From contig CANFHC010000010.1 of assembly GCA_947446575.1 (NCBI GenBank), positions 1 through 64,000 on the forward strand: a stretch of 64,000 bases of DNA, in the 5' to 3' direction. This stretch comes from Bacteriovoracaceae bacterium. Its GTDB lineage: Bacteria > Bdellovibrionota > Bacteriovoracia > Bacteriovoracales > Bacteriovoracaceae. Of this stretch, positions 1-64,000 are shown in pieces. Within the stretch, counting starts at the first letter, position 1. Each line of letters starts with the position of its first letter. A model generated the notes under the pieces. That model searched no databases, was not told the origin of the DNA, and was given only the letters and a program-made list of their open reading frames with translations. The position numbers and the translations under genes were made by a program.

Positions 1-1
1 G

Positions 2-1192
2 TTTGGTGATTTTGATCAACCCACACCAGAGGCCACAAGCGCTGGAGTGGGACTTGATGATCTGGATTTGCCTCCAGCTATCCCAATCGTCGAGACTCTT
101 CTAGAAAGTGAAGCAGAACAAGTAGAGAACGATCTTTTTTCAGATTCAGTTGAAGAAACGAATGATGAAATTCTAGAAGATGTCTTAGACAATACACTCT
201 TTGAACTCTCAACTGAAGACAACGAATTTAATTTTCCAAACAATGAAGAATTTGCATTTGCTGAAGAATCAGTTACTGAAGCAGTAACGGCTGAAGAAGG
301 AATTCAAAACGAAACAATAAGTGACTTTCCAGATAATTTTTTAGATGATGAATTCACATCAATGCCCATGACCTCATCCCCTCCTGAAAAATTCGAAGAA
401 GTAAAAAACTTCACCCAAAATTTTTCTTATGGTCAAATCGAAGGAGGAGGCAATCCCCCATTTAGTTTGGTAATTCGAAATTTAAAATTTAAAGAAGAAA
501 AAGAAGATATCATCACTCTCTTAAACGAATTTGGATTGGCCAGTGAAAGCTCAATTGAATCCATTGAAAAAGCACTCGATATGGGCTCGCTACTTATTCC
601 TCAAATTAGTGAGTACAGTGCAATTGTTCTTGCCCATAAGTTCAGAAGATTTGATTGTGATATCGAAATTGGACTCTCTGATGAAATTCACCCTTCAAAA
701 TCAGGAGATCAAAATCCAAGAGGATTAGTTAAAAAAGATAGTCTTCGCCAAAATCATTCTGAAAGTTATAAAAAAGACAAAGACGAAACTCCATCTAATG
801 AAATTATTGTCTCAACAACTTCAACTCTTGAGGGCCATATTATTAAAAAATATATCGGTGTTCAAGCTGCTTTTGCTATCGTAGACGAAGAAGAATTAGA
901 GCGCTTAAAGCACGTTCAAGTTCAAAGACGAACCCACTCGCTCATAGAAAATTATGAAACAGAAGAGAGCTTAACTAGCGAGCGTGCCTTTATTGATTAT
1001 CAAAGCTCATTTGAGCATCTCTTTGTGGATTTAGCTGACCAATTAAAGGCCCGTGCAATGAAAGAAAAGGCTAATGCACTGTTGGGTTTAAACTACCAAC
1101 TAACGTCTATGCCTTTTCAGAAATCTTCGCAAGGATCATCTTGTTATCAACTTACAGCGAGCGCCACTTTGGCCATTGTTAGACCTGAATAA
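2..1192 (+). CDS. Partial protein with YbjQ-like C-terminal domain (5' end outside window)
   Basis: The reading frame is open from the first bases of the window, so this is the 3' part of a longer gene; a GTG at position 47 in the same frame is not needed as a start. The visible N-terminal part (about 130 residues) is strongly acidic and looks disordered. A middle segment (PFSLVIRNLKF onward, about residues 150-225 of what is visible) looks folded but I do not recognise it. The last 120 residues contain ANALLGLNYQLTS, a gap, then YQLTASATLAIV, which resembles the end of the YbjQ/UPF0145 fold. I see no signal peptide, but the true N-terminus is missing. glpD starts 3 bases after the stop, so the two are probably cotranscribed. 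The function is unknown. Confidence 0.8.
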   Translation, partial: FGDFDQPTPEATSAGVGLDDLDLPPAIPIVETLLESEAEQVENDLFSDSVEETNDEILEDVLDNTLFELSTEDNEFNFPNNEEFAFAEESVTEAVTAEEGIQNETISDFPDNFLDDEFTSMPMTSSPPEKFEEVKNFTQNFSYGQIEGGGNPPFSLVIRNLKFKEEKEDIITLLNEFGLASESSIESIEKALDMGSLLIPQISEYSAIVLAHKFRRFDCDIEIGLSDEIHPSKSGDQNPRGLVKKDSLRQNHSESYKKDKDETPSNEIIVSTTSTLEGHIIKKYIGVQAAFAIVDEEELERLKHVQVQRRTHSLIENYETEESLTSERAFIDYQSSFEHLFVDLADQLKARAMKEKANALLGLNYQLTSMPFQKSSQGSSCYQLTASATLAIVRPE

Positions 1193-1195
1193 ATT

Positions 1196-2638
1196 ATGAA
1201 AAAAGTTAAAACTGTAGTGATTGGTGGTGGAATCGTTGGAGCAGGAATTTTTCGTGACCTTGCACTCCACGGCGTTGAAACAATTTTGATTGAAAAAAAA
1301 GATTTCTCTTCTCAGACCAGTGAACGCAGTTCAAAAATGCTCCATGGTGGAATACGTTATTTAGAAAATATGGATTTTGCGCTGGTATTTGAGGCCTTAC
1401 ATGAAAAAAATCTTTGGTTAAAACTCACTCCGCACTTAGCACGCGAAGTACCTTTTTATTTACCAGTTTTTAAAGATGCCAAGCGCCCTTTGTGGATGAT
1501 TCATATAGGTATGTATCTTTATGATTTTTTATCTAGTTTTAAAAATTCACCTTTTCAAATGAAAAATGCAAGTGAAGTAGAAGCGGCTTTGCCAGATTTA
1601 AAAAAAGTTGGTCTTAATGGGGCAGGAGTTTATTACGATGGAGTAATGGACGATGCAAAAATTACTTTGGAAGTCATTTATGATGCTCTAAAAGAAAATT
1701 GTGCCTGTGCCATGAACTACACGGAAGTGTTGACGGTCAAAAAACTAAATGGAAAAAATATTCTTAAATGTATAAATACTATAACAAAAGAAATTTTTGA
1801 AATCATTGCAGACCAAGTAATTTATGCTTTAGGTCCATTTACAGATCGATTTTTGCAAACGATTTCGATGTATCATTGGGAGCCAATTCTTTTGCCCTCG
1901 AAGGGATCACACCTCTGGATTTCGGCCATTGATTTACCCTTACAATCCCCCATTGTAATGACGCCTAAAAATGAAAAAGGTAAAAATGATGATCGAGTAA
2001 TTTTCGTTATTCCTCATGGTGATCAAGTCTTAGTTGGAACGACCGAAGTGGCCTTTGAAGGTGATTATTTTGATGTAAGACCCTCAGCAAGCGAAATTCA
2101 ATACCTCCTCGATGCTCTTAATGATTATTTTCCAAATCTTAAATTAGGCGAAGATAAAATTCTCTCAAGCTTTGCCGGCATCAGACCTCTTGTCAGAGAT
2201 GGCTCGGCTAATGGAAGTGACCGCGGGAAAACCTCGCGGGAACATAAAATTTATCAACCTATGAGTGATACGTACGTTATTGCTGGTGGAAAATACACTA
2301 CGTTTCGAATTATGGGACAAGATATTACCCGCGATATTTGCCATAAGTATGGACTACCTTACAATGAGCAAAAGTCGGCCCTACCACTTCGGCAAGTATC
2401 AACAATCCTCCCATTTGAGTGGACTCTGCCGACTCGAGATGACTTAATACGTATCTGTGAAACCGAAAAACCTAAAACTTTTGAAGACCTAATCAGAAGA
2501 AGACTCTCGATTTCCAGTAAAAAAGTATGGAGCCAGAGAGTTCCTGGAAAAGATTTCAATCAATTTTTCTTAGAGCATTTACTATTGCTTAATAAATACA
2601 TCACAGTAACAGAAGAAGACATTATCAATTGTATATAA
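1196..2638 (+). CDS. glpD: FAD-dependent glycerol-3-phosphate dehydrogenase
   Basis: Oxidises glycerol 3-phosphate to dihydroxyacetone phosphate at the inner membrane and passes electrons to quinone. The N-terminus carries the FAD-binding motif VVIGGGIVGAG (about residues 7-17), followed by the family motif SSKMLHGGIRYLE. Further on are the typical VLVGTTEV and FAGIRPLVRDG segments and the FAD-binding GGKYTTFR near residue 365. At 480 residues it is slightly shorter than E. coli GlpD (about 500), with a reduced C-terminal domain. No clear ribosome binding site precedes the ATG; with only 3 bases from the upstream stop, translational coupling is likely. No glycerol kinase or facilitator is nearby, so it may serve phospholipid turnover as much as glycerol use. 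Confidence 0.92.
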   Translation: MKKVKTVVIGGGIVGAGIFRDLALHGVETILIEKKDFSSQTSERSSKMLHGGIRYLENMDFALVFEALHEKNLWLKLTPHLAREVPFYLPVFKDAKRPLWMIHIGMYLYDFLSSFKNSPFQMKNASEVEAALPDLKKVGLNGAGVYYDGVMDDAKITLEVIYDALKENCACAMNYTEVLTVKKLNGKNILKCINTITKEIFEIIADQVIYALGPFTDRFLQTISMYHWEPILLPSKGSHLWISAIDLPLQSPIVMTPKNEKGKNDDRVIFVIPHGDQVLVGTTEVAFEGDYFDVRPSASEIQYLLDALNDYFPNLKLGEDKILSSFAGIRPLVRDGSANGSDRGKTSREHKIYQPMSDTYVIAGGKYTTFRIMGQDITRDICHKYGLPYNEQKSALPLRQVSTILPFEWTLPTRDDLIRICETEKPKTFEDLIRRRLSISSKKVWSQRVPGKDFNQFFLEHLLLLNKYITVTEEDIINCI

Positions 2639-2706
2639 TCTTTAAAATTAACTTTTTTATGAATCATTAAATCTGTTAAGGCAAATATAGAACCTTAGGC
2701 CCTAGA

Positions 2707-3867
2707 TTAAAACCGGTATGACAATCCAAATTGAATACGGGGCCCAGCAATTTTACGAGTAAAAGTTAAGTCAGTTAAACCATCAGTAAGGCTTTCAGTG
2801 GCATGATAATAATCAAGAGTTGCTCGAATGCCAAAACCATTAGTTAAAACATATTTCGCACCAACTCCAAGACTAAAGAATGCTTCTGTTCCCTTGAAAG
2901 GATTGGTTGTTTCATCAGTCGCAGTTTTAAATGTAATGGTTGATTTAATTGTCCCCATTCCACCACTAAAATTTCCAAAGCCAATAAGTTTACCAACAGA
3001 AGCAGCAGTATTATAAAAATGATAACTCGCTCCTCCCCCATACTCTAGCCAGTCTGTGGATATTTTAGTCGTCGAAGTCTCTACACTATCATTTTCTATA
3101 TTTCTTTTATGAATAAATACATTGAGTGATACGTTCTTTAATAACGAGTTGGAATCGGAAAAGTAACGTTCTAATCCTGCAGAAAAATCAACACTAGAAG
3201 ACAAAGCTTCTGTTCCACCATTATTATTAGGATTATCAATTGTGCCTGAAAGAGCATTGACATATAAAGTCCCAAAGACTTCCCAATTTTTCAAAGTGAC
3301 ATTCTCAAAGCTTGGAGCTTCTTCCATGCTCACTTCTTTAATATCTTTTTTCTTTGTTTTTTTTTCTTGCTCTAACTTTTTAACGGGTTTTTCATTATCT
3401 TCAATTCCCAAACCTTCCAACTCTTTTTGATCAGCATCATTTAAAACAGGTACAGTTGTTTCAACTTCTGCTCCTTCTTTCATACTCATTTTATCACTGC
3501 CAGCAGGAATACTTTCTTCTTTTATACTTTTACTAGGATCTTCAGTTATTTTAACAGGAGAAGAGATTTTGAGATTTAAAACTTTTCCATCCGTAATTTC
3601 TGCTGGATCAACGACTCTATACAAAGACCAAATAGACCTTGAAGGTGAAACCTTCTCGGCCACGCCGCGAGCTATCACACCAGTCGTAATAAAAAATTTA
3701 GCGTGGTCGTTAATGGCCAATCCATCCTCTGCCCCACGATTGATGAGAACTGTTTTTTTACTGTTTGAGACTTTTAAAAAACGAAGAGTAAGTTTTTCAT
3801 CTATTTCAAGAGCGCGAAGTGCACTCATTGATAAGAGCGTTGTCATAATCAAAAAAGTTTTCAGCAT
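2707..3867 (-). CDS. Outer-membrane beta-barrel protein, paralogue of the next gene
   Basis: An exported 386-residue protein. It starts with a signal peptide (MLKTFLIMTTLLSMSALRALE). An N-terminal domain of about 85 residues contains INRGAEDGLAINDHAKFF and AEKVSPSRSIW. A charged, low-complexity linker rich in Lys and Glu follows (about residues 100-185). The C-terminal 180 residues alternate in beta-strand fashion and end in YRF, the terminal aromatic signature of barrels inserted by the Bam complex. The N-terminal domain matches that of the gene at 3880-5448 (IDRGLLENYTDGSYAKFF, then PKKSFWYMS), so the two are diverged tandem duplicates. They lie 12 bases apart, the longer gene first, and are likely one operon. 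The specific role is not known. Confidence 0.8.
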   Translation of the reverse strand: MLKTFLIMTTLLSMSALRALEIDEKLTLRFLKVSNSKKTVLINRGAEDGLAINDHAKFFITTGVIARGVAEKVSPSRSIWSLYRVVDPAEITDGKVLNLKISSPVKITEDPSKSIKEESIPAGSDKMSMKEGAEVETTVPVLNDADQKELEGLGIEDNEKPVKKLEQEKKTKKKDIKEVSMEEAPSFENVTLKNWEVFGTLYVNALSGTIDNPNNNGGTEALSSSVDFSAGLERYFSDSNSLLKNVSLNVFIHKRNIENDSVETSTTKISTDWLEYGGGASYHFYNTAASVGKLIGFGNFSGGMGTIKSTITFKTATDETTNPFKGTEAFFSLGVGAKYVLTNGFGIRATLDYYHATESLTDGLTDLTFTRKIAGPRIQFGLSYRF

Positions 3868-3879
3868 AAAAAGATCATC

Positions 3880-5448
3880 CTAAAAATAAAAACCCATACC
3901 TATTATATATTTTATGTCGGTCATAGAAATTTTTCCATTAATATCATCACTTAAGGAATCAATCACGCTTAACCTTTTCATATCCAAGGTCACACCAGCA
4001 TTAAAGCTTGCTCCAATATTGGCCGTGTCTTCTGTTAAATCACCACTTCTAAAGCGGTACTTCGTCATCATCTGTAGCGCCGGCATTACTAAAACTTGAT
4101 AAGAATAGTCTTTCGATAGAGTTGAATTACTCATGCTAACTGAGCCGGCCTTGATTCCTAATCCACCCAAGAAAATAAATGAATTGAGAGTTAGAGGGTT
4201 ATTGATGAAATAATAATTTACATAAGCTCCATATGAGCCTTCTTCACCACGGGCATTTTGTCCTCCGATATCGTAATCAGAAACCCCTTTTTCTAATTGA
4301 AATTGCAAAGACCAGTCTTTTAAGTTTTTCGCCGTTCTCGATAAATGTAAATCGTATGCAAGACCTAGAGAATATCCAAGGTTTCTGTAGTTTTGATCAC
4401 TGCTTGTGGTGTGATCTAAAAGCGAGCCTGAATAATGAAAAAGAATTTCATTTCCATCGAGTTCATTGAAAGCTAACTCTCTTCTTCGATATTCGTGTTC
4501 TAATCCTGTGCGAATAAAGTAGCGTCTTAGTGTTTCATCGTCCATATCTTCAGACCAAAGAGCACCATCGCGTTGAATTTTTACAATTGCTTTTGGATCA
4601 ATAATATCATGCGCACGCTTTTCTTCTTTGGCGTTGTCATACACAGAAGTTATTGTGATTTGATCATTTATATCATGAATTCCTGGAGCTTTTTTCTGAT
4701 TTTTGTAAAGACCATTTGTTAAGCCATATTTTTGTGAATTGATTTTCTCTATATAACCCAGGGCCAGAGAGTCTAGCAGTTTTTTGTCTTCTTTATTTTT
4801 AATATTAGCGAGCTCTACGCGACGATTTCCAATAAAAAATTTTTCATCCATATCGTCACTATAATGATCACTAAAACGAATTCCAGATTTTTTTCTAAGC
4901 GATTCATAGGTTTGCACTAATTGGTCAGCTTCCGGAACATTTTTTGTTTCAAAAAGTTCATCACTGGCTTCGTAAGAATCTAAGTCTTGAATCAATCTTG
5001 AAGGCACATCATTTTGATTTTTATCAAGATACTCTTCAACACTTCCATATTGATCAGGAGAGACTAAAACATGGCGTTGTTTTTGAGTAAAAGTTCTGCC
5101 GATCTTTATTTGATTGGATGTTAAAACTAAAAGTTTGTTTCCGCTTTTAATGAGTTTGGGAAGATACACTGTGCTCATGTACCAAAATGATTTTTTAGGA
5201 AAACTTTTAATCAACTTTCCTTCGGCCACCAAAAATATTTTTGGAAAATCGATATCACCTGTTTGCACAAAAAATTTAGCGTAGGACCCGTCGGTATAGT
5301 TCTCTAGCAGACCCCGGTCAATAACCACACTTTTTGAACTGGAGCTGGTTTCCATGAGATTGACCTCATCTAGGCCCAAAGCGTGAATAGGGCCTGAAAA
5401 ACAGCAGATACTAAAAAGCACAGGCAATAATCTAAAAATTTTCATCAT
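3880..5448 (-). CDS. Outer-membrane beta-barrel protein, longer paralogue
   Basis: An exported 522-residue protein with a signal peptide (MMKIFRLLPVLFSICCFSG..HA) and a C-terminus ending in MGFYF, typical of outer-membrane barrels. Residues 25-110 match the N-terminal domain of the downstream paralogue (AKFF and KSFW motifs). The middle 230 residues are charged and probably helical. The last 190 residues look like a transmembrane barrel (LGYSLGLAYDLHL, YGAYVNYYF, LGGLGIKAGS). It is the first gene of a two-gene minus-strand operon. The region upstream (5449-5561) is shared with the divergent small gene at 5562. No substrate can be inferred. Confidence 0.78.
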   Translation of the reverse strand: MMKIFRLLPVLFSICCFSGPIHALGLDEVNLMETSSSSKSVVIDRGLLENYTDGSYAKFFVQTGDIDFPKIFLVAEGKLIKSFPKKSFWYMSTVYLPKLIKSGNKLLVLTSNQIKIGRTFTQKQRHVLVSPDQYGSVEEYLDKNQNDVPSRLIQDLDSYEASDELFETKNVPEADQLVQTYESLRKKSGIRFSDHYSDDMDEKFFIGNRRVELANIKNKEDKKLLDSLALGYIEKINSQKYGLTNGLYKNQKKAPGIHDINDQITITSVYDNAKEEKRAHDIIDPKAIVKIQRDGALWSEDMDDETLRRYFIRTGLEHEYRRRELAFNELDGNEILFHYSGSLLDHTTSSDQNYRNLGYSLGLAYDLHLSRTAKNLKDWSLQFQLEKGVSDYDIGGQNARGEEGSYGAYVNYYFINNPLTLNSFIFLGGLGIKAGSVSMSNSTLSKDYSYQVLVMPALQMMTKYRFRSGDLTEDTANIGASFNAGVTLDMKRLSVIDSLSDDINGKISMTDIKYIIGMGFYF

Positions 5449-5495
5449 AGAATTAGTTTATCAGCGAAAACGCTATGCATACATAAGGGAAATCC

Positions 5496-5524
5496 TTGCT
5501 TCAGTGCGAATAATTTTCTATAAC
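5496..5524 (+). promoter_or_regulatory. Sigma-70-type promoter for the 71-residue protein gene
   Basis: A -35 box TTGCTT at 5496-5501 and a -10 box TATAAC at 5519-5524 are separated by exactly 17 bases. This is one of the best promoter matches in the window. Transcription would start near 5531, inside the hairpin described at 5528-5551. Confidence 0.65.
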
Positions 5525-5527
5525 TAA

Positions 5528-5551
5528 GGGGTCAATTACCGCCATTGCCCC
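5528..5551 (+). promoter_or_regulatory. GC-rich inverted repeat over the predicted transcription start
   Basis: GGGG, T, CAAT is followed by a 7-base loop and ATTG, CCCC, giving an 8-bp stem with one bulged base. It overlaps the expected +1 of the promoter at 5496-5524 and ends just before the ribosome binding site AAGGAA. It could be an operator or a 5'-end RNA stem; the sequence alone does not decide. Confidence 0.45.
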
Positions 5552-5561
5552 AAGGAAACTT

Positions 5562-5777
5562 ATGAAAAAGAAGATTAAGAAAATTTATAAATACGATTGC
5601 ACAATCACTGGTGAGACGTTTAAAACGACGTCCGAAGCTAAACACCCAGGTGAATTAACAACTATTTCTGCTTATTACCAAATGCACCCTGAAAAGGATG
5701 ATCGTCCAACAGAAATCAAGATCAAAGTTAAGAATAAAGAAGAAGAAGATGCTGAGTTTAAAGCATTAACTGAGTAA
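5562..5777 (+). CDS. Small conserved-looking hypothetical protein (71 aa)
   Basis: A small cytoplasmic protein rich in Lys and Glu, with the segment KYDCTITGETFKTTSEAKHP near the N-terminus and a very acidic end. The start is well supported: AAGGAA lies 4 bases before the ATG and a good promoter lies upstream. The single Cys in a YDCTITGE context recalls small ribosome- or RNA-associated proteins, but there is no zinc-finger set of cysteines and I do not recognise the family. Its strong promoter and small size suggest abundant expression. trxB follows after 55 bases. Confidence 0.7.
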   Translation: MKKKIKKIYKYDCTITGETFKTTSEAKHPGELTTISAYYQMHPEKDDRPTEIKIKVKNKEEEDAEFKALTE

Positions 5778-5832
5778 AAAATTTTAGTAAGCTTTTAATA
5801 TCCACATTTAAGAAAAAAGGATTTCTCCTATT

Positions 5833-6780
5833 ATGGAAACTAAACAAGTTATCATCATCGGATCTGGACCTGCGGGATACACAGCGGCCCTTTATACTTC
5901 AAGAGCAGGGTTGGCTCCAATTGTCATCGAAGGCCATGAGCCTGGAGGACAACTTACAACAACTACAGACGTAGAAAATTTTCCCGGATTTCCAGAAGGA
6001 GTCATGGGGCCAGATTTAATGGCAAATATGCGAGCTCAAGTTAAACGATTTGGCACTGAATTCTTATCTACTAAAGTTTTAGATGTTGATCTCAACAAGC
6101 GCCCCTTTCATATTAAGTGTGAAAATGGCCAAGAATTTTTAGCAGAAACTATCATCATTTCAACTGGGGCCTCAGCTAAATATTTAGGACTTGCTCACGA
6201 AATGCAACTAATTGGTAAAGGTGTTTCTGCGTGTGCTACTTGCGATGGATTTTTCTACCGCAATAAAATCGTTCACGTCGTCGGTGGTGGTGATACTGCT
6301 CTGGAAGAAGCTAACTTCCTAACTCGTTTTGCCGAAAAAGTTTACCTCGTTCATAGAAAAGATTCTTTCCGTGCCAGTAAGCCAATGCAGGAGAGAACTT
6401 TTAATAACCCAAAAATCGAAGTAGTCTGGAATACAGAAGTCAAAGAAATCCTTTTTGACGACAGCGGTGTAACTGGGCTTTTAGTTCACAATAATAAAAC
6501 TCTGGAAAATTACGAAAGAAAAACAGACGGGTTTTTCCTAGGAATTGGCCACGAACCGAATACAAAATTCCTCAAAGGCCAATTGAACCTAGATGATCAT
6601 GGATATATAAAAACAGCTGGCACGCATCCAGACACATCTGTTCCAGGTGTTTTTGCTTGCGGTGATGTCCAAGATCCATACTACCGCCAGGCCATCTCAG
6701 CGGCGGGATCTGGATGTCAGGCGGCGATTAGAGCTGAGCGCTTTTTAGAATCCGAACACGATAAAAAATCTCATAAGTAG
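5833..6780 (+). CDS. trxB: Thioredoxin reductase (NADPH)
   Basis: Transfers electrons from NADPH via FAD and a redox disulfide to thioredoxin in the cytoplasm. FAD motif IIIGSGPAGYTAA occupies residues 7-19, GGQLTTTTDVENFPG is the usual family signature, and the active-site disulfide is CATC (Cys134 and Cys137). The NADPH site VVGGGDTALEEA and the second FAD segment GVFACGDVQD are present. Its 315 residues match the family. An AAGGA element about 11 bases before the ATG serves as ribosome binding site. Thioredoxin itself is not in this window. Confidence 0.96.
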   Translation: METKQVIIIGSGPAGYTAALYTSRAGLAPIVIEGHEPGGQLTTTTDVENFPGFPEGVMGPDLMANMRAQVKRFGTEFLSTKVLDVDLNKRPFHIKCENGQEFLAETIIISTGASAKYLGLAHEMQLIGKGVSACATCDGFFYRNKIVHVVGGGDTALEEANFLTRFAEKVYLVHRKDSFRASKPMQERTFNNPKIEVVWNTEVKEILFDDSGVTGLLVHNNKTLENYERKTDGFFLGIGHEPNTKFLKGQLNLDDHGYIKTAGTHPDTSVPGVFACGDVQDPYYRQAISAAGSGCQAAIRAERFLESEHDKKSHK

Positions 6781-6863
6781 TTTGGTCCCATAACTGTTTA
6801 CAGTAACCTGTAAAGAAATTGGGGGCATCAATTATCATATTGATAAATTTATTTTTTCAAAGC

Positions 6864-6893
6864 TTGACAGTCATTTTTAATTTTTGAAAGAAT
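6864..6893 (+). promoter_or_regulatory. Candidate promoter for the crotonase-like gene
   Basis: A perfect -35 box TTGACA (6864-6869) is followed after 18 bases by AAGAAT (6888-6893), a 4-of-6 match to the -10 consensus. It lies about 65 bases before the start codon, in the 176-base gap after trxB, and makes the downstream gene a separate transcription unit. Confidence 0.5.
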
Positions 6894-6956
6894 AGATTTA
6901 AGGGAAGAAAGGATTTTTCCCCGTTCAATAGTTTTCGATCAACCAAGGAAGGTTTA

Positions 6957-7760
6957 ATGAAAGCAGTCACACGAGTACCGATCTTTAGTTACAACACTTT
7001 CACTTCAACACTTCTTATTCCTACAAAATCCCTGGAAATTAAATTTAGAAAGAATTATTTGAATGCTGAAACACTGTTTGAACTAGAATCAATACTTGCA
7101 TGGGCAGCCACTCACACAGAAGTTCAAAGTTTATTTATCACAAGCTTTGGCGAAGACTTTATCCAAGGCTTTGATCCGGCCGATCTTAGAGCGCTCTCTG
7201 AAGAAAAGATCACTAAACAATTTAACAAAATAAGAACAATTGCCCAATCACTTCTTTGCCTTCCACAAACGGTTGTTATAGATATGAAAAAAGGCACTCG
7301 TGGAGTAGGCCTTGAGCTTGCTCTTGCTGCTGATATAAGAATCGCAAAAAGCGAAGCAGTCTTCTGCTTTGATCACCTAGCAAGCGGACTTACTCCCTCT
7401 TGTGGAATTTTTTCATTTTTGCGATCGTACTTAAACCAAAATGTACTACGCTCGCTCCTTTTATCAGGAGTAGAATTTAATAAAGAAAGTTTTTTGGCCT
7501 TAGGTGGATGGTGTGAATTTGATAATGATGTAAGTACTATTTTAACAAACATTTTTAATCAGGCCCCTATAGCTCGCATTCAAGCAAAGCTTGGACTTTA
7601 TGGAATTCATCAAACAGTCGATAATGAAGAAATGGAAGTTGAGAAAAAACTCTTCAATACGGTTGTTCATTCGAAAGACTATACTAAAGAATCTGGATTT
7701 ATGAGTGCCGCCGAGTTTAAAGAAAAAACTCAGGTAAAAACGAACGAAGCACATAATTAA
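6957..7760 (+). CDS. Enoyl-CoA hydratase/isomerase (crotonase) fold protein, atypical active site
   Basis: A 267-residue crotonase-superfamily protein. The first oxyanion-hole region is visible as EDFIQGFDPADL, and the second as KGTRGVGLELALAADIRIA. The segment where enoyl-CoA hydratases have their catalytic Glu (usually PExxxGLxP) reads FDHLASGLTPSCG, so that Glu is replaced. It may be an isomerase, hydrolase or other CoA-ester enzyme rather than a hydratase. The start is supported by AAGGAAGG just before the ATG. It converges on the mevalonate kinase gene, with a 4-base overlap of the 3' ends. Whether it acts in fatty-acid or isoprenoid metabolism cannot be told. Confidence 0.8.
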   Translation: MKAVTRVPIFSYNTFTSTLLIPTKSLEIKFRKNYLNAETLFELESILAWAATHTEVQSLFITSFGEDFIQGFDPADLRALSEEKITKQFNKIRTIAQSLLCLPQTVVIDMKKGTRGVGLELALAADIRIAKSEAVFCFDHLASGLTPSCGIFSFLRSYLNQNVLRSLLLSGVEFNKESFLALGGWCEFDNDVSTILTNIFNQAPIARIQAKLGLYGIHQTVDNEEMEVEKKLFNTVVHSKDYTKESGFMSAAEFKEKTQVKTNEAHN

Positions 7761-8680
7761 AAACTAAGTAGTAATCTTAATTCGTGGGCCGCTAAAACGC
7801 GTTTTACTTTTTGGAAATCATCAGTGATTCCCATTAAGAATCCGCCTCCACCGGCCCCACATAATTTCAAAGAATAATTATTGGTCGCAAGACCCTCACT
7901 CCAAACCTCACGGTAAAGTTTTGGAATCATTGGCGAGAAATGCTCATGTTGAAAAGCAGAAAGCAGTTTGAAATTTTTTAGCAATAAATCAATATCCACA
8001 TTTAAAAAATTATCAATGCAATGATTTGTAATGGGTTTTAGAACATCTTCACAAAGGTTGAAGTAACTTTCGTTACGGGATTTTTCTAAGAATAAGTTTA
8101 CAAGTGGTTCAGTTTTTCTTGAGCGTTTTGTATTGAGAAGAAATATTCCGCCCTTCCCTTTCGTAAATTTAGGAATTGATACAGATCCTAATTGATTTTT
8201 TCCTTTAATAAGAATCGGTGAATTCAGATAACTAATCAGAGGGTCAACCCCTGAGCTCGATCCATGAAAATGAGATTCCATTTGAGCAAATATTGATTTT
8301 AGTTTTTTAATATCAGCTTTATTCTCTACAGTCTCTTGCTCGTATCTATCAAAAATGGCGGCCACAAGTGCTCCAGAGCTCCCCACTCCATAGCCTTGAG
8401 GAATAGTCGAATCAAAAAACAGACCTTGAGATATATCAAACTCTAAGCTAGTTAGATCAAATAAAAAACTCAACTGATTATTATCTATTAATTGTTTTAT
8501 ATATAATGAAAAGGCTTTCAATTCTGGATCAATTGTCGTTGTATTATCTCTTCTGAAGGTCAATTTCCCTTCAAATAATGAATAGGGAATTAAAAGGGCC
8601 ATCGAATTTTGAATGACACTGTATTCGCCAAAGAGAATTATTTTTGAATAAAATTTTTTTTCGATATTATTTTGTGTCAT
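7757..8680 (-). CDS. mvk: Mevalonate kinase (GHMP kinase)
   Basis: Phosphorylates mevalonate with ATP, the first kinase step after HMG-CoA reductase. The N-terminus has KIILFGEYSVIQ (family form K-x-x-L-x-G-E-h), the ATP-binding GHMP motif PQGYGVGSSGALVAA near residue 105, and SSGVDPLISYL where mevalonate kinases carry the catalytic Asp. The C-terminal glycine motif is KLCGAGGGGFLMG. Its 307 residues match the short bacterial form. It is the last gene of the five-gene mevalonate operon, 17 bases after mvaD. Assignment between mevalonate kinase and phosphomevalonate kinase rests on motif style and on the other kinase being of the GYDIA type, so the two could be swapped. Confidence 0.8.
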   Translation of the reverse strand: MTQNNIEKKFYSKIILFGEYSVIQNSMALLIPYSLFEGKLTFRRDNTTTIDPELKAFSLYIKQLIDNNQLSFLFDLTSLEFDISQGLFFDSTIPQGYGVGSSGALVAAIFDRYEQETVENKADIKKLKSIFAQMESHFHGSSSGVDPLISYLNSPILIKGKNQLGSVSIPKFTKGKGGIFLLNTKRSRKTEPLVNLFLEKSRNESYFNLCEDVLKPITNHCIDNFLNVDIDLLLKNFKLLSAFQHEHFSPMIPKLYREVWSEGLATNNYSLKLCGAGGGGFLMGITDDFQKVKRVLAAHELRLLLSF

Positions 8681-8697
8681 CGCCTTTAATCAAATTC

Positions 8698-9723
8698 CTA
8701 AAATTTTACGGGTCCCATACCTACTTCATCGTGAATACAATTTAACCCATTAAATTTTTCTGCGATAAACTCGCGAACTCTCTTTGCGTGAACTTTGGGG
8801 TAAAGGAGATGAATATTAGGGCCAGCATCAATAGTAAAGCAAGCAGGAATTCTTTCTTTTTCCCTAAACGCCCTAATCTCTGCGATTATCCTCAAGCTCT
8901 CTGGATGCAATAAAATATAAGAAGGTCGTGAAGTCATCATCAAAGCATGCAGTGTCATAGCTTCTTCTTCAACCACATCAATAAATGTATTTAAATCACC
9001 AGACTCTAGTGCTGAAATTAATCGAGTCAAATTCGCTCGGCCCTGGGCAAATCGCTGTTGCTTAAACGGATGACTTTCCATTAGAGAATGCCCGATCCTA
9101 CTAGAAACAGATTTCTCGTTTGCATCAACAATTATTATAGAATCGCAATAATTCGTAAAAAGTGAATGGGCCGAAGTATAGGCACTTGCATACTCATTAG
9201 TGCTATTAACTATTGCTTCAGTCTCTCCCCAAGAAGCGAGTCCGGGATAAACTGAGCGTGAAGCCGAGCCTGAGGCGAGGCGAGATAACTGAGAAGACAA
9301 TTGGTAAAATTCTTCTGTAGAGTATTTTTTATTCGTAATAAATTCGTCAGCCGACATTATCGCCAAGCAAAGTGCACTCATGGAAGAGGCAGAAGATGCA
9401 ATCCCAGATGAATGAGGAAATGTATTACTCGATTCAATTTTCAAATAATAACTATCTAACCATGAAAAACGATATGTTTGTGTCGATAAAAATTTAGCAA
9501 TTTTTTCTTGGAATTTCTGATTAGATTTCCCTTCAAAAATAAATTCAAATCCAGGCGCCCCGTTTTCTAAAACTTCTAATGATAGAGTTGTAAATGAATT
9601 TTTAAGCGTAAAACTAATAGAAGGATTGCAAGGCAACTGAACACCAAATTTTCCCCAGTATTTGACTAAAGCAATATTTGAAGGTGAAGACCATTTAACT
9701 TTAAAAATTGTTTTTTTATTCAT
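8698..9723 (-). CDS. mvaD: Diphosphomevalonate decarboxylase
   Basis: Converts mevalonate diphosphate to isopentenyl diphosphate using ATP. Diagnostic motifs are NIALVKYWGK (residues 16-25), the GHMP loop SGIASSASSMSALCLA (106-121), SRLASGSASRS with the substrate-binding Ser/Arg, and FTIDAGPNIHLL near the C-terminus, which holds the family's conserved Asp-Ala-Gly-Pro-Asn. Its 341 residues match. It lies 9 bases after the GYDIA kinase and 17 bases before mevalonate kinase on the same strand. Confidence 0.95.
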   Translation of the reverse strand: MNKKTIFKVKWSSPSNIALVKYWGKFGVQLPCNPSISFTLKNSFTTLSLEVLENGAPGFEFIFEGKSNQKFQEKIAKFLSTQTYRFSWLDSYYLKIESSNTFPHSSGIASSASSMSALCLAIMSADEFITNKKYSTEEFYQLSSQLSRLASGSASRSVYPGLASWGETEAIVNSTNEYASAYTSAHSLFTNYCDSIIIVDANEKSVSSRIGHSLMESHPFKQQRFAQGRANLTRLISALESGDLNTFIDVVEEEAMTLHALMMTSRPSYILLHPESLRIIAEIRAFREKERIPACFTIDAGPNIHLLYPKVHAKRVREFIAEKFNGLNCIHDEVGMGPVKF

Positions 9724-9732
9724 GACAATTTC

Positions 9733-10776
9733 TTAATGTATAAGATGATTTGAATAACCCATTTTTACCGAGTCTTTAGACATCGCCTCAACAGGTGCTG
9801 AAATGAGATCATCATATTGGTAAATCACATCCAATCCTTTTGATTTAAAATATTCGCGCACTTCACTTAATGGAAGTTCTGTGACAACCATTGCGAAATC
9901 CCCACCCCAAGCTCCGAGAGATTTAATAGCTCCGTTAAAATCAGAAAATAAGCGTGTTTTAACTGGAGTTTGTTCAAGGGCCTCACCGACAAGCTCTTCA
10001 TGTGCGACCATCGCAGCTTGAAATTGTTTTAATGTTTGTGCATTTAAAAATTCATTCGTCAGTTCAGTTATTTTAGAAATAAGACTTGCGGCAAATGGAC
10101 GATTTTTAGAATAGTCTTTAATCGCTTCCCTAGAATTTTTTTTGTTTCCTAAATAAATAAAGAAAATATTTTCTCTAAAGCTAGGATGAAAATAAATTGG
10201 TGACCAATTTGGCCCACTAGAAGATTTTTTATAAGCGATAGGTCCATCTGATTGCGCACATGCAACGTCGTATCCAGATCCACCATGAGTCTTAAAAAGT
10301 AATTCAAAGGGAGAAATATAGGCCCACTGAGCGATATTATAAATTAGTGAAGAGCTACTTCCTAATCCCCAAGAAAGTGGAAATCCTAATCTCGTTTCAA
10401 CTTTAACATCTACATCATCACGTAAAAAATGTGAGTTTTGTTTTCTCACTTGTTGCAATATTTTTTGTAAAAAGAGTGCTTCTTCGGAAGGATTTTCATC
10501 CAAACATTTAAAATGCCAAAATTCAAATTTACTATCGAACCAACAATTGCCGTGAACATCATACGATTTCCAGCTAAGTGTTGGAGAAAATGATGGAGAA
10601 TACTTTACGGCCAATGACTGACCAACTTTAGTTGGAAGTGCCAATGACAGAGCTCCATCTAAAACAAAATATTCTCCTGTTAGGAGTAATTTACCATGAC
10701 CAAAAAAATATTGGTTTTTTTCCGGGCATGATTTTTTTAAGTCACTATTAATTTGATTCAAGTTAATCTCATTCAT
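9733..10776 (-). CDS. GYDIA-family GHMP kinase, probable phosphomevalonate kinase
   Basis: A 347-residue GHMP kinase with GHGKLLLTGEYFVLDGALSL at the N-terminus, the ATP loop GLGSSSSLIYNIAQ (residues 138-151), and SGYDVACAQSDGPIAY (167-182), the form that gives the GYDIA family its name. Such genes sit beside HMG-CoA reductase in Bacteroidota. In this operon every other mevalonate step from HMG-CoA reductase to IPP isomerase is filled, so phosphomevalonate kinase is the one activity left. That function is inferred by exclusion rather than from a diagnostic residue. The start overlaps the mvaA stop by one base. Confidence 0.78.
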   Translation of the reverse strand: MNEINLNQINSDLKKSCPEKNQYFFGHGKLLLTGEYFVLDGALSLALPTKVGQSLAVKYSPSFSPTLSWKSYDVHGNCWFDSKFEFWHFKCLDENPSEEALFLQKILQQVRKQNSHFLRDDVDVKVETRLGFPLSWGLGSSSSLIYNIAQWAYISPFELLFKTHGGSGYDVACAQSDGPIAYKKSSSGPNWSPIYFHPSFRENIFFIYLGNKKNSREAIKDYSKNRPFAASLISKITELTNEFLNAQTLKQFQAAMVAHEELVGEALEQTPVKTRLFSDFNGAIKSLGAWGGDFAMVVTELPLSEVREYFKSKGLDVIYQYDDLISAPVEAMSKDSVKMGYSNHLIH

Positions 10777-12101
10777 TATACGTAATTCCTATTATGTGAA
10801 ATAAACTCACGAACAGCTTTAAAAGAAATCACTTCTTCTTCAAAATGTTTTTTGGCTGAAATTCTTTCTTCTTCTGATGCTTCAAGGTGATTAAGAATAT
10901 TCATCAAGTGCATTTTCATGTGTCCTTTTTGAATACCACTTGTAACGAGAGATCTCACTGCGCCAAAATTTTGCGCCAAACCAATGCTCGCAATAATTTT
11001 CATTAATTCTGGAGCAGTAGGGCGTCCCAACATATCAAGAGACAATCTTGATAATGGATGCAATGAAGTTAATCCTCCGACAGTTCCTACAGAAAGTGGC
11101 AATTCAAGTGTCATTCTAAATTTACCATTTTCCAGACTAACATTTGAAAGTCCTCGGTATTGTCCATCGCGAGCAGCGTAAGCGTGACCACAAGCTTCTA
11201 CCGCTCTATAGTCATTTCCTGTCGCAACGACAACAGCATCTATACCGTTAAAAATTCCTTTATTGTGGGTGGTTGCTCTCGTGACATCAATTTTAGAGAT
11301 GCGAACAGCACGAGCAAATTTTTCTGAAAACTCCACTGCCTCCATTCCCAAGCTTGAATCATTTAGATCGGAAATATCGCATTCTACGAAAGCTCGGACT
11401 AAACACTCTGGTGTATAATTCGATAAAATCGACATAACGATTTGCACGTCACGTTCGCTTGCATTGAAATGATCTGCTGTAGAAATTTTTTCCCTAAAAG
11501 TCTTCCCAATAACTTCTAAAACTGAATTAATAAAATTAGCACCCATGGCCTCTTTAGTTTCAAACTTAGCAAATAGTTGGTAGTAACCAGGTTCATCAAT
11601 TGTTCTGTCGATTAATTCTAGAGAGAGTAACCCTCCACCTCTTTTTTCCATGTTTTCAGTAAGGGGCTTTGTCTCTTCAATTAATTCAGTTTTAATTTTT
11701 TCAAAAAAAGAAGCGAGCTTTGACGTTTCGCCATTCCAAATAAAATGAACTTGACCCGATTTAACTGTAGAGATAACTTCAGCGTGAAATCCTCCACGAG
11801 AAAGCCAAAAATTAGCCGATCGAGCGCTGGCCGCAACGACAGAGCTTTCTTCGATAACCATAGGCACGCAAAGCAGTTCACCATTTAAAAGCAAATTGGG
11901 CACAACGCCCATTGGAAATAAAAAATTAGTGAGTGTATTTTCACTGAATTCATCGATTGTTTTTTGTAGAGATTCATCATCGTGCCAATATTTTTTAAAT
12001 TGCACACGAGCAGAGTCAGAGTCAGAAAAATAATTTTTAACAACCAGATCAATTTTTTCGAACTTTGAAAGTTTGGAAAATCCATTCATTGGCGTTTTCA
12101 T
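10776..12101 (-). CDS. mvaA: Hydroxymethylglutaryl-CoA reductase, class II
   Basis: Reduces HMG-CoA to mevalonate. The four catalytic residues known from Pseudomonas mevalonii HMGR can all be placed: Glu in PMVIEESSVVA (residue 84 or 85), Lys281 in HNKGIFNGID, Asp297 in ATGNDYRAVEA, and His394 in IQKGHMKMH. The family motifs EAMGANFINS and GTVGGLTSLHP are present. Its 441 residues match the soluble class II enzyme, and no membrane segment is seen. The start overlaps the end of fni by 4 bases (ATGA), so expression is coupled. The window contains no HMG-CoA synthase, so the pathway's first step must be elsewhere. Confidence 0.96.
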   Translation of the reverse strand: MKTPMNGFSKLSKFEKIDLVVKNYFSDSDSARVQFKKYWHDDESLQKTIDEFSENTLTNFLFPMGVVPNLLLNGELLCVPMVIEESSVVAASARSANFWLSRGGFHAEVISTVKSGQVHFIWNGETSKLASFFEKIKTELIEETKPLTENMEKRGGGLLSLELIDRTIDEPGYYQLFAKFETKEAMGANFINSVLEVIGKTFREKISTADHFNASERDVQIVMSILSNYTPECLVRAFVECDISDLNDSSLGMEAVEFSEKFARAVRISKIDVTRATTHNKGIFNGIDAVVVATGNDYRAVEACGHAYAARDGQYRGLSNVSLENGKFRMTLELPLSVGTVGGLTSLHPLSRLSLDMLGRPTAPELMKIIASIGLAQNFGAVRSLVTSGIQKGHMKMHLMNILNHLEASEEERISAKKHFEEEVISFKAVREFISHNRNYV

Positions 12102-13141
12102 TTTAACTGCCCCTCTTGTTTTAATTCTTTCTTTGGAACTAGATACGCTTTCGCAACTTTGAACCCTGCGATTTCCGAACTTACAAAACGCTGAAGATCT
12201 TCATAGTTTTCGGCATGAGCGAGAAAGTTTTTTGCTTGCCCGATAACTGAATTATAATTTAATCGCGATTTAAGATTGTATCCATCTAAGATATTTTCTA
12301 CGCCACCAGAAATAATAATATGTTTGTCATTATAATTATTATTTTTAACTAATAAGTTGTTTAAAAAATCCACCATCTCAGGAGCCGTGTGACCCACTTG
12401 GCTTAAAGGCTCCATCCAGCTTCCAGAATTTTTTGTTCTTAGTTGTTCTAATTTAGAAAAATTAGTTCCCCCAAAAGCCGCCAATTCAATGCCTGCTATA
12501 GGTAAATCCAAAAGTGCTTTTAAACTTTTTGGTCCCATTCCTTGACCTACTTCTTTGACTATGATTTTGACTTTAGTTTTTTGACAAACTTTAGTGAGAG
12601 TCTCTATTGGAGAAAATTTTAAGCGATCTCCCTCGGGCTGAAACCATTCTTGCAATGGATTGATGTGGATAATTAATCCATCTGCATCTAGGCTACCGAC
12701 CAGATCTGTGATTTTTTCAAGGTTTTCTTCTTGAAGTAAAATTTCAACTTGAGCAATACCTAAATTCGCATAAAGCGGAAGATCAGCCCCCATAATTGGT
12801 CGCAAATTAAAATCATTAAAATACTTGTTTGATTTTAACCCATCTAAAAGTACACGACATGAACCTAATCCCATTCCTAAACCAAACTCGCGGCAAGCGC
12901 GTGCTAAATTTAAGTTGAGATGGCGAGCAGCCCCTACTCCACCAGTCATACTTGAAACCCAAAGAGGTGCGCTTAATTTTTTTCCTAAAAATTCTATTGA
13001 AAGATCTGTTAATTGATCGGGATGAGCAGAAAAAAGTGGCTCGTAATAAAAGCGATCGTCTACTAAGACGCGCTTAGTTTCTGACTTAAAGGCCAGATCG
13101 ATATGATCCCTTTTACGGTCCTCTTGTTTAATATCTTGCAT
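12098..13141 (-). CDS. fni: Type 2 isopentenyl-diphosphate isomerase (FMN)
   Basis: Interconverts IPP and DMAPP using reduced FMN. Motifs: RKRDHIDLAF near the N-terminus, WVSSMTGGVG, GLGMGLGSCR, IIVKEVGQGM, and the flavin phosphate site IISGGVEN. The start chosen is the ATG at 13141, which has AAGGA 6 bases upstream. A GTG 27 bases further upstream in the same frame lacks a site and would add nine residues not expected in the family. Length is then 347 residues. This is the first gene of the mevalonate operon, and its 3' end overlaps mvaA. The RsmI-like gene upstream ends 76 bases before this start on the same strand, so an internal promoter or read-through are both possible. Confidence 0.95.
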   Translation of the reverse strand: MQDIKQEDRKRDHIDLAFKSETKRVLVDDRFYYEPLFSAHPDQLTDLSIEFLGKKLSAPLWVSSMTGGVGAARHLNLNLARACREFGLGMGLGSCRVLLDGLKSNKYFNDFNLRPIMGADLPLYANLGIAQVEILLQEENLEKITDLVGSLDADGLIIHINPLQEWFQPEGDRLKFSPIETLTKVCQKTKVKIIVKEVGQGMGPKSLKALLDLPIAGIELAAFGGTNFSKLEQLRTKNSGSWMEPLSQVGHTAPEMVDFLNNLLVKNNNYNDKHIIISGGVENILDGYNLKSRLNYNSVIGQAKNFLAHAENYEDLQRFVSSEIAGFKVAKAYLVPKKELKQEGQLK

Positions 13142-13217
13142 AGAGTCCTTGATTATCACAATCCCCACTTATAGTCATTTATTTTAAGGTCCTAATAGGG
13201 ATTGCATCTATATGAAA

Positions 13218-13922
13218 TTACTCGGAAATAATTAGGATAAATTCCCTCTTAAACTCTCTTATCACTTCTAAGAGTTGACTCGCGGTACCCATGCGTAATT
13301 CCTCTGTCTCACTATTTAAATCCATCGCTAAAAAAAGTTTCTTTTGAGTGGCACCAGAATCTCTAATTTCTTCAAGTACGCGCTTCATGCGATAAGGAGT
13401 GTCCATTAAAATGCTAGTATGTTTTGCATTTAATAATTTTTTAAGAACTGCACTCCGCTCATGTGCTTCCATGGGAAGAAAGCCCTCGAACCAAAACCTT
13501 TTATGATTATATCCTGAAAGAGCAAGGGCCAGCACAACTGAATTGCAAAACGGAGTGGAAGTGACTTTGATATTATGTTGATGACACATGGACACAAGCT
13601 CTACACCTGGATCGTAGAAAGCTGGAAGACCTCCATCACTCATCAGAAAAACATTTTTTCCAAGTTTGAGCTCAGCAAGTAATTCTCGAGCTACTACACC
13701 TGCTGTGTGTTCATTATACAAAACAAAACTATCTACCGTTTCTCTTGGCAATTTAAATTGTAGCCATCTTTTTCTGCCAGGTTTTAAATCTTCGATGACA
13801 AAAACAGAATTTTCTTTGTGTGTCAGGGCAGCTTGCTCTAACAAGGCAAAGGCCACGGGTTCAAGGACGCCTGATTCAGACAAAGGTGTGGGAATTAGAG
13901 TCAAAGTTCCATAGGTTTTCAT
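13218..13922 (-). CDS. RsmI-like SAM-dependent methyltransferase (tetrapyrrole methylase fold)
   Basis: A 234-residue member of the RsmI/tetrapyrrole methylase superfamily. The segment FLMSDGGLPAFYDPGVELV corresponds to the SAM-binding motif of RsmI (SDAGTPLISDPG in E. coli). The start GTLTLIPTPL matches the first strand, SGYNHKRFWFEGFLP corresponds to the family's GxxxxxFxFxGFLP, and LMDTPYRMKRVLEEI to the ExPhR-type helix. The family methylates the ribose of C1402 in 16S rRNA. This shorter form, without the usual C-terminal extension, also occurs as a paralogue in other bacteria, so the substrate is uncertain. Confidence 0.82.
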   Translation of the reverse strand: MKTYGTLTLIPTPLSESGVLEPVAFALLEQAALTHKENSVFVIEDLKPGRKRWLQFKLPRETVDSFVLYNEHTAGVVARELLAELKLGKNVFLMSDGGLPAFYDPGVELVSMCHQHNIKVTSTPFCNSVVLALALSGYNHKRFWFEGFLPMEAHERSAVLKKLLNAKHTSILMDTPYRMKRVLEEIRDSGATQKKLFLAMDLNSETEELRMGTASQLLEVIREFKREFILIISE

Positions 13923-14030
13923 AGAGCAGAACCTAACAAAATGCCAAAGAGTTTCATAGTTTTAAAGCTCGCCGTGAAAAAAAGAATGTCTTATGGTTGC
14001 CAAAACAATCGGTTGTAATAAAATCTAACC

Positions 14031-14549
14031 ATGAAAAAAATACTTATCCCCTTGTTGTCTTACCTATTAATCTCAATTGCTTTAGCTAGTGATGATCAAA
14101 AAGTTGGAGATCGGGCCATTTTATTCAAGCTTAAAACCCAAAATGGAACTGAATTTGATCTCGCATCTAGGAAGGGACAGTGGACAGTTCTCTACTTTTT
14201 TCCCAAGGCAGAAACACCAGGATGCACGAAACAAGCATGTGCATTTCGAGACAATATAAAAAAAATTCGCGCCCTAAAAGCTGAAGTTTTTGGCATCAGC
14301 ACCAACAATATTTTAGAGCAGGCTGAATTTGCCAAAAATCATAATTTAAATTTTACTTTACTTGCTGATGATAAAACAGAAGTGACTAAAGCTTATGGAG
14401 TAAAAATGGCCGTCGTTAATTACTCAAAACGATGGACTTATATTATCGATCCCGATCTCATAATTCGCGAAATAACTAAAGATGTAGATCCAATTACAGA
14501 TGCAGAACGAGTAGCTAAAAAAATTGCTGATTTACAAGCAGGGAAATAG
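14031..14549 (+). CDS. Exported peroxiredoxin, PrxQ/Bcp type
   Basis: A thiol peroxidase that reduces hydrogen peroxide and organic peroxides. The peroxidatic Cys65 and resolving Cys70 are seen in PGCTKQACAFRD, the close spacing of the PrxQ/Bcp subfamily. Unlike cytoplasmic Bcp, it begins with a signal peptide (about residues 1-20, ending ALAS), so it should work in the periplasm. Its 172 residues fit a Bcp domain plus signal. The gene is divergent from the RsmI-like gene, with 108 bases between, and no strong ribosome binding site precedes the ATG. The electron donor is not apparent. Confidence 0.9.
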   Translation: MKKILIPLLSYLLISIALASDDQKVGDRAILFKLKTQNGTEFDLASRKGQWTVLYFFPKAETPGCTKQACAFRDNIKKIRALKAEVFGISTNNILEQAEFAKNHNLNFTLLADDKTEVTKAYGVKMAVVNYSKRWTYIIDPDLIIREITKDVDPITDAERVAKKIADLQAGK

Positions 14550-14612
14550 ATCCAGGTTTTAAACCAACTCCATTATTCGCAAATACTTATTAGAGCTTCT
14601 TTGACTCGACAA

Positions 14613-15131
14613 TTAAATTTTTACCGACTGAACAGGTTTGTTTATCTCTACACTTTTTGTTTCAGAACTAATTATTTCAGCACTCAATTTTTTTATATTC
14701 TTAAATTGTTTTTTAAGATAAATGACGACTTCAGTTCCAATAACATTTTTTAAACAATTAATTTTTGCTTTTGCCTCAACATCACTGTGAACACCTTGGC
14801 CTTTTTTAGTCTCTTTTTCATCTATAACTTGAGTAAAACTCGCCTGAGAAACTTTACACCCCAAAGACTTATCAAAAGCGATTAGCTTAAAAAGATTTTT
14901 TTCCCAAAGATTTTTAACGTCATTGAATATTTTTTTTTCACTGTCCGTTTTAGGTAAATACTCAAAGCTTATAAAAGATTCTGTTGGTCCATCAAGATCG
15001 AGATCAATCACATTTTTTTCGACTGCCATCCCTAATATTATTGCCCCATGCTCATGTGCACCTAGAGCATGTTCTGCACCAAAAGCATTAACAGATATAA
15101 AAAAGAAAAATGACAAAAGAGTTACCTTCAT
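14613..15131 (-). CDS. ZrgA-like (DUF2796) periplasmic metal-binding protein
   Basis: A small exported protein with a signal peptide (residues 1-18) followed by the His-rich start AEHALGAHEHGAIIL. It continues with the DUF2796/ZrgA pattern DLDLDGPTESFISFEYLPKT. ZrgA proteins are linked to zinc uptake in Vibrio, working with a zinc ABC transporter; none is next to this gene. The ATG at 15131 has GGGAGA 5 bases upstream. A TTG start 12 bases earlier in frame would place the binding site inside the gene, so it was not chosen. Length is 172 residues. The gene is convergent with the peroxiredoxin gene, 63 bases apart. Confidence 0.8.
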   Translation of the reverse strand: MKVTLLSFFFFISVNAFGAEHALGAHEHGAIILGMAVEKNVIDLDLDGPTESFISFEYLPKTDSEKKIFNDVKNLWEKNLFKLIAFDKSLGCKVSQASFTQVIDEKETKKGQGVHSDVEAKAKINCLKNVIGTEVVIYLKKQFKNIKKLSAEIISSETKSVEINKPVQSVKI

Positions 15132-15191
15132 TGAATCTCCCAAAAATAAAAATTAATAAGCGACAAGAACATATTTGCAAACCATTTGCAA

Positions 15192-15901
15192 TTATTTACT
15201 CATTACATTCCAGAAACTTTGAACAACCATATTTTGCATATGTTCTTTCAATTTAGCATTTCCCAAAAAAAGATGGTTCATTTCTAATTCCAATCCCAAA
15301 TAATTTTTTGCAGAAAAAAGCAAGCGATTAGAGCTGGCCTGCCCATTGAGCTTTCCCAAATAAGGATAATTTCTTCTTGTGCGGTATTTTGAAATTGTTT
15401 GTAAATTATCTTGCCAGCGTATTGCTAAATCTTGTTCTTCTTTTCTCTTAGGATCATAAAGAATTCCAACATCGGCCGTGCGTTTAATATTGTTTAAAAC
15501 TGGTGTGAAAGAATGCACTCCTACATGGACGACAAAAAATCCTTGAGTAATCTTTTCTTTGATAATGCCCTTAATTTTTTCTCGATGTGGATCATAATAT
15601 TTTTTTTAATTCGCATTTTTTCTTCTACAGTAAGATCTCTGGTCATTTCGGAAAAGGCTTTAGGATGATCAGCACTGCGATTTAAATCCATTAAAAGTCG
15701 TGAATATTTCCCGAGAACAACTGGAGCTTTAAATTTTTGTCCAAAAGCAATACCTATTGTTTTTGTTCCAAGATCATATCCTCTATGGGTATTCAAAATC
15801 CGCTGCTTACCGACAAAATATTTTTGGTATTCACGCGGAATTTTATTTTCAGCGTGTTCACACGTAAAAAGGATAAAAATTTTTTTTGGTGATTTTATCA
15901 T
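15192..15901 (-). pseudogene. N-formylglutamate amidohydrolase family gene, interrupted by a frameshift
   Basis: Two consecutive frames make one family member. The 5' part (15521-15901) reads FTCEHAENKIP, LNTHRGYDLGT, and SRLLMDLNRSADHP, all typical of the family. It then runs into a stop. The 3' part (15192-15518) resumes with HSFTPVLNNIKRTADVGILYDPKR, the C-terminal signature. Reading one base back at the run of eight A (coding strand; T at 15600-15607) restores YYDPHREKIKG and continues smoothly into VVHVGVHSFTPVL. The break is therefore a missing A in the run, a sequencing error, or a site of -1 slippage. The full protein would hydrolyse an N-formyl or related amide; about 236 residues if restored. 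Confidence 0.82.
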
Positions 15902-15920
15902 AATTAAAGACTCTCATAAA

Positions 15921-17141
15921 ATGAGCAGATATTACAATATTCAGGTTTTTTCTCGTGACAAATTCATCTGCGCACCCCATAAATGGGTTATGAACACTAC
16001 AGATCCAGCGCGCTTTTTTATTGTTTATCCCATGGACCTTGAAGACCTAGGTTTACGAGAACTAGAAGAAAAGTTTAAGCTCCATAATCCACAAACACCT
16101 TTAATAATAATAGCTGTTATTTGTGGTGGAATTGAAATTGAATGTCCGCTATATATGGGACTAAATCTTAACCGTATTTTAAGAACACCTACGCGCATTC
16201 TATTACGACTCGCTGAATTTAAGTGCCGTGATGCCCCTAAACTCTATCAGAAAATGTCAAAATTTAACTGGGCGCCTTGGCTTTTAGGACAAATTCCAGA
16301 AGTCACAAGTGCAGCTAAAAATTCACGTCTGTTTGATTCTCGAAAAATTGATAAGGCCATTCAAGACGGTGTTGCACAGTACTATAGGCATAAACCTGTT
16401 AAGAAGCGCTACCTCGACCATTTAGAAGTTGCAAAAGCACAAGCATTACCCAAAATATATTTTCGTACTGAAGACGACTCATGCACACTCAGTATCGATA
16501 CAACGGGGGAGCGAATGCATCTTCGTGGTGAAAAAATATTAACAGGACTTGCTCCGATAAGAGAAAACTTAGCGGCATTACTTTTAATTGAACTGCGCTC
16601 CCATGTAAAATCGACAGACATTACTTTAATTGACCCAATGAGTGGCTCAGGCACTTTTTTAATTGAAGCTAAAAACTCAAATAAGGTCACTGAAAATCGA
16701 GATTTCTCTTTTCTTCATATGCCTTTAGCAATTGACAGCTTGGCATTTTTTAATAATTCAATAGAAGAAACCAAGATAACATTTTTTCAAGCTTTTGTGG
16801 GCTTTGATATTAATGCAGAAGTTGTGGCCCAATCAAAAATAAATGCACCTGAAATAGATTTTTCTTGCGTTGATCTTTTTTCAAAATCGCCTCACACTTA
16901 TAAAAATCCAGTCGTCATTATGAATCCACCCTATGGAATAAGAGTTGGTGAAAATATAAATCTCGAATATTTTTATAAAATCATTGAGTCAGTTAAAAAT
17001 AAATTTAATCCAGAAATCTTAGGAATAATCATTCCGGATGATTATAAAATGAAGACTAATAGCGATTTTAAAATCTTAAAAGCAAGGCCGTTTAAAAATG
17101 GTGGAATAGAAGTTACGTTTTATGTTTTAGGATTTAAATAG
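15921..17141 (+). CDS. THUMP-domain RNA methyltransferase (RlmL/COG0116-like)
   Basis: A predicted rRNA guanine-N2 methyltransferase of COG0116. The N-terminal half (residues 30-190) matches a THUMP-containing region (FFIVYPMDLEDLGLRELEEKF, then LNRILRTPTRILLRLAEF). The C-terminal half is a Rossmann methyltransferase with DPMSGSGTFLIEA as SAM motif and VVIMNPPYGIRVGE carrying the catalytic NPPY. Its 406 residues suit a single-domain RlmL N-terminal-type enzyme, without the RlmK half found in E. coli. The start is uncertain: neither this ATG nor the one at 15990 has a clear ribosome binding site, and the family match begins after the second. The exact target base is unknown. Confidence 0.88.
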   Translation: MSRYYNIQVFSRDKFICAPHKWVMNTTDPARFFIVYPMDLEDLGLRELEEKFKLHNPQTPLIIIAVICGGIEIECPLYMGLNLNRILRTPTRILLRLAEFKCRDAPKLYQKMSKFNWAPWLLGQIPEVTSAAKNSRLFDSRKIDKAIQDGVAQYYRHKPVKKRYLDHLEVAKAQALPKIYFRTEDDSCTLSIDTTGERMHLRGEKILTGLAPIRENLAALLLIELRSHVKSTDITLIDPMSGSGTFLIEAKNSNKVTENRDFSFLHMPLAIDSLAFFNNSIEETKITFFQAFVGFDINAEVVAQSKINAPEIDFSCVDLFSKSPHTYKNPVVIMNPPYGIRVGENINLEYFYKIIESVKNKFNPEILGIIIPDDYKMKTNSDFKILKARPFKNGGIEVTFYVLGFK

Positions 17142-18310
17142 ACCTGAGTTTTAACTGTCACTCCATTACAATAGGCCAAAAGTACCAAATCATTTTTCTG
17201 GGCCGACATTCTTGATTCACCTAATGAAGATTTCATCCAATTGATCGCAACAATTTTTTCTTTTCCTTCGGGTGTAATCAACTTTAAATCATATTTAGTG
17301 ATATCGGATAAGTTTTCCGTTTTTACGAGAAGGGCCAACTGAGCGTCGCGCTCGACATCGACGATTTCTCCGACATAATTAAGATCTTGTCTTTGAGTTC
17401 TTTTATTTTTTAATTTTGTGAAAAGCACATCTGTTTTATTAATATTGTAAAATCCTTTAATCAACGGACGCACGGGGTTTTTCTTAATTCCCATTTCAGC
17501 ATCACTAATTTTCCCAGTAAAAAGATCACAAATGCTTTTCAAGTATTTTTTACAACAATCATCAAAACGCAAATCCACTCGCGCATGACTAATGCCCATT
17601 GCACTTAACTCATCTAAGTGATCGAGCAAATAAAGATCTTTTACATTGAACATAAATGTTCCATGGCGATTTTCGATAAGAGGAAATCCTGAATGAGGAC
17701 TCTCCTCACTGGAACCACTGGCCTCAATGAATGAATTTTGCATTGATGTTTTTTCTAAAGGAGATAATAAAAGACGAGGACTATAAAAAAGAAGTATGCG
17801 ACCAAAAGCCTGAATTTCTAGCGGCGTTTTTAATAGAGCGGCATAATCGCGCAGCATCTCTCGAGACAATTCATTGGATAATACAAGCCGCTCGCATTGC
17901 TCTCCTAAATACTCACACCATTTTTGCAAACCAATAAAATTATGATTTCCATTTTCTAGAATGATTTGAATTTTTAGCCACGGGTATTTTGTCTTTACAA
18001 ATTCAACTGCGCCGGGGTCTTGCAATCTGACAGCTTTAAAATCATGCAATGGCAAACGATCAAAAAAAGCACACGCCTCTTGGAATTTTTCTTCTTGGTT
18101 TAGAGCGTCCCACTCTAAAGTAATGGGAAGATTATTTTTCACTGCACTATTAACAATTGTTAGTAATTCATCTTTACTCGTTTTAGAATATCGAGAAAGC
18201 TCACTGCAGCCTAAGATTAATTCGTAATTTAATTTTGCAATATTTTCATCTATTGCATTTACAAATGCATTAAGTTCTTCAAGAGATTCAATATAGGTAA
18301 TTAAATTCAT
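17120..18310 (-). CDS. Degenerate U32-type partner protein
   Basis: A 396-residue protein whose first 200 residues look like a TIM-barrel of the U32 peptidase kind (NYELILGCSELSRYSK, ITLEWDAL, KAVRLQDPGAVEFVK, EIQAFGRILLFYSPRLLLS). It lacks the four-Cys cluster that marks active U32 proteins, such as the neighbour at 18310-19512. The C-terminal 100 residues (from about position 290) resemble a small beta-barrel like U32 C-terminal domains. Its start overlaps the stop of that neighbour by one base, so the two are translated together and probably form a complex or pathway. Function is unknown; it may be a regulatory or substrate-binding partner. The 3' end overlaps that of the convergent methyltransferase gene by 22 bases. 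Confidence 0.75.
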   Translation of the reverse strand: MNLITYIESLEELNAFVNAIDENIAKLNYELILGCSELSRYSKTSKDELLTIVNSAVKNNLPITLEWDALNQEEKFQEACAFFDRLPLHDFKAVRLQDPGAVEFVKTKYPWLKIQIILENGNHNFIGLQKWCEYLGEQCERLVLSNELSREMLRDYAALLKTPLEIQAFGRILLFYSPRLLLSPLEKTSMQNSFIEASGSSEESPHSGFPLIENRHGTFMFNVKDLYLLDHLDELSAMGISHARVDLRFDDCCKKYLKSICDLFTGKISDAEMGIKKNPVRPLIKGFYNINKTDVLFTKLKNKRTQRQDLNYVGEIVDVERDAQLALLVKTENLSDITKYDLKLITPEGKEKIVAINWMKSSLGESRMSAQKNDLVLLAYCNGVTVKTQVYLNPKT

Positions 18311-19512
18311 TATGCGTTCACAGCTTTTCTAATAATATTAAACTTTTCTGCCCCCGAAATATAAGGGATTTTTACTACACTTCCAGGTTTTGACTTAGGA
18401 ATATCAATTCCAGAAATAGTTTTTAGAAACTCTACATGCAATTTGCTCGTAGCACCCGCAAAAGGCATGACTTCCAATGTGTCCCCAGGAATAAACGCAC
18501 TCTTAACATCGACCAATAAATGTTTGCCTACACATGCTTCGAGAACAATTCCAGATACAACAAATTCATTGTCATCATGTTCGCGTTGGTTATAAATAGA
18601 ATCGCTACCGGCATACTCATCGAGGCTTCCATTTGTATAATCGCGATGGCTGACTTTTCTTAATTCATCTTCCCAACTAAGCATATCGCTTGATAGAAAA
18701 TGTCCGTGTTCTCGATAAAAACCAAGAGCGTCGGAGTAAACTTTAGAAATAGTCCCAGCATAATGATGGCTTTTATTTCTTCCTTCTACTTTTAAAGAAT
18801 CAATTCCTGCTTCTATAAATTCTGGCAACAAACGAATGCCTTCTAAATCTTTTGAGCTCATGAAATAAGCTTTTTTCTGCTCATCGTTTTGCAATCCCAT
18901 ATCAATTGAATATTCAAAACGACATGAATGGGCACATCCCCCTCGATTTGAGTCGCGACCTTGAGTATAATTAGAAATCACACAATTTCCAGAAAACGCC
19001 ATACACATTGATCCATGTACAAACATTTCGATTTCAAGACCCGTTGCTTTTTTTATTTTGGCAGCTTCCTTAATTGTCACTTCACGACCAAGCACAATTC
19101 TTTGAGCTCCCATCTTTTGCCAAAGTTTTGCAGACTCAACATTCAAACAGCTCGCCTGAGTTGATAGATGGATGACTAAATTAGAATGTTTTTTAATTGT
19201 GCTGATAACACCTAAGTCTGAAACGATAACGGCGTCGACTTTCAATTCTTCTAAGAGGTGTAAAAACTCTGGGAGCTCTTCAAGGTCTTTGTCATGCAAA
19301 AAGCTGTTTAAGACTACATAAACGAGGCTGCCTCGATTATGAGCGAACTCAACCCCCTCGGCCAATTCTTCGTAGGTGAAATTATCAGAGGCCTGGCGAA
19401 GACCGAATTTTTGTCCGCCCAAATAAACAGCATCCGCGCCATAAAGCACAGAGACTTTCAGTTTTTCCAAACTTCCGGCCGGCGATAATAATTCAGGGGT
19501 CCAATGACTCAT
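18310..19512 (-). CDS. U32 family protein, TrhP/YegQ-like
   Basis: Starts with the U32 signature ELLSPAGSLEKLKVSVLYGA and contains VHGSMCMAFSGNC and RGGCAHSCR. These hold Cys170, Cys177, Cys193 and Cys197 in the spacing C-x6-C-x15-C-x3-C, which in characterised U32 proteins binds an iron-sulfur cluster. Relatives TrhP and RlhA hydroxylate tRNA and rRNA bases using prephenate-linked chemistry. TrhP, which acts on tRNA uridine 34, is the closest well-known match by motif. Length is 400 residues, with a C-terminal beta domain from about 310. It overlaps the degenerate partner downstream by one base. Confidence 0.86.
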   Translation of the reverse strand: MSHWTPELLSPAGSLEKLKVSVLYGADAVYLGGQKFGLRQASDNFTYEELAEGVEFAHNRGSLVYVVLNSFLHDKDLEELPEFLHLLEELKVDAVIVSDLGVISTIKKHSNLVIHLSTQASCLNVESAKLWQKMGAQRIVLGREVTIKEAAKIKKATGLEIEMFVHGSMCMAFSGNCVISNYTQGRDSNRGGCAHSCRFEYSIDMGLQNDEQKKAYFMSSKDLEGIRLLPEFIEAGIDSLKVEGRNKSHHYAGTISKVYSDALGFYREHGHFLSSDMLSWEDELRKVSHRDYTNGSLDEYAGSDSIYNQREHDDNEFVVSGIVLEACVGKHLLVDVKSAFIPGDTLEVMPFAGATSKLHVEFLKTISGIDIPKSKPGSVVKIPYISGAEKFNIIRKAVNA

Positions 19513-19568
19513 ATGTAATTTCCTTTTTAGTTCTTTTAGATACCAAAGTTTTTGAATACAATCAAAGA

Positions 19569-20708
19569 ATGATCAAAAAGTTTTTCATTACCCTACTGGT
19601 TCTTATCCTGCTTTTGGCAGGTTACGTCTATTGGGCATTTGCCGCTAAAAAGACGCTCATCACGCCCTATCCCTATAGTTTTAATGCCAATGCAGCAAGC
19701 GCCATTGCCTCTGAGATCAAAGAAGTAGAAGCGGCAAAAATCCTGATTGTTGGTGATCGCATGGCGCTTGCCTTAAATAATTATACAGCTGGAATTGAAG
19801 CAGAATTGGCCCCAAACTTTAAAATGGCCCCAAAAATCTATAATTGGGCCAAACCTCATGAAGGATTGCATCGAACTTTGTTTAAACTAAAATCCTTGAA
19901 AAAATTTCCCCCAATCATTATCTACCATGGGGCGAGCTCAGAGCTGTTTGAAAAAACTTTTTCTGTCACCGATAAAAATGCCATTATTAAAAATTTTACT
20001 ATTTTTGATGATGAAAAAATGATTTCACTAATCATCACTTTCCCTTGGATTTCAAAGGTCCTTTATAAAAAAATGGATTATTTTGAACTTGGGGCCATAA
20101 AAGAATACCAAAATCACCTTCCTGGTATGGACAAAATGAATGAAAAGGAAATCGCCTTTAAACTTTTTGATTATGAAATGCGTGAGCTGAGTGAATTGAT
20201 TAAAGATAAAAAAAGTAATCTTATCCTTATTACGACACCACTCAACTTAGAAATTCCACCTAAAGAAATATGTACGGGAACTACCACAAATACCGTTATA
20301 GAAGTTCAACAAGAGATTGAAGATTTGATAAATCTTGGAAATTTCAAAAAAGCATATCCAGAAGCTCTGGAATTATCCAATGAAACTTTAAGCAATTCAA
20401 AATCTTTTTATCTTTTAGGAAAAGCTGCCATGGGCCTTGGAGATTTAAAAACTGCGCGTGAAGCACTTCAAAAAGCATCTGTCTTTGACTGTGCCAATTG
20501 GCGAGGCAATGCCATCTATAATGCCATTTTAAAATCAACTGCCAAGCGAAAGCAGTTACCAATAATAGATTTTGATCAATTAATGGCCTCTTCATTGTCA
20601 AAAGATGGATTATTTAACGATGAGATTTTTCCACAAAATCTTTTTTATCAATCAATGATTCAAGAATTAAAAGAAACTTTAAAAAAAATATTAAGTGTTA
20701 ATGATTAA
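19569..20708 (+). CDS. Membrane-anchored SGNH-like protein with TPR-like repeats
   Basis: One N-terminal membrane segment (residues 4-24) anchors a 355-residue outer domain. AKILIVGDRMALALNNYTAGIE looks like block I of an SGNH/GDSL fold, with Asp-Arg in place of the usual Asp-Ser, so the catalytic Ser is not evident. IIYHGASSELFE and LILITTPLNLEIPP resemble later strands of the fold. Residues 255-315 form two helical hairpins resembling TPRs (AYPEALELSNETLSNSKSF, then LGKAAMGLGDLKTARE). It is followed 19 bases later by a cyclic-nucleotide-binding protein. The protein may bind or modify envelope glycans, but this is only an inference from fold. Confidence 0.65.
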   Translation: MIKKFFITLLVLILLLAGYVYWAFAAKKTLITPYPYSFNANAASAIASEIKEVEAAKILIVGDRMALALNNYTAGIEAELAPNFKMAPKIYNWAKPHEGLHRTLFKLKSLKKFPPIIIYHGASSELFEKTFSVTDKNAIIKNFTIFDDEKMISLIITFPWISKVLYKKMDYFELGAIKEYQNHLPGMDKMNEKEIAFKLFDYEMRELSELIKDKKSNLILITTPLNLEIPPKEICTGTTTNTVIEVQQEIEDLINLGNFKKAYPEALELSNETLSNSKSFYLLGKAAMGLGDLKTAREALQKASVFDCANWRGNAIYNAILKSTAKRKQLPIIDFDQLMASSLSKDGLFNDEIFPQNLFYQSMIQELKETLKKILSVND

Positions 20709-20727
20709 AATTTAAAGAGGAAACATT

Positions 20728-21168
20728 ATGGCAAAGACATTGAGTTTGAAAAAAGACCAAATCCTTTTTCTGGCCGACGAAATGAAAAACGACTTATATA
20801 TTATCCGCAAAGGCAAAGTTATGGTCTTCGTACAAAAGGGAACTCAAATCATTCCTGTCGCCTATTTAGATCAGGGAGAATACATCGGTGAGTTATCTTT
20901 TTTTGATGATGAACCGCGAAGTGCCAGTATTATTTGTTCGGAAGATTCAGAATTTATAAAAATTGAAACTGAAGAGATGAATGAGCACTTCCCAGCTTGG
21001 CTAAAAATCTTAGGCAAGCAAATCACAAAAAAGATACGTGTTGGAGATGAACTAATCAGGTCAAAAGGTATCCGTAAAAAAAATGTAGAGTCCATTAAGC
21101 CACTAGATATTTCTGAGCAAACACGCTTTTTCAAGATAGTCGAGGAACATAAAAGCAAACACAGTTAA
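20728..21168 (+). CDS. Cyclic-nucleotide-binding domain protein
   Basis: A 146-residue single-domain protein. LYIIRKGKVMVFVQKG and VAYLDQGEYIGELSFFDDEPRSASI match the CAP-type cyclic nucleotide pocket. The Glu of GELS and the Arg of PRSA, which contact the ribose and phosphate in CAP, are both present. No DNA-binding domain follows, so this is a sensor or adaptor rather than a CRP-type regulator. The start has AGAGGAAA 6 bases before the ATG. It is cotranscribed with the SGNH-like gene upstream. Confidence 0.88.
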   Translation: MAKTLSLKKDQILFLADEMKNDLYIIRKGKVMVFVQKGTQIIPVAYLDQGEYIGELSFFDDEPRSASIICSEDSEFIKIETEEMNEHFPAWLKILGKQITKKIRVGDELIRSKGIRKKNVESIKPLDISEQTRFFKIVEEHKSKHS

Positions 21169-21228
21169 AAACTCGGTGATATTTCGACCCCGATTAATTG
21201 GCATGCTCTTAGCATTTGTAAGATGTAA

Positions 21229-21256
21229 GCAAAGAAAAGAATTCTTTGCGCTTTTT
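21229..21256 (+). terminator. Terminator-like hairpin before the small lipoprotein gene
   Basis: GCAAAGAA (21229-21236) and TTCTTTGC (21242-21249) form an 8-bp stem with a 5-base loop, followed by GCTTTTTA. It can end transcription of the cyclic-nucleotide-binding gene. It lies only 14 bases before the next start codon, so it could also act in the leader of the lipoprotein gene. Confidence 0.5.
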
Positions 21257-21269
21257 ACAGGGAGGATTT

Positions 21270-21431
21270 ATGAGTTCACTTTTTAGCGTTACTCTTTGTT
21301 TGATCACAGCTTTTTCAATGGTCAGTTGCGCTAGTTCCGCACGCACAGTTGCTCAAGAAAGCGAAGTTAAACGAGCACCAGATTTCCGAAACAAAGAAGT
21401 TAATCGACAATATTCAAGAGGCCAATACTAA
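21270..21431 (+). CDS. Small lipoprotein (53 aa)
   Basis: The start is the ATG at 21270, preceded by a perfect GGAGG at 21261-21265; an ATG 24 bases earlier in frame would put that site inside the gene. The product begins MSSLFSVTLCLITAFSMVSC, a signal sequence with a lipobox ending in Cys20. The mature part is only about 34 residues, charged, ending VNRQYSRGQY. It is likely anchored in the outer membrane. No family is recognised. It sits between two hairpins, so it is probably a single-gene transcript. Confidence 0.72.
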   Translation: MSSLFSVTLCLITAFSMVSCASSARTVAQESEVKRAPDFRNKEVNRQYSRGQY

Positions 21432-21452
21432 GCTTTTTAGTACGAAATTAAT

Positions 21453-21487
21453 AAAAAGGCCCTCGTCCCCTCACGCAGGGCCTTTTT
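21453..21487. terminator. Strong bidirectional rho-independent terminator
   Basis: AAAAAGGCCCT (21453-21463) pairs with AGGGCCTTTTT (21477-21487) around a 13-base loop. The stem is GC-rich at its core and flanked by A and T runs, so it can terminate both the small lipoprotein gene and the convergent mdh gene. Confidence 0.9.
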
Positions 21488-21500
21488 ACTAATATGTTAT

Positions 21501-22493
21501 TTAAATTAATCCTAATTCTTTAACTGCATCTCTCTCACTTCTTAATTCATTTAAAGTAAGATTGAATTTTTCCTGACTAAAGTCATTCAACTTAACACCA
21601 TCAACAATTTTTAATTTTCCAGCTACAGTTGTACAAGGGAATGAGAAAATTAATCCCTTATCTACACCGTACTCTCCGTTAGAGCATAAACACATTGAGA
21701 AGTTGTCGCCATTTTTTGTATCGTGAGTAAGAGCAAAAATTCCATCAACTACTGCGTTTGCCGCTGATGCCGCCGAAGAAAGACCGCGAGCTTTAATGAT
21801 CGCTGCTCCTCTTTTTTGAACAGTTTCAATGAAAGTTCCTTTTAACCATTCTGTGTCTGTGATGACTTCAGAAGCTAATTTTCCATTAATTTTAGCAGAG
21901 TAAAAATCAGGATACTGAGTTGCTGAGTGATTACCCCAAATTGTCATATTTGTTACTGCTGTAACATCAACACCTGCCTTTTGTGCTAGTTGAGTTTTAG
22001 CTCTGTTTTCATCAAGCATAGTCATTGCATAAAATCTATCAGAAGGAACAGACTTAGCAGCATTCATACAGATAAGTGCGTTTGTATTGCATGGATTTCC
22101 AACTACAAAAACTCTCACATCTTTATTAGCGTTAGCTGCGATTGCTTGGCCCTGTGTAGTGAAAATTCCACCATTGATTTTTAGAAGATCTGCTCTCTCC
22201 ATTCCGTCTTTTCTTGGAACTGATCCAACTAAGATGGCCCAATTAACATCCTTAAAACCAACTGCGTATTCAGAAGTACAAGTAATTTTTTTAAGAAGTG
22301 GGAAAGCACAATCATCAAGCTCCATTGCCACACCTTTAAGTGCGCCTAAAGCGGCTTCAAGTTCAATCAATTGAAGTTCAACTTCAGTTTCAGGTCCAAA
22401 CATAGCGCCCGAAGCGATTCTAAACAATAATGCGTAACCAATTTGACCAGCGGCCCCAGTCACTGCAACTTTAACGCGATTTTTTCCGCTCAT
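21501..22493 (-). CDS. mdh: Malate dehydrogenase
   Basis: Interconverts malate and oxaloacetate with NAD(P) in the TCA cycle. The dinucleotide site is [21 protein letters not shown] at the N-terminus. [13 protein letters not shown] supplies the substrate-binding arginines, [11 protein letters not shown] the third Arg, and [13 protein letters not shown] the catalytic His. Its 330 residues match the cytosolic-type MDH group that includes many bacteria. A ribosome binding site TGGAGAA precedes the ATG. It is a single gene, ended by the terminator at 21453-21487. Confidence 0.95.
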
Positions 22494-22617
22494 AAATTCT
22501 CCAGAAGGTTTGTGATGATAAAATAAGAAAAGTAAACTAGTTCTATCTTAGCGAAAAGCTTAGCTTTGGTAAATAAACATAAAGTAGATTTTTGTTGGGC
22601 AAATTTAGTTGTGCGAA

Positions 22618-22645
22618 TTGACTTAAACTCGATATTATCAATAAT
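22618..22645 (+). promoter_or_regulatory. Candidate promoter for the Asn-rich protein gene
   Basis: TTGACT (22618-22623) and AATAAT (22640-22645) are separated by 16 bases. They lie 36 bases before the start codon, in the 187-base gap between the divergent mdh gene and the Asn-rich protein gene. Confidence 0.5.
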
Positions 22646-22680
22646 AGCTTCATCATTACGTAATACAGGACAAAGACCAT

Positions 22681-23391
22681 ATGAGTGACCAACAACCCTC
22701 TGGGGGAAACCGCCCAAACAATAACAACCCTAGCGCTGGAAACAATAACAGCAATAATAACAATCGTCGTCATCACAATAATAACCAAAGACGACGTCCA
22801 ACAGGCCCAAATAATCAAGGACCAAACCAAACTCAGCGTCCAGCTGGTGCCCCTAATACTCAAGCTCAAGGACCAAATCCTAATCCTAATCAAGGGCAGG
22901 CCGGTGGCGGTGGAAATCGCAGACGCAGACCCCAAAACAATCGTCCGAGAAATCCTAATTCAAACAATCAAAACAATAATGCGCCACTGGGAATCAATAT
23001 TGAGCGCATTTATGAAAAGTATTTAAATCTTCTTGATCAGCATTTAATTGCGAGAAGAAAATATCACGATTTATTTTATAGGGCAGATCCTGCGCAAAAA
23101 AATAAATTAGAAAGAAATTTTTATAATACGTTAAATGATATCCGCGATTTTGAAAGCAAACTTGCCCCTGAAGCTCGCGAACTTTTTGAAAAGAAAAACA
23201 ATGGTCTTCGCCCGGACAATATCTATACTACGAATCATGAAATAGCAGATGTGGGAGAGAATCCTCCGCCAGAAACAGAGTGGAATGATCCACACTTTCT
23301 TCAATCTCAAAAGCTTGCTGAATATGCTGCAGACAAAGAAGAAAGTATGGGAACATTAGACGATTATTTAAGATATAAAAATTTACTTTAG
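22681..23391 (+). CDS. Asn/Gly/Pro/Arg-rich low-complexity protein with a helical C-terminal domain
   Basis: Residues 1-105 consist almost entirely of Asn, Gly, Pro, Gln and Arg, with clusters such as RRHHNNNQRRR and NRRRRPQNNRPR. Residues 106-236 form an ordinary, probably helical domain (IERIYEKYLNLLDQHLIARRKYHDLFY, starting near 107). The basic, Asn-rich region resembles the disordered RNA-binding arms seen on some bacterial RNA-handling proteins, such as Rho insertions in Bacteroidota. RNA binding or phase separation is inference only. No signal peptide is seen. It ends 2 bases from the convergent XRE gene. Confidence 0.78.
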   Translation: MSDQQPSGGNRPNNNNPSAGNNNSNNNNRRHHNNNQRRRPTGPNNQGPNQTQRPAGAPNTQAQGPNPNPNQGQAGGGGNRRRRPQNNRPRNPNSNNQNNNAPLGINIERIYEKYLNLLDQHLIARRKYHDLFYRADPAQKNKLERNFYNTLNDIRDFESKLAPEARELFEKKNNGLRPDNIYTTNHEIADVGENPPPETEWNDPHFLQSQKLAEYAADKEESMGTLDDYLRYKNLL

Positions 23392-23393
23392 GA

Positions 23394-23705
23394 CTAAATA
23401 ACTTCTGCGTTTCCTTCTCTAACTGCAGATTTTTTTGCCGATGGAGTTTTATTAAAATAATTCGTTAGAGTTTCTTCATGATCTTTAAGGATTGCAGACT
23501 TCAACTCTTCTGGACTAATATCTAGGACTTCAGAAATTTTTTTCATCATCTTTAATGGAACGTTACAAAGACCACGTTCTACGTTAGAAATAAACTGTCC
23601 ATTTTTATAACCAAGTAGCAAAGAAAGATCTGACTGAGAGTAGTTTTTTGGGTGTCCAATTCTCTTTGTTCTAACCAAAGTAGCTATGTTTTTAAATGAT
23701 CTCAT
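23394..23705 (-). CDS. XRE-family transcriptional regulator
   Basis: A 103-residue protein with a helix-turn-helix in residues 20-70: SQSDLSLLLGYKNGQFISNVERG is the recognition region, followed by LKMMKKISEVLDISPEEL. The basic C-terminal tail of about 30 residues has no recognisable sensor domain. The start is firm, with AAAGGAGAG before the ATG. An imperfect inverted repeat at 23744-23780 in its upstream region could be an autoregulatory operator. It is divergent from exonuclease III. Confidence 0.85.
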   Translation of the reverse strand: MRSFKNIATLVRTKRIGHPKNYSQSDLSLLLGYKNGQFISNVERGLCNVPLKMMKKISEVLDISPEELKSAILKDHEETLTNYFNKTPSAKKSAVREGNAEVI

Positions 23706-23743
23706 GTATCTCTCCTTTATAAATTCGTTTCGTTGTTTTCTAT

Positions 23744-23780
23744 ATTCCAGATTGATTTTCCAGAAACTTAATCATGGAAT
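23744..23780. promoter_or_regulatory. Imperfect inverted repeat, possible XRE operator
   Basis: ATTCCA-GATT at 23744-23753 is mirrored by AATC-A-TGGAAT ending at 23780, giving 10 pairs with one bulge and a central spacer. It lies between the divergent XRE and exonuclease III genes, 39 bases from the regulator's start. The role is inferred from position. Confidence 0.4.
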
Positions 23781-23868
23781 CTTTAGAATACCTTAACATT
23801 AAATATAGAGAACATAAATAATTTTTCTAATTAAACTAATAATAATTGTTAATAAGGCGGAACAAGAA

Positions 23869-24654
23869 ATGATTTTTACTAGCTGGAATGTAAACGGACT
23901 ACGCTCTGTGTCGACAAAAGGTTTTGAAACTTGGTTTAGAAAAACACTTCCGGATGTTATAGCACTTCAAGAAATAAAATCCACGGAAGAAGACGTATTA
24001 GGGCTTATAAATCATTGGAGTGATCTCTATGACGTGCATTTATTTTCTGCCCAGAAAAAAGGTTATTCTGGAACTGCACTTCTTATAAAAAAAAATTCAA
24101 AGCAACGCCCAATCGAAATTCATCGCGGAATGGACGTACATGAATACGATAGTGAGGGCAGATTAATTTGGTGTGAATTTGAAAATATTATTTTTATGAA
24201 TGGCTATTTCCCTAATGGCCAGCGCGATCATTCTCGCGTGGATTTTAAATTGGATTTTTCAAGAAGAGTTGTCGCAATGGCACATGCTCTTCATAAAAAA
24301 ACAAAAAAAGAAATTATTATCTGTGGTGATATCAATACTGCTCATGCAGAAATTGATTTAGCCAATCCCAAAAGCAATAGCAAAACAACTGGCTTTCTTC
24401 TTCACGAGCGCGCTTTCGTCGACGAGATGATTGAGAGTGGATTTGTGGATGTCTTTAGACATTTTCACCCCGGACTTCCTGATCAATACACCTGGTGGAC
24501 TTATCGCGGGGATTGTCGTGAAAGAAACATTGGGTGGCGACTAGATTATTTTTTTTCCACAAAAGAACTTATTAAACGAGTCAAAAATGTTGAGCATCAA
24601 ACCGAAGTTTCAGGAAGTGATCACTGCCCTATTTTAATGGAAATTACAGATTAG
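23869..24654 (+). CDS. xth: Exodeoxyribonuclease III
   Basis: An AP endonuclease and 3'-5' exonuclease for base-excision repair. Metal and catalytic motifs of the endonuclease/exonuclease/phosphatase fold are present: SWNVNGLRS (residues 5-13), ALQEIKSTE with the metal-binding Glu, NGYFPNGQRD, ICGDINTAHAEIDLANP, and the C-terminal GSDHCPI with the catalytic Asp-His. WRLDYFF is the usual penultimate motif. Its 261 residues match. It is convergent with the next gene, overlapping by 4 bases. Confidence 0.96.
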   Translation: MIFTSWNVNGLRSVSTKGFETWFRKTLPDVIALQEIKSTEEDVLGLINHWSDLYDVHLFSAQKKGYSGTALLIKKNSKQRPIEIHRGMDVHEYDSEGRLIWCEFENIIFMNGYFPNGQRDHSRVDFKLDFSRRVVAMAHALHKKTKKEIIICGDINTAHAEIDLANPKSNSKTTGFLLHERAFVDEMIESGFVDVFRHFHPGLPDQYTWWTYRGDCRERNIGWRLDYFFSTKELIKRVKNVEHQTEVSGSDHCPILMEITD

Positions 24655-26000
24655 AATTTAGCACTTACTTGATAAAGCAAAGTTGCGTGTTTATTTTCGT
24701 CAATACGAACATCAAGGGCCATTGTAATATGAGTTTTAATGGACTTAGTGTGGCGTAACACTAAATAGCGGTTATCATCTTCGCCTTTACCATACTGGAT
24801 GGATACGGCCTCAGTTGTGCTGATTGGAATATCGCGAGCTAAAACATAACTAGTCTTATCGGTATTCGTATTTTTTTTATATTGAGTACGCACATAGTCC
24901 ACGCCTTTGTCTGTTAAATTTAAATTTAACACTTGTTCATTAGAATTTTGTTGAACATTCCCTTTCACTTCTGGCAAAACATCCAAAACGCGAACTGAAA
25001 AAGGAATGAGAATTTTATGATCGGTTTTTCCTGAAAGTTTTGTTTCAAGCTCCACTTGCACGAGGTCACTCTGGCCATTTTTAAAAGCGACCTTTGCCTG
25101 ATTACCTTTTAGCGACAAATCAGTAGTCCCTTTAAGACTAAATCCATCGATTAAAACCTGCTCCATTGAGCCCGCAGCAAAGTGAACATTTTTGGGGACG
25201 TATTTATTCTGTTTTTCGACTTCAGTTTTAAAAGTAAGTTTATAGTTATCTGTAAAACTTGGAGGCGCTGGTGGACCAGCATTTGGATCTACATCCGGTT
25301 TAAAAACATAAGTGCTTGCTGGCGTTGGCTCATATTTAGGAGCAGATGAGTTTCCCAAATCGGGAAGATTATAAGGGTTTTCTTCATTTGCCGTGGGTGT
25401 GTATTTAAAGTAACGAAACTTGCCGCCTGTACGAGTAAAAATAGCCTGAACGATATTATTTTTATCTCCATCTACTCCGCGGTAATAATAAACCGTCTCT
25501 TCTAAATCTGGATTCATATATTGCATGGAAGCGATACTTGAATAAGGGAGAATATCTTCAGCAACTAATTTAAATTGTCCGTCGAACTTAGTGGGTTTCA
25601 AATCGGGAGTTAAATCCATGAATCGCTGACATTTTAATTTGCCATTTCTTTCATGGATGGCCTGGGTGTAAAAAAGGAATTTTAAATTATTAATTCTAAG
25701 TGGAACTTCGTCACTAATGGCAAGCTTGGGATCTTTTGCAATTTTATCGACAACCTTATTAATCTGCTCAGTTAATAAAAGGTATTTCGGACAATGGCTA
25801 CACGTTTGATCACTCGCAATTTCTTCTTCGTACAATAATTTATAATAGGAATTATTTTTAAGAGTTGGATCTTGCTCTTTGGATTTTTTTAACTGTTCTT
25901 CTATAGCCTTTAGCTTAGGATCATTAAAATCTTTGAAATCAATCGCCTTTAGTTCAAAAGAAAATGCAGACAAAAGAATTAGTGAGTATAATAACTTCAT
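24651..26000 (-). CDS. Exported protein of unknown function (449 aa)
   Basis: Has a signal peptide (MKLLYSLILLSAFSFELKA). The N-terminal part contains CSHCPKYL (a CxxC near residue 67) and is helical. A middle segment (FKLVAEDILPYSSIASMQY, then YYYRGVDGDKNNIVQAIF) looks beta-rich. A Pro-rich linker near residue 230 (NAGPPAPPSF) precedes a beta-rich C-terminal half of about 200 residues that repeats strands like VQVELETKLSGKTDHKI. The C-terminal part, ending LLYQVSAKF, could be membrane-associated, but it is not a clear barrel. I do not recognise the family. It is a single minus-strand gene, divergent from the DOMON-like gene. Confidence 0.72.
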   Translation of the reverse strand: MKLLYSLILLSAFSFELKAIDFKDFNDPKLKAIEEQLKKSKEQDPTLKNNSYYKLLYEEEIASDQTCSHCPKYLLLTEQINKVVDKIAKDPKLAISDEVPLRINNLKFLFYTQAIHERNGKLKCQRFMDLTPDLKPTKFDGQFKLVAEDILPYSSIASMQYMNPDLEETVYYYRGVDGDKNNIVQAIFTRTGGKFRYFKYTPTANEENPYNLPDLGNSSAPKYEPTPASTYVFKPDVDPNAGPPAPPSFTDNYKLTFKTEVEKQNKYVPKNVHFAAGSMEQVLIDGFSLKGTTDLSLKGNQAKVAFKNGQSDLVQVELETKLSGKTDHKILIPFSVRVLDVLPEVKGNVQQNSNEQVLNLNLTDKGVDYVRTQYKKNTNTDKTSYVLARDIPISTTEAVSIQYGKGEDDNRYLVLRHTKSIKTHITMALDVRIDENKHATLLYQVSAKF

Positions 26001-26071
26001 GTAACTAAGTTTCGGTTACGAGTATATAAATGTTTAAACTAAGATGAAAATCAAACTAAAAGAGTCTTAAA

Positions 26072-26611
26072 ATGGCAAAATTTTCCCTTATCCCATTCGA
26101 TAAAACAAATTCGCCTAAAACTGAAGTCAAAGTGGAGTTAAACCAAAACCACGATAGCGTTTTTTTAAGTTTCAGAATAAAAGATGGACTCTCATTTATT
26201 GACCTAGGATCATCAACCCCTAACAAAGAACGGGTAATAAAATTATGGGAAAAAACATGTTTTGAATTTTTCTTAAAAAATTCAGCAGATGAATATGTAG
26301 AATTCAATTTTTCACCTTGCTTTGAATGGAATTGTTTTTATTTTAAAAAAACTGGAGATCCTCTTTCTGAATGGGAAAAAATGAATCGTCCAGAAACTCA
26401 GATTCTTTTATCAATAGATCACTTTTTTTTAATGGTGGAATTAAAGAAAGAATTATTTCCCCCAGGATTTTTTAATCAAAATACAGAATTATCTGTTGGT
26501 ATTACGAGTGTATTAAAAAATAAAAGTGGTCAGTTAAGTTATTGGGCCTTAGCTCATAGTGATACTAGGCCCAACTTCCATGATTTCAGATCATTTATAA
26601 AATATACTTAA
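26072..26611 (+). CDS. DOMON-like domain protein
   Basis: A 179-residue beta-sandwich of the DOMON-like/CBM9-like kind. Characteristic segments are LWEKTCFEFFL, YVEFNFSPCFEWNCFYF, and the ending WALAHSDTRPNFHDFRSF. Related bacterial proteins often consist of this domain alone, with no known activity; DOMON domains bind haem or sugars. No signal peptide is visible, so it appears cytoplasmic. It converges with the next gene, overlapping by 4 bases. Confidence 0.78.
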   Translation: MAKFSLIPFDKTNSPKTEVKVELNQNHDSVFLSFRIKDGLSFIDLGSSTPNKERVIKLWEKTCFEFFLKNSADEYVEFNFSPCFEWNCFYFKKTGDPLSEWEKMNRPETQILLSIDHFFLMVELKKELFPPGFFNQNTELSVGITSVLKNKSGQLSYWALAHSDTRPNFHDFRSFIKYT

Positions 26612-27006
26612 ATATAAGTCTTAATCGCAATGGTGTATTCTTTTTCAGTAATTTTGCTCACAAGTCCTGTGACCAATAATTCTTGAAAACATGATGTGGT
26701 TAATTTCTTTCCCATATCATCCATCACTACACTATAGATTTTTTCATCAGTTTTAAAATCGAGAGAAATGACTTTGCCTTCTTTCGATCGCTCTTTAGGT
26801 CTAATCGTCCCAGAGAGTTGAACTAGTTTATCTTTATAAAAATAATAGCTATCGCGGTTAAAACCAGAGCCTTCAGTCTTACCTTTTTTACCAGGTTTTC
26901 CTTCGCCATCTTCATCATCGAAGGCAAATTCATCACCTTCATCGCCACCGTCATCAACTTCCACTTCTTCTTCAATATCGTCAAAATCGTCTTTGAATCC
27001 GCCCAT
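26608..27006 (-). CDS. Small protein with an acidic N-terminal arm (132 aa)
   Basis: The first 45 residues are almost all Asp, Glu and Gly, followed by a short Lys/Gly-rich switch (KPGKKGKTEG). Residues 50-132 look like a compact beta-barrel (DKLVQLSGTIRPKERSKEGKVISLDFKTDEK, ending YTIAIKTYI). The charge pattern suggests a nucleic-acid- or protein-binding accessory factor; no family is recognised. The chosen ATG gives the whole acidic arm, but no good ribosome binding site is at normal spacing, so the start is less certain. Confidence 0.68.
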   Translation of the reverse strand: MGGFKDDFDDIEEEVEVDDGGDEGDEFAFDDEDGEGKPGKKGKTEGSGFNRDSYYFYKDKLVQLSGTIRPKERSKEGKVISLDFKTDEKIYSVVMDDMGKKLTTSCFQELLVTGLVSKITEKEYTIAIKTYI

Positions 27007-27118
27007 AAACCGGCCATCCCCTTAGTAAAAAACAACACTATTTTATTACAGTACTATCTTAGACTAAAATTTTAAGAATAATCACTAGAAAATCAACACT
27101 TTGGTGAAATTTTTAAGG

Positions 27119-27147
27119 TTCCTAGTATTCCCCGAGAGTGCTATACT
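27119..27147 (+). promoter_or_regulatory. Candidate promoter for the small exported protein gene
   Basis: TATACT at 27142-27147 is a good -10 box, preceded by TTCCTA (27119-27124), a weak -35 box, with 17 bases between. It lies 29 bases before the GTG start. Confidence 0.45.
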
Positions 27148-27175
27148 GATATCAGGAACATGAACGGAGGCTTTT

Positions 27176-27391
27176 GTGCTTAAATTAAAATACTTAACTC
27201 GTTTTTCTTTAGTTGCGTTCATCGCATTCATGGCAGTTGCGGCCCCATTAAAGCTTCACGCTCAAGATGATTCACCCAGTGATGAGGAATCAATTGTACC
27301 ACCATCGTCAAACGTAAACGGAACTCCGCCAGTTATTATAGATGAAAGTGATTCGGGAAGTGTGCCTGACGTTGAAGAATATGACGGATAA
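27176..27391 (+). CDS. Small exported acidic protein (71 aa)
   Basis: GTG start with GGAGG 7 bases upstream. Residues 1-29 form a signal peptide (KLKYLTRFSLVAFIAFMAVA, cleavage after HAQ or nearby). The mature part is about 42 residues, acidic and Ser/Pro-rich, likely disordered. No family is recognised. It has its own promoter and is closed by the terminator at 27411-27439, so it is a single-gene unit. Confidence 0.68.
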   Translation: MLKLKYLTRFSLVAFIAFMAVAAPLKLHAQDDSPSDEESIVPPSSNVNGTPPVIIDESDSGSVPDVEEYDG

Positions 27392-27410
27392 AAAATTGTT
27401 ATCGATATAG

Positions 27411-27439
27411 AAAAATGGCCGAAAAATTCGGCCATTTTT
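27411..27439. terminator. Rho-independent bidirectional terminator
   Basis: AAAAATGGCCGAA (27411-27423) pairs with TTCGGCCATTTTT (27427-27439) around a 3-base loop. The A and T flanks let it serve both the small exported protein gene and the convergent Cys-rich gene. Confidence 0.92.
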
Positions 27440-27457
27440 CATTTAGTTTGAGATAAA

Positions 27458-27727
27458 TTAAGCTTTTTTAAACGTACCTTTCTTTTCTTTGCATTCTTTC
27501 TCAGATGTTTTTAACCATCCTTTTCCCTTACAAGAATTTTGACCAGCACATGAATTCTTTTCACTATGGCAGGCAGAAGTTCCCTTGCATGAATTCATCC
27601 CATGGCATTGGCCCTCAACAGCCTGCGCATCTTTTGCTGGTGTCACAGATTTTGCAGCGTCTGCAGCAGTTGCAGTCATAGCTAATCCAGATAGTGCCGC
27701 AGCTAGTAATAGATTTCTTGAGTCCAT
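27458..27727 (-). CDS. Cys-rich exported protein, bufferin (BufA2)-like
   Basis: An 89-residue exported protein: signal peptide of about 22 residues (LLLAAALSGLAMTATAA), then a Cys-rich core with CHGMNSCKG, SACHSEKNSC and AGQNSCKGKGW. Six cysteines (41, 47, 53, 60, 66, 79) have the layout of BufA2-type periplasmic bufferins, short copper-binding peptides. In studied cases their genes sit with bufB/bufC maturation genes (DUF692 and DUF2063), which are absent here, so the modification machinery must be elsewhere or the peptide unmodified. GGAGG precedes the ATG. A 15-base palindrome lies upstream at 27744-27758. Confidence 0.75.
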   Translation of the reverse strand: MDSRNLLLAAALSGLAMTATAADAAKSVTPAKDAQAVEGQCHGMNSCKGTSACHSEKNSCAGQNSCKGKGWLKTSEKECKEKKGTFKKA

Positions 27728-27743
27728 AATTCCTCCGAAAAGT

Positions 27744-27758
27744 TTTTGTTAAACAAAA
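27744..27758. promoter_or_regulatory. Perfect 15-base palindrome upstream of the Cys-rich gene
   Basis: TTTTGTT-A-AACAAAA, a 7+1+7 palindrome, ends 16 bases from the start codon of the bufferin-like gene. It also lies in the shared region before the divergent ole operon. It may be an operator for a metal- or lipid-responsive regulator; no regulator match can be made. Confidence 0.4.
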
Positions 27759-27866
27759 TATATGATGCCAAAAAAATTAACATTCTTCTAGACATTATAA
27801 ACTAAAATCGCAAATATTCTATATATTATATTTTTGTAATAACTGAATTTTTTCAGGATTCTACGT

Positions 27867-28535
27867 ATGCAAACAGACTCAGATATCCTTGCTGTTGAAG
27901 CAGAAATTTTAAAAGAGCTAACGCACTTTGAAACATTTTTTGGACGCATCGGATTTAAACGCATCGATGGATCAGTGTTTGGTTTATTAGTACTCGCAAA
28001 TAAACCACTCACTTCAGAAGAAATCGAAGCGACTCTCAATCTCTCTCAAAGTGCAGTTTCACTGTCTCTAAAAACGCTTAGCCATTTTGGTGCAATTGAA
28101 ACGAGAGACACTCGCGATCAAAGGGATAATTCAAAAGCAAAAGTTCACACCGCAAAAGAAGATTCACTCAATATCGTGGCCAGCGTTTTTAGAAAACGCG
28201 AAGAAGAATATGTAAACGACTTTAAAAATATGGCGCAAAGAGTTTTAGAAAAATCTGAAGGCTCAGAAAATATTGCCCGAAAAATACGGATGCAATCAAT
28301 CATCACTACTTGTGAAATTGCTGAATCAGTCATGAATTTTGTTATCACTATTGCTCAAAATAAATCCCGCGAAGGACACGAGCACTATGCTGCTCAATAT
28401 GAGGCCTTAGTTAAAAAATTGCCAAAGGCACTAGATCTAATCACCACAACTGCGGGACCTTTGAGCGATATCACTCTAAGTCTAAAAGAAAATCTCACAA
28501 GTGCATTTAAGAATAATTTTAAAGGACTACGTTAA
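27867..28535 (+). CDS. GbsR/MarR-type winged-helix regulator
   Basis: A 222-residue regulator. The winged helix occupies about residues 30-110: GSVFGLLVLANKPLTSEEIE, then LNLSQSAVSLSLKTLSHFGAIE as recognition helix and wing. This order matches the GbsR branch of MarR proteins. The C-terminal 110 residues are helical and probably serve dimerisation or ligand sensing. It is the first gene of the operon and its stop overlaps the ketosynthase start by one base (TAATG). It is therefore likely to control the operon, perhaps in response to an acyl or choline-like ligand; the ligand is a guess. AGGA lies 9 bases before the ATG. Confidence 0.82.
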   Translation: MQTDSDILAVEAEILKELTHFETFFGRIGFKRIDGSVFGLLVLANKPLTSEEIEATLNLSQSAVSLSLKTLSHFGAIETRDTRDQRDNSKAKVHTAKEDSLNIVASVFRKREEEYVNDFKNMAQRVLEKSEGSENIARKIRMQSIITTCEIAESVMNFVITIAQNKSREGHEHYAAQYEALVKKLPKALDLITTTAGPLSDITLSLKENLTSAFKNNFKGLR

Positions 28536-29782
28536 TGAAAGCAGACAATCAAAGAATCGTAATCACTGGAATTGGATTAACAAGCCCAATGGGAAATAAT
28601 TTAGCTGAATTCCGTGATGGACTCCTCAATAATGGTTCTGGAATTTCACATACTGAAATTCGTCATATGGGCGTTGTAGCAGCAGGTCTTTGTAAATTTG
28701 ATGAAACAAAATACCAACCAAAAAAGATGAGAAAACGTGGCACTCGTGCAGGAGCGATTTCGATTTATTGCACGAATGAAGCGATCAATGATTCTGGAAT
28801 TAATTTTCAAAGTATTGATAAAAATCGTGTAGGTGTTTATTTAGGAATTACTGAACACGGAAGTGTTGAAACAGAAAATGAAATTCACGATCTTTATAAC
28901 TCCCATAAGATGGACGTAAGTTTTTGGTCTCATCATCACAATCCAAGAACTGTTGCTAATAATCCTGCCGGCGAAGTTACACTTAATTTAGGTATCACTG
29001 GACCTCATTATACGATTGGTGCAGCTTGTGCTGCAGGAAATTTAGGAATAATTCAAGGTGTACAGCAACTTTTATTAGATGAAGTTGATTTTGCTTTGGC
29101 AGGAGGAATTTCTGAATCGACAGAAACTTTTGGAATTTTTGCAGCCTTTAAAGCACAGGGAGCTTTAGGTCATCATGAAGATCCAACTCTAGCCACAAGA
29201 CCCTTGGATATTAATCGCAATGGAATTGTTGTCTCTGAAGGCGGATCGGTTTATGTGTTGGAGAGACTTTCGGACGCGAAAAAACGACACGCTAAAATTT
29301 ACGGCGAAATAATTGGATACCACTCTAATAGTGATGCTTCAGATTTTGTTCTTCCCAACACAGAACGCCAAATTGAATGTATGAAGATGGCGATAAAAAA
29401 AGCTGGTATCGATATTAATGAAATTGATATCGTTAATATGCACGCCACTGGGACAACTCAAGGTGATATCCAAGAGTGCCAAGCGGTTGAAGGTCTATTT
29501 GGTCCTCACAAAAATGTTCATGTAAATGCAACTAAAGGTTTTATCGGACATGCTATGGGAGCTGCCGGAGCATTAGAATTAGCAGGAAATATTCCTTCTT
29601 TCAACGACGGCTATATTCACCCTTGTAAAAAAATCGAAAACCTTGATCCACAATGTGCGATCAGTGGATTAGTTAATGGTGAGAAAATCGCACATGACGT
29701 AAAAATAATTCTTAATAATTCATTTGGGATGTTGGGAATAAATTCAACTTTAATTGTACAAAAATATAGCCCGAAAATATAA
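28535..29782 (+). CDS. FabF-like beta-ketoacyl-ACP synthase
   Basis: A decarboxylating ketosynthase that extends an acyl chain with malonyl-ACP. The catalytic triad is intact: Cys165 in GAACAAGN, His303 in NMHATGTTQGD, His339 in FIGHAMGAAGALE. Its 415 residues match FabF. The sequence around the active site differs from housekeeping FabF (usually NACATG), and the gene is placed between a regulator and a dedicated carrier protein, so it is likely a specialised enzyme. No chain-length-factor partner is present. The gene overlaps the regulator by one base and is followed 20 bases later by the ACP. Confidence 0.9.
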   Translation: MKADNQRIVITGIGLTSPMGNNLAEFRDGLLNNGSGISHTEIRHMGVVAAGLCKFDETKYQPKKMRKRGTRAGAISIYCTNEAINDSGINFQSIDKNRVGVYLGITEHGSVETENEIHDLYNSHKMDVSFWSHHHNPRTVANNPAGEVTLNLGITGPHYTIGAACAAGNLGIIQGVQQLLLDEVDFALAGGISESTETFGIFAAFKAQGALGHHEDPTLATRPLDINRNGIVVSEGGSVYVLERLSDAKKRHAKIYGEIIGYHSNSDASDFVLPNTERQIECMKMAIKKAGIDINEIDIVNMHATGTTQGDIQECQAVEGLFGPHKNVHVNATKGFIGHAMGAAGALELAGNIPSFNDGYIHPCKKIENLDPQCAISGLVNGEKIAHDVKIILNNSFGMLGINSTLIVQKYSPKI

Positions 29783-29802
29783 TTAGGGATAAGGAGAAGC
29801 AC

Positions 29803-30054
29803 ATGCTTAGTAACGAAGAAGTAAGATCAAAAGTATTAGACATCATCGCTGATATCGCACTTGATGACGACGTCACTGGAATTAAAGATGAAGTCTCGCT
29901 AAGAGACCAACTAGATTTAGATTCGATGGATTTCTTAGATATCGTTATGGAATTAAAAAAGCGTCATAAAATTGAAGTGCCTCAAGAAGACTACACTCGA
30001 CTAGCTTCCATGCAATCTTGTGTTGAGTATCTAACACCAAAGTTTAATGCCTAA
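29803..30054 (+). CDS. Acyl carrier protein
   Basis: An 83-residue carrier protein with the phosphopantetheine site at Ser41 in DLDSMDFLDIV, followed by a helix and EVPQEDYTRLASM. The DSMDFL form resembles carrier proteins of polyene, ladderane-candidate and other specialised fatty-acid clusters more than the DSLDTVE of housekeeping AcpP. AAGGAGA precedes the ATG. It lies between the ketosynthase and the FAD enzyme and should carry their acyl intermediates. No phosphopantetheinyl transferase is in the window. Confidence 0.9.
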   Translation: MLSNEEVRSKVLDIIADIALDDDVTGIKDEVSLRDQLDLDSMDFLDIVMELKKRHKIEVPQEDYTRLASMQSCVEYLTPKFNA

Positions 30055-30059
30055 GCCGA

Positions 30060-31454
30060 ATGCAGAAAAAAGTTGATACAATTATCATTGGGGCCGGCAT
30101 GTCGGGACTTGCTGCTGGCATCAGGCTCTCAATGTATAATAAAAAAGTTTTAATTATAGAAAAACACACCATAACTGGTGGACTCAATTCTTATTACGCC
30201 CGCGGAAAAAGAAAATTTGATGTTGGTCTGCATGCTCTCACCAATTTCGTGGGGCCATCTGAGCGCGGAAAACCGTTTAATAAATTGCTGAAGCAACTTC
30301 GAATTCCGTATGAAGAATTTAAGATTCATCCACAGAATTATTCGATGATACAGTTTCCTGAGAAATCGTTGAAGTTTACCAATGAAATAGAGTATTTCAT
30401 TGAAGAAATCTCTCGACAATTTCCTGCAGAGATAGACGGATTCATGAGTCTAATAAATCATATTAAAAATTTTAATGAAGTTGATTTAAGTAATGAAACG
30501 GTCATGGCAAAGGATGTTGTCGCAAATTTTATTAAAAATAAATCATTGATTGAAATGATTTTTTGTCCACTTTTGATTTATGGAAGTGCGTGGGAAAACG
30601 ATATGGATTTCTCGCAATTCGTAATTATGTTTAAAAGTATTTTTTTAGAAGGATTTGGACGCCCTGAAGGTGGTGTTCGTACAATTATTGATTTACTGCT
30701 CAAACGCCTCGAAGTTTGCGGAGGTGAAATTCAATTCAAATCTGAAATCACTCGCATCATCACAAATAATGGAAAAGTTACTGCTGTCGAAATTAACGGC
30801 AAAGACATAATTGAATGCGATTCAATTCTGTCTTCCATGGGTCTACCTGAAACGATGAGTGTCGTTGATCAGGACTTAGAATACTCCCCTCGAGTCGGAA
30901 ATCTCTCTTTTACTGAGAGTATTTTAATCACTGACAAAAAGCCACGTGACCTTGGAATTGATGCCACCATAATTTTTTATAATAATCGCCCGGAATACCA
31001 TTATCTTAAGCCTCAAACTCTTTTTGACAGTGAAAGTGCCGTGGTATGCTTTCCAAATAATTTTTTACATGACGATTTTGATGAAGGTGTTTTAAGAGTC
31101 ACCAATATCGCCAACTTTGATTTATGGAACCAAGAGCTTTTACTCTCTCGCGAAAGTTATCAAGAAAAAAAACTCGACGTATATAATCAGAGTCTGGCCA
31201 TTTTAAAAAAATGCGGAATGAGTTCTGAGTTTAGCGTAAACTTTAAAGATATTTTTACTCCAACGACCATCAAGCGTTATACCAATCATTTTGGTGGAAC
31301 TGTTTATGGATCTATTGATAAGTCTAGAAATGGATCAACCCCAATTTCAGGACTTTATATATGTGGAACTGATCAAGGGTTCTTAGGAATCGTGGGCTCG
31401 ATGCTCTCAGGAATTTCCATGGCCAATCTCCATGTCCTTCAAGGTAGTCTATGA
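30060..31454 (+). CDS. CrtI/retinol-saturase-like FAD oxidoreductase (ole operon)
   Basis: A 464-residue flavoprotein with the N-terminal dinucleotide motif IIIGAGMSGLAAGIRLS (residues 9-25) and TGGLNSYYARGK. The C-terminal motif LYICGTDQGFLGIVGSMLSG is the FAD-contact region typical of phytoene desaturases, carotene isomerases and retinol saturases. There is no carotenoid gene nearby. Its place 5 bases after the ACP and overlapping oleA by 4 bases (ATGA) suggests it desaturates, saturates or isomerises an acyl chain or hydrocarbon in the Ole pathway. CrtI-like genes beside FabF and ACP genes have also been proposed for ladderane synthesis; similarity of layout is not proof of the same product. 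Confidence 0.85.
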   Translation: MQKKVDTIIIGAGMSGLAAGIRLSMYNKKVLIIEKHTITGGLNSYYARGKRKFDVGLHALTNFVGPSERGKPFNKLLKQLRIPYEEFKIHPQNYSMIQFPEKSLKFTNEIEYFIEEISRQFPAEIDGFMSLINHIKNFNEVDLSNETVMAKDVVANFIKNKSLIEMIFCPLLIYGSAWENDMDFSQFVIMFKSIFLEGFGRPEGGVRTIIDLLLKRLEVCGGEIQFKSEITRIITNNGKVTAVEINGKDIIECDSILSSMGLPETMSVVDQDLEYSPRVGNLSFTESILITDKKPRDLGIDATIIFYNNRPEYHYLKPQTLFDSESAVVCFPNNFLHDDFDEGVLRVTNIANFDLWNQELLLSRESYQEKKLDVYNQSLAILKKCGMSSEFSVNFKDIFTPTTIKRYTNHFGGTVYGSIDKSRNGSTPISGLYICGTDQGFLGIVGSMLSGISMANLHVLQGSL

Positions 31455-32485
31455 AATTTAATAATATTGTTATTGAGTCTTTCGCCTATTCACTTTCAGA
31501 TGAAATTATGTCTTCTGATCGAATTGAAAAACGCCTCGCTCCAATATATAAAAAATTGAAACTTCCAGAAGGGAGGTTGGAACTCATGACGGGGATTATC
31601 GCTAGACGAGTTTGGCCTTTAGGAACAAAACCAAGCGATCTTTCAACACAAGCGGCTGAAAAATTATTTTTAAAATCTAAAATAAAAAAAGAAGATGTTG
31701 ATCTTTTAATTCACGCATCTGTCTGTAGAGATTTTCTGGAGCCAGCGACTGCATCTGTTGTACATGCCAATTTGGGACTTTCAAGGAAGGCCATGATTTT
31801 TGATTTATCAAACGCCTGCTTAGGTGTGATAAATGCCATTGTAGTTGCTGGAAATATGATTGAAAATGGGCAGATAAAATCAGCCTTAATTGTCAGTGGA
31901 GAAAATGGTGGTCCGCTATTAGAAAACACCATTAGTGAATTATTAAATAATCCCAAAATCGATAGAAAAAACATTAAAAAATACATCGCTAATTTAACGA
32001 TTGGATCAGCGGCAACTGCTCTATTAATAACTCACAAAAACTTAAGTCCAGATTCTCCACGCATTTTAGGTGGAGCCGTTGAAACAGATTCAAGTGCCAA
32101 TCATCTGTGTCGTGGTGATGGAAACACTCACTCACTAGTAATGGAAACAGATTCAGAAGAACTTTTAAAGTACGGTGTCAATTTAGCAAAATCAACCTGG
32201 CAGGGCCTTCTTCATGAATTAGGCTGGAGTAACGACACTCCTGATTTAGTTCTTACACATCAAGTCGGTACAGCTCATGAAAAATTGTCTTTAGAGTCGC
32301 TAGAATTGACTCATAAAAAAACTTATAAAACTTATCCTTTTTTAGGAAATACCGGATCGAGCGCGTTGCCAATCACTCTAATGATGGCCGCAGAAGATCC
32401 AAATGTTTTAAAAAAAGGTGATTCCATTGCTCTATTGGGAATTGGATCTGGATTAAGCTCAATCATGTTAGGAGTGCAGTGGTGA
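31451..32485 (+). CDS. oleA: OleA, acyl-CoA head-to-head condensing enzyme
   Basis: A thiolase-superfamily enzyme that condenses two fatty acyl-CoAs to a 2-alkyl-3-ketoacid. The match to characterised OleA is close: SVCRDFLEPATASVVHANLG holds Glu97, the OleA-specific residue contributed to the partner subunit. Cys123 lies in DLSNACLGVINA, His270 in THQVGTAHEK, and Asn300 in PFLGNTGSSALP. The C-terminal IALLGIGSGLSSIML also matches. Its 344 residues match. It overlaps the FAD enzyme at the start and oleB at the end, so expression of the cluster is coupled. Confidence 0.95.
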   Translation: MKFNNIVIESFAYSLSDEIMSSDRIEKRLAPIYKKLKLPEGRLELMTGIIARRVWPLGTKPSDLSTQAAEKLFLKSKIKKEDVDLLIHASVCRDFLEPATASVVHANLGLSRKAMIFDLSNACLGVINAIVVAGNMIENGQIKSALIVSGENGGPLLENTISELLNNPKIDRKNIKKYIANLTIGSAATALLITHKNLSPDSPRILGGAVETDSSANHLCRGDGNTHSLVMETDSEELLKYGVNLAKSTWQGLLHELGWSNDTPDLVLTHQVGTAHEKLSLESLELTHKKTYKTYPFLGNTGSSALPITLMMAAEDPNVLKKGDSIALLGIGSGLSSIMLGVQW

Positions 32486-33345
32486 TAACAATTCCAGAAG
32501 AATTAAAAAGCGAATATCCTTTTGAATCGCATTTTTTATCAATTGAAAATAATAATTTACATTATGTCGATGTGGGAACTGGCGAAGTCATTCTGATGTT
32601 GCACGGAAATCCTACCTGGTCGTTTTTCTATCGCAATCTTGCTAAATATTTTTCCGTAAATCATCGAGTAATCGTACCAGATCACATGGGCTGTGGGCTT
32701 TCGAGTAAACCACAAGATTATGAGTACACACTCAAGACACACGTAGATAATATTTGCTTGCTGTCTCAAAAATTAAATTTAACAAATATCACTTTAGTTG
32801 TTCACGATTGGGGTGGGGCCATCGGAATGGGACTGGCCACTCGTTATCCACATTTGATTAAAAAAATGGTTATCATGAATACTGCGGCCTTTAGGTCAAT
32901 TGAAATTCCAGCGCGGATAAATATTTTAAGAAATCCAGTTGGTGAATGGTTCATTAGATCTTTTAATGGTTTTGCTGGGCCCGCAACTATTATGGCCTCT
33001 AAAAAAGGGCTATCTCCATTAGTAAAAAAAGGCTTTATATTGCCATACAATGACTTTAAATCGCGTATCGCAACTGCTAAATTTGTTCAAGATATTCCCA
33101 TGAGCGACACGCATCCAACATATGAAACACTAAAGTTGATTGAAGAAAAACTTCCCACAATCAAAGCTCCAGTCCTTTTACTTTGGGGCGAAAAAGATTT
33201 TTGTTTCACAATGAATTTTCAAAAAAAGTGGCTAGAGATATTTCCAAACGCTCATGCAGTAACTTATCCAAAAGCTGGCCACTACCTTATTGAAGATGAA
33301 AAAAGTGCGGTGATTAACGAAATAGAGAAGTTTTTAAAGGATTAG
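32479..33345 (+). CDS. oleB: OleB, alpha/beta hydrolase (beta-lactone decarboxylase)
   Basis: An alpha/beta-hydrolase of the haloalkane-dehalogenase type; in Ole pathways it decarboxylates the beta-lactone to a cis-olefin. LHGNPTWSFFYRNL gives the oxyanion region, VVHDWGGAIGMGLATRYP the nucleophile Asp110, and the catalytic His is in KAGHYLIED near the C-terminus. Its 288 residues match. The start is a GTG; two adjacent GTG codons (32479 and 32482) are possible, both inside the oleA end. It is a separate gene, not fused to oleC as in some bacteria. Confidence 0.93.
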   Translation: MVITIPEELKSEYPFESHFLSIENNNLHYVDVGTGEVILMLHGNPTWSFFYRNLAKYFSVNHRVIVPDHMGCGLSSKPQDYEYTLKTHVDNICLLSQKLNLTNITLVVHDWGGAIGMGLATRYPHLIKKMVIMNTAAFRSIEIPARINILRNPVGEWFIRSFNGFAGPATIMASKKGLSPLVKKGFILPYNDFKSRIATAKFVQDIPMSDTHPTYETLKLIEEKLPTIKAPVLLLWGEKDFCFTMNFQKKWLEIFPNAHAVTYPKAGHYLIEDEKSAVINEIEKFLKD

Positions 33346-33348
33346 TTT

Positions 33349-34992
33349 GTGAATATTGCCCAAAGGCTAACTAGTAACGCTAAAATATTTCCGGATAAAA
33401 ATGCCGTCGTTTTCCCGAAACTAACTAGTCATGGGAATTATGAGTACACTACACTCACTTTTAAAGAACTGGAAATTCTTTCAAATAAATTTGCTGTTTC
33501 TCTTTCAAAACTCGGATTAAAAAAAGGTGATAAGACGCTTTTATTTTTAAGACCCTCTCTCGATTTCCCGGCCATAACTTTTGCACTTTTTAAATTAGGA
33601 GTCATTCCCATTTTTATTGATCCTGGAATGGGTAAGAAAAATCTTCTTAAATGTATTAAAGAATCAAATCCTGTAGGGCTCATCTCTGAAAAAGAAATTC
33701 ATTTCATAAAATATTTTTATAAAGATACTTTTAAATCGATCAAATTCAATGTGACTACTGGGAAATTTGCTTGGGGAAAAATGAAAACCCTCAAAAAATT
33801 GAAAGAGGAGAAAATTCAAAGTTTAACAACTGCATCATCTGATCCCTCTGATACGGCGGCGATACTTTTTACATCGGGAGGAACAGGAACTCCAAAAGGC
33901 GTGGTCTACTCTCATCAAGTTTTTGAACACCAAACAAATGTTCTTCAAGAACTCTATGGTTTAACCAATAACGATATTGATATGCCTGGTTTTCCGCTGT
34001 TTTCGCTCTTTACAATAGCGATGGGAATGACTAGTTGTATTCCTGATATGGATCCGTCAAAACCTGGAAGATGTGATCCCGAAAAATTAGTACAGAATAT
34101 CAAAGATCAAAGGCCAACATTTGTTGCGGGTTCTCCTGCTATTTGGGAGCGAGTCGCGGACTTTTGCATTGCTCATGAAATCACTTTGCCGAGTATAAAA
34201 TATGTCGTTATGTTTGGGGCCCCTGTCTCAACAAAATTGCATATGAAATTTAAAAATCTTCTTCCTCATGGCACAACTTATACTCCATATGGGGCAACTG
34301 AAGCTCTTCCCGTATCGAGCATTTCTGGTGAATACATTTTAAAACATACTGCTCAACTCTCAGATGATGGGAGAGGGACTTGTGTAGGCAAAGCTGTTCC
34401 TGGTGTTGAAATAAAAATTATAAAAACCTCGAACGATGTTATTGAAAAATTAACTCCCGATTTAATTTTGCCTGCTAATTCAATTGGGGAAATTATTGTG
34501 AGGGGACGAGCTGTCACAAAAGAGTATTTAGATTTGCCAGATAAAACTCGCGAAGCAAAAATCAGTGATGAAAAGAATACGTTCTGGCATCGTATGGGTG
34601 ATGTAGGATTTTTAGACGAAGCGGGTCTTCTATGGTTTTGTGGAAGAAAAACTCATCAAGTCGAAACGATTGATCACTTACTCTACCCCATTCCCTGTGA
34701 GGCTATTTTTAATAAACACCCCGCTGTTAAAAGATCTGCTTTAGTAGGTCTTGGAAAGCCAGGAAATCAAATCCCGGCCATAGTTATTGAAAGAAAAGAT
34801 GGGCAGTATCTTTCAGGTAAAAGTAGATCTATTTTTGAAAGTGAACTAATTGCAGTAGCTAAAAAATATCCCCACACAAAAGAAATTCAAAAAATATACT
34901 TAAGTCGATCATTTCCTGTTGATGTTCGCCACAATATCAAAATTGACCGTCTAAAGTTAAAAGAAGAAATAGAAGCGTATGAAAAAAACTAA
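33349..34992 (+). CDS. oleC: OleC, ATP-dependent beta-lactone synthetase
   Basis: An ANL-superfamily AMP-forming enzyme that closes the beta-hydroxy acid to a beta-lactone. The phosphate-binding loop is LFTSGGTGTPKGVVYSH (about residues 173-189), the adenylate motif TYTPYGATEALPV, and the hinge MGDVGFLDEAGLLWFCGR. VDVRHNIKIDRLKL near the end carries the catalytic Lys. Its 547 residues match OleC. The start is GTG, 3 bases after the oleB stop. The 3' end overlaps oleD by 14 bases. Confidence 0.94.
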   Translation: MNIAQRLTSNAKIFPDKNAVVFPKLTSHGNYEYTTLTFKELEILSNKFAVSLSKLGLKKGDKTLLFLRPSLDFPAITFALFKLGVIPIFIDPGMGKKNLLKCIKESNPVGLISEKEIHFIKYFYKDTFKSIKFNVTTGKFAWGKMKTLKKLKEEKIQSLTTASSDPSDTAAILFTSGGTGTPKGVVYSHQVFEHQTNVLQELYGLTNNDIDMPGFPLFSLFTIAMGMTSCIPDMDPSKPGRCDPEKLVQNIKDQRPTFVAGSPAIWERVADFCIAHEITLPSIKYVVMFGAPVSTKLHMKFKNLLPHGTTYTPYGATEALPVSSISGEYILKHTAQLSDDGRGTCVGKAVPGVEIKIIKTSNDVIEKLTPDLILPANSIGEIIVRGRAVTKEYLDLPDKTREAKISDEKNTFWHRMGDVGFLDEAGLLWFCGRKTHQVETIDHLLYPIPCEAIFNKHPAVKRSALVGLGKPGNQIPAIVIERKDGQYLSGKSRSIFESELIAVAKKYPHTKEIQKIYLSRSFPVDVRHNIKIDRLKLKEEIEAYEKN

Positions 34993-35980
34993 AATCCTCA
35001 TTACTGGAGCTGGTGGATTTCTAGGAAGTGTCATCGCTAAAAAGCTTGCCCTTGATCCTCGTTATGAACTTTATAGTTTTTCTCGATCAACTTATCCCAA
35101 GCTATTGGGCCTTGGTTTAAAAGAATTTATTGGTGATTTAAAAAACAAACAAGACGTGGATCATGCGCTTAAAGATATGGATGCTGTTATTCACACTGCT
35201 TCGATGGTAGGAATGTGGGGGCGTTATGAAGATTTTTATGCCACAAATGTTATTGGGACAAAAAATATAATTAGTGCAATGAAAGAATATAAAATTAAGA
35301 AATTAATTTATACCAGCACTCCAAGTGTAGCTTTTGATCGTGACAGTCTATGTGGAGTTGATGAAAGTACTCCAATCCCTAAATCGTATTTGACTAGTTA
35401 TGCTAAAACTAAAGCAATTGCAGAGAGTCTTGTTCTAGCTGCTAATTCAGATGAGCTATCTAGCATAGCACTTCGCCCTCATTTAATTTTTGGACCAGGA
35501 GATTTAAATCTCGTCCCCAGGGTTATAAAGGCGCAAACAAAAGGTCGTCTTAAAATTATTGGAGATGGTAAAAATTTAGTAGATGTGACTTATGTTGATA
35601 ATGCAGCAGACGCTCATATACTTGCACTAGAAAAATTAGAAAGCACCCACCCTTGTGCGGGAAAAGCCTATTTTTTAGGACAAGGTCCTATAAAATTATG
35701 GGATTTTACCAACGAAATTTTAAAAAGATCGGGGCTTCCTCCTGTGACAAAAAAAATGTCGATCCCCACAGCTTTTGCTATTGGGTTTGTTATTGAATCC
35801 CTGCTTAAGTTATTTCGCATTTATAACGTTCATCCACCGATGACACGGTTTGTGGCCCTCCAGCTGGGAAAATCTCATTATTTCAGCCATCACAACCTAG
35901 AGCATGATTTAGGATTTACGCCTCAGATTTCAATTGAAGAAGGCTTAAATCGCCTTTTTTTACCCTCTGAGTCTATCTAG
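34979..35980 (+). CDS. oleD: OleD, NAD(P)-dependent 2-alkyl-3-ketoacid reductase
   Basis: An extended short-chain dehydrogenase that reduces the OleA product to a beta-hydroxy acid. ILITGAGGFLGSVIAKKL at residues 6-23 binds the cofactor. The catalytic pair is Tyr141 and Lys145 in SYAKTKAIAES. LRPHLIFGPGD and VDVTYVDNAADAHILA are the usual family segments. Its 333 residues match. It is the last gene of the tight operon; the next gene on the strand starts 70 bases on. With oleA, oleB and oleC, the pathway to a long-chain olefin is complete. Confidence 0.94.
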   Translation: MKKTKILITGAGGFLGSVIAKKLALDPRYELYSFSRSTYPKLLGLGLKEFIGDLKNKQDVDHALKDMDAVIHTASMVGMWGRYEDFYATNVIGTKNIISAMKEYKIKKLIYTSTPSVAFDRDSLCGVDESTPIPKSYLTSYAKTKAIAESLVLAANSDELSSIALRPHLIFGPGDLNLVPRVIKAQTKGRLKIIGDGKNLVDVTYVDNAADAHILALEKLESTHPCAGKAYFLGQGPIKLWDFTNEILKRSGLPPVTKKMSIPTAFAIGFVIESLLKLFRIYNVHPPMTRFVALQLGKSHYFSHHNLEHDLGFTPQISIEEGLNRLFLPSESI

Positions 35981-36050
35981 AGAATTATTATGATTCTTGC
36001 TAAACAATCTTTCCTCTCATAAAATTTGGTAAATTTTTTGGGAGACATAA

Positions 36051-36437
36051 ATGCTTAAATCTATCCTTACGATAACCTTTTTAATTCTTTCTGGTTATGC
36101 TCAGGCACAAACGGCGCTTAATGCTAAAAACATTTTAGGAAAATACACAATGAATGGTGTAGTGGATTTAAAAGTAAATCTTCTAACAAAAAATAAGGTC
36201 GAGGCCGTTCAAGTTGGAATAATTTTCGATACTAAATGTGACGGAACTTACGCCTATAACCAAAATAAAAATGAACTTATCGCTGATTTAGACTGCGAAG
36301 GAAGTGCACTTCATCAACAAATTGAATTCGCTAACACGACGATGGAAGATCTCAAAAATGGTACACTCGTTCACGTGGCCCTTTTCTATAATAATGAAAA
36401 CTACGATTTAGATTTTGATATAAAAAAAATTCAGTAA
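36051..36437 (+). CDS. Small exported protein (128 aa)
   Basis: Signal peptide of about 19 residues (ILTITFLILSGYAQA) with the start supported by GGGAG 7 bases before the ATG. The mature domain is beta-rich (KYTMNGVVDLKVNLL, VEAVQVGIIFDTKCDGTYAYN, ADLDCEG) with two Cys that may form a disulfide. The pattern resembles small lipid- or ligand-binding sandwich proteins, but no family is recognised. It follows oleD by 70 bases on the same strand and may read through from the ole operon. It is convergent with the next gene, 2 bases apart. Confidence 0.72.
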   Translation: MLKSILTITFLILSGYAQAQTALNAKNILGKYTMNGVVDLKVNLLTKNKVEAVQVGIIFDTKCDGTYAYNQNKNELIADLDCEGSALHQQIEFANTTMEDLKNGTLVHVALFYNNENYDLDFDIKKIQ

Positions 36438-36439
36438 CA

Positions 36440-38569
36440 TTATTGATCCACAACAATAGAAGACGGAGCTCTTAAGTTTTCTAAGCGCATATAGTGATCG
36501 ACAACGCCCAATCCTTTAAATGCACCTTCATGGAAGCTTGTCGTAAAGTTACGGCCATCGGCTGTCATTGCGTTGAAGTTTCCGTAGAAAAACACGTTCT
36601 GCACTCCAAAGAGATTGTAGTAGTGAACTTTACTATTTGAATTATTGACTATGTTATTCGTTAAATTCTTTAACGACCAAAGAGGAATTTCTACCCAATC
36701 TTCTTTATCTTTAAAAGTCACAAGTGAGAGACAATTTTTTAAAAAAGCGCGTTTTTTTGCAGCTCTAAAAATAAATTTATCTGATTGTTTCTCACAAACA
36801 CTGATCACTTCAGCTGTTATTTTTTCATGAGAGAGGTCTTTAAAATAATTAATATAATCATTTTGCAAAGATCTTCTGCAATTATCGAAAAGATTTCTGA
36901 AATTAAAAAATTTATTTCGAGGGTATTCATCACATAACCCATTAATGTGATCAAAAATAGTTCCTACACTTTGATTATTTAAAAAACGCACACCTTCTGT
37001 ATTAACTTCATAACGGCCAGTAATTAAAAATGGAGCCGTTAAGTACTCACTTTGCACCATGCTTACTGCAAGAGGATCAATACCTGAAAAACGCTCTAGT
37101 AAAAAGACAGCACGGTCGAGGTATTTTTTCCCCATCATACCAGTACTTTTTTTAGTGCTAAATTCTGCCGTAAAAGACATTGAAAGTTTTTGTTCATTGG
37201 CTTTAATACTTAAGTCTTCATGGTTTTCTAATAAATTTTTTTCACTATCGTACTCAATAGTAACTTTCTTAGAATCGCTGGCAAGCTTTGCAGCACTTGC
37301 ATCTGAATTCGTAATAGCGAAGATGACACTCGCAAATAGTCTGGAGGCTAGATCTTCGGTGTATCTAATTTTTTCATAATAATGTCTGTAAAATGTTTTA
37401 ACTCGACCATCTGTTGTTACTTCTATCTGTTGAGTTTTTGAACTTTTTGATCCACCCAATAAAAGAAAATTATATTTATGATCTATGCTTTGAGCGATCT
37501 TTTTTTCTTCAGAAATAACATAAGGAGCAAGGACATCTAAATCCCCTTCTCGGTTTTTTAACAATTGGCTTATTTCCATTTCTACCGGAGATCCTGGTGG
37601 CATTTCTCTTAAACCAAATTGATTAAAGTTCAAATAAATCTTATAACTTTCAGAGAGCTCATACGAAAAATCATATGATAAAAGTGTAATGCGTAAAATT
37701 TTTAGAAAATCTGCCTGAATACCTAGTGATATGCCCGCACTGACTAATTTTGTTTTTTCATACGAGAGATGAACTTCATCCCCCACATCAGTCTTACTTG
37801 GACTAGAGATAACTTCTACGCGGGAGAGTTGTTGAAACTTTGCAAGCACTCCTGCCATTCCGGTAATACCAGTATAAAGCGGAGCTGAAGCAATTCCTCC
37901 GGCCTTAACCGAAATTGAATCTTCTTTAAAGATCATTTCGTTAGTTTGCATATGAGAAATATTATTAAACTGCAAAGCTGCAAATGGCAGGAAGAGTTTT
38001 TCAAAATGAGTTGTTAACCCTTCATTGTAAGAGTTTGCATAATGAACCCAAGTAAAAGTTCTTTTGAAGACTATACCGGCAAAGGCTGCAAGATTATTTT
38101 GAGTGATATCTATAACTTTTTGATCTTTTAAATTTGAAAGTATTTTCGAGGCATCAATGAGAATTGAAAACGTATCTGTAACAATCCAACGTTTATCATC
38201 AAACAAATCAGGAGCTAAATTTCGATTAACACTTACGGCAAAATCTACAAAAGGTTTTTGATAACTAAAACCTATGCTATTGAGACCTCCAGTAACAGTA
38301 CTCGATCCACTTGAGAGAACTCGTGCAGCTTCTCTTTGTCCAATATGTTCATACTCTAAGTTCATCTCGTCTAAGATTTGCTGATAAAGATTATTTTTTG
38401 TCTCAAAGGGGTTGATGGCATTACCCACACCTGTAGCGGTATAGTTTTTCTGCAGAGTTTCAGCATCGGTTACATTCAGATAGCTAAAACTATCCTGTGC
38501 GCTCGCAATGCCAGCAAAACTTAAAGTGATGAGGACGATTAATGAAGCTGGGATTAATTTTATTTTCAT
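36440..38569 (-). CDS. Large exported protein of unknown function (709 aa)
   Basis: Signal peptide at residues 1-24 (LIVLITLSFAGIASA). The rest has long beta-rich stretches (LNSIGFSYQKPFVDFAVSV, SAGISLGIQADFLKILRITLL) and aromatic motifs, and could be a large membrane or surface assembly protein. The C-terminal part has several Cys (CDEYP, CRRS, CEKQ, CLSL) and ends SSIVVDQ, not a barrel terminus. I do not recognise the family. It sits between the ole operon and the fab trio, but on its own transcript. Whether it belongs with lipid export is unknown. Confidence 0.72.
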   Translation of the reverse strand: MKIKLIPASLIVLITLSFAGIASAQDSFSYLNVTDAETLQKNYTATGVGNAINPFETKNNLYQQILDEMNLEYEHIGQREAARVLSSGSSTVTGGLNSIGFSYQKPFVDFAVSVNRNLAPDLFDDKRWIVTDTFSILIDASKILSNLKDQKVIDITQNNLAAFAGIVFKRTFTWVHYANSYNEGLTTHFEKLFLPFAALQFNNISHMQTNEMIFKEDSISVKAGGIASAPLYTGITGMAGVLAKFQQLSRVEVISSPSKTDVGDEVHLSYEKTKLVSAGISLGIQADFLKILRITLLSYDFSYELSESYKIYLNFNQFGLREMPPGSPVEMEISQLLKNREGDLDVLAPYVISEEKKIAQSIDHKYNFLLLGGSKSSKTQQIEVTTDGRVKTFYRHYYEKIRYTEDLASRLFASVIFAITNSDASAAKLASDSKKVTIEYDSEKNLLENHEDLSIKANEQKLSMSFTAEFSTKKSTGMMGKKYLDRAVFLLERFSGIDPLAVSMVQSEYLTAPFLITGRYEVNTEGVRFLNNQSVGTIFDHINGLCDEYPRNKFFNFRNLFDNCRRSLQNDYINYFKDLSHEKITAEVISVCEKQSDKFIFRAAKKRAFLKNCLSLVTFKDKEDWVEIPLWSLKNLTNNIVNNSNSKVHYYNLFGVQNVFFYGNFNAMTADGRNFTTSFHEGAFKGLGVVDHYMRLENLRAPSSIVVDQ

Positions 38570-38724
38570 AAGTCATTTGCCTCTATCGCCTATTCTATGA
38601 GGACTCATCGGTATTCCCTACCGAGAACTTGACCGTTTTAATAATCTATATTTGGGATGCATTACTCTCATAAAATATGCCAAATATATTTATCATCCAC
38701 CTGCAAGCTGTTAGAATATTGTCC

Positions 38725-39543
38725 ATGAAAGGAAACAGGCTCATTCTCTTAATTGCATCCATTTTATTACTCACGATTAGCAGTGGACTGCTTTTTTACA
38801 AGAATCTCTTTCTTTTAGAAGGACCTCGCTCAGGTGGGAAAGTGGATTTCGAAGAATTGCGCTATACCGATTTGCAAACTAATACGACTGCTCTGATGAT
38901 GAGAAAAAACTTAAGTACTGAGAGCACTGTATTAACTTCCGAAATTAATCGCATCAAAGAACTTATGAATATAGTGACTGACGTCAATAAAAATTCTACA
39001 GAGCTTGGAGCTTCTCTAAAAAAAATTCAAACTTATTTTGACAAAAAAATAAAAAACTTAGAAAAATTTCAAGTAGGATTAAAAGATTTAAAAAATTCTA
39101 TTGAATCACTCAATCCAACATATAACGAACTGACAAAGAATAATTTAAAATTTGTTGTCGATAAAAAAGATTTCTATCGGGAATGCGTGATCGATGCTCT
39201 TTTTTATGTCGCTTCTACAAGTAAAGAAAATGAAATTCGTCTGCAAGATGACAAAAAAATACTGGCTCAAATTCTAGGATTTGCTACTGCCCCAAATCCC
39301 ATCATTTTAAAGTACTCACATTTAATTGATAAAATTTTACTTCGTGGAAAAGAACTAGATGTTATTACCGATAGTTTAAAAAATGACAGTCCTATTAATA
39401 GTGAAATGATCATTTTAGGAAAGTACTACAAAGAATCCCTTGATTCTAAGGCCCATGACGGTGAGATTTTTTTGACAATGGTCTTTGGAGCGATCGTCCT
39501 ATATCTGTTATGCTTAGTTTTTATTTTTAAAAAACTTAATTAA
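38725..39543 (+). CDS. Membrane protein with two end segments and a periplasmic coiled coil
   Basis: One membrane segment at the N-terminus (LILLIASILLLTISSGLLFY) and one at the C-terminus (FLTMVFGAIVLYLLCLVFIF). Between them, about 220 residues are mostly helical with coiled-coil character (SAT-like repeats of Leu, Lys and Glu, such as IQTYFDKKIKNLEKFQVGLK). The layout resembles chemoreceptor or sensor-kinase ectodomains without a signalling domain. The ATG at 38725 places the basic MKGNR before the first membrane segment. An ATG 48 bases upstream is also possible; neither has a clear ribosome binding site. It converges with fabI, overlapping by 4 bases. Confidence 0.68.
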   Translation: MKGNRLILLIASILLLTISSGLLFYKNLFLLEGPRSGGKVDFEELRYTDLQTNTTALMMRKNLSTESTVLTSEINRIKELMNIVTDVNKNSTELGASLKKIQTYFDKKIKNLEKFQVGLKDLKNSIESLNPTYNELTKNNLKFVVDKKDFYRECVIDALFYVASTSKENEIRLQDDKKILAQILGFATAPNPIILKYSHLIDKILLRGKELDVITDSLKNDSPINSEMIILGKYYKESLDSKAHDGEIFLTMVFGAIVLYLLCLVFIFKKLN

Positions 39544-40337
39544 CTCTGCTTTGAAAAAGCTGAGACAACGTTTTCATCAAAATAATTAGCACTCATTCCA
39601 GCATCAACCAGCATTCCAGTTGCATTAATCCCACTAGAGCTTGGGCTTAAAAGAAAAACAACGGAATTGGCTACTTCTTGAGTTTCAAGGGCCTTTTTTC
39701 TCATGGTTAATTCTTCCGCAAATAAATAATTTTCAATGTAGCCAGGAATTCCAGCTGAAGCTGAAGTTTTAAGTGGCCCCGAACAAACGGCATTAAATCG
39801 CACAGAATTAATCGTTGAGAATGATTTCGCCAAAAAAGCCACTGTCGCATCTAAAGAAGCTTTAATCGGGCCCATATAACCATAGTTAGTTGCTCTTGTA
39901 CTTGAAATAGAAATTGTGACAACTGAAGCAAGTGGTTCAAAACAATCTTTTAATGCATTAGAGAGTGCCACAAGTGAAAATGCAGAGATAGTACTGGCCT
40001 GTAAATAATCTTTTAATTTTGTTTCATGAAAAGGTTTCATACCTTCTGAATAATTGGCAAAAGCTATAGAATGTAAAAAGCCATTTAATTTAATTTTCTC
40101 GTTTTTAAGATTTTCACCAAATGCTTTTATTGCATCTTCATTTTCAACATCCAATAAATAAATTTTTTTCCCTGGAAATAGCTTTTCTACTTTTTCCATT
40201 ATCTCTAAGTTTTGCACAGTAAAAATTACATCTGCTCCATTTTCAACTAAAGTTTTAGCAGAAAAATAGGCAACTGATTTTTTGTTGGCCACACCAGTGA
40301 TTAGAAATGTTTTATTTTCAAAATTTAAGAAACTCAT
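39540..40337 (-). CDS. fabI: Enoyl-ACP reductase, FabI-type, with an atypical active site
   Basis: Reduces enoyl-ACP with NAD(P)H, the last step of each elongation cycle. FLITGVANKKSVAYFSAKTL at the N-terminus and HSIAFANYSEG are FabI hallmarks. Tyr152 and Lys159 in NYGYMGPIKASLDA have the Tyr-x6-Lys spacing of FabI rather than the Tyr-x3-Lys of FabG. The first Tyr of the FabI pair (in SYLG in E. coli) is not seen; the segment reads TISISSTRA. Its 265 residues match. It overlaps fabZ by one base (TAATG) and is the last gene of the trio. Confidence 0.88.
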   Translation of the reverse strand: MSFLNFENKTFLITGVANKKSVAYFSAKTLVENGADVIFTVQNLEIMEKVEKLFPGKKIYLLDVENEDAIKAFGENLKNEKIKLNGFLHSIAFANYSEGMKPFHETKLKDYLQASTISAFSLVALSNALKDCFEPLASVVTISISSTRATNYGYMGPIKASLDATVAFLAKSFSTINSVRFNAVCSGPLKTSASAGIPGYIENYLFAEELTMRKKALETQEVANSVVFLLSPSSSGINATGMLVDAGMSANYFDENVVSAFSKQS

Positions 40338-40744
40338 TAAATGCTCGCAACTGCAAACTCGATTACTAAAACCGTTTTGCCTAAAACTTTTGTTGTACCT
40401 TTCATAAAGTGGGCATTAGAAATTGAATCTGTAAGTTCAACTTCCATTTCTAATAGATCTCCAGGACGGACCATGTTTTTAAATTTGGCATTTTGAACTC
40501 TCGTTACAACTCCTAATCCCCCCCCCTCTCTACCGGCCATTAAAGCAGCACCACTTTGAAAAAGAGCTTCTTGTAAAAGGACTCCTGGCATAACGGGATT
40601 GCCGGGAAAGTGACCTTTAAAAAAATCTTCATCCCCAGTAATTTTTAGTGTTGTTTTAATCGATTTTTCTGAGCGATCAATAATTTTATCAACAAATAAA
40701 AATGGAGGTCTTTGAGGAATGAGTTGAGTTATTGCAGGATACAT
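40337..40744 (-). CDS. fabZ: 3-hydroxyacyl-ACP dehydratase, FabZ-like
   Basis: Dehydrates 3-hydroxyacyl-ACP to enoyl-ACP. The hot-dog motif GHFPGNPVMPGVLLQEAL contains His45 and Glu59 at the expected spacing. IPQRPPFLFVDKII at the N-terminus is the usual FabZ start, and VQNAKFKNMVRPGDLLEMEV the later strand. Its 135 residues match. It starts immediately after fabG and overlaps fabI by one base, so the three are translated as a unit. Confidence 0.93.
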   Translation of the reverse strand: MYPAITQLIPQRPPFLFVDKIIDRSEKSIKTTLKITGDEDFFKGHFPGNPVMPGVLLQEALFQSGAALMAGREGGGLGVVTRVQNAKFKNMVRPGDLLEMEVELTDSISNAHFMKGTTKVLGKTVLVIEFAVASI

Positions 40745-41476
40745 TTAGAGGCCTCCAGAAATTTCTAGACACGCTCCAGTGATATAACTTGCTTCTCTAC
40801 TAGATAAAAATAAAACAGCAGCTGCCACCTCTTCAACTTTTCCAAATCGTTTCATAGGTACATCTTTCATGTATTCTTTTCTCTGTTCTTCTGGAAGATC
40901 GGCTAGAAGTTCAGTATCAATAAATCCCGGCAGAACGTTATTGACAGTTATACCGCGCTTAGCGACTTCTTTTGATAACGTTTTAGAAATTGCAATTTGA
41001 CCTGCTTTAGAAGCTGCGTAATTTGCCTGTCCTGGAAGACCTAAAGATCCACCAATTGATGACATATTTACAATTCTTCCATAACGATTTGACATGAATT
41101 TTAATACAGCGTGTTTACTCATAAGAAATGTTCCTGTGAGATTGGTGCTAATAACATCATTCCAATCATGCAGAGTCATCATTGCTGTTACTTGATCTTT
41201 TCTTATTCCTGAATTATTTACCAGAATTTCTAATTTTGGATGAGTTAATTCTAATTCTTTAAAAAATTCAATAATAGCTTCTTCGTTTCGAACATCACAT
41301 TTTTTAACTGAAAGCAGTGGAGAATTTATTTCTTCGTAAAATTTCGAGGCAGCAGCGTCGTTGCCGGCATATGTTGCAATTACAGTAGCTCCTTCTTTTA
41401 AAAAAGCTTCAGCGATCCCTCGTCCAATTCCACGAGTTCCGCCTGTTACTATTACGGTTTGATTTTCAAATTTCAT
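40745..41476 (-). CDS. fabG: 3-oxoacyl-ACP reductase, FabG
   Basis: Reduces 3-oxoacyl-ACP with NADPH. VIVTGGTRGIGRGIAEAF at residues 8-25 binds the cofactor, LVNNSGIRKD is the structural motif, and Ser140, Tyr153 and Lys157 (YAASK) form the catalytic set. ITGACLEISGG is the family end. The start at 41476 has AAGAGG 6 bases upstream; a longer frame starting 96 bases earlier adds residues foreign to FabG. Length is 243. It is the first gene of the fabG-fabZ-fabI operon, which together covers every reduction and dehydration step of fatty-acid elongation. Confidence 0.94.
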   Translation of the reverse strand: MKFENQTVIVTGGTRGIGRGIAEAFLKEGATVIATYAGNDAAASKFYEEINSPLLSVKKCDVRNEEAIIEFFKELELTHPKLEILVNNSGIRKDQVTAMMTLHDWNDVISTNLTGTFLMSKHAVLKFMSNRYGRIVNMSSIGGSLGLPGQANYAASKAGQIAISKTLSKEVAKRGITVNNVLPGFIDTELLADLPEEQRKEYMKDVPMKRFGKVEEVAAAVLFLSSREASYITGACLEISGGL

Positions 41477-41611
41477 AAATCCTCTTAAAAAATTCATTTG
41501 ATAAAAACTTTCTGACAAAATTAAAGTGATTTTAACTAAGGGCAGGTCGTTTGAGAAGAGAATTGAGTACATTTGTTCTGTGTCATGTAATCTTATCTAA
41601 GATAATTTGCT

Positions 41612-41881
41612 TTAAAATTTATGACTTTTTAAATTTGGCTGAATTAACCATTTTTTAGACTTCATTAATCTATTTAATTTATCTAAACCAGGGTCTTCTT
41701 CAAATTTAATCAAGTAACGGTTGGAACCAATGGGCTTAATTTCAGCTTTCTCGCGTATGACTGTAGCTATTTCACTTTCAGAACCTGATTGATTCGTCGT
41801 TATTAAGTATTCAGCTTTTTTTCTATGTATTTGAGCATTGAGATTTCCCATAATAGCAAAAAAAAGAATAAAAATTTTCAT
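41612..41881 (-). CDS. Small secreted protein resembling a stand-alone subtilase propeptide
   Basis: An 89-residue protein with a signal peptide (MKIFILFFAIMGNLNA). The mature 73 residues read like an I9-type propeptide: AEYLITTNQSG as first strand, a helix (SEIATVIREKAE), RYLIKFEED as second strand, LDKLNRLMKS as second helix, and WLIQPNLKSH as the end. The subtilase encoded upstream has its own propeptide with the same order, ending YAQPNYIYK. The genes overlap by 4 bases (ATGA). It is therefore likely an inhibitor or folding helper of that protease; this is inferred from pattern and position, as identity is low. Confidence 0.68.
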   Translation of the reverse strand: MKIFILFFAIMGNLNAQIHRKKAEYLITTNQSGSESEIATVIREKAEIKPIGSNRYLIKFEEDPGLDKLNRLMKSKKWLIQPNLKSHKF

Positions 41882-43680
41882 GGTAATTTCACTGCAGCAC
41901 CACCAATTGGAGGATTAATATAAGCAAGCGCATTAGTGGCATTAACCGCTTTTCCAGTTACTGTTTTCCCGGCTAAAGATGGGTTTGCAATACCGCCATT
42001 TTTTATGGAATTTAAAACATCGGTATAATTGAAATTAGGATTATAAGCAAAAATCATAGCGGCGAGACCTGCGACATGAGGAGATGCCATAGAAGTTCCA
42101 CTTATAACGTTATAAGTAATATTATTTGGTGCTAGAGATTTAATACTAAAGGCTGAAATATTTACTCCAAAACTAGTAATACTAACATTCGAATTAAAAT
42201 TAAATCCGATCGATGTGTTGGCACTTATAAAAGGGCTGATATCATAACTAGCTGGATAACGAGTTCCACTTGTAGAGCCAGAAACACTATCTAACTCAAC
42301 TCCACTTGTCGGGTCTCCAGTCGATGATTTTGCTTTTATGCTAAAGAGGTCATTATTTTGTTCAGAATCAATCATTAGATAAAACTCTAAAACAGATGAG
42401 GACTTTCCACTTAAGTTAAAAATTTTCCATACACGGTCATCTGTATTGTTGGCATATTGAGCAGATGTATGATTATAGGTTGTTGGATTAGAAAGTGTAT
42501 TGGTCGCTGTGCCAAAGTTAAGTGATTTGTATCCCCATCCACCAGCTGTTGTCGTCGAAAAATTCCAGCCCGTTGTGAGTGTGTCAGTTATAGTTGAATG
42601 AGTTCCAGGCCACGTACTCACAATATTAGTTCCCGGAGCACCAACATCAACACTATTAATTCCAAAATTAGAAAAACTGGCGAGTGTATTATTTTGTGAC
42701 AAGGCCGCCACACAAAGAATATTGTCTTGAGTATATTTACATGGGTATGATGGTGTTAGAGCATCGTCGACATTAGTTCCTTCATTTCCAGCTGCTACAA
42801 TGACTAAGACACCACTTGTGCGAGCGTTTGCAATTGCAGAATTTTCTGCAGCGTCGAAAACCGTTCCTCCTAAACTCATATTGATAATTTTGGCCCCATT
42901 GGCAACGGCAAAATCAATTCCTTGAACAATTGAAGCAGATGTTCCACTACCTGTTGCATCCATCGCTCTTACGGCCATTAAGTTTGCTCTCCAACAAACA
43001 CCAGTCGTTCCAATTCCATTATTTCCGATAGCACCAATGGTTCCTGCAACGTGAGTTCCGTGACCATTTTTATCCATTGGATCATTAGTGCTGTCGACAA
43101 AATCATAACCATGATTTGGATACGTCGCTCCCCCATCCCACATATTTGCGGCAATATCTTCATGGTTATAATTGACTCCTGAATCGACTACGGCCACAAC
43201 AACTGAACGACAGTCAGTGACTGTATCCCATGCAGTCTCAAGACTCATATCACTTCCTACAGTCCCAGGATTATTGGTGGCAATTGGAGAATCAGGACCA
43301 CCAAGGCCAGTATTAGAAATTGTTTGAGCAGTATTTTTTAATCCCCACTCTCTAGAGTAATAAGTATCATTTGGTACAGTTGAAATTTTATAAATATAAT
43401 TAGGTTGAGCATACTCAATATCTGGATCGTCTCTAAAATCTGCTATAACCTCATCAATCTTGCGATTTTTTGGAATTTGAACATGTGATAATCCATGAGT
43501 ATTTAGTTTTTTTAATCTTCTAGAACCAAATTTATTTTCAATAGATTGTTTTTGGAAAGTTGGAGTTGTATTGGATTTGTATTTAACTAATATTTCTCCT
43601 TCTACATATTTTTTTCCATGAAAAACAGCAGCACTTCCATTGCTAATTGGAAGAAAAAATAAAATAAATAGTTTTAACAT
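41878..43680 (-). CDS. Secreted subtilisin-like serine protease (S8) with an inserted beta domain
   Basis: A 600-residue protein: signal peptide (MLKLFILFFLPISNGSAA), propeptide (about 25-98, GEILVKYKS to YAQPNYIYK), and S8 catalytic domain. The triad is Asp166 (VVAVVDSGVNYNHED), His207 (GHGTHVAGTIGA) and Ser530 (SGTSMASPHVAG), with oxyanion Asn299 in VAAGNEG. About 155 residues (roughly 360-515) are inserted between the Asn region and the Ser; they are beta-rich and look like a jelly-roll module (LTTGWNFSTTTAGGWGYKS to FGVNISAFSI). The start has GGAGAGG just upstream; a frame 21 bases longer would overlap the previous gene. It probably acts outside the cell. Confidence 0.93.
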   Translation of the reverse strand: MLKLFILFFLPISNGSAAVFHGKKYVEGEILVKYKSNTTPTFQKQSIENKFGSRRLKKLNTHGLSHVQIPKNRKIDEVIADFRDDPDIEYAQPNYIYKISTVPNDTYYSREWGLKNTAQTISNTGLGGPDSPIATNNPGTVGSDMSLETAWDTVTDCRSVVVAVVDSGVNYNHEDIAANMWDGGATYPNHGYDFVDSTNDPMDKNGHGTHVAGTIGAIGNNGIGTTGVCWRANLMAVRAMDATGSGTSASIVQGIDFAVANGAKIINMSLGGTVFDAAENSAIANARTSGVLVIVAAGNEGTNVDDALTPSYPCKYTQDNILCVAALSQNNTLASFSNFGINSVDVGAPGTNIVSTWPGTHSTITDTLTTGWNFSTTTAGGWGYKSLNFGTATNTLSNPTTYNHTSAQYANNTDDRVWKIFNLSGKSSSVLEFYLMIDSEQNNDLFSIKAKSSTGDPTSGVELDSVSGSTSGTRYPASYDISPFISANTSIGFNFNSNVSITSFGVNISAFSIKSLAPNNITYNVISGTSMASPHVAGLAAMIFAYNPNFNYTDVLNSIKNGGIANPSLAGKTVTGKAVNATNALAYINPPIGGAAVKLP

Positions 43681-43697
43681 ATCCTCTCCCTTTTTTA

Positions 43698-44978
43698 TCA
43701 CGGTAAACTCAACGAAAACTCAGCTGATGGAATACTAGTTGAACCAGTAGTCACTCCAACTGTATTAAGAGCAGAAAAAGCAATAATTTTAAAATAATAA
43801 GTACCGGCCAAAAGATTACTAATAGTCGTTGTGACAGGTGCAGATGCTCCGGAAACGTAAGGCACATTTACAAATGTTGCTGTATTGATATTAAAACCTG
43901 AAGTTGTGCTGTAATAAACTTTATAACCACCGCCAAATTTATTAACTGCAGTCTCTTTATTAGCAGTCCAGCTCACTTGAACAAGTGGTGAAGGACCTAA
44001 ATAATTATAGCTGCCAAGAATTGCGGAACAAGCACTCGTGCCAATTATATTAGTAGATTTACTATAAAAATTATAAGTTGCAATAACAGATAGTGCGGAA
44101 ATGGTGACATCAACTGTTGATGAAGTTGCGAGAGAACTCCCGACTAAAGTCGTGCAACCAACATCGGAGTAAACTTTAACAGTATCCCCCGGAGAAACTC
44201 CATTAGATAAAGTATATACTGGCGAAGCTGCATAGTTTGGAGAAGTGGTTGGTGTCTTGAGTGTCATTGTTGCTGCAGTTGTAGGAAGCACTCCGAGATA
44301 TTCATAGTTAACTGAGATAGTTGAGCAAGCACTACTTCCAGCGGCATTACTAGTTGCTGTATAAAAATTAAAAATTCCTAATGCTATTGGAATCGTTGTC
44401 ACTTGAACAGTCGTAGCAGCGGCGATTGCACTTCCTAAAAAAACAGTACAAAGCGAATCACTATAAACGCTAACGGTCTCTCCGCTTACAACACCGCTTA
44501 ATAATAATGTTGGAGTTTTATCGTAATCGGGTGTCGTTGCTGGAGAAAATAAGGCGATAGAGCTTGCTATCGTTGGAGCAATACCTAAATAATTATAAGT
44601 CAAATGAATTGTTGAACAGGCAGTTGTTCCAACTGAATTGGTAGATCGAGTATAAAAGTGATGTGTACCAATAGATAAACTAGCCGTTGTAAATGAAACA
44701 CTCGAAGCAGACGCGATTTTACTTAAAATTTGAGTACTGCAAGTTGCATCAGTGTAAATTTTTATCGTTTCACCACTGACGACTCCTGAGACTGAAAATG
44801 AAATTGCCGAAATAAAATTTGGACTACTTGAAGGTGTAGTTAGTGTAAATGAAGTTCCCAATGTCGGTAGAATCGGGGCTCCACCTGGTTTATTAAAAGT
44901 AAACCCACCACTTTTGCTTTCCAATGCAGGTTTGCAAGAAGTAAGAAAAATAAAAATAAAAATAATTAAATATTTCAT
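43698..44978 (-). CDS. Lipoprotein with three Cys-containing repeats and a fibronectin-like end
   Basis: A lipoprotein with signal and lipobox IFLTSC (Cys15, followed by Lys). After a short linker come three repeats of about 95 residues (roughly 40-130, 130-226, 227-323). Each has SGVVSGETIKIYTD-like text, a Cys in DATC/DSLC/DVGC, and a second Cys in ACSTIHLTYNYLG or its variants. The last 100 residues (VQVSWTANKE to AGTYYFKIIAFSALNT) resemble a fibronectin type III domain. It is probably displayed on the outer membrane for binding. It sits 10 bases after the barrel gene and 17 before the protease, in one operon. Confidence 0.8.
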   Translation of the reverse strand: MKYLIIFIFIFLTSCKPALESKSGGFTFNKPGGAPILPTLGTSFTLTTPSSSPNFISAISFSVSGVVSGETIKIYTDATCSTQILSKIASASSVSFTTASLSIGTHHFYTRSTNSVGTTACSTIHLTYNYLGIAPTIASSIALFSPATTPDYDKTPTLLLSGVVSGETVSVYSDSLCTVFLGSAIAAATTVQVTTIPIALGIFNFYTATSNAAGSSACSTISVNYEYLGVLPTTAATMTLKTPTTSPNYAASPVYTLSNGVSPGDTVKVYSDVGCTTLVGSSLATSSTVDVTISALSVIATYNFYSKSTNIIGTSACSAILGSYNYLGPSPLVQVSWTANKETAVNKFGGGYKVYYSTTSGFNINTATFVNVPYVSGASAPVTTTISNLLAGTYYFKIIAFSALNTVGVTTGSTSIPSAEFSLSLP

Positions 44979-44988
44979 AATTTTCTCT

Positions 44989-45975
44989 TTAAAAATAAAT
45001 TCTAAATCCGACTATTAAGTAGGAATTGCTATAACTTAGATTGGTTTTAAAATTTTGATGATTACCAATATCTTCAAACTTCATTGATCGAGATCCTAGG
45101 TATTCATAACCATAATTAACACCTAACCCATAATGAGAGTTAAGCAAATATTCCAATCCTACTTCTGCTAAAAGAGCAGGCCCTAATGAACTTAGATTAA
45201 ATGTTGAATTCGCATCAGTGAGCGTCGTATTCATCCGTGAAGCGCCTGCATAAATTCCCAGCGATGGCTTCCAGGCAGATTCAATGAAAAAAAGATATTT
45301 AAATCCTAAATAAATATTTTGAAAGGTATCAGTAGATATCCAACTTCCTGCCTGTGCAGTCGAAGAATTAATATCATAGAGAACGAGGTCATCGGATTTT
45401 TTACCATTCAAAATTCTTAATTTGAAGACCATATATTTTATGGCATCCAATTTTTTTCCAATTCCCAAACTAATAATAGAAGTCGACTTATATGGACCTG
45501 GTTCAACATTTCTCCATTGTGTAGGATTGACTGTGACTGAAGGAAAAATTTGATTATAATCACCTAATGCTTTTTGAGCAGAAATTTTAAATGTTCCTAA
45601 ATCAAGATCTAAAAAATATTTTTGTGTTTTAAATTTATCCACTTCACTGACATGAACGACTTTTTTTTCAAACGGATTTGATTCAAATTCTTTTTCATCC
45701 AAATCACTATTTTTTTCATTGTTCATCACACATTGCAAAGGAGTTAAATAAATAATCCCATTTATTTTGAAGGCCACTAGTTTTGGATTTTTTTTTAGAA
45801 TTTGAGGATGGATAACTTTATTGATGAACTCATCATTAGGGACAGTTTCTAAAACTTTATTTTGAATTGTTCTAACAGAACATCCTTTCACTTTATCCAA
45901 ATAATAAAAATCTTTGGAATAAACCAAAAAGGGAAAAATCTGTAGAATGAAAAATATGCGCGTCAATTTAGGCAT
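44989..45975 (-). CDS. Outer-membrane beta-barrel protein (328 aa)
   Basis: A signal peptide (FFILQIFPFLVYS) and a C-terminus ending VGFRIYF mark an outer-membrane barrel. Residues 20-100 contain two Cys (KGCSVRT, LQCVMN) and a mixed fold (ILKKNPKLVAFKINGIIYLTP). From about 115 the sequence alternates as transmembrane strands (YLDLDLGTFKISAQ, STSIISLGIGKKL, YLGFKYLFFIES, LLAEVGLEYLLN). It is the first gene of the protease operon and may anchor or export the following proteins; that is inference. A 12-base palindrome lies upstream at 46028-46039. Confidence 0.78.
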   Translation of the reverse strand: MPKLTRIFFILQIFPFLVYSKDFYYLDKVKGCSVRTIQNKVLETVPNDEFINKVIHPQILKKNPKLVAFKINGIIYLTPLQCVMNNEKNSDLDEKEFESNPFEKKVVHVSEVDKFKTQKYFLDLDLGTFKISAQKALGDYNQIFPSVTVNPTQWRNVEPGPYKSTSIISLGIGKKLDAIKYMVFKLRILNGKKSDDLVLYDINSSTAQAGSWISTDTFQNIYLGFKYLFFIESAWKPSLGIYAGASRMNTTLTDANSTFNLSSLGPALLAEVGLEYLLNSHYGLGVNYGYEYLGSRSMKFEDIGNHQNFKTNLSYSNSYLIVGFRIYF

Positions 45976-46027
45976 AGTTAATTATCTAAATAACTTCCAT
46001 TTCCATCAAGGAGGTATTTTTGACTAC

Positions 46028-46039
46028 ATTTGCGCAAAT
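46028..46039. promoter_or_regulatory. Perfect 12-base palindrome, candidate operator of the protease operon
   Basis: ATTTGCGCAAAT lies 53 bases upstream of the barrel gene start. It adjoins an alternating AT stretch (TATATATAT) that reads as a -10-like box on the minus strand. The layout suggests a regulated promoter within the 86-base gap. Confidence 0.45.
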
Positions 46040-46061
46040 ATATATATGATTGATTAAAGGC

Positions 46062-47501
46062 TTAAATTTTTTCTAATCGACTTAGATAATTGTCTACTTC
46101 GTGGGCCTGTATCACCCCGTAATTAGCCGCCCCTAACCATCCAGACATAATTATGCCAACAGAACCCGCGTGAAAGAGTCCATCAATTTCTTTATGCAAA
46201 TTCATTGATACATCAAGGCCTTCAAACTTTGTTCCAAATGAAGCTCCCCTTTCATGCAGAGTATAGCGCTGAACTGTTAGTGGAGTGGCCGCATCGACAT
46301 AGTCGATTTTTGATCTTACACCTGGAATAATTTTTTCAAGTCCCGTGATCGCGCGTTCAATGAGGTGTTGTTTTTGTTTTTCATATTCATCCTCTGAGAG
46401 ATTTATCCAATCTTCATAACGAGCATTTGAAGAAGAAACAATTGCGTATTGAGGATCAAGATGAGGACGAGTATCGGGATAATAAACAGAGAAAGTTTGG
46501 CTTCCCACTTTGGGAGATAAAATTAAATCAGTAGAAAATTTCGAGTCTTCACTGGTAAAGACAAGGTCTCCAACAAACGGAATACTCTCGCCTGTTTTTA
46601 TACCCATATAGACCTGACAAGAAGACGTGTTTAGCCTTACAGCTTGGGCCTTTTTTATATAGTCAGATGAGAAGTGCTCAGGGCCTACCATTTTATTTAT
46701 TGTCGATAATATATTTGAATTAGAGACCACTGATTTAGATTTAATAGTGTGTCCTTTAACGACAACCCCACTAACTTTTTTATCTGTAATTTCTATTTTT
46801 GAGACTTGAGCTTGCATTTGAATATCGACACCATTTTTAATGAGCTCATCTCTCATCATGGTAATCATGGTGTCTGTTCCACCTTGAAAAATATAAACAC
46901 CTTTACTCATGAAATTTGAAAATACAATCCCATAAGAAATGGCCGGATCTTCTAAGTTTGATCCATTGGCATAAACAATCGGCTCTAATAAAAATCGAGT
47001 TATATCATTTCTGCCGGGAAAAAATTTTTCAAACAACTCTCCGTTAGTCATTTGAGAATTATCATAAAAATTCATATGCGCTAGTTCATTAAAAAAAGCA
47101 TCTACGGTCTCGATTGGAACGCTGAATTTTTCGTTGAGAACTTTGATAAAATGCTCTTTTGTAAAATCAGTTTCTACTTCAAATTGTGGATTAATATATC
47201 GAACTGATTTTAATTGGTGAATGCGTTCAGCGATTTCACGACTCCAGTATTTTCTGCAAGTCTTAATCATTCCGACTGGAAACCCATGGAGAGACACATC
47301 AAAAATATGCTGAGTATTACCCTCTTTTTGAGCGCGCTTAAACCAAGTGGCAAATCCGCCGAGTTTATTATGAGACTCAAGGAGCAAAACTGAGCGGCCA
47401 TCGCGTCCCATTTTATTAGCGAGAGTCATCCCGGCCAGGCCCGCTCCTACGACAATGACGTCATAGGATTTAGAAATTTTGTCTTTTGATGAGTAAATCA
47501 T
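46062..47501 (-). CDS. Second CrtI/carotene-isomerase-like FAD oxidoreductase
   Basis: A 479-residue flavoprotein with VIVVGAGLAGMTLANKMG (about residues 15-32) and LLLESHNKLGGFATWF. The C-terminal SGWLGAANYGVIQAH region is the flavin contact of the CrtI/retinol-saturase group. It differs clearly from the ole-operon enzyme at 30060. The next gene upstream ends 6 bases away, and the set 50296 to 46062 reads as one operon. The substrate is unknown; no carotenoid synthase is present in this window. Confidence 0.82.
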   Translation of the reverse strand: MIYSSKDKISKSYDVIVVGAGLAGMTLANKMGRDGRSVLLLESHNKLGGFATWFKRAQKEGNTQHIFDVSLHGFPVGMIKTCRKYWSREIAERIHQLKSVRYINPQFEVETDFTKEHFIKVLNEKFSVPIETVDAFFNELAHMNFYDNSQMTNGELFEKFFPGRNDITRFLLEPIVYANGSNLEDPAISYGIVFSNFMSKGVYIFQGGTDTMITMMRDELIKNGVDIQMQAQVSKIEITDKKVSGVVVKGHTIKSKSVVSNSNILSTINKMVGPEHFSSDYIKKAQAVRLNTSSCQVYMGIKTGESIPFVGDLVFTSEDSKFSTDLILSPKVGSQTFSVYYPDTRPHLDPQYAIVSSSNARYEDWINLSEDEYEKQKQHLIERAITGLEKIIPGVRSKIDYVDAATPLTVQRYTLHERGASFGTKFEGLDVSMNLHKEIDGLFHAGSVGIIMSGWLGAANYGVIQAHEVDNYLSRLEKI

Positions 47502-47507
47502 AGATGC

Positions 47508-48740
47508 TTAATATAATCTTTTTGGTGTCACTTTGAAAACTGCTGAGCCCAATTCTTTATTATCGGGAGAGGCAATGATTAGACAATAAAAAACAATTTC
47601 GCCTTTATCGTTCAAATCCACTTCTCCGCCAAAGCCAGGATAGTTGGGATTTGATAAAATTTTTGCACTTCCAAGGTCAGTTTCAACATCATCACCTTCA
47701 CCAATAATGCGCTTCATTCCATTTTCATCAGCAACATAGAGGCCTCGTTTGCCTTCTGCATTTTTTGCACGAAACAAAACCATTCCTTGATCATTTACTT
47801 TTGGCGAAAACATTTCAATTTCAGAAATATCGTTTGCACCTTCAACTGCCAAAGTTCTAAGAGTATTGTCGTGAGCCAGTACGATGGATTTTTTTGCACC
47901 TTCTTGCAATCCCATAAACGCTACATATCCTTTTTTAGATAATGATACAGAATTACCAAATCCTAAAAATGGAGAATGGGAGTCTCCGTCTCGATCACGG
48001 GCAATTGTAATAACTTTTGGAGATGGAAGCTTTGGATCTGTTGAGGGAATTAAAACAATAATTGAATCGGGATTACTTTCATCCCATTGTCCTTTTTCAC
48101 CTGTGCGAGCTTTAAAGGCAACGGCACCACCTTCATTGACAGAAGGTCTAAAAAGATAAGAAGTTTTTATTCCTAAACTCTCCACTCCTTCTGCCATAAC
48201 TTTATTAAGTTTAGATCCTGTGAAGTCATAATACATTCTGTCGTTATTATCGTCTGTAGCACGAAAAAATATATGTCCGTTATTTTGTAATTGAGGATAG
48301 GTGTAAAATTGAATTGGCAAATTGTCCGGGCTTAAAACTTGATCGACATTTTCTGTTTTTGTATCGATAACAAAAAGTCCATCAGTCACACCTTCATCAT
48401 AAAGATTAAAAGCGATTTTTCCATTTTCACTAACAGCTTCTGGTTCTGTTAAAAATCTTTCTTCCGGAGCAACGTAAATAATTTTTCCATTAGCGTCTTC
48501 AGCGCGCTTTACCCACAATGCTTGATTGTTCACCCCTTCAACCGCCATCAGCTTAAAGGCCACATCTCCACGGTCATTGATAACTGGGCTAGTATTGTTT
48601 AAAAAACTTAATGGAGGAAGGTTGTATCCATCTGTGATATTAGCTCGCGCTAAAATTTCAGGTGCATTGTATTCTGGAAGAGCAGCATAGCTCACGCTTG
48701 TGACTATGGCAGAGAGAAGTAAAATTGATTTTTTAATCAT
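47508..48740 (-). CDS. Exported seven-bladed beta-propeller-like protein
   Basis: Signal peptide (ILLLSAIVTSVSYAA) and a 390-residue mature part with seven repeats of the form N-x-x-G-x-V-A-F: NDRGDVAF (55), SENGKIAF (104), QNNGHIFF (152), NEGGAVAF (202), SKKGYVAF (268), NDQGMVLF (316) and NDKGEIVF (377). Repeats at about 50-60 residue spacing predict a seven-bladed propeller. Such proteins bind ligands or other proteins outside the cytoplasm. It overlaps the COG2509 gene by 4 bases and precedes the CrtI-like gene by 6, a notable mix of exported and cytoplasmic products. Confidence 0.78.
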   Translation of the reverse strand: MIKKSILLLSAIVTSVSYAALPEYNAPEILARANITDGYNLPPLSFLNNTSPVINDRGDVAFKLMAVEGVNNQALWVKRAEDANGKIIYVAPEERFLTEPEAVSENGKIAFNLYDEGVTDGLFVIDTKTENVDQVLSPDNLPIQFYTYPQLQNNGHIFFRATDDNNDRMYYDFTGSKLNKVMAEGVESLGIKTSYLFRPSVNEGGAVAFKARTGEKGQWDESNPDSIIVLIPSTDPKLPSPKVITIARDRDGDSHSPFLGFGNSVSLSKKGYVAFMGLQEGAKKSIVLAHDNTLRTLAVEGANDISEIEMFSPKVNDQGMVLFRAKNAEGKRGLYVADENGMKRIIGEGDDVETDLGSAKILSNPNYPGFGGEVDLNDKGEIVFYCLIIASPDNKELGSAVFKVTPKRLY

Positions 48741-50296
48741 AGCTCAAATCCTTTTTCTTTTTTTATGAGAGACATCGCGATTTTTACGCCATCAACAGCA
48801 GCAGAGGTAATTCCTCCCGCGTGACCGGCGCCTTCTCCACAGGGAAATAAACCTGTGTGGCTTGACGATTCCAAAGTCTCTTTGTCGCGCAAAATAGTAA
48901 CAGGGGCACTAGTTCTCGTTTCAGGCGCAATTAAGAGCGCTTTATCGGACACAAAGCCTTTTAGGTTCTCATCAAATTTTAGCAGAGCATTCTCTAAATG
49001 TTTAGTCACAAATGAAGGGAGAATCTCTCTTAACGAAGTTTTTACAATTCCAGAAGGAGTAGACGTTTTTACTGGAGCAGAATTAGCGGAGATATTATTT
49101 TCCATAAATTCTTTTAAAGTTTGTGCAGGTAACTCTCGTCCCGTGGCATTTTGTTTGGAAGCCTCAAAAGCAAGTTTTTCAATTTTGTGTTGGAAATCAA
49201 GGCCTGCTAAAAGATTTTTACTTTCAAAATCACTGCCCGCCTTCACACTGACAACTAAAGCTGCATTAGACCAACGAGAATTTCGAGCGTAGTTGCTCAT
49301 TCCATTGACCACAATTCCATTGGCCTCTGTCCCCGAAGAAAGCACATATCCGCCAGGGCACATACAAAAACTATAAGTTCCTTTTTTAGAATACGCATCT
49401 TCGTAACTTAATCGATAACGAGCGGCCCCCAGTTCTAAGCCTGCAAATTTTCCATATTGAATATTATCTATTAATTCTCTCGGGTGCTCGATGCGAACTC
49501 CAACGGCAAAATCTTTTTGTTTCATCTCAACGCCTAGATCGTTGAGTTGATAGTACATTTCACTGGCCGAATGCCCCGTGGCCAGCACGACATATTTTGA
49601 AAATAATTTTTCACCATTGTTTAGTTCCACACCAACAATATTTTTCCCTTCAAAAAGCAAACGATCCACTCGGGTATTATATCGAACAATTGTTCCTTTC
49701 AAACGCAGATACTCGGTCATTTGATTAATGAGCCCGCGAATCTTATTTGAACCCAAATGTGGGTTAGAAATATACGCTGTTTCTTTAGGGGCACCAAAAT
49801 CCACGAAGCGATTCATTACGTATTGGACAAAAGGAGATTTAATTCTGGTGATTAATTTCCCATCAGAAAATAATCCCGCTCCACCTTCTCCGTAACAAAC
49901 ATTATTTTCGGTATCAAAGACGCCATAGCGCCAAAACTTTGCAATATGAATCATTCTTTGATGAGCACGGTCTCCGCGCTCGATGACAATTGAGGGCACT
50001 CCATAATCAGCTAATCTTAATGCGCAAAAAAGTCCACCTGGTCCGGCCCCAATGATAATTGGCATTTCATTGAATGCACCTACATCTTTGAAAGTTTCTT
50101 TGACTGCTTCAAATTGCTCACCAGGACTTAAGAGTTCTACGTTATAAGTATAGCGCGGAACTTTACCGCGATTTGCTCCACGAGCGTCTAGCGCCTGATT
50201 TAGGATGCGATAGTCGGCATGATCAGGATAATTCTTTTCCAGATAAAGATCGATATCCTCATTAAAATCGAGCGTAAATTGAACTTTTTTTGTCAT
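48737..50296 (-). CDS. COG2509-family FAD-dependent dehydrogenase
   Basis: A 519-residue predicted flavoprotein. An N-terminal domain of about 75 residues (ending RYTYNVELLSPGEQF) precedes the FAD motif PIIIGAGPGGLFCALRLADYG. The family motifs CYGEGGAGLFSDGKL, GHSASEMYYQL and FCMCPGGYVLSS follow. LFPCGEGAGHAGGITSAAVDG closes the FAD site. COG2509 proteins are widespread but their substrate is not established. It is the first gene of a three-gene operon and is divergent from cinA. Confidence 0.9.
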   Translation of the reverse strand: MTKKVQFTLDFNEDIDLYLEKNYPDHADYRILNQALDARGANRGKVPRYTYNVELLSPGEQFEAVKETFKDVGAFNEMPIIIGAGPGGLFCALRLADYGVPSIVIERGDRAHQRMIHIAKFWRYGVFDTENNVCYGEGGAGLFSDGKLITRIKSPFVQYVMNRFVDFGAPKETAYISNPHLGSNKIRGLINQMTEYLRLKGTIVRYNTRVDRLLFEGKNIVGVELNNGEKLFSKYVVLATGHSASEMYYQLNDLGVEMKQKDFAVGVRIEHPRELIDNIQYGKFAGLELGAARYRLSYEDAYSKKGTYSFCMCPGGYVLSSGTEANGIVVNGMSNYARNSRWSNAALVVSVKAGSDFESKNLLAGLDFQHKIEKLAFEASKQNATGRELPAQTLKEFMENNISANSAPVKTSTPSGIVKTSLREILPSFVTKHLENALLKFDENLKGFVSDKALLIAPETRTSAPVTILRDKETLESSSHTGLFPCGEGAGHAGGITSAAVDGVKIAMSLIKKEKGFEL

Positions 50297-50383
50297 TGCC
50301 TCTGTCTCATTTAATCTAGGTTTTAAGTTTAACTAAATTATGCCAAAATTCATAGCAGTACTAAGCTTTTTAAGGTGATTACC

Positions 50384-51649
50384 ATGAACTCACAACTAAA
50401 TGTTTCAATGATCGTTATTGGTGACGAAATTTTAAATGGAAGAACAACCGATTTAAACGGGAGCTTTCTTTCTAAATACCTATTTAAAAAAGGGCTCAAC
50501 TTTAAAGCCCTGCGCTTTATTCATGACGATGAAGAGGAAATCAATAAGGCCTTAACAGATTCAATGAATGAAAGTGATATCGTCATTACTTCTGGTGGAA
50601 TTGGACCAACCCTCGATGATAAGACCAAAAAAACGCTGGCCGCTTTTTTTGGAAAAAAAATTATTGAACGATCTGATGTTGCAGAAATTGTAACAAAAAA
50701 TTACCAACAATTCGGAAGAAACTGGGAGCCAAACCAAAACCATTATCATTTTTTTCCAGAAGATTTTATTGCCACCAATAACCCGAGGGGCCTTGCTCCT
50801 GGAATTGCTTATTATGATGAAAAAAGAAGAAAGCTCATTGCCGCGGGCCCCGGCGTTCCTAGAGAATTTACCGAGATTGTTGATTGTGAATTTTTTCCAT
50901 TAATTAAAAAAATTTTCAGTGAACGAATTTTTGAATTTCAACAAACAGTCATTCGAACTAAAGGTGTAGCCGAAGAGAAAATTTTTAATGAACTCTGTCC
51001 AACACTTTGGAGTGACCTAGAACGATTCGGAAAAGTTAGTTCACTGCCACACACAATTGGAATTGATATTGTTGTGAGTTTTACAGGCAATAGCGAACTT
51101 CATAAAAAAAACTCTGCTGAAATAAAAAAAATTATTGAAGCTGGAGCTCTGAAAGATCACGTCTGGCAATATGGGAATAGACCCATCAATGAACTTGTAC
51201 TCGAAAAAGCATTGGAATTAAAAATAGATTTCTCATTCGCAGAGTCTTGCACTGGTGGACTCACCTCTTCCAAAATCACTGATCTAGCTGGTTCATCTAA
51301 TGTATTTCTTGGCGGAGCCGTTACCTATTCCAATGAATCAAAAACAAATATTTTAAATGTAAAACAATCGACCATCGAAAAATTTGGAGCAGTTAGTATT
51401 GAAGTGGCCACTGAAATGGCATTGGGAGCAAAGGATAAATTTAAATCCAATTATGCCATTTCACTTACTGGAATTGCAGGACCCTCAGGCGGGAGCATTG
51501 AAAAACCGGCCGGCACTGTCGCGATTGGATATGCGAGTCACAAAAAAAGTGGAGCTAAACTTTTTCAATTTCCGGGAGATCGTATAAGAAGAAAAGAGCG
51601 CTTTTCTGATATGGCCCTTTTAATTCTTTTAGAATTAATGATCGAGTAA
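50384..51649 (+). CDS. cinA: CinA-family protein (NMN deamidase/ADP-ribose pyrophosphatase type)
   Basis: The N-terminal half has the MoaB-like domain (VIGDEILNGRTTDLNGSFL, IVITSGGIGPTLDD, ATNNPRGLAPGIAY). The C-terminal half has the PncC-like nicotinamide-nucleotide amidase domain (FAESCTGGLTSSKITDLAGSS, TGIAGPSGG, KPAGTVAIGYA). The family salvages pyridine nucleotides. The ATG at 50384 has AAGGTG 6 bases upstream; an in-frame GTG 9 bases earlier would overlap that site. Length is 421 residues. Its 3' end overlaps the next, convergent gene by 15 bases. Confidence 0.93.
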   Translation: MNSQLNVSMIVIGDEILNGRTTDLNGSFLSKYLFKKGLNFKALRFIHDDEEEINKALTDSMNESDIVITSGGIGPTLDDKTKKTLAAFFGKKIIERSDVAEIVTKNYQQFGRNWEPNQNHYHFFPEDFIATNNPRGLAPGIAYYDEKRRKLIAAGPGVPREFTEIVDCEFFPLIKKIFSERIFEFQQTVIRTKGVAEEKIFNELCPTLWSDLERFGKVSSLPHTIGIDIVVSFTGNSELHKKNSAEIKKIIEAGALKDHVWQYGNRPINELVLEKALELKIDFSFAESCTGGLTSSKITDLAGSSNVFLGGAVTYSNESKTNILNVKQSTIEKFGAVSIEVATEMALGAKDKFKSNYAISLTGIAGPSGGSIEKPAGTVAIGYASHKKSGAKLFQFPGDRIRRKERFSDMALLILLELMIE

Positions 51650-51934
51650 TTGTCGACTTTTAACTTCTGCAATTGCTCGTGTTTTTAAATTATCTAAATC
51701 GATGTCTTTCATACTCGCAATTTCTCTTTTAGCTTTTTGACCTTCTTCAAAAGTGATGCGCCCACTTACCACCATTTTATCCAACATGTTTTCAACCTGC
51801 TTTTTTTCTAAGCGGATTGATCCCATCATTTGTTCCATGTTTTTATATTCATCTCCGAGTTGATCAGACGCCTTAGCGAAAGAAAATAGAGAGATAAATA
51901 AAAAAGTCAGAGATAGTGTTAGTTTAAATTTCAT
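51635..51934 (-). CDS. Small exported helical protein (99 aa)
   Basis: A signal peptide (LTLSLTFLFISLFSFAKA) followed by about 75 helical residues (DEYKNMEQMMGSIRLEKKQVENML, SGRITFEEGQKAKREIA). The segment VVSGRITFEEGQKAKREI resembles short helical hairpins that end many periplasmic proteins; no family is certain. It converges with cinA, overlapping by 15 bases, and lies alone on its strand. Confidence 0.68.
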   Translation of the reverse strand: MKFKLTLSLTFLFISLFSFAKASDQLGDEYKNMEQMMGSIRLEKKQVENMLDKMVVSGRITFEEGQKAKREIASMKDIDLDNLKTRAIAEVKSRQLLDH

Positions 51935-52284
51935 CTACGTTAATCCTCACAAAAACATTTTGGTGGAACTCTATTTGAAATTATCGGTGAAGTCTTAAAA
52001 ATCCTTGAGCACTTTAGTCAGGATTAAGGTACTCAATGTACTCTCAATGGCTTCTGAAAGTTTCATTTGAGAAAGAAAAATTGTTGGTGCCACATAACTC
52101 TGGCAGTCATCCCCAAAAACTACTAATCAAAAAATGACTTAACAGTATGAAATGCTTCTTAGTTTACTAATAATACTCAGGCCCATCTGTTGGGTATTAA
52201 AATAAAATCAATAAGAAGCAACGAAATGCCGATTAGTTCAGTGCCTGACCATTCATGGAAAAAGGATTATGAGGCAATGAAAGG
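51935..52284. other. Non-coding gap with structured leader
   Basis: This 350-base gap separates two divergent genes. It has no open frame worth calling and no tRNA-like sequence. The right part contains nested inverted repeats (52153-52220). Two tiny overlapping frames (ATG at 52269 and 52277, 3 and 5 codons) lie just before the giant lipoprotein gene. Promoters for both neighbours must be here, but none stands out. Confidence 0.6.
52153..52220 (+). ncRNA. Nested inverted repeats, possible structured RNA leader
   Basis: An outer pair TGCTTCTTA (52153-52161) and TAAGAAGCA (52212-52220) encloses an inner pair TAATACTCA (52171-52179) and TGGGTATTA (52191-52199, one G-U pair). The inner loop is GGCCCATCTGT. 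Two nested 9-bp stems at such spacing suggest a folded RNA or protein-binding DNA site. It lies 65 bases before the large lipoprotein gene. It matches no riboswitch that I recognise. Confidence 0.4.
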
Positions 52285-55200
52285 ATGCAATTGAAGACTC
52301 AACAAAAATTGAAAATATTTTTTTTCAATTCATTATCAAACGTATTGATAATGATGAGTGCGCTCATATTCTTAGTTTCTTGTATCCAATCCCCTAGTAG
52401 TTCAAGAAAATCACTCCTTAGTTCTAGTGCCACGACTGGTAGTAAAACATCGACAACACTTCCTACATTTACAGAAGGAAATAATTTTATTCAAAATGGA
52501 GGAGTTATCTATTCCTCGGTGGTGAGTTTTGATTTAAGTTATGTCGACACACTCCAATTGCGAGGAAAAGATGTAGATAGTTATATTCGCAACAATGGCA
52601 CTCAAACAATTTCGTGCTTAACTGGTAGGTTTACAGCAACGACGGTCAACCAAGTTAATATAATAGCTGCCATTCCGCATTCAGTTTATAACTTTACTAC
52701 AAATTCCTTAGAATATTATTACAGTATCGCTCCAAGTGATTCAGTAAGTAATAAAAACTTTTGTCAAAAATCTGGTCTCGTTAATAAACTCTTTCTTCTC
52801 TACAGCGGATTAACACCTACCTATGCCATGAAAGAACTATGCCCAGGTGGAAATTGTGTAAGTAGCACTTATACAAGTCAATCGCTAGAGCTCTATACTC
52901 AAGGCGGTAATGCCATCACTCAAGTTGCAACTAAACAGCTTACTTACTCTATTAAAAATAATCCCGTTATCACAACTCCGATTGGACAGACATGTGTAAC
53001 AAATTCTGAGTGCGTAGGAAAAAATTACGATTGTTGCAGTCTCGGTCAATGTGTAAAAGATCTTGCTTTAAAACAAAATGTAACGACATCATCACCAGAT
53101 TATGTTCAGGCATTACAAGATATTTTAAATAACCCAAGTCATATTTATAATTATCCTCAATATTATTATTTATGTTCATCTGCTGTAAATACTCCAGGAG
53201 GAACTACAACTCCAACAAACCCAAACAATGAAGCTGCTGTTCGTTTGAAAAATCTAGGTGATCTCTATAATTGCACTACTAAACTCGAAGGTGAGATGGG
53301 GATATGCACAGTCACAATTCCCAATGCTCTTCCCAATGTAGTTTATAGTGCTGGAGCTGATGATAGAAGCTTTTCTACAACTTACACTAACCAAGCTAGC
53401 TCAGATTATACTCCGACTCTTCCTGAAGAACTTATTAGTATTCAAGAAGTAACTTATGGTGAGGTTACTTTATTTAATTACGATCAAATCGCTCTTGATT
53501 CATCGGTAAGACCATCACCTTATCTAGTCTCAAATTATCTAACGATTAATGGACATCATAATGACAACACAACGACAGGTGCAACAATAACGTTGTTACC
53601 TCCAGTTCCAACAAGTGCAGTCTCTCATGACTTAGTTATTCGTTACCGAAATGATGCAAGTTGTACTCAACTAAGTTCAACCTTAGCGAAGTGTGAAAAA
53701 TACTACGTTCAAGGACAACAAAAAAAAGGAGACACTTTAGCTCAATACCGCAGAGGACGAGCAACAGATCACTATCCTTCGTCAAATATTTTTGCTCTTC
53801 CTTATTACGCAAATACTTCAAAAACTATTACAGTTGAAGTTGATGGCGTGAATCTCACTCAAGATGTGGATTGGAAATTAAACGCAACAAGCCCTGCTAA
53901 TATTCAATTTTTCCCCAGTGCAAGTGGTGGACTTCGAGTGTTTGATACACAAAAAGTTAAAATCAATTATTTTGTTGATTTAAGTGTTAACCATGTCATG
54001 GATTCAAAAATAGCCGCACTTGGTGAAATTAAAGCAAAATGTTCTTGTGCTGATTTAAATTGTGGACTTGCTCCCGTGACAAATTCAGCTGGAATCGTGA
54101 CTGATTATACTTGTGTATATCCCGATCCAAATCCTGTTGCTCCTCCTTCCACACAAACAGTATATTTAAGTTCTAAAACAGTTCCAGTTCGATATTTTGA
54201 TTCTGCTGGTGTTTCACAATCAGTAGTCACAGGGAGTACAAAGGCTCAAGAAGGAAATATTTTTTCTTATATAAAAGACAATTTATTAGCACCTAACAAC
54301 ATGCCTGATCCAGCAAATCCTGTCGCCGGAGAATATTATGTTGGGTTTAACGAAATTTATGGATCACTTTCTTATGCAAATAATTCTGCAAAAGCTGCCA
54401 AAGAAATAAATGTTGGCAATGGAAAAACTTACGACATCTACGTTGACAGTGGTACTTATTCGAACTGCGTCCAATGTGGAAATGATTATTACTCTCAACT
54501 GAATAAATTATTTCCTCTTACACAATTTGGAGGTGGTACACTTCCTCTTCAATCAAGAACAGATAGAACTCAAGCTAATGGAATTCGTGCGGATGATATG
54601 GCCTTCGGTAGAGCTTGCTTAGTTCCGGCCACCATGATTCCTTGGACACATGCCATTGCCTCGTCTTCAAAAGAGCAACGTTTAAATAGATTAAGTGCTC
54701 AACACTTTTTATATGCCAATGGTTATCAACATGATTGGTATGGATTTGATTACGGTGCAGTTATTGGATCTTTTGATGGTGTGAAATGGTTTGCGATTGG
54801 AACGAATAGAAGAATAAAAGCAAATAGCACAAAACTATTTTTAGCAGTCAATGGTCCTTTTGGGGATCTCGCTCTAGAAAGTACCTTTACTGTGACTATT
54901 AACGATAGTTCATTAAATCCGGTTGGATCTAACATGGTGACATCTGATATAGAATCAGACGGAGCTCAATGCCAGAAATTTTATCAATGCTCAACTGACA
55001 ATGATTGTGCAACAACATTGGGATGGGATTATACTTGTGCCAACGTAAATGAAATCACAACTTCATGGCCTCGGTTTGATGCTAACGCAAAAGAAATTCC
55101 AGATGCCATGAGAGACGATAATAAACTAGTAAGTATTTTAGGAATGTCGTCTTCTGGTAAACGTTGTGTTTACCGAGGGCGTGGAGCAGCGTGTACTCCA

Positions 55201-57567
55201 AACTATTTATCAAGTGCAATTAATTTAAATTCAACTTTTAATCAAACTCAAATTCAATCAATGCACACTTGTAGTGCGAATAATTACTGTCAAACTATTG
55301 CAACAAATAGTTCGATGAATCCTAATTTTAATAATCGCATTGCTCGTTATGGAAAAGTGCGAACAGACTCAACTACTGATAGTTTTGGCTTAGCTGCTAA
55401 AGTCCCTGGAAGACCGATGGAATTTAATGCGTCTGAATCTATAAAGTCGACGACCGCTAGAAATTTCAACAGCAATAAATTAACGAGCCTTTGTGTTCCA
55501 GGTAGATCTCCTGAATCCACGACTTTCATCGGACAAAACTCCACTGTCCCCGCTCCAGAATATACGGGTGATAAAATTCTTGGTATCGGAATGACTTTTA
55601 GAAAAGATACAACGATGGATTCAACCTACTTAGCAGCATGCTCAGTTATGGATGAAAGCAAAAATTATTATTATGCAAAGAGTGATACTCCAAATGCTGC
55701 GAATTCTACAAATTTAGAATTAATAAGAAATTCTGCATCCCAATCTATTTCAACTAATGCTTTAGCTAAATTCAAGTCAATATTTGAAGCAACTAAAAAA
55801 ATCAGTTTTCCAATTTATACAAACAATTCAACAACTCTTAACTCTCTAACTTTTACAGAAAATCGTTGTATGCGCGCTCCTGGAGCTAGTTGCTTTTCAG
55901 ATTTAGATTGCGCACCTTCAAAAGCAATTACTGATAAAGTAAAAATGCTCTCTGCTGACGACACAACAATCACGGCCATACTCAATAAATATGAAATAAA
56001 ATTTTGGCAAGAAGAACTGGTTTGTTCTCAATCAACTCCTAAAAGTGATGCAACTTATAGTGCTTTTAATAACCGCTGCTGCCGAGAAGTTGGAAAAGTT
56101 ATTTCTCTTCCAAGTGCCAATGATGATATCGCCGGAAACGCATCTGCATTACCTATCTCAATGGATAAAATTCCCGGTGTTGATATTGATATGGCCAGCA
56201 AATTCCGTTACAGCCGCGTAGCCACTGTTTATAAAGATCAAAAAAATGATCCTACCAATTATCCACAGTTAAAAGCTCCAATTAAAGATCAATGTAATAC
56301 AGGGCCAGCTGGAACTTGTGTTGATACAACAGTTCTAACAAATCAATTCAAAACTTTTGCAGCCTACGCTGAAAGAACAAGTTGCACTAGTGATTGGATT
56401 AGAAATTTTTCAAACGGAAATCATATTTGGGATAGAACGCGCTTTCAAACTTTTGCTCCGGCAATGTTTAGATGTATGAACTGGCTACCTGGAAATAATA
56501 ATTGGACTTGTGCCGGATTAGAGCAAGATGATCCATCGTGTTCAATGATTCAAACTTCACCTTATTCAGGAAAAGCTAAAGCAGTTATGGCCTATTTAGG
56601 CAAATTAGAACTAATGGGGATTCCGCAAATTGCAATTGAATCTGAAGAATATTTTAATTCAACAACTGAAGGCGATATGTCTTGTCGATCATTTCCTAGT
56701 GATCAAGATGGCTGTTACCCAGGGCACCCAGACATGGCAAATTGCAATAGTCGAAGTAATGGCCCACAACACGCATGGGTCACTCACTACGCTTATCCTA
56801 CTCAATTATTTACAAGTCATTCTGTTGATGCAGCATCAGTCACGGCTGCACAAACTGCAATCAATAATGCCAACAACGCTGCTATTTCTGCCAGTTTAAA
56901 TCCTACTGCTGGAAATATTGCTGCTGCTAATACTGCTGAAGCTACAGCAATACTTGCTCATTCTACCTCAACGGGACCAGCAATCGCTGCTGCTGCTGAA
57001 TTTTACGACTCTGCGGCCACTAAACACCTTTACTCTGGTGTTGATTCTTCAAATTACCAAGTTTTTATAAAACAAATTTTTAAAGCGGATGAAGTCGTTG
57101 GCTGCTTTCCAGCTGGGACAACCATGTCAGTTGGGGCCGATGCAAACTTATGCTGTACTGGATTTATCAACTCTAAAACAAATAAATGTCAGCTCCAAGA
57201 TTTTGTCGACGTAAGTGTTTATACAAACCGTTATGTTTCATCTGAGGCTAAAAATTTAAGTGCCAATTTATTTGACCAAAGTGGATACGTTAAAGATCCT
57301 TCTTACGTCGCTCAAATCGCTTGTAGTAAAAGTATGTGTGCTTCTGGTGTCATAGCTTATGGTGTACTCGTTTCAAAACTAAAAACGCCCGGCCAAGAAT
57401 CAATGAATAATAAACATTTCCGGTTTCTTGAAGCGAGTGCTGCCGCGGATGATGCTAACGGAATCCTCTCGCTGTATAATCAAGGCTTAAAACTCAATAC
57501 TCACGCCTATTGTTTACCAGCTGGTACAGCTGGTGGTGAAGACCTAACCGTTATATCTTGTAACTAA
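52285..57567 (+). CDS. Giant Cys-rich lipoprotein (1760 aa)
   Basis: Signal sequence with lipobox (ALIFLVSC, Cys33), then a Ser/Thr-rich stalk and a very long mature part with many cysteines. Three modules share the pattern C-x-[TS]-[DN]-x-[DE]-C: CVTNSEC (about 235), CSTDNDC (about 902) and CFSDLDC (about 1203), each near further Cys pairs. ITVEVDGVNLTQDVDWKLN (about residue 515) looks like a beta-sandwich repeat. An Ala/Asn-rich helix (AAQTAINNANNAAISASLN) lies near 1535. The start may be this ATG or the TTG at 52291, which has AAGGA 5 bases upstream. It is likely anchored at the cell surface; function unknown. Confidence 0.82.
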   Translation: MQLKTQQKLKIFFFNSLSNVLIMMSALIFLVSCIQSPSSSRKSLLSSSATTGSKTSTTLPTFTEGNNFIQNGGVIYSSVVSFDLSYVDTLQLRGKDVDSYIRNNGTQTISCLTGRFTATTVNQVNIIAAIPHSVYNFTTNSLEYYYSIAPSDSVSNKNFCQKSGLVNKLFLLYSGLTPTYAMKELCPGGNCVSSTYTSQSLELYTQGGNAITQVATKQLTYSIKNNPVITTPIGQTCVTNSECVGKNYDCCSLGQCVKDLALKQNVTTSSPDYVQALQDILNNPSHIYNYPQYYYLCSSAVNTPGGTTTPTNPNNEAAVRLKNLGDLYNCTTKLEGEMGICTVTIPNALPNVVYSAGADDRSFSTTYTNQASSDYTPTLPEELISIQEVTYGEVTLFNYDQIALDSSVRPSPYLVSNYLTINGHHNDNTTTGATITLLPPVPTSAVSHDLVIRYRNDASCTQLSSTLAKCEKYYVQGQQKKGDTLAQYRRGRATDHYPSSNIFALPYYANTSKTITVEVDGVNLTQDVDWKLNATSPANIQFFPSASGGLRVFDTQKVKINYFVDLSVNHVMDSKIAALGEIKAKCSCADLNCGLAPVTNSAGIVTDYTCVYPDPNPVAPPSTQTVYLSSKTVPVRYFDSAGVSQSVVTGSTKAQEGNIFSYIKDNLLAPNNMPDPANPVAGEYYVGFNEIYGSLSYANNSAKAAKEINVGNGKTYDIYVDSGTYSNCVQCGNDYYSQLNKLFPLTQFGGGTLPLQSRTDRTQANGIRADDMAFGRACLVPATMIPWTHAIASSSKEQRLNRLSAQHFLYANGYQHDWYGFDYGAVIGSFDGVKWFAIGTNRRIKANSTKLFLAVNGPFGDLALESTFTVTINDSSLNPVGSNMVTSDIESDGAQCQKFYQCSTDNDCATTLGWDYTCANVNEITTSWPRFDANAKEIPDAMRDDNKLVSILGMSSSGKRCVYRGRGAACTPNYLSSAINLNSTFNQTQIQSMHTCSANNYCQTIATNSSMNPNFNNRIARYGKVRTDSTTDSFGLAAKVPGRPMEFNASESIKSTTARNFNSNKLTSLCVPGRSPESTTFIGQNSTVPAPEYTGDKILGIGMTFRKDTTMDSTYLAACSVMDESKNYYYAKSDTPNAANSTNLELIRNSASQSISTNALAKFKSIFEATKKISFPIYTNNSTTLNSLTFTENRCMRAPGASCFSDLDCAPSKAITDKVKMLSADDTTITAILNKYEIKFWQEELVCSQSTPKSDATYSAFNNRCCREVGKVISLPSANDDIAGNASALPISMDKIPGVDIDMASKFRYSRVATVYKDQKNDPTNYPQLKAPIKDQCNTGPAGTCVDTTVLTNQFKTFAAYAERTSCTSDWIRNFSNGNHIWDRTRFQTFAPAMFRCMNWLPGNNNWTCAGLEQDDPSCSMIQTSPYSGKAKAVMAYLGKLELMGIPQIAIESEEYFNSTTEGDMSCRSFPSDQDGCYPGHPDMANCNSRSNGPQHAWVTHYAYPTQLFTSHSVDAASVTAAQTAINNANNAAISASLNPTAGNIAAANTAEATAILAHSTSTGPAIAAAAEFYDSAATKHLYSGVDSSNYQVFIKQIFKADEVVGCFPAGTTMSVGADANLCCTGFINSKTNKCQLQDFVDVSVYTNRYVSSEAKNLSANLFDQSGYVKDPSYVAQIACSKSMCASGVIAYGVLVSKLKTPGQESMNNKHFRFLEASAAADDANGILSLYNQGLKLNTHAYCLPAGTAGGEDLTVISCN

Positions 57568-57633
57568 TTTTTAATTTACTTTCATACACTCTCCTTCCAT
57601 AATTAATAAAAATATTATTTTGAAGGGAAATTT

Positions 57634-58443
57634 ATGGAAGCTCTCTATACTGCTATTATTTTAGGAATCGTAGAAGGATTAACTGAATTTTTGCCAGTCT
57701 CTTCAACCGGTCACCTTATTATGGCCTCGGACTTACTCCATTTAGATCAAGAAAAATATGCTTCCTTTAATATCATAATACAGCTTGGTGCTATCTTGGC
57801 CGTCGTCTTTCTTTACCACACACGTTTTGAAGATTTTATAAATCCCAAAAAATGGATGGCAGTAAAAAACAACTTAAACGTGAAAGGTCTAAATGCTTTG
57901 CATATCGCAATTGCAATCTTGCCGACTTTGGCAATCGGTTATGCCAGCCGCAAATTTATCAAGGCCCATTTATTTCAACCTATCGTTGTTGTCAACTCAC
58001 TCGTGATAGTTGGTGTGATCATGTTGATTGTAGAAAAAATTAAACCAAAAGCAGAAATCGTATCAGTCGATGAAATAAGTTACAAAGATGCATTTCTTAT
58101 TGGGATTTCTCAATGCTTGGCTTTAGTCCCTGGAGTCTCTCGTTCTGGAGCTACAATGCTTACAGCAATGATGAGAAAAGTAGATGTTAAAACGGCAGCA
58201 GATTTTTCTTTTTTAATTTCAGTTCCAGTAATAACTATTGCAACTGTTTATGAATTTTTGAAATCGTATTCGAGTTTTAATTCGGGAGATGCATTTCAAC
58301 TCTTAGTTGGATTCGTTGTTTCATTTATTGTCGCATTAGCAGCGATTAAAGGCTTCCTGGCCGTACTTAAAAAACTCTCCCTTGCTCCCTTTGCTATTTA
58401 CCGCATAATCGTGGGCCTTAGTTACTACTTTTTTAGACTTTAA
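57634..58443 (+). CDS. uppP: Undecaprenyl-diphosphatase
   Basis: Recycles the lipid carrier for peptidoglycan by dephosphorylating undecaprenyl diphosphate at the inner membrane. GIVEGLTEFLPVSSTGHLI (residues 11-29) and LVPGVSRSGATMLTAMM are the two BacA signature motifs with the catalytic Glu, Ser, His and Arg. Several membrane segments follow. Its 269 residues match. AAGGGAA precedes the ATG. A 15-base palindrome (GCCATAAATTATGGC, 58449-58463) follows the stop and may end the transcript, though no T-run is present. Confidence 0.96.
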   Translation: MEALYTAIILGIVEGLTEFLPVSSTGHLIMASDLLHLDQEKYASFNIIIQLGAILAVVFLYHTRFEDFINPKKWMAVKNNLNVKGLNALHIAIAILPTLAIGYASRKFIKAHLFQPIVVVNSLVIVGVIMLIVEKIKPKAEIVSVDEISYKDAFLIGISQCLALVPGVSRSGATMLTAMMRKVDVKTAADFSFLISVPVITIATVYEFLKSYSSFNSGDAFQLLVGFVVSFIVALAAIKGFLAVLKKLSLAPFAIYRIIVGLSYYFFRL

Positions 58444-58582
58444 AAACTGCCATAAATTATGGCCATTTTGGCAATTTATTGACCGACATATTCTGTAGAA
58501 CAAAGCTGCGCCAACTGCGTGATTTTCTAGTATCTACTTAAAAACCCAACTCCTACCACTCTTAGATTCCCAAAAAAGCGCA

Positions 58583-58597
58583 TGATTAAATTAATCA
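58583..58597. promoter_or_regulatory. Perfect 15-base palindrome upstream of the 1052-residue protein gene
   Basis: TGATTAA-A-TTAATCA is a 7+1+7 palindrome in the 241-base gap before the gene at 58685, about 88 bases from its start. It is a candidate operator. The gap holds no other clear gene or RNA. Confidence 0.4.
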
Positions 58598-58684
58598 GGC
58601 ATTAAAATAGGTATAAATCTCACAGTTTTTTAGGGAATAGCCGAAAAGACTAAGGAATTATCCTAACTTTGATGGAAATGACTT

Positions 58685-61600
58685 ATGAACAAAATTAAAA
58701 CTCTTTTAAAAACGCTGAAAGTGCTGATGATTAATTTAATCGTTTGCTCACTTATGCAAAATCCATTCATCTCAAATGCGATGGCAGCGGAAAATTTAAA
58801 AAGTAATTCTGGCTTTGGAGCAAAAGATATTCTCACTATAGCAAATGGTGCTTTGAATATTTATAGTAGTTACCTTGGCCAGAAACAACAAATGATGGCT
58901 GCACAAATTTCAGCTGCCAATAATCAAAAGCTAATGTCGCAATTGAGTCCAGGTTGTGTAAGGCCAGATGGAACTGCTTGCTATACGACTAAGGCTAAAT
59001 TATTTCCAGAGTGTACACTACCCGCTTCAATGTCGAACATGCCACAAAATGCATGTAACAATGCAACTCCAGAGCCCGGACAAATCAGCACAATGATTAC
59101 ATATGAATCTATTGCTCAAGGATGGATGAATTATTATGATCAAATGAGTAACGAGGCTTCAAACTCTACTTATGCCGTGGGCCTGCGCTGTTTAGGAGAC
59201 AAACAAAAAGCAATTGATTCGTCAATTACTGAAATGATGAACAGTCTGCAACGCTTACAAGACAAACTTAATCAAGACAAACAAGTATTCCGCGATAATA
59301 ATAAAAAATTATTAGAAGATATGAAAACTGCTAATGCTGAGTTGTTTGGTGGAGCTTTAGATTTAAAAAATAAAACATCTGACTTTTCAAAATATTTTTC
59401 ACAAAGCTGCCAGTCAGTTATCGGAAAAGAAGGACTTAAAAATGGTCCGAGCATGGGGCTTAACGGAATTCTTCAGGGAATGAGTTCAAATAATAAAGCG
59501 GCTTCAGATTATAATTTAAATAAAGGATCAATTGAATCTGATGTCAGAAAAGAATCTCAAACCATCGCTAACAGCATAACAGCTGGTGGAGTTGATGACT
59601 GGTTAAATAATTCAAAAACTCAAACAAATATCAAATCTAGTAAATTTCCTGCAATGGAAAGTGTTGTGAAAAAACAAGCTGACGAATTAATGACAGCCAG
59701 AGCACGTATTGCAAAAGAATTAGCTAAAGTTGGATACACTCCTCCGGCCTTAGATAAAAACTTTTCAGTCGATATGGGATCATTCATCGCTGGAGCAAAT
59801 GATTTTTTTAAGAAAAAGTTTGTTAATGACTGTGTGACTGGAGCAGATAAAGGTGTCGCGATACCAATTGAAGACGTTTTAAAAAATATTCAACAAAAAA
59901 GCACCAATAGCCAAGGGACAGCTAGAAACGATTACGGAATTGCTTTAAAGAAAATCTTTGACTCTGAAGGAACTATTGATGAGAAAATGGCGCAAATTAA
60001 GGCACTAGATACTCAATACCCAGGCATGTCGATTTCTTATCAAGATGCAACTCAACAAAGAGTAACTGAGTCTCCTTACAATCTTTTCATGAAAACAATT
60101 GATAAGTGCGAACAAAAATTTTCTCAAGATGATACCTTTTCAACAAAAGGTGCAAGCGGAGTTTCTTATCAACAAAACGTTGCTCGCGCCCAAGCTTCAT
60201 TGCAAGAATTAAAAAATCTTAACGATAGTTTCTCTTCAAAAGTGACAGGGGCCATCGTAGAGCAAGTTTTAAACTGTAATGGTGAATCTTTCAAATCTGG
60301 AAGTGATTGCAGTGAAGAAACTCTAAAAACAACAAGCGATAAATTCTGTATGAATCACGCTGCTCAATGTGCTAACGATATCCAAGGCTGTTATGCTGAA
60401 GCCAATAACCAAGTCCAAACTAGAAAAACTAAAATGGAAAATTTGGCAAAAAAGTTTAATGCCAATGTAAGTGCAATGATAGCTCGCTCAAATGCTTTAT
60501 TTGAACAACAAAAAGCTGCTGTGACAAATATTACGCAAATGATTCAATCAAAATTTCCTGGAACAAATTTCGAAATTCCAAAGGATATGTTTGTCTCCAT
60601 GCCAGAACTCAAAAAAGATACTTACGGAGTTGAAATGGCCGGTGACGGTAATATTGCTTCATTCTTAGAGGGCGAAGGATCAATGCCTGCTAAAATTGAT
60701 AAATTAAAGCAGATGTTTAAATTACAAAAAGACCAAGTGAAACAAGCTTCAAGTGAATACTACAACCTACAAAAAGAGGCAATGACTAGAGAGCGTGCTC
60801 GTTGGGAAGCCCTTTACTCAAAATGTAGTGGCTTTATCGAATCGTCATCTAAAGCACTTGCTCAGATGAACAACGAAGGGCAAAAAAAGCAAGCCGAAGA
60901 AGATGCTAAAGTTGCTAAGTTTTGTAAAAAATATAACAGCATAAGCCAAAACCCAGTAGCTGCTTGTGGTAAAGCAAAAGACCTCTCGGATATCGCAGAC
61001 CAAGTTCAATCACGTTTAAGCAACCAAGCACTTGCTCTCACTGAACAATTCGCATCTGCTTGTGATGGATTTATGAATCAGTCTGATACAAACTCATTAG
61101 TTGATTGTACTGGCATGACAGGACAAGAAAGATCAAATTGTATTAAACAACAAACAGCCCAAGTGAATAAAAATTCAAGCTCTGATAGTGCTACTGCGAC
61201 AACAAGTAAAAAAGGAAAAAAATCATTGAACATCGCTTCTTTTTGCGGAGATGGAAGTGTCTCAGATGGTGATTTAATTTCTAAAATAGCTGATAAATTA
61301 TCTGCTGAAGATAAAAAAAGTTTGGATGGTGTAAAATTATTTTCTGAAGCACAGAAAAAAGCAAATGCAGATAGTAACGCAATAATGGATGCGAGCTTTT
61401 TTGATAATATAACTGACATCATTCAAGGGGCGAAAGGCGAAACAGTTTGTGAAAAAATTAAAAATGCAACAACGCCTGATCCTTCTTATGACGACGATGA
61501 AGTAAGTGCACAAATTACTGACCAAACAAAAATTGCCAACGACCCAAAAAATCCAGGACAAGCTGCTGCACAAACAGAACTAGCGAGATTGAAAGGAATG

Positions 61601-61843
61601 AAAAAAAATTTCAAAGCTCAAACTAAAAAAGCTGATGAATTAAAGAAAGCTCTGGCTGATTTATCTGAAATCAATACTCCTTCACCACTCGGAGGAAAAG
61701 CACTTTTAGCCGATAACGTTCAAAAAATTGGCCAACAAACTGAAGGGCCATGTGACATGCAAAATAACAGCACCGTTGCAAAAAATGTAGGCGGATTTGA
61801 TCTATCAGGATTTGATGCAGGAATTTTAGGAAAATCCAAATAA
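58685..61843 (+). CDS. Large exported helical protein with scattered cysteines (1052 aa)
   Basis: A long signal peptide (about 1-35, ending NAMAA), then a mature protein rich in Gln, Lys, Asn and Ala with long helical and coiled-coil stretches (MNSLQRLQDKLNQDKQVFR, QVQTRKTKMENLAKKFN). About 20 Cys occur in pairs such as CVRPDGTAC and CNGESFKSGSDC. No enzyme motif, barrel end or lipobox is seen. It may be a periplasmic or surface structural protein, secreted with its neighbours. The downstream metalloprotease gene starts 15 bases after its stop, so they share a transcript. No family is recognised. Confidence 0.78.
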   Translation: MNKIKTLLKTLKVLMINLIVCSLMQNPFISNAMAAENLKSNSGFGAKDILTIANGALNIYSSYLGQKQQMMAAQISAANNQKLMSQLSPGCVRPDGTACYTTKAKLFPECTLPASMSNMPQNACNNATPEPGQISTMITYESIAQGWMNYYDQMSNEASNSTYAVGLRCLGDKQKAIDSSITEMMNSLQRLQDKLNQDKQVFRDNNKKLLEDMKTANAELFGGALDLKNKTSDFSKYFSQSCQSVIGKEGLKNGPSMGLNGILQGMSSNNKAASDYNLNKGSIESDVRKESQTIANSITAGGVDDWLNNSKTQTNIKSSKFPAMESVVKKQADELMTARARIAKELAKVGYTPPALDKNFSVDMGSFIAGANDFFKKKFVNDCVTGADKGVAIPIEDVLKNIQQKSTNSQGTARNDYGIALKKIFDSEGTIDEKMAQIKALDTQYPGMSISYQDATQQRVTESPYNLFMKTIDKCEQKFSQDDTFSTKGASGVSYQQNVARAQASLQELKNLNDSFSSKVTGAIVEQVLNCNGESFKSGSDCSEETLKTTSDKFCMNHAAQCANDIQGCYAEANNQVQTRKTKMENLAKKFNANVSAMIARSNALFEQQKAAVTNITQMIQSKFPGTNFEIPKDMFVSMPELKKDTYGVEMAGDGNIASFLEGEGSMPAKIDKLKQMFKLQKDQVKQASSEYYNLQKEAMTRERARWEALYSKCSGFIESSSKALAQMNNEGQKKQAEEDAKVAKFCKKYNSISQNPVAACGKAKDLSDIADQVQSRLSNQALALTEQFASACDGFMNQSDTNSLVDCTGMTGQERSNCIKQQTAQVNKNSSSDSATATTSKKGKKSLNIASFCGDGSVSDGDLISKIADKLSAEDKKSLDGVKLFSEAQKKANADSNAIMDASFFDNITDIIQGAKGETVCEKIKNATTPDPSYDDDEVSAQITDQTKIANDPKNPGQAAAQTELARLKGMKKNFKAQTKKADELKKALADLSEINTPSPLGGKALLADNVQKIGQQTEGPCDMQNNSTVAKNVGGFDLSGFDAGILGKSK

Positions 61844-61858
61844 AGTGATTAGGAAATG

Positions 61859-64000
61859 ATGAATTTAAAACGAAACACATTATTAACAACTACAACTTTA
61901 GCACTAGTATCCCTAGTGCTTTCGTCGTGTGTGCCTAGTGCTGGAACAAGTTTGCGCTCTAGAGATTCTTCATCACTAACCGGGTCAAATTCATCTGTAG
62001 GAATATATCAAGGTAAAATTTTAGCTGACAACCCGATAATCCGATCTAAAAATGAAGAGCTGTCCGATTCATTTGATTTAAATCAACTCACAACAGTTGT
62101 TACTATTACCAGTAATTCTTTTTTAAAAGGAAATGCTTCTTGTTACGGGTTGGAATTTTGTTTTGAAGTTAGAGAAAACCAAGACGCTCCTTCTGCTCTG
62201 CAAACGACTACTGGCAAATGGGGATATTCAGTTTTGACCCCTGAATTTTTGCAAGTAAACACTTTCTACCATTTAAATAAAGTGACTGATATGTTCTACA
62301 ATAATTTAGGGAAAAGTTTCTCACTTGCTTATTCTGGGTTAATCCCTTCATATAAAACATCACTCCCAAAAAGTTTCAATCCATTTAGTGGAATGTATAA
62401 CACCGAAACGAACCCACTTATTGCTTACGCCAATTGCGATGTGCCTAACAACGCTTATTTTGATCGAGCAAACCAAACACTTTGTTTTGGTTATGTCGCA
62501 GGTCATGACGGAGTAAAATGGGCCCAGGATAGTACTATTGTTTATCACGAATCAGGACACTTTTTCCAAAAACTACAACTCAACATTCGAAATCCTCTGG
62601 CAGGTCCCAGAGTTGATGTAGGAAATAATTATTACGATGAGGCAGGCTCACTGGGAGAAGGTCTTTCAGATTATTATAGTTATTTTGTCAATGGTAGACC
62701 ACACTTTGGAGAATGGGCCGCAGGTAGATTTCTCTATTCCAGCAGACCGATGACTGAAGATGATCCTTTACATATTTCCGGTGTATCATCTGATCCGGAT
62801 CAAAGATTAAGTTACCCACAATACATAAATTATAATCCTAACTTTCCGACTCTTCCACAAGAAGATGTTCATACAGCGGGAATGATTGTTTCTCATTACC
62901 TAGTTGCTCTGACAAATGATTTGCAAGAAAAATGTTTAATGACTCAAACTGATGCTTCTTCGTATGTCATTCACTTGCTTACAGAAACACTTGCTGAGTA
63001 TGGTGATTTAAATTCTAACGGTATTCAAAGTGTAACAACGAATAATCGCATTAACCTCTCACCTGCTCATTCACTTGAATGGTTTAGAACTGTAAACCCA
63101 ATAAACTACCGCACGTTCATGCAAACTTTTGCAAAAAATTTACTCCTTAATTTAGGAAGCCCAACTCTTAACAGATGTAATGGTGGCATTTATTCAAAAG
63201 ATCAAATTGAATCTTTAATAGATCAATATGGATTACTCCTTTTTAGATCTTATAATGAAAATAGAAGTCTTGCAGTTCCCAACACGGCCACAGCAAACAC
63301 TGTTGTCACAGCAACAAATAGAAAAAAATCAGTTCTTATTTCTAAAAGTTTAATCATTTTAGATCCAACAACTTCTGCTAGCTCTGCTTACGTCATAGAC
63401 GACCGTGCAAAAATCTTAACAGGACTGACAAGTCTTCAATCATCGGGACTAATGACTTCTCCAATATCTTCGCAAACTCCAAGTGATTTGGGATTTAATA
63501 ACAACAACGGAAAAATTAGCCCGGGTGAAGTTGTTGCCATTGCACTTAACCTCTATAATAATTCCAACTCTCCCATGGGTGGAGTTCAGGTTCTTGCTAA
63601 CGACTGGAACCATGCCGATGCTAGCGGAAAACCTTGTCGATTCCCTACAACTATGTCCAATGACTCATGGCCTTTAGACTCTGAAGGAGGAGTACCATGC
63701 TCAACCACAAGTGCAAGTGCTGCAACTGACTTTGCGCCAGTTTGTTTTATTCAATCGAATGAAGCAAATTCTACTAAGTGGGTTTCACAAAAAGATTTTG
63801 CCACTAAGATGGCGCTCGATAGCTCGTTATGTTTAAATCCATCTGATCCTAAAGATTGTTTTATAAGAGCGCTAAAAGGTGCAGACCAATCAAATTACTC
63901 TAAAATAGATTCAAAAAGCACTTGGGGTAAAACTCTCGCCAATCCTACTACCGGAAAAGCTCCTAATCTTGATTTTGGAAATGTTCTTTTATTTGAAGTT
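61859..64000 (+). CDS. Partial lipoprotein zinc metalloprotease (gluzincin), 3' end outside window
   Basis: The frame is open from the ATG at 61859 to the window end with no stop (714 codons seen). AGGA lies 4 bases before that ATG; the ATG at 61856 is in frame but too close to the site. The product starts with a signal and lipobox LVLSSC (Cys22 or 23). YHESGHFFQKL gives His230, Glu231 and His234 of a zinc HExxH motif, and GSLGEGLSDYYSYF gives Glu267 as likely third ligand, the thermolysin/fungalysin layout. LGFNNNNGKISPGEVVAIAL near residue 550 resembles the start of a beta-sandwich domain often attached to secreted proteases. It is probably a surface protease; the C-terminal part is missing. 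Confidence 0.88.
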   Translation, partial: MNLKRNTLLTTTTLALVSLVLSSCVPSAGTSLRSRDSSSLTGSNSSVGIYQGKILADNPIIRSKNEELSDSFDLNQLTTVVTITSNSFLKGNASCYGLEFCFEVRENQDAPSALQTTTGKWGYSVLTPEFLQVNTFYHLNKVTDMFYNNLGKSFSLAYSGLIPSYKTSLPKSFNPFSGMYNTETNPLIAYANCDVPNNAYFDRANQTLCFGYVAGHDGVKWAQDSTIVYHESGHFFQKLQLNIRNPLAGPRVDVGNNYYDEAGSLGEGLSDYYSYFVNGRPHFGEWAAGRFLYSSRPMTEDDPLHISGVSSDPDQRLSYPQYINYNPNFPTLPQEDVHTAGMIVSHYLVALTNDLQEKCLMTQTDASSYVIHLLTETLAEYGDLNSNGIQSVTTNNRINLSPAHSLEWFRTVNPINYRTFMQTFAKNLLLNLGSPTLNRCNGGIYSKDQIESLIDQYGLLLFRSYNENRSLAVPNTATANTVVTATNRKKSVLISKSLIILDPTTSASSAYVIDDRAKILTGLTSLQSSGLMTSPISSQTPSDLGFNNNNGKISPGEVVAIALNLYNNSNSPMGGVQVLANDWNHADASGKPCRFPTTMSNDSWPLDSEGGVPCSTTSASAATDFAPVCFIQSNEANSTKWVSQKDFATKMALDSSLCLNPSDPKDCFIRALKGADQSNYSKIDSKSTWGKTLANPTTGKAPNLDFGNVLLFEV

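Follow-up and report, generated by a model that had tools for sequence, protein, structure and literature searches.

Gene content of the locus

The window (the whole 64 000 nt stretch of Bacteriovoracaceae DNA analyzed here) carries an operon of eight genes lying head to tail between 27867 and 35980, in the order regulator-KAS-ACP-CRT1-oleA-oleB-oleC-oleD, with distances between neighbors of −14 to +20 bases. The gene of interest, designated CRT1, is an ORF at 30060–31454 on the forward strand that starts with ATG and encodes 464 amino acids; its product has the GxGxxG FAD motif and resembles CrtI and CrtISO. CRT1 starts 5 bases past the end of the acyl carrier protein (ACP) gene and overlaps the start of oleA (31451) by 4 bases. 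The first-pass annotation of this DNA, made from the letters alone, had described a CrtI-like flavoenzyme between an ACP and OleA with the same gap and overlap, and both the gene and its placement are confirmed. The operon consists of the following features:

27867–28535, forward strand: HTH regulator of TrmB/ArsR-like type, 222 aa, opening the operon (PF01978, 24.8 bits, just below the cut-off)
28535–29782, forward strand: KAS, FabF-like ketosynthase with Cys-His-His motifs (PF00109/PF02801; ACAAG, HATGT and GHAMGA)
29803–30054, forward strand: acyl carrier protein (PF00550, above the cut-off; DSMD motif)
30060–31454, forward strand: CRT1, CrtI-fold FAD enzyme (FAD motif, family scores and predicted fold)
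31451–32485, forward strand: OleA (NF006720, 414.2 bits, cut-off 285)
32479–33345, forward strand: OleB, alpha/beta hydrolase of the haloalkane-dehalogenase type (PF00561; HDWG motif; operon position)
33349–34992, forward strand: OleC, AMP-binding, beta-lactone synthetase type (NF006754, 625.7 bits, cut-off 478)
34979–35980, forward strand: OleD, 2-alkyl-3-oxoalkanoate reductase type (NF042423, 344.4 bits, below the cut-off of 580)

All four ole genes are present in the window. OleA and OleC pass the general cut-offs; against the two lineage-bound equivalog models OleC scores under the cut-off (505.4 versus 850 for NF045785 and 464.3 versus 900 for the second model). A long stem-loop is located upstream of the operon (27410–27440), and a scan of 27–42 kb for promoters and terminators gave counts that did not exceed those in shuffled sequences (54 versus 50.3 and 11 versus 10.3, respectively). 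The reverse strand at 36440–38569 encodes a 709-residue protein with no Pfam or NCBIfam match; it recurs downstream of oleD in many family loci.

About 3.6 kb past the operon, on the opposite strand, lie FabI-, FabZ- and FabG-like genes (39540–41572), and a second CrtI-fold gene, designated CRT2, is present on the same strand:

39540–40337, reverse strand: FabI-like enoyl-ACP reductase (PF13561; Y..M...K motif; solved FabI relatives)
40337–40744, reverse strand: FabZ dehydratase (NF000582, 113.4 bits, cut-off 113; GHFPG and PGVLLQEA motifs)
40745–41572, reverse strand: FabG-like ketoreductase (NF009466, 259.4 bits, cut-off 222; YAASK motif)
46062–47501, reverse strand: CRT2, second CrtI-fold FAD enzyme and partner of CRT1 (24% identity to CRT1; own clade)

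FabI models score up to 162 bits with the FabI-like gene, all under their cut-offs, and the FabG-like gene stays below the cut-off of TIGR01830 (272.6 bits, cut-off 297.75). Among solved structures, FabZ is closest to 7qv0, 8ayc and 8ayb, annotated as beta-hydroxyacyl-ACP dehydratases and presumably from anammox bacteria. The CRT1-ACP-oleA grouping of the first-pass annotation stands; it had overlooked CRT2 and the remaining FAS genes (fabG-fabZ-fabI), which have to be added. Since another fabG-acp-fabF cluster exists in this genome (contig C25, L313:373-2742), with a KAS 33–35% identical to that of the window, we read the FAS set of the window as a second, dedicated one. The genome also encodes a third, very divergent CrtI-fold protein (L003:1492-2937), which forms a long branch in the tree described below.

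Conservation of gene order

We searched 57 genomes, the window's own included; 35 of them belong to the window's family, and 30 of these 35 have CRT1. The order KAS-ACP-CRT1 is kept in 27 of 29 family loci, the other two ending at a contig edge, and oleA directly follows CRT1 at the 3′ side in 28 of the 29. The exception is genome G016 (L320:4327-9371), where the order is KAS-ACP-CRT1-oleB-oleC-oleD with oleA absent from its usual place; its CRT1 is the most divergent in the family (35–36% identical). In most family loci that are long enough, FabI-FabZ-FabG-CRT2 lie a few kilobases downstream on the opposite strand, and in one locus (L048) this set immediately follows oleD and shares its strand.

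We scanned GTDB genomes for CRT1 and obtained 190 relatives, the best 80 of which were examined: 67 loci were of the Bacteriovoracia type and 13 were others, including Planctomycetota and Lentisphaera. Among these best 80, oleA adjoins CRT1 in 66 of the 67 Bacteriovoracia-type loci (in the remaining one, L115, the sequence stops 354 bases past CRT1), and the 13 other loci contain an ACP in 12 cases, a KAS in 11 and CRT2 after CRT1 in 10; no anammox or Desulfotalea records occur among the best 80 of 190 matches. The 29-locus and 80-locus sets share genomes and are not summed. Instances of the gene set come from Bdellovibrionota, Planctomycetota and Lentisphaerota; in the planctomycete G092 (L197) KAS-ACP-CRT1-CRT2-FabG-FabZ-FabI-OleA-OleB-OleC are all encoded on one strand. 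Of 20 planctomycete loci, seven have a homologue of the regulator immediately upstream of KAS (34–40% identity).

All-against-all clustering of the planctomycete loci was swamped by antisense frames of the G+C-rich DNA. A Pfam search for further shared genes with 10 proteins from three planctomycete loci revealed one phosphopantetheinyl transferase, one YgiQ-type radical SAM protein and none common to the loci. The transferase gene (PF01648; L147:12507-13097) comes straight after FabI in a planctomycete CRT cluster, and the radical SAM gene (L197:686-2389) straight after oleC at the end of a planctomycete operon. An Aureispira anguillae plasmid encodes a CrtI-like protein 25% identical to CRT1 (L309:3882-5405), immediately past an MMPL transporter/acyltransferase/methyltransferase and two genes before one for an AMP-binding protein; this is perhaps another lipid use of the fold.

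CRT1 and carotenoid enzymes

A CrtI-like protein might be a carotenoid desaturase or isomerase that sits in the ole operon by happenstance. What speaks for this is family resemblance only. The best NCBIfam match of CRT1 is the carotenoid isomerase model TIGR02730, with 90.6 bits against a cut-off of 586.9; the other carotenoid models fail as well (60.5 against 549.7 for TIGR02733 and 51.3 against 238.1 for TIGR02734), and identity to CrtI relatives is about 20–25%. The first-pass annotation had seen no phytoene synthase (PSY) in the window, and this observation extends to the whole genome (G000, 95.5% complete): a search for PF00494 (phytoene/squalene synthase) gave 0 matches there, with 7 of 14 control genomes positive.

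Among the 30 CRT1-bearing genomes of the family, 25 have no PF00494 match. The five that do (G012, G016, G021, G022 and G027) carry a different CrtI within about 2 kb of PSY, at a separate locus and with 25–27% identity over the matched part, so that genomes with real carotenoid genes have CRT1 in addition to the CrtI that stands beside PSY. In eight genomes reached via CRT1 loci of other phyla (one a Smithella-labelled MAG), the PSY family is absent from six. Two genomes of another family of the same phylum (G036 and G044) have 813-residue frames with a CrtI-like part and a phytoene-synthase match (L284:4643-7081 and L285:4789-7227), likely CrtI-PSY fusions judging from their domain matches.

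We built a tree of 68 rows, with CRT rows picked at even steps from the 159 extracted and references added; carotenoid CrtI is represented by 12 sequences (10 adjoining PSY, together with those of Pantoea and Acinetobacter), and CrtISO and RetSat were left out. CRT1 (31 sequences), CRT2 (19) and carotenoid CrtI (12) form three separate clades with support values of 98, 100 and 100; the branches are long, and the branching order among the three clades is not readable. A phylogeny had been named beforehand as the check on the first-pass annotation, and in this one, which is without CrtISO and RetSat, CRT1 does not fall among true carotenoid desaturases. The statement that no carotenoid genes lie nearby needs one correction: a second CrtI-fold gene, CRT2, is in the window after all, but it has its own clade and is not a carotenoid gene either.

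On the model scores, the lack of PSY in the genome and the clade separate from CrtI, we reject a carotenoid role of CRT1, and we regard the chance placement of a carotenoid enzyme in the operon as extremely improbable.

Co-occurrence of CRT1, CRT2 and oleC

To examine co-occurrence, we used a single fixed draw of 246 genomes from Planctomycetota. Of these, 51 have CRT1, and exactly the same 51 have CRT2. An oleC match (E-value ≤1e-60) was found in 92 genomes, including all 51 with CRT1, for which the hypergeometric value, calculated with kinship ignored, is 1e-27. In 50 of the 51, oleC scores over the curated cut-off, and in the remaining one (G300) the gene is broken by a contig end. The genes are frequently unlinked: the distance between CRT1 and oleC is <20 kb in 23 of the 51 genomes, in 20 they are on different contigs and in eight they are >200 kb apart on one contig; for CRT1 and CRT2 the corresponding numbers are 35, 14 and 2.

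In the window's family, an oleC match accompanies CRT1 in 30 of 30 genomes. CRT2 was sought in 13 genomes with CRT1. For 12 of these, including three Lentisphaerota, the CRT1 flank had shown none, and every one of the 12 turned out to have CRT2; earlier hints of it existed for two of them, G016 and L128 (the latter resembling G022). In the thirteenth genome (G060) CRT2 was visible in the CRT1 flank from the start. One genome (G007, L316:9913-12071) has CRT2 and FabG without CRT1 or oleC; since its contig stops ∼1.6 kb past FabG, gene loss and an assembly gap are indistinguishable there.

The synteny in the 29 and 80 loci and the co-occurrence without linkage rule out a chance neighborhood. CRT1 seems to be part of a gene set that builds a special fatty chain for bacterial olefin synthesis, with CRT2 as its companion in nearly all cases.

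The flavoenzymes could also act after OleABCD, isomerizing, reducing or desaturating the long olefin: CRT1 adjoins oleA in the window's family, it is always accompanied by oleC in the sampled planctomycetes, and the fold suits a long lipophilic chain. Yet the steady neighbors in Planctomycetota are KAS, ACP and FabZ/FabI, with ole often unlinked, and plain ole operons without CRT1 and CRT2 exist (in G037 and G045), which makes action on the olefin quite improbable in our judgment. As CRT1 and CRT2 travel with KAS, ACP, FabZ and FabI even where ole is elsewhere, we favor the ACP-bound acyl chain as the substrate. The first-pass annotation had suggested action on an acyl chain or on the final olefin; a non-carotenoid role of CRT1 in an acyl or olefin pathway is well supported, and within it the acyl chain is our preference only.

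The CRT pair and Pfa as partners of Ole

The marker of PUFA synthase, pfaD, was found in 38 of the 246 Planctomycetota. Where oleC scores over the cut-off (88 planctomycetes), CRT1/CRT2 occur without pfaD in 49 genomes and pfaD without CRT1/CRT2 in 36; one genome has both (Pan216, G057) and two have neither (G140 and G205); pfaD without oleC occurs in one planctomycete genome. Given this split, almost all ole pathways in the planctomycetes come with either of two sources of the chain.

An oleC tree comprising 80 of the 88 planctomycete sequences (those of G154, G289, G276, G079, G253, G132, G198 and G156 are missing) and that of the window was used to look for switches between Pfa and CRT that arose independently. 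The CRT and PFA states need one change only. The pattern is therefore one old split, kept since, and not the result of many exchanges, and for the same reason the Fisher value for CRT/Pfa exclusivity is overstated. OleC of the window sits within the CRT-type side of this tree.

The TIGR02814 model of PfaD matched in none of the 57 genomes (the window's and 56 relatives). Two of the relatives, G037 and G045, have plain oleABCD without a CRT1 ortholog; the expectation that these ole-positive, CRT1-negative genomes would have pfaD failed. The CRT-or-Pfa rule is hence not valid outside Planctomycetota, and Ole also works with neither partner, given these two genomes.

The split bears on what the module makes. 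Its product might be something other than a skipped polyene, such as a chain that has been saturated or quality-controlled in a RetSat-like step, or one that is conjugated and pigment-like, and the CrtISO-like score of CRT1 (90.6 bits with TIGR02730) hints weakly at an isomerase or saturase type. We regard such a product as improbable: the CRT pair replaces Pfa as the partner of Ole in planctomycetes, and Pfa together with Ole gives C31:9 in Shewanella, Geobacter bemidjiensis being another organism that has both and produces this hydrocarbon (PMC6463001, PMC3098273 and PMC4882568, in the text available).

Structure models

The structure model of CRT1 (pLDDT 88.6) has an FAD-binding, amine-oxidase-like fold, and its nearest solved structures are carotenoid desaturases: the gamma-carotene desaturase 4rep (Z 31.5, rmsd 3.3, 432 residues aligned) is the best match, and 4dgk has Z 25.3. 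The model of CRT2 (pLDDT 83.5) matches 4rep with the same Z of 31.5 (rmsd 3.1, 435 residues aligned). The polyunsaturated fatty acid isomerase of P. acnes, 2b9w, has the same flavoenzyme fold (Z 22.5 for CRT1, with rmsd 3.9 over 385 residues, and 22.6 for CRT2). Its identity to CRT1 is ∼11% and its Z lies in the range of the surrounding amine oxidases, so kinship is claimed at the level of the superfamily only. As modeled, the fold matches fit a long lipophilic substrate and are compatible with both a desaturase and an isomerase.

CRT1 and CRT2 might be true desaturases working as CrtI does with phytoene, abstracting a hydride from acyl-ACP or acyl-CoA that is saturated or mono-unsaturated, with a quinone or oxygen receiving the electrons. 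The top fold matches, 4rep and 4dgk, are desaturases, and Rattray et al. 2009 proposed such a reaction for the anammox and Desulfotalea clusters (PMC2649909, in the text available). The same source describes the first double bond in a saturated chain as hard for such enzymes (PMC2649909), and the gene set has a full KR/DH/ER cycle, which could keep and move double bonds without an oxidant. We consider this variant of the acyl-ACP reading unlikely, while giving it real weight.

Proposed function

We propose, with a probability of roughly 60%, that CRT1 and CRT2 are a flavoenzyme pair in a dedicated FAS-II system and set the double bonds of acyl-ACP for OleABCD, the end products probably being C31:9-type polyenes. 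At the level of sequence, this reading rests on the genes present, their repeated occurrence across three phyla and, in the sampled planctomycetes, the strict pairing of CRT1, CRT2 and oleC and the split with Pfa. That the substrate is an acyl- or enoyl-ACP and that the chain becomes polyunsaturated is our inference, and the exact chemistry given below is likewise conjectural.

By analogy with Pfa, KAS, FabG, FabZ and FabI would extend a chain on the operon's dedicated ACP, and CRT1 and CRT2 together would place double bonds in the ACP-bound chain. OleA would receive the finished, probably polyunsaturated chain and join it head to head to another one, and OleC, OleD and OleB would turn the joined chains into a long-chain polyene hydrocarbon. 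The most likely product would be of the C31:9/C31:8 kind, made from 16:4 and 16:3 chains. The CRT module would then serve Ole in the way the giant PUFA synthase Pfa does in Shewanella.

From the biochemistry of PUFA synthases, a skipped cis-polyene needs two double-bond moves, trans-2 to cis-3 and trans-2 to cis-2. Because FabZ and FabI complete the cycle and two moves match two flavoenzymes, we slightly prefer a redox-neutral isomerization at the enoyl-ACP stage over direct desaturation.

In a wider form, which we hold only tentatively, FAS-II with two CrtI-descended acyl-ACP isomerases or desaturases may make up a second, Pfa-independent route to polyunsaturated chains with skipped cis bonds that works without front-end desaturases; coupled to OleABCD, it might be how predatory Bacteriovoracia, Lentisphaerota and many planctomycetes obtain C31:9-type hydrocarbons, and relatives of the pair might supply the polyene step to ladderanes.

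If true, the proposal would name enzymes for a polyunsaturated-chain pathway without Pfa and explain how pfa-free bacteria could make C31:9-type hydrocarbons. The gene set is small and would be testable in culturable strains and in E. coli. The ladderane question would gain a tractable relative as well, since ladderane clusters carry CrtI-like genes without a known reaction, two of whose products gave no lycopene in E. coli (PMC4790861, in the text available).

Comparison with known systems

The idea of acyl desaturation by CrtI-like enzymes is not new: it was put forward for other clusters by Rattray et al. 2009, who, in the available text of that paper, describe two phytoene-desaturase-like genes in anammox FAS-II clusters (kuste3336 and kuste3607) and three in Desulfotalea psychrophila (DP1860, DP2405 and DP2406, the last two being consecutive locus tags) and propose their products as acyl desaturases (PMC2649909). 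Desulfotalea makes C31:8 and C31:9 hydrocarbons and, according to the same text, encodes no other known PUFA route (PMC2649909). When tested by Javidpour et al. 2016, the two anammox CrtI-like proteins did not produce lycopene in E. coli (PMC4790861, in the text available).

By their published description, the anammox and Desulfotalea clusters resemble the window in combining an extra KAS, an ACP and FabZ/FabG with CrtI-like flavoenzymes. They differ in carrying radical SAM enzymes (PMC2649909, available text), which the window's set is without; none was found among the Pfam-searched proteins of 27.9–38.6 and 38.7–50.3 kb. A further difference is that CRT1 lies inside an ole operon, whereas ole genes go unmentioned for those clusters in the available text of PMC2649909 (0 occurrences of ‘olea’). 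In open-licence papers, we found by title and abstract no report on CrtI-like genes in ole operons and no printed description of the strict CRT1/CRT2 pair, its spread over three phyla or its complementarity with Pfa.

The carotenoid enzymes CrtI, CrtD and CrtISO have the fold and the FAD motif in common with CRT1; they are set apart by its scores far under the curated cut-offs, a clade separate from that of CrtI and the absence of PSY. Plain oleABCD operons have the four genes in the order ABCD, as does the window, but the stretches in G037 and G045 are without the KAS, ACP and CRT genes that the window has.

A functional parallel would be Pfa. The co-occurrence of pfa and ole was described by Shulse and Allen 2011 (PMC3098273), type I pfa being present also in Geobacter and in a planctomycete (PMC3098273, PMC6463001 and PMC4882568), and Pfa with OleABCD gives hentriacontanonaene (C31:9), for which an origin from two 16:4 n-3 chains is assumed (PMC4882568 and PMC6463001); all these statements follow the text available for the papers. 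The link between Pfa and Ole in Shewanella was shown by mutants (PMC6463001, available text), and that between CRT and Ole is proposed here from gene content and order. Like Pfa, the CRT module would feed a special chain to OleABCD, from a position linked or unlinked to ole. As pfaE accompanies pfa, so a phosphopantetheinyl transferase gene follows FabI in L147. The difference is in construction: Pfa consists of megasynthases, and the CRT module of discrete FAS-II proteins with two flavoenzymes.
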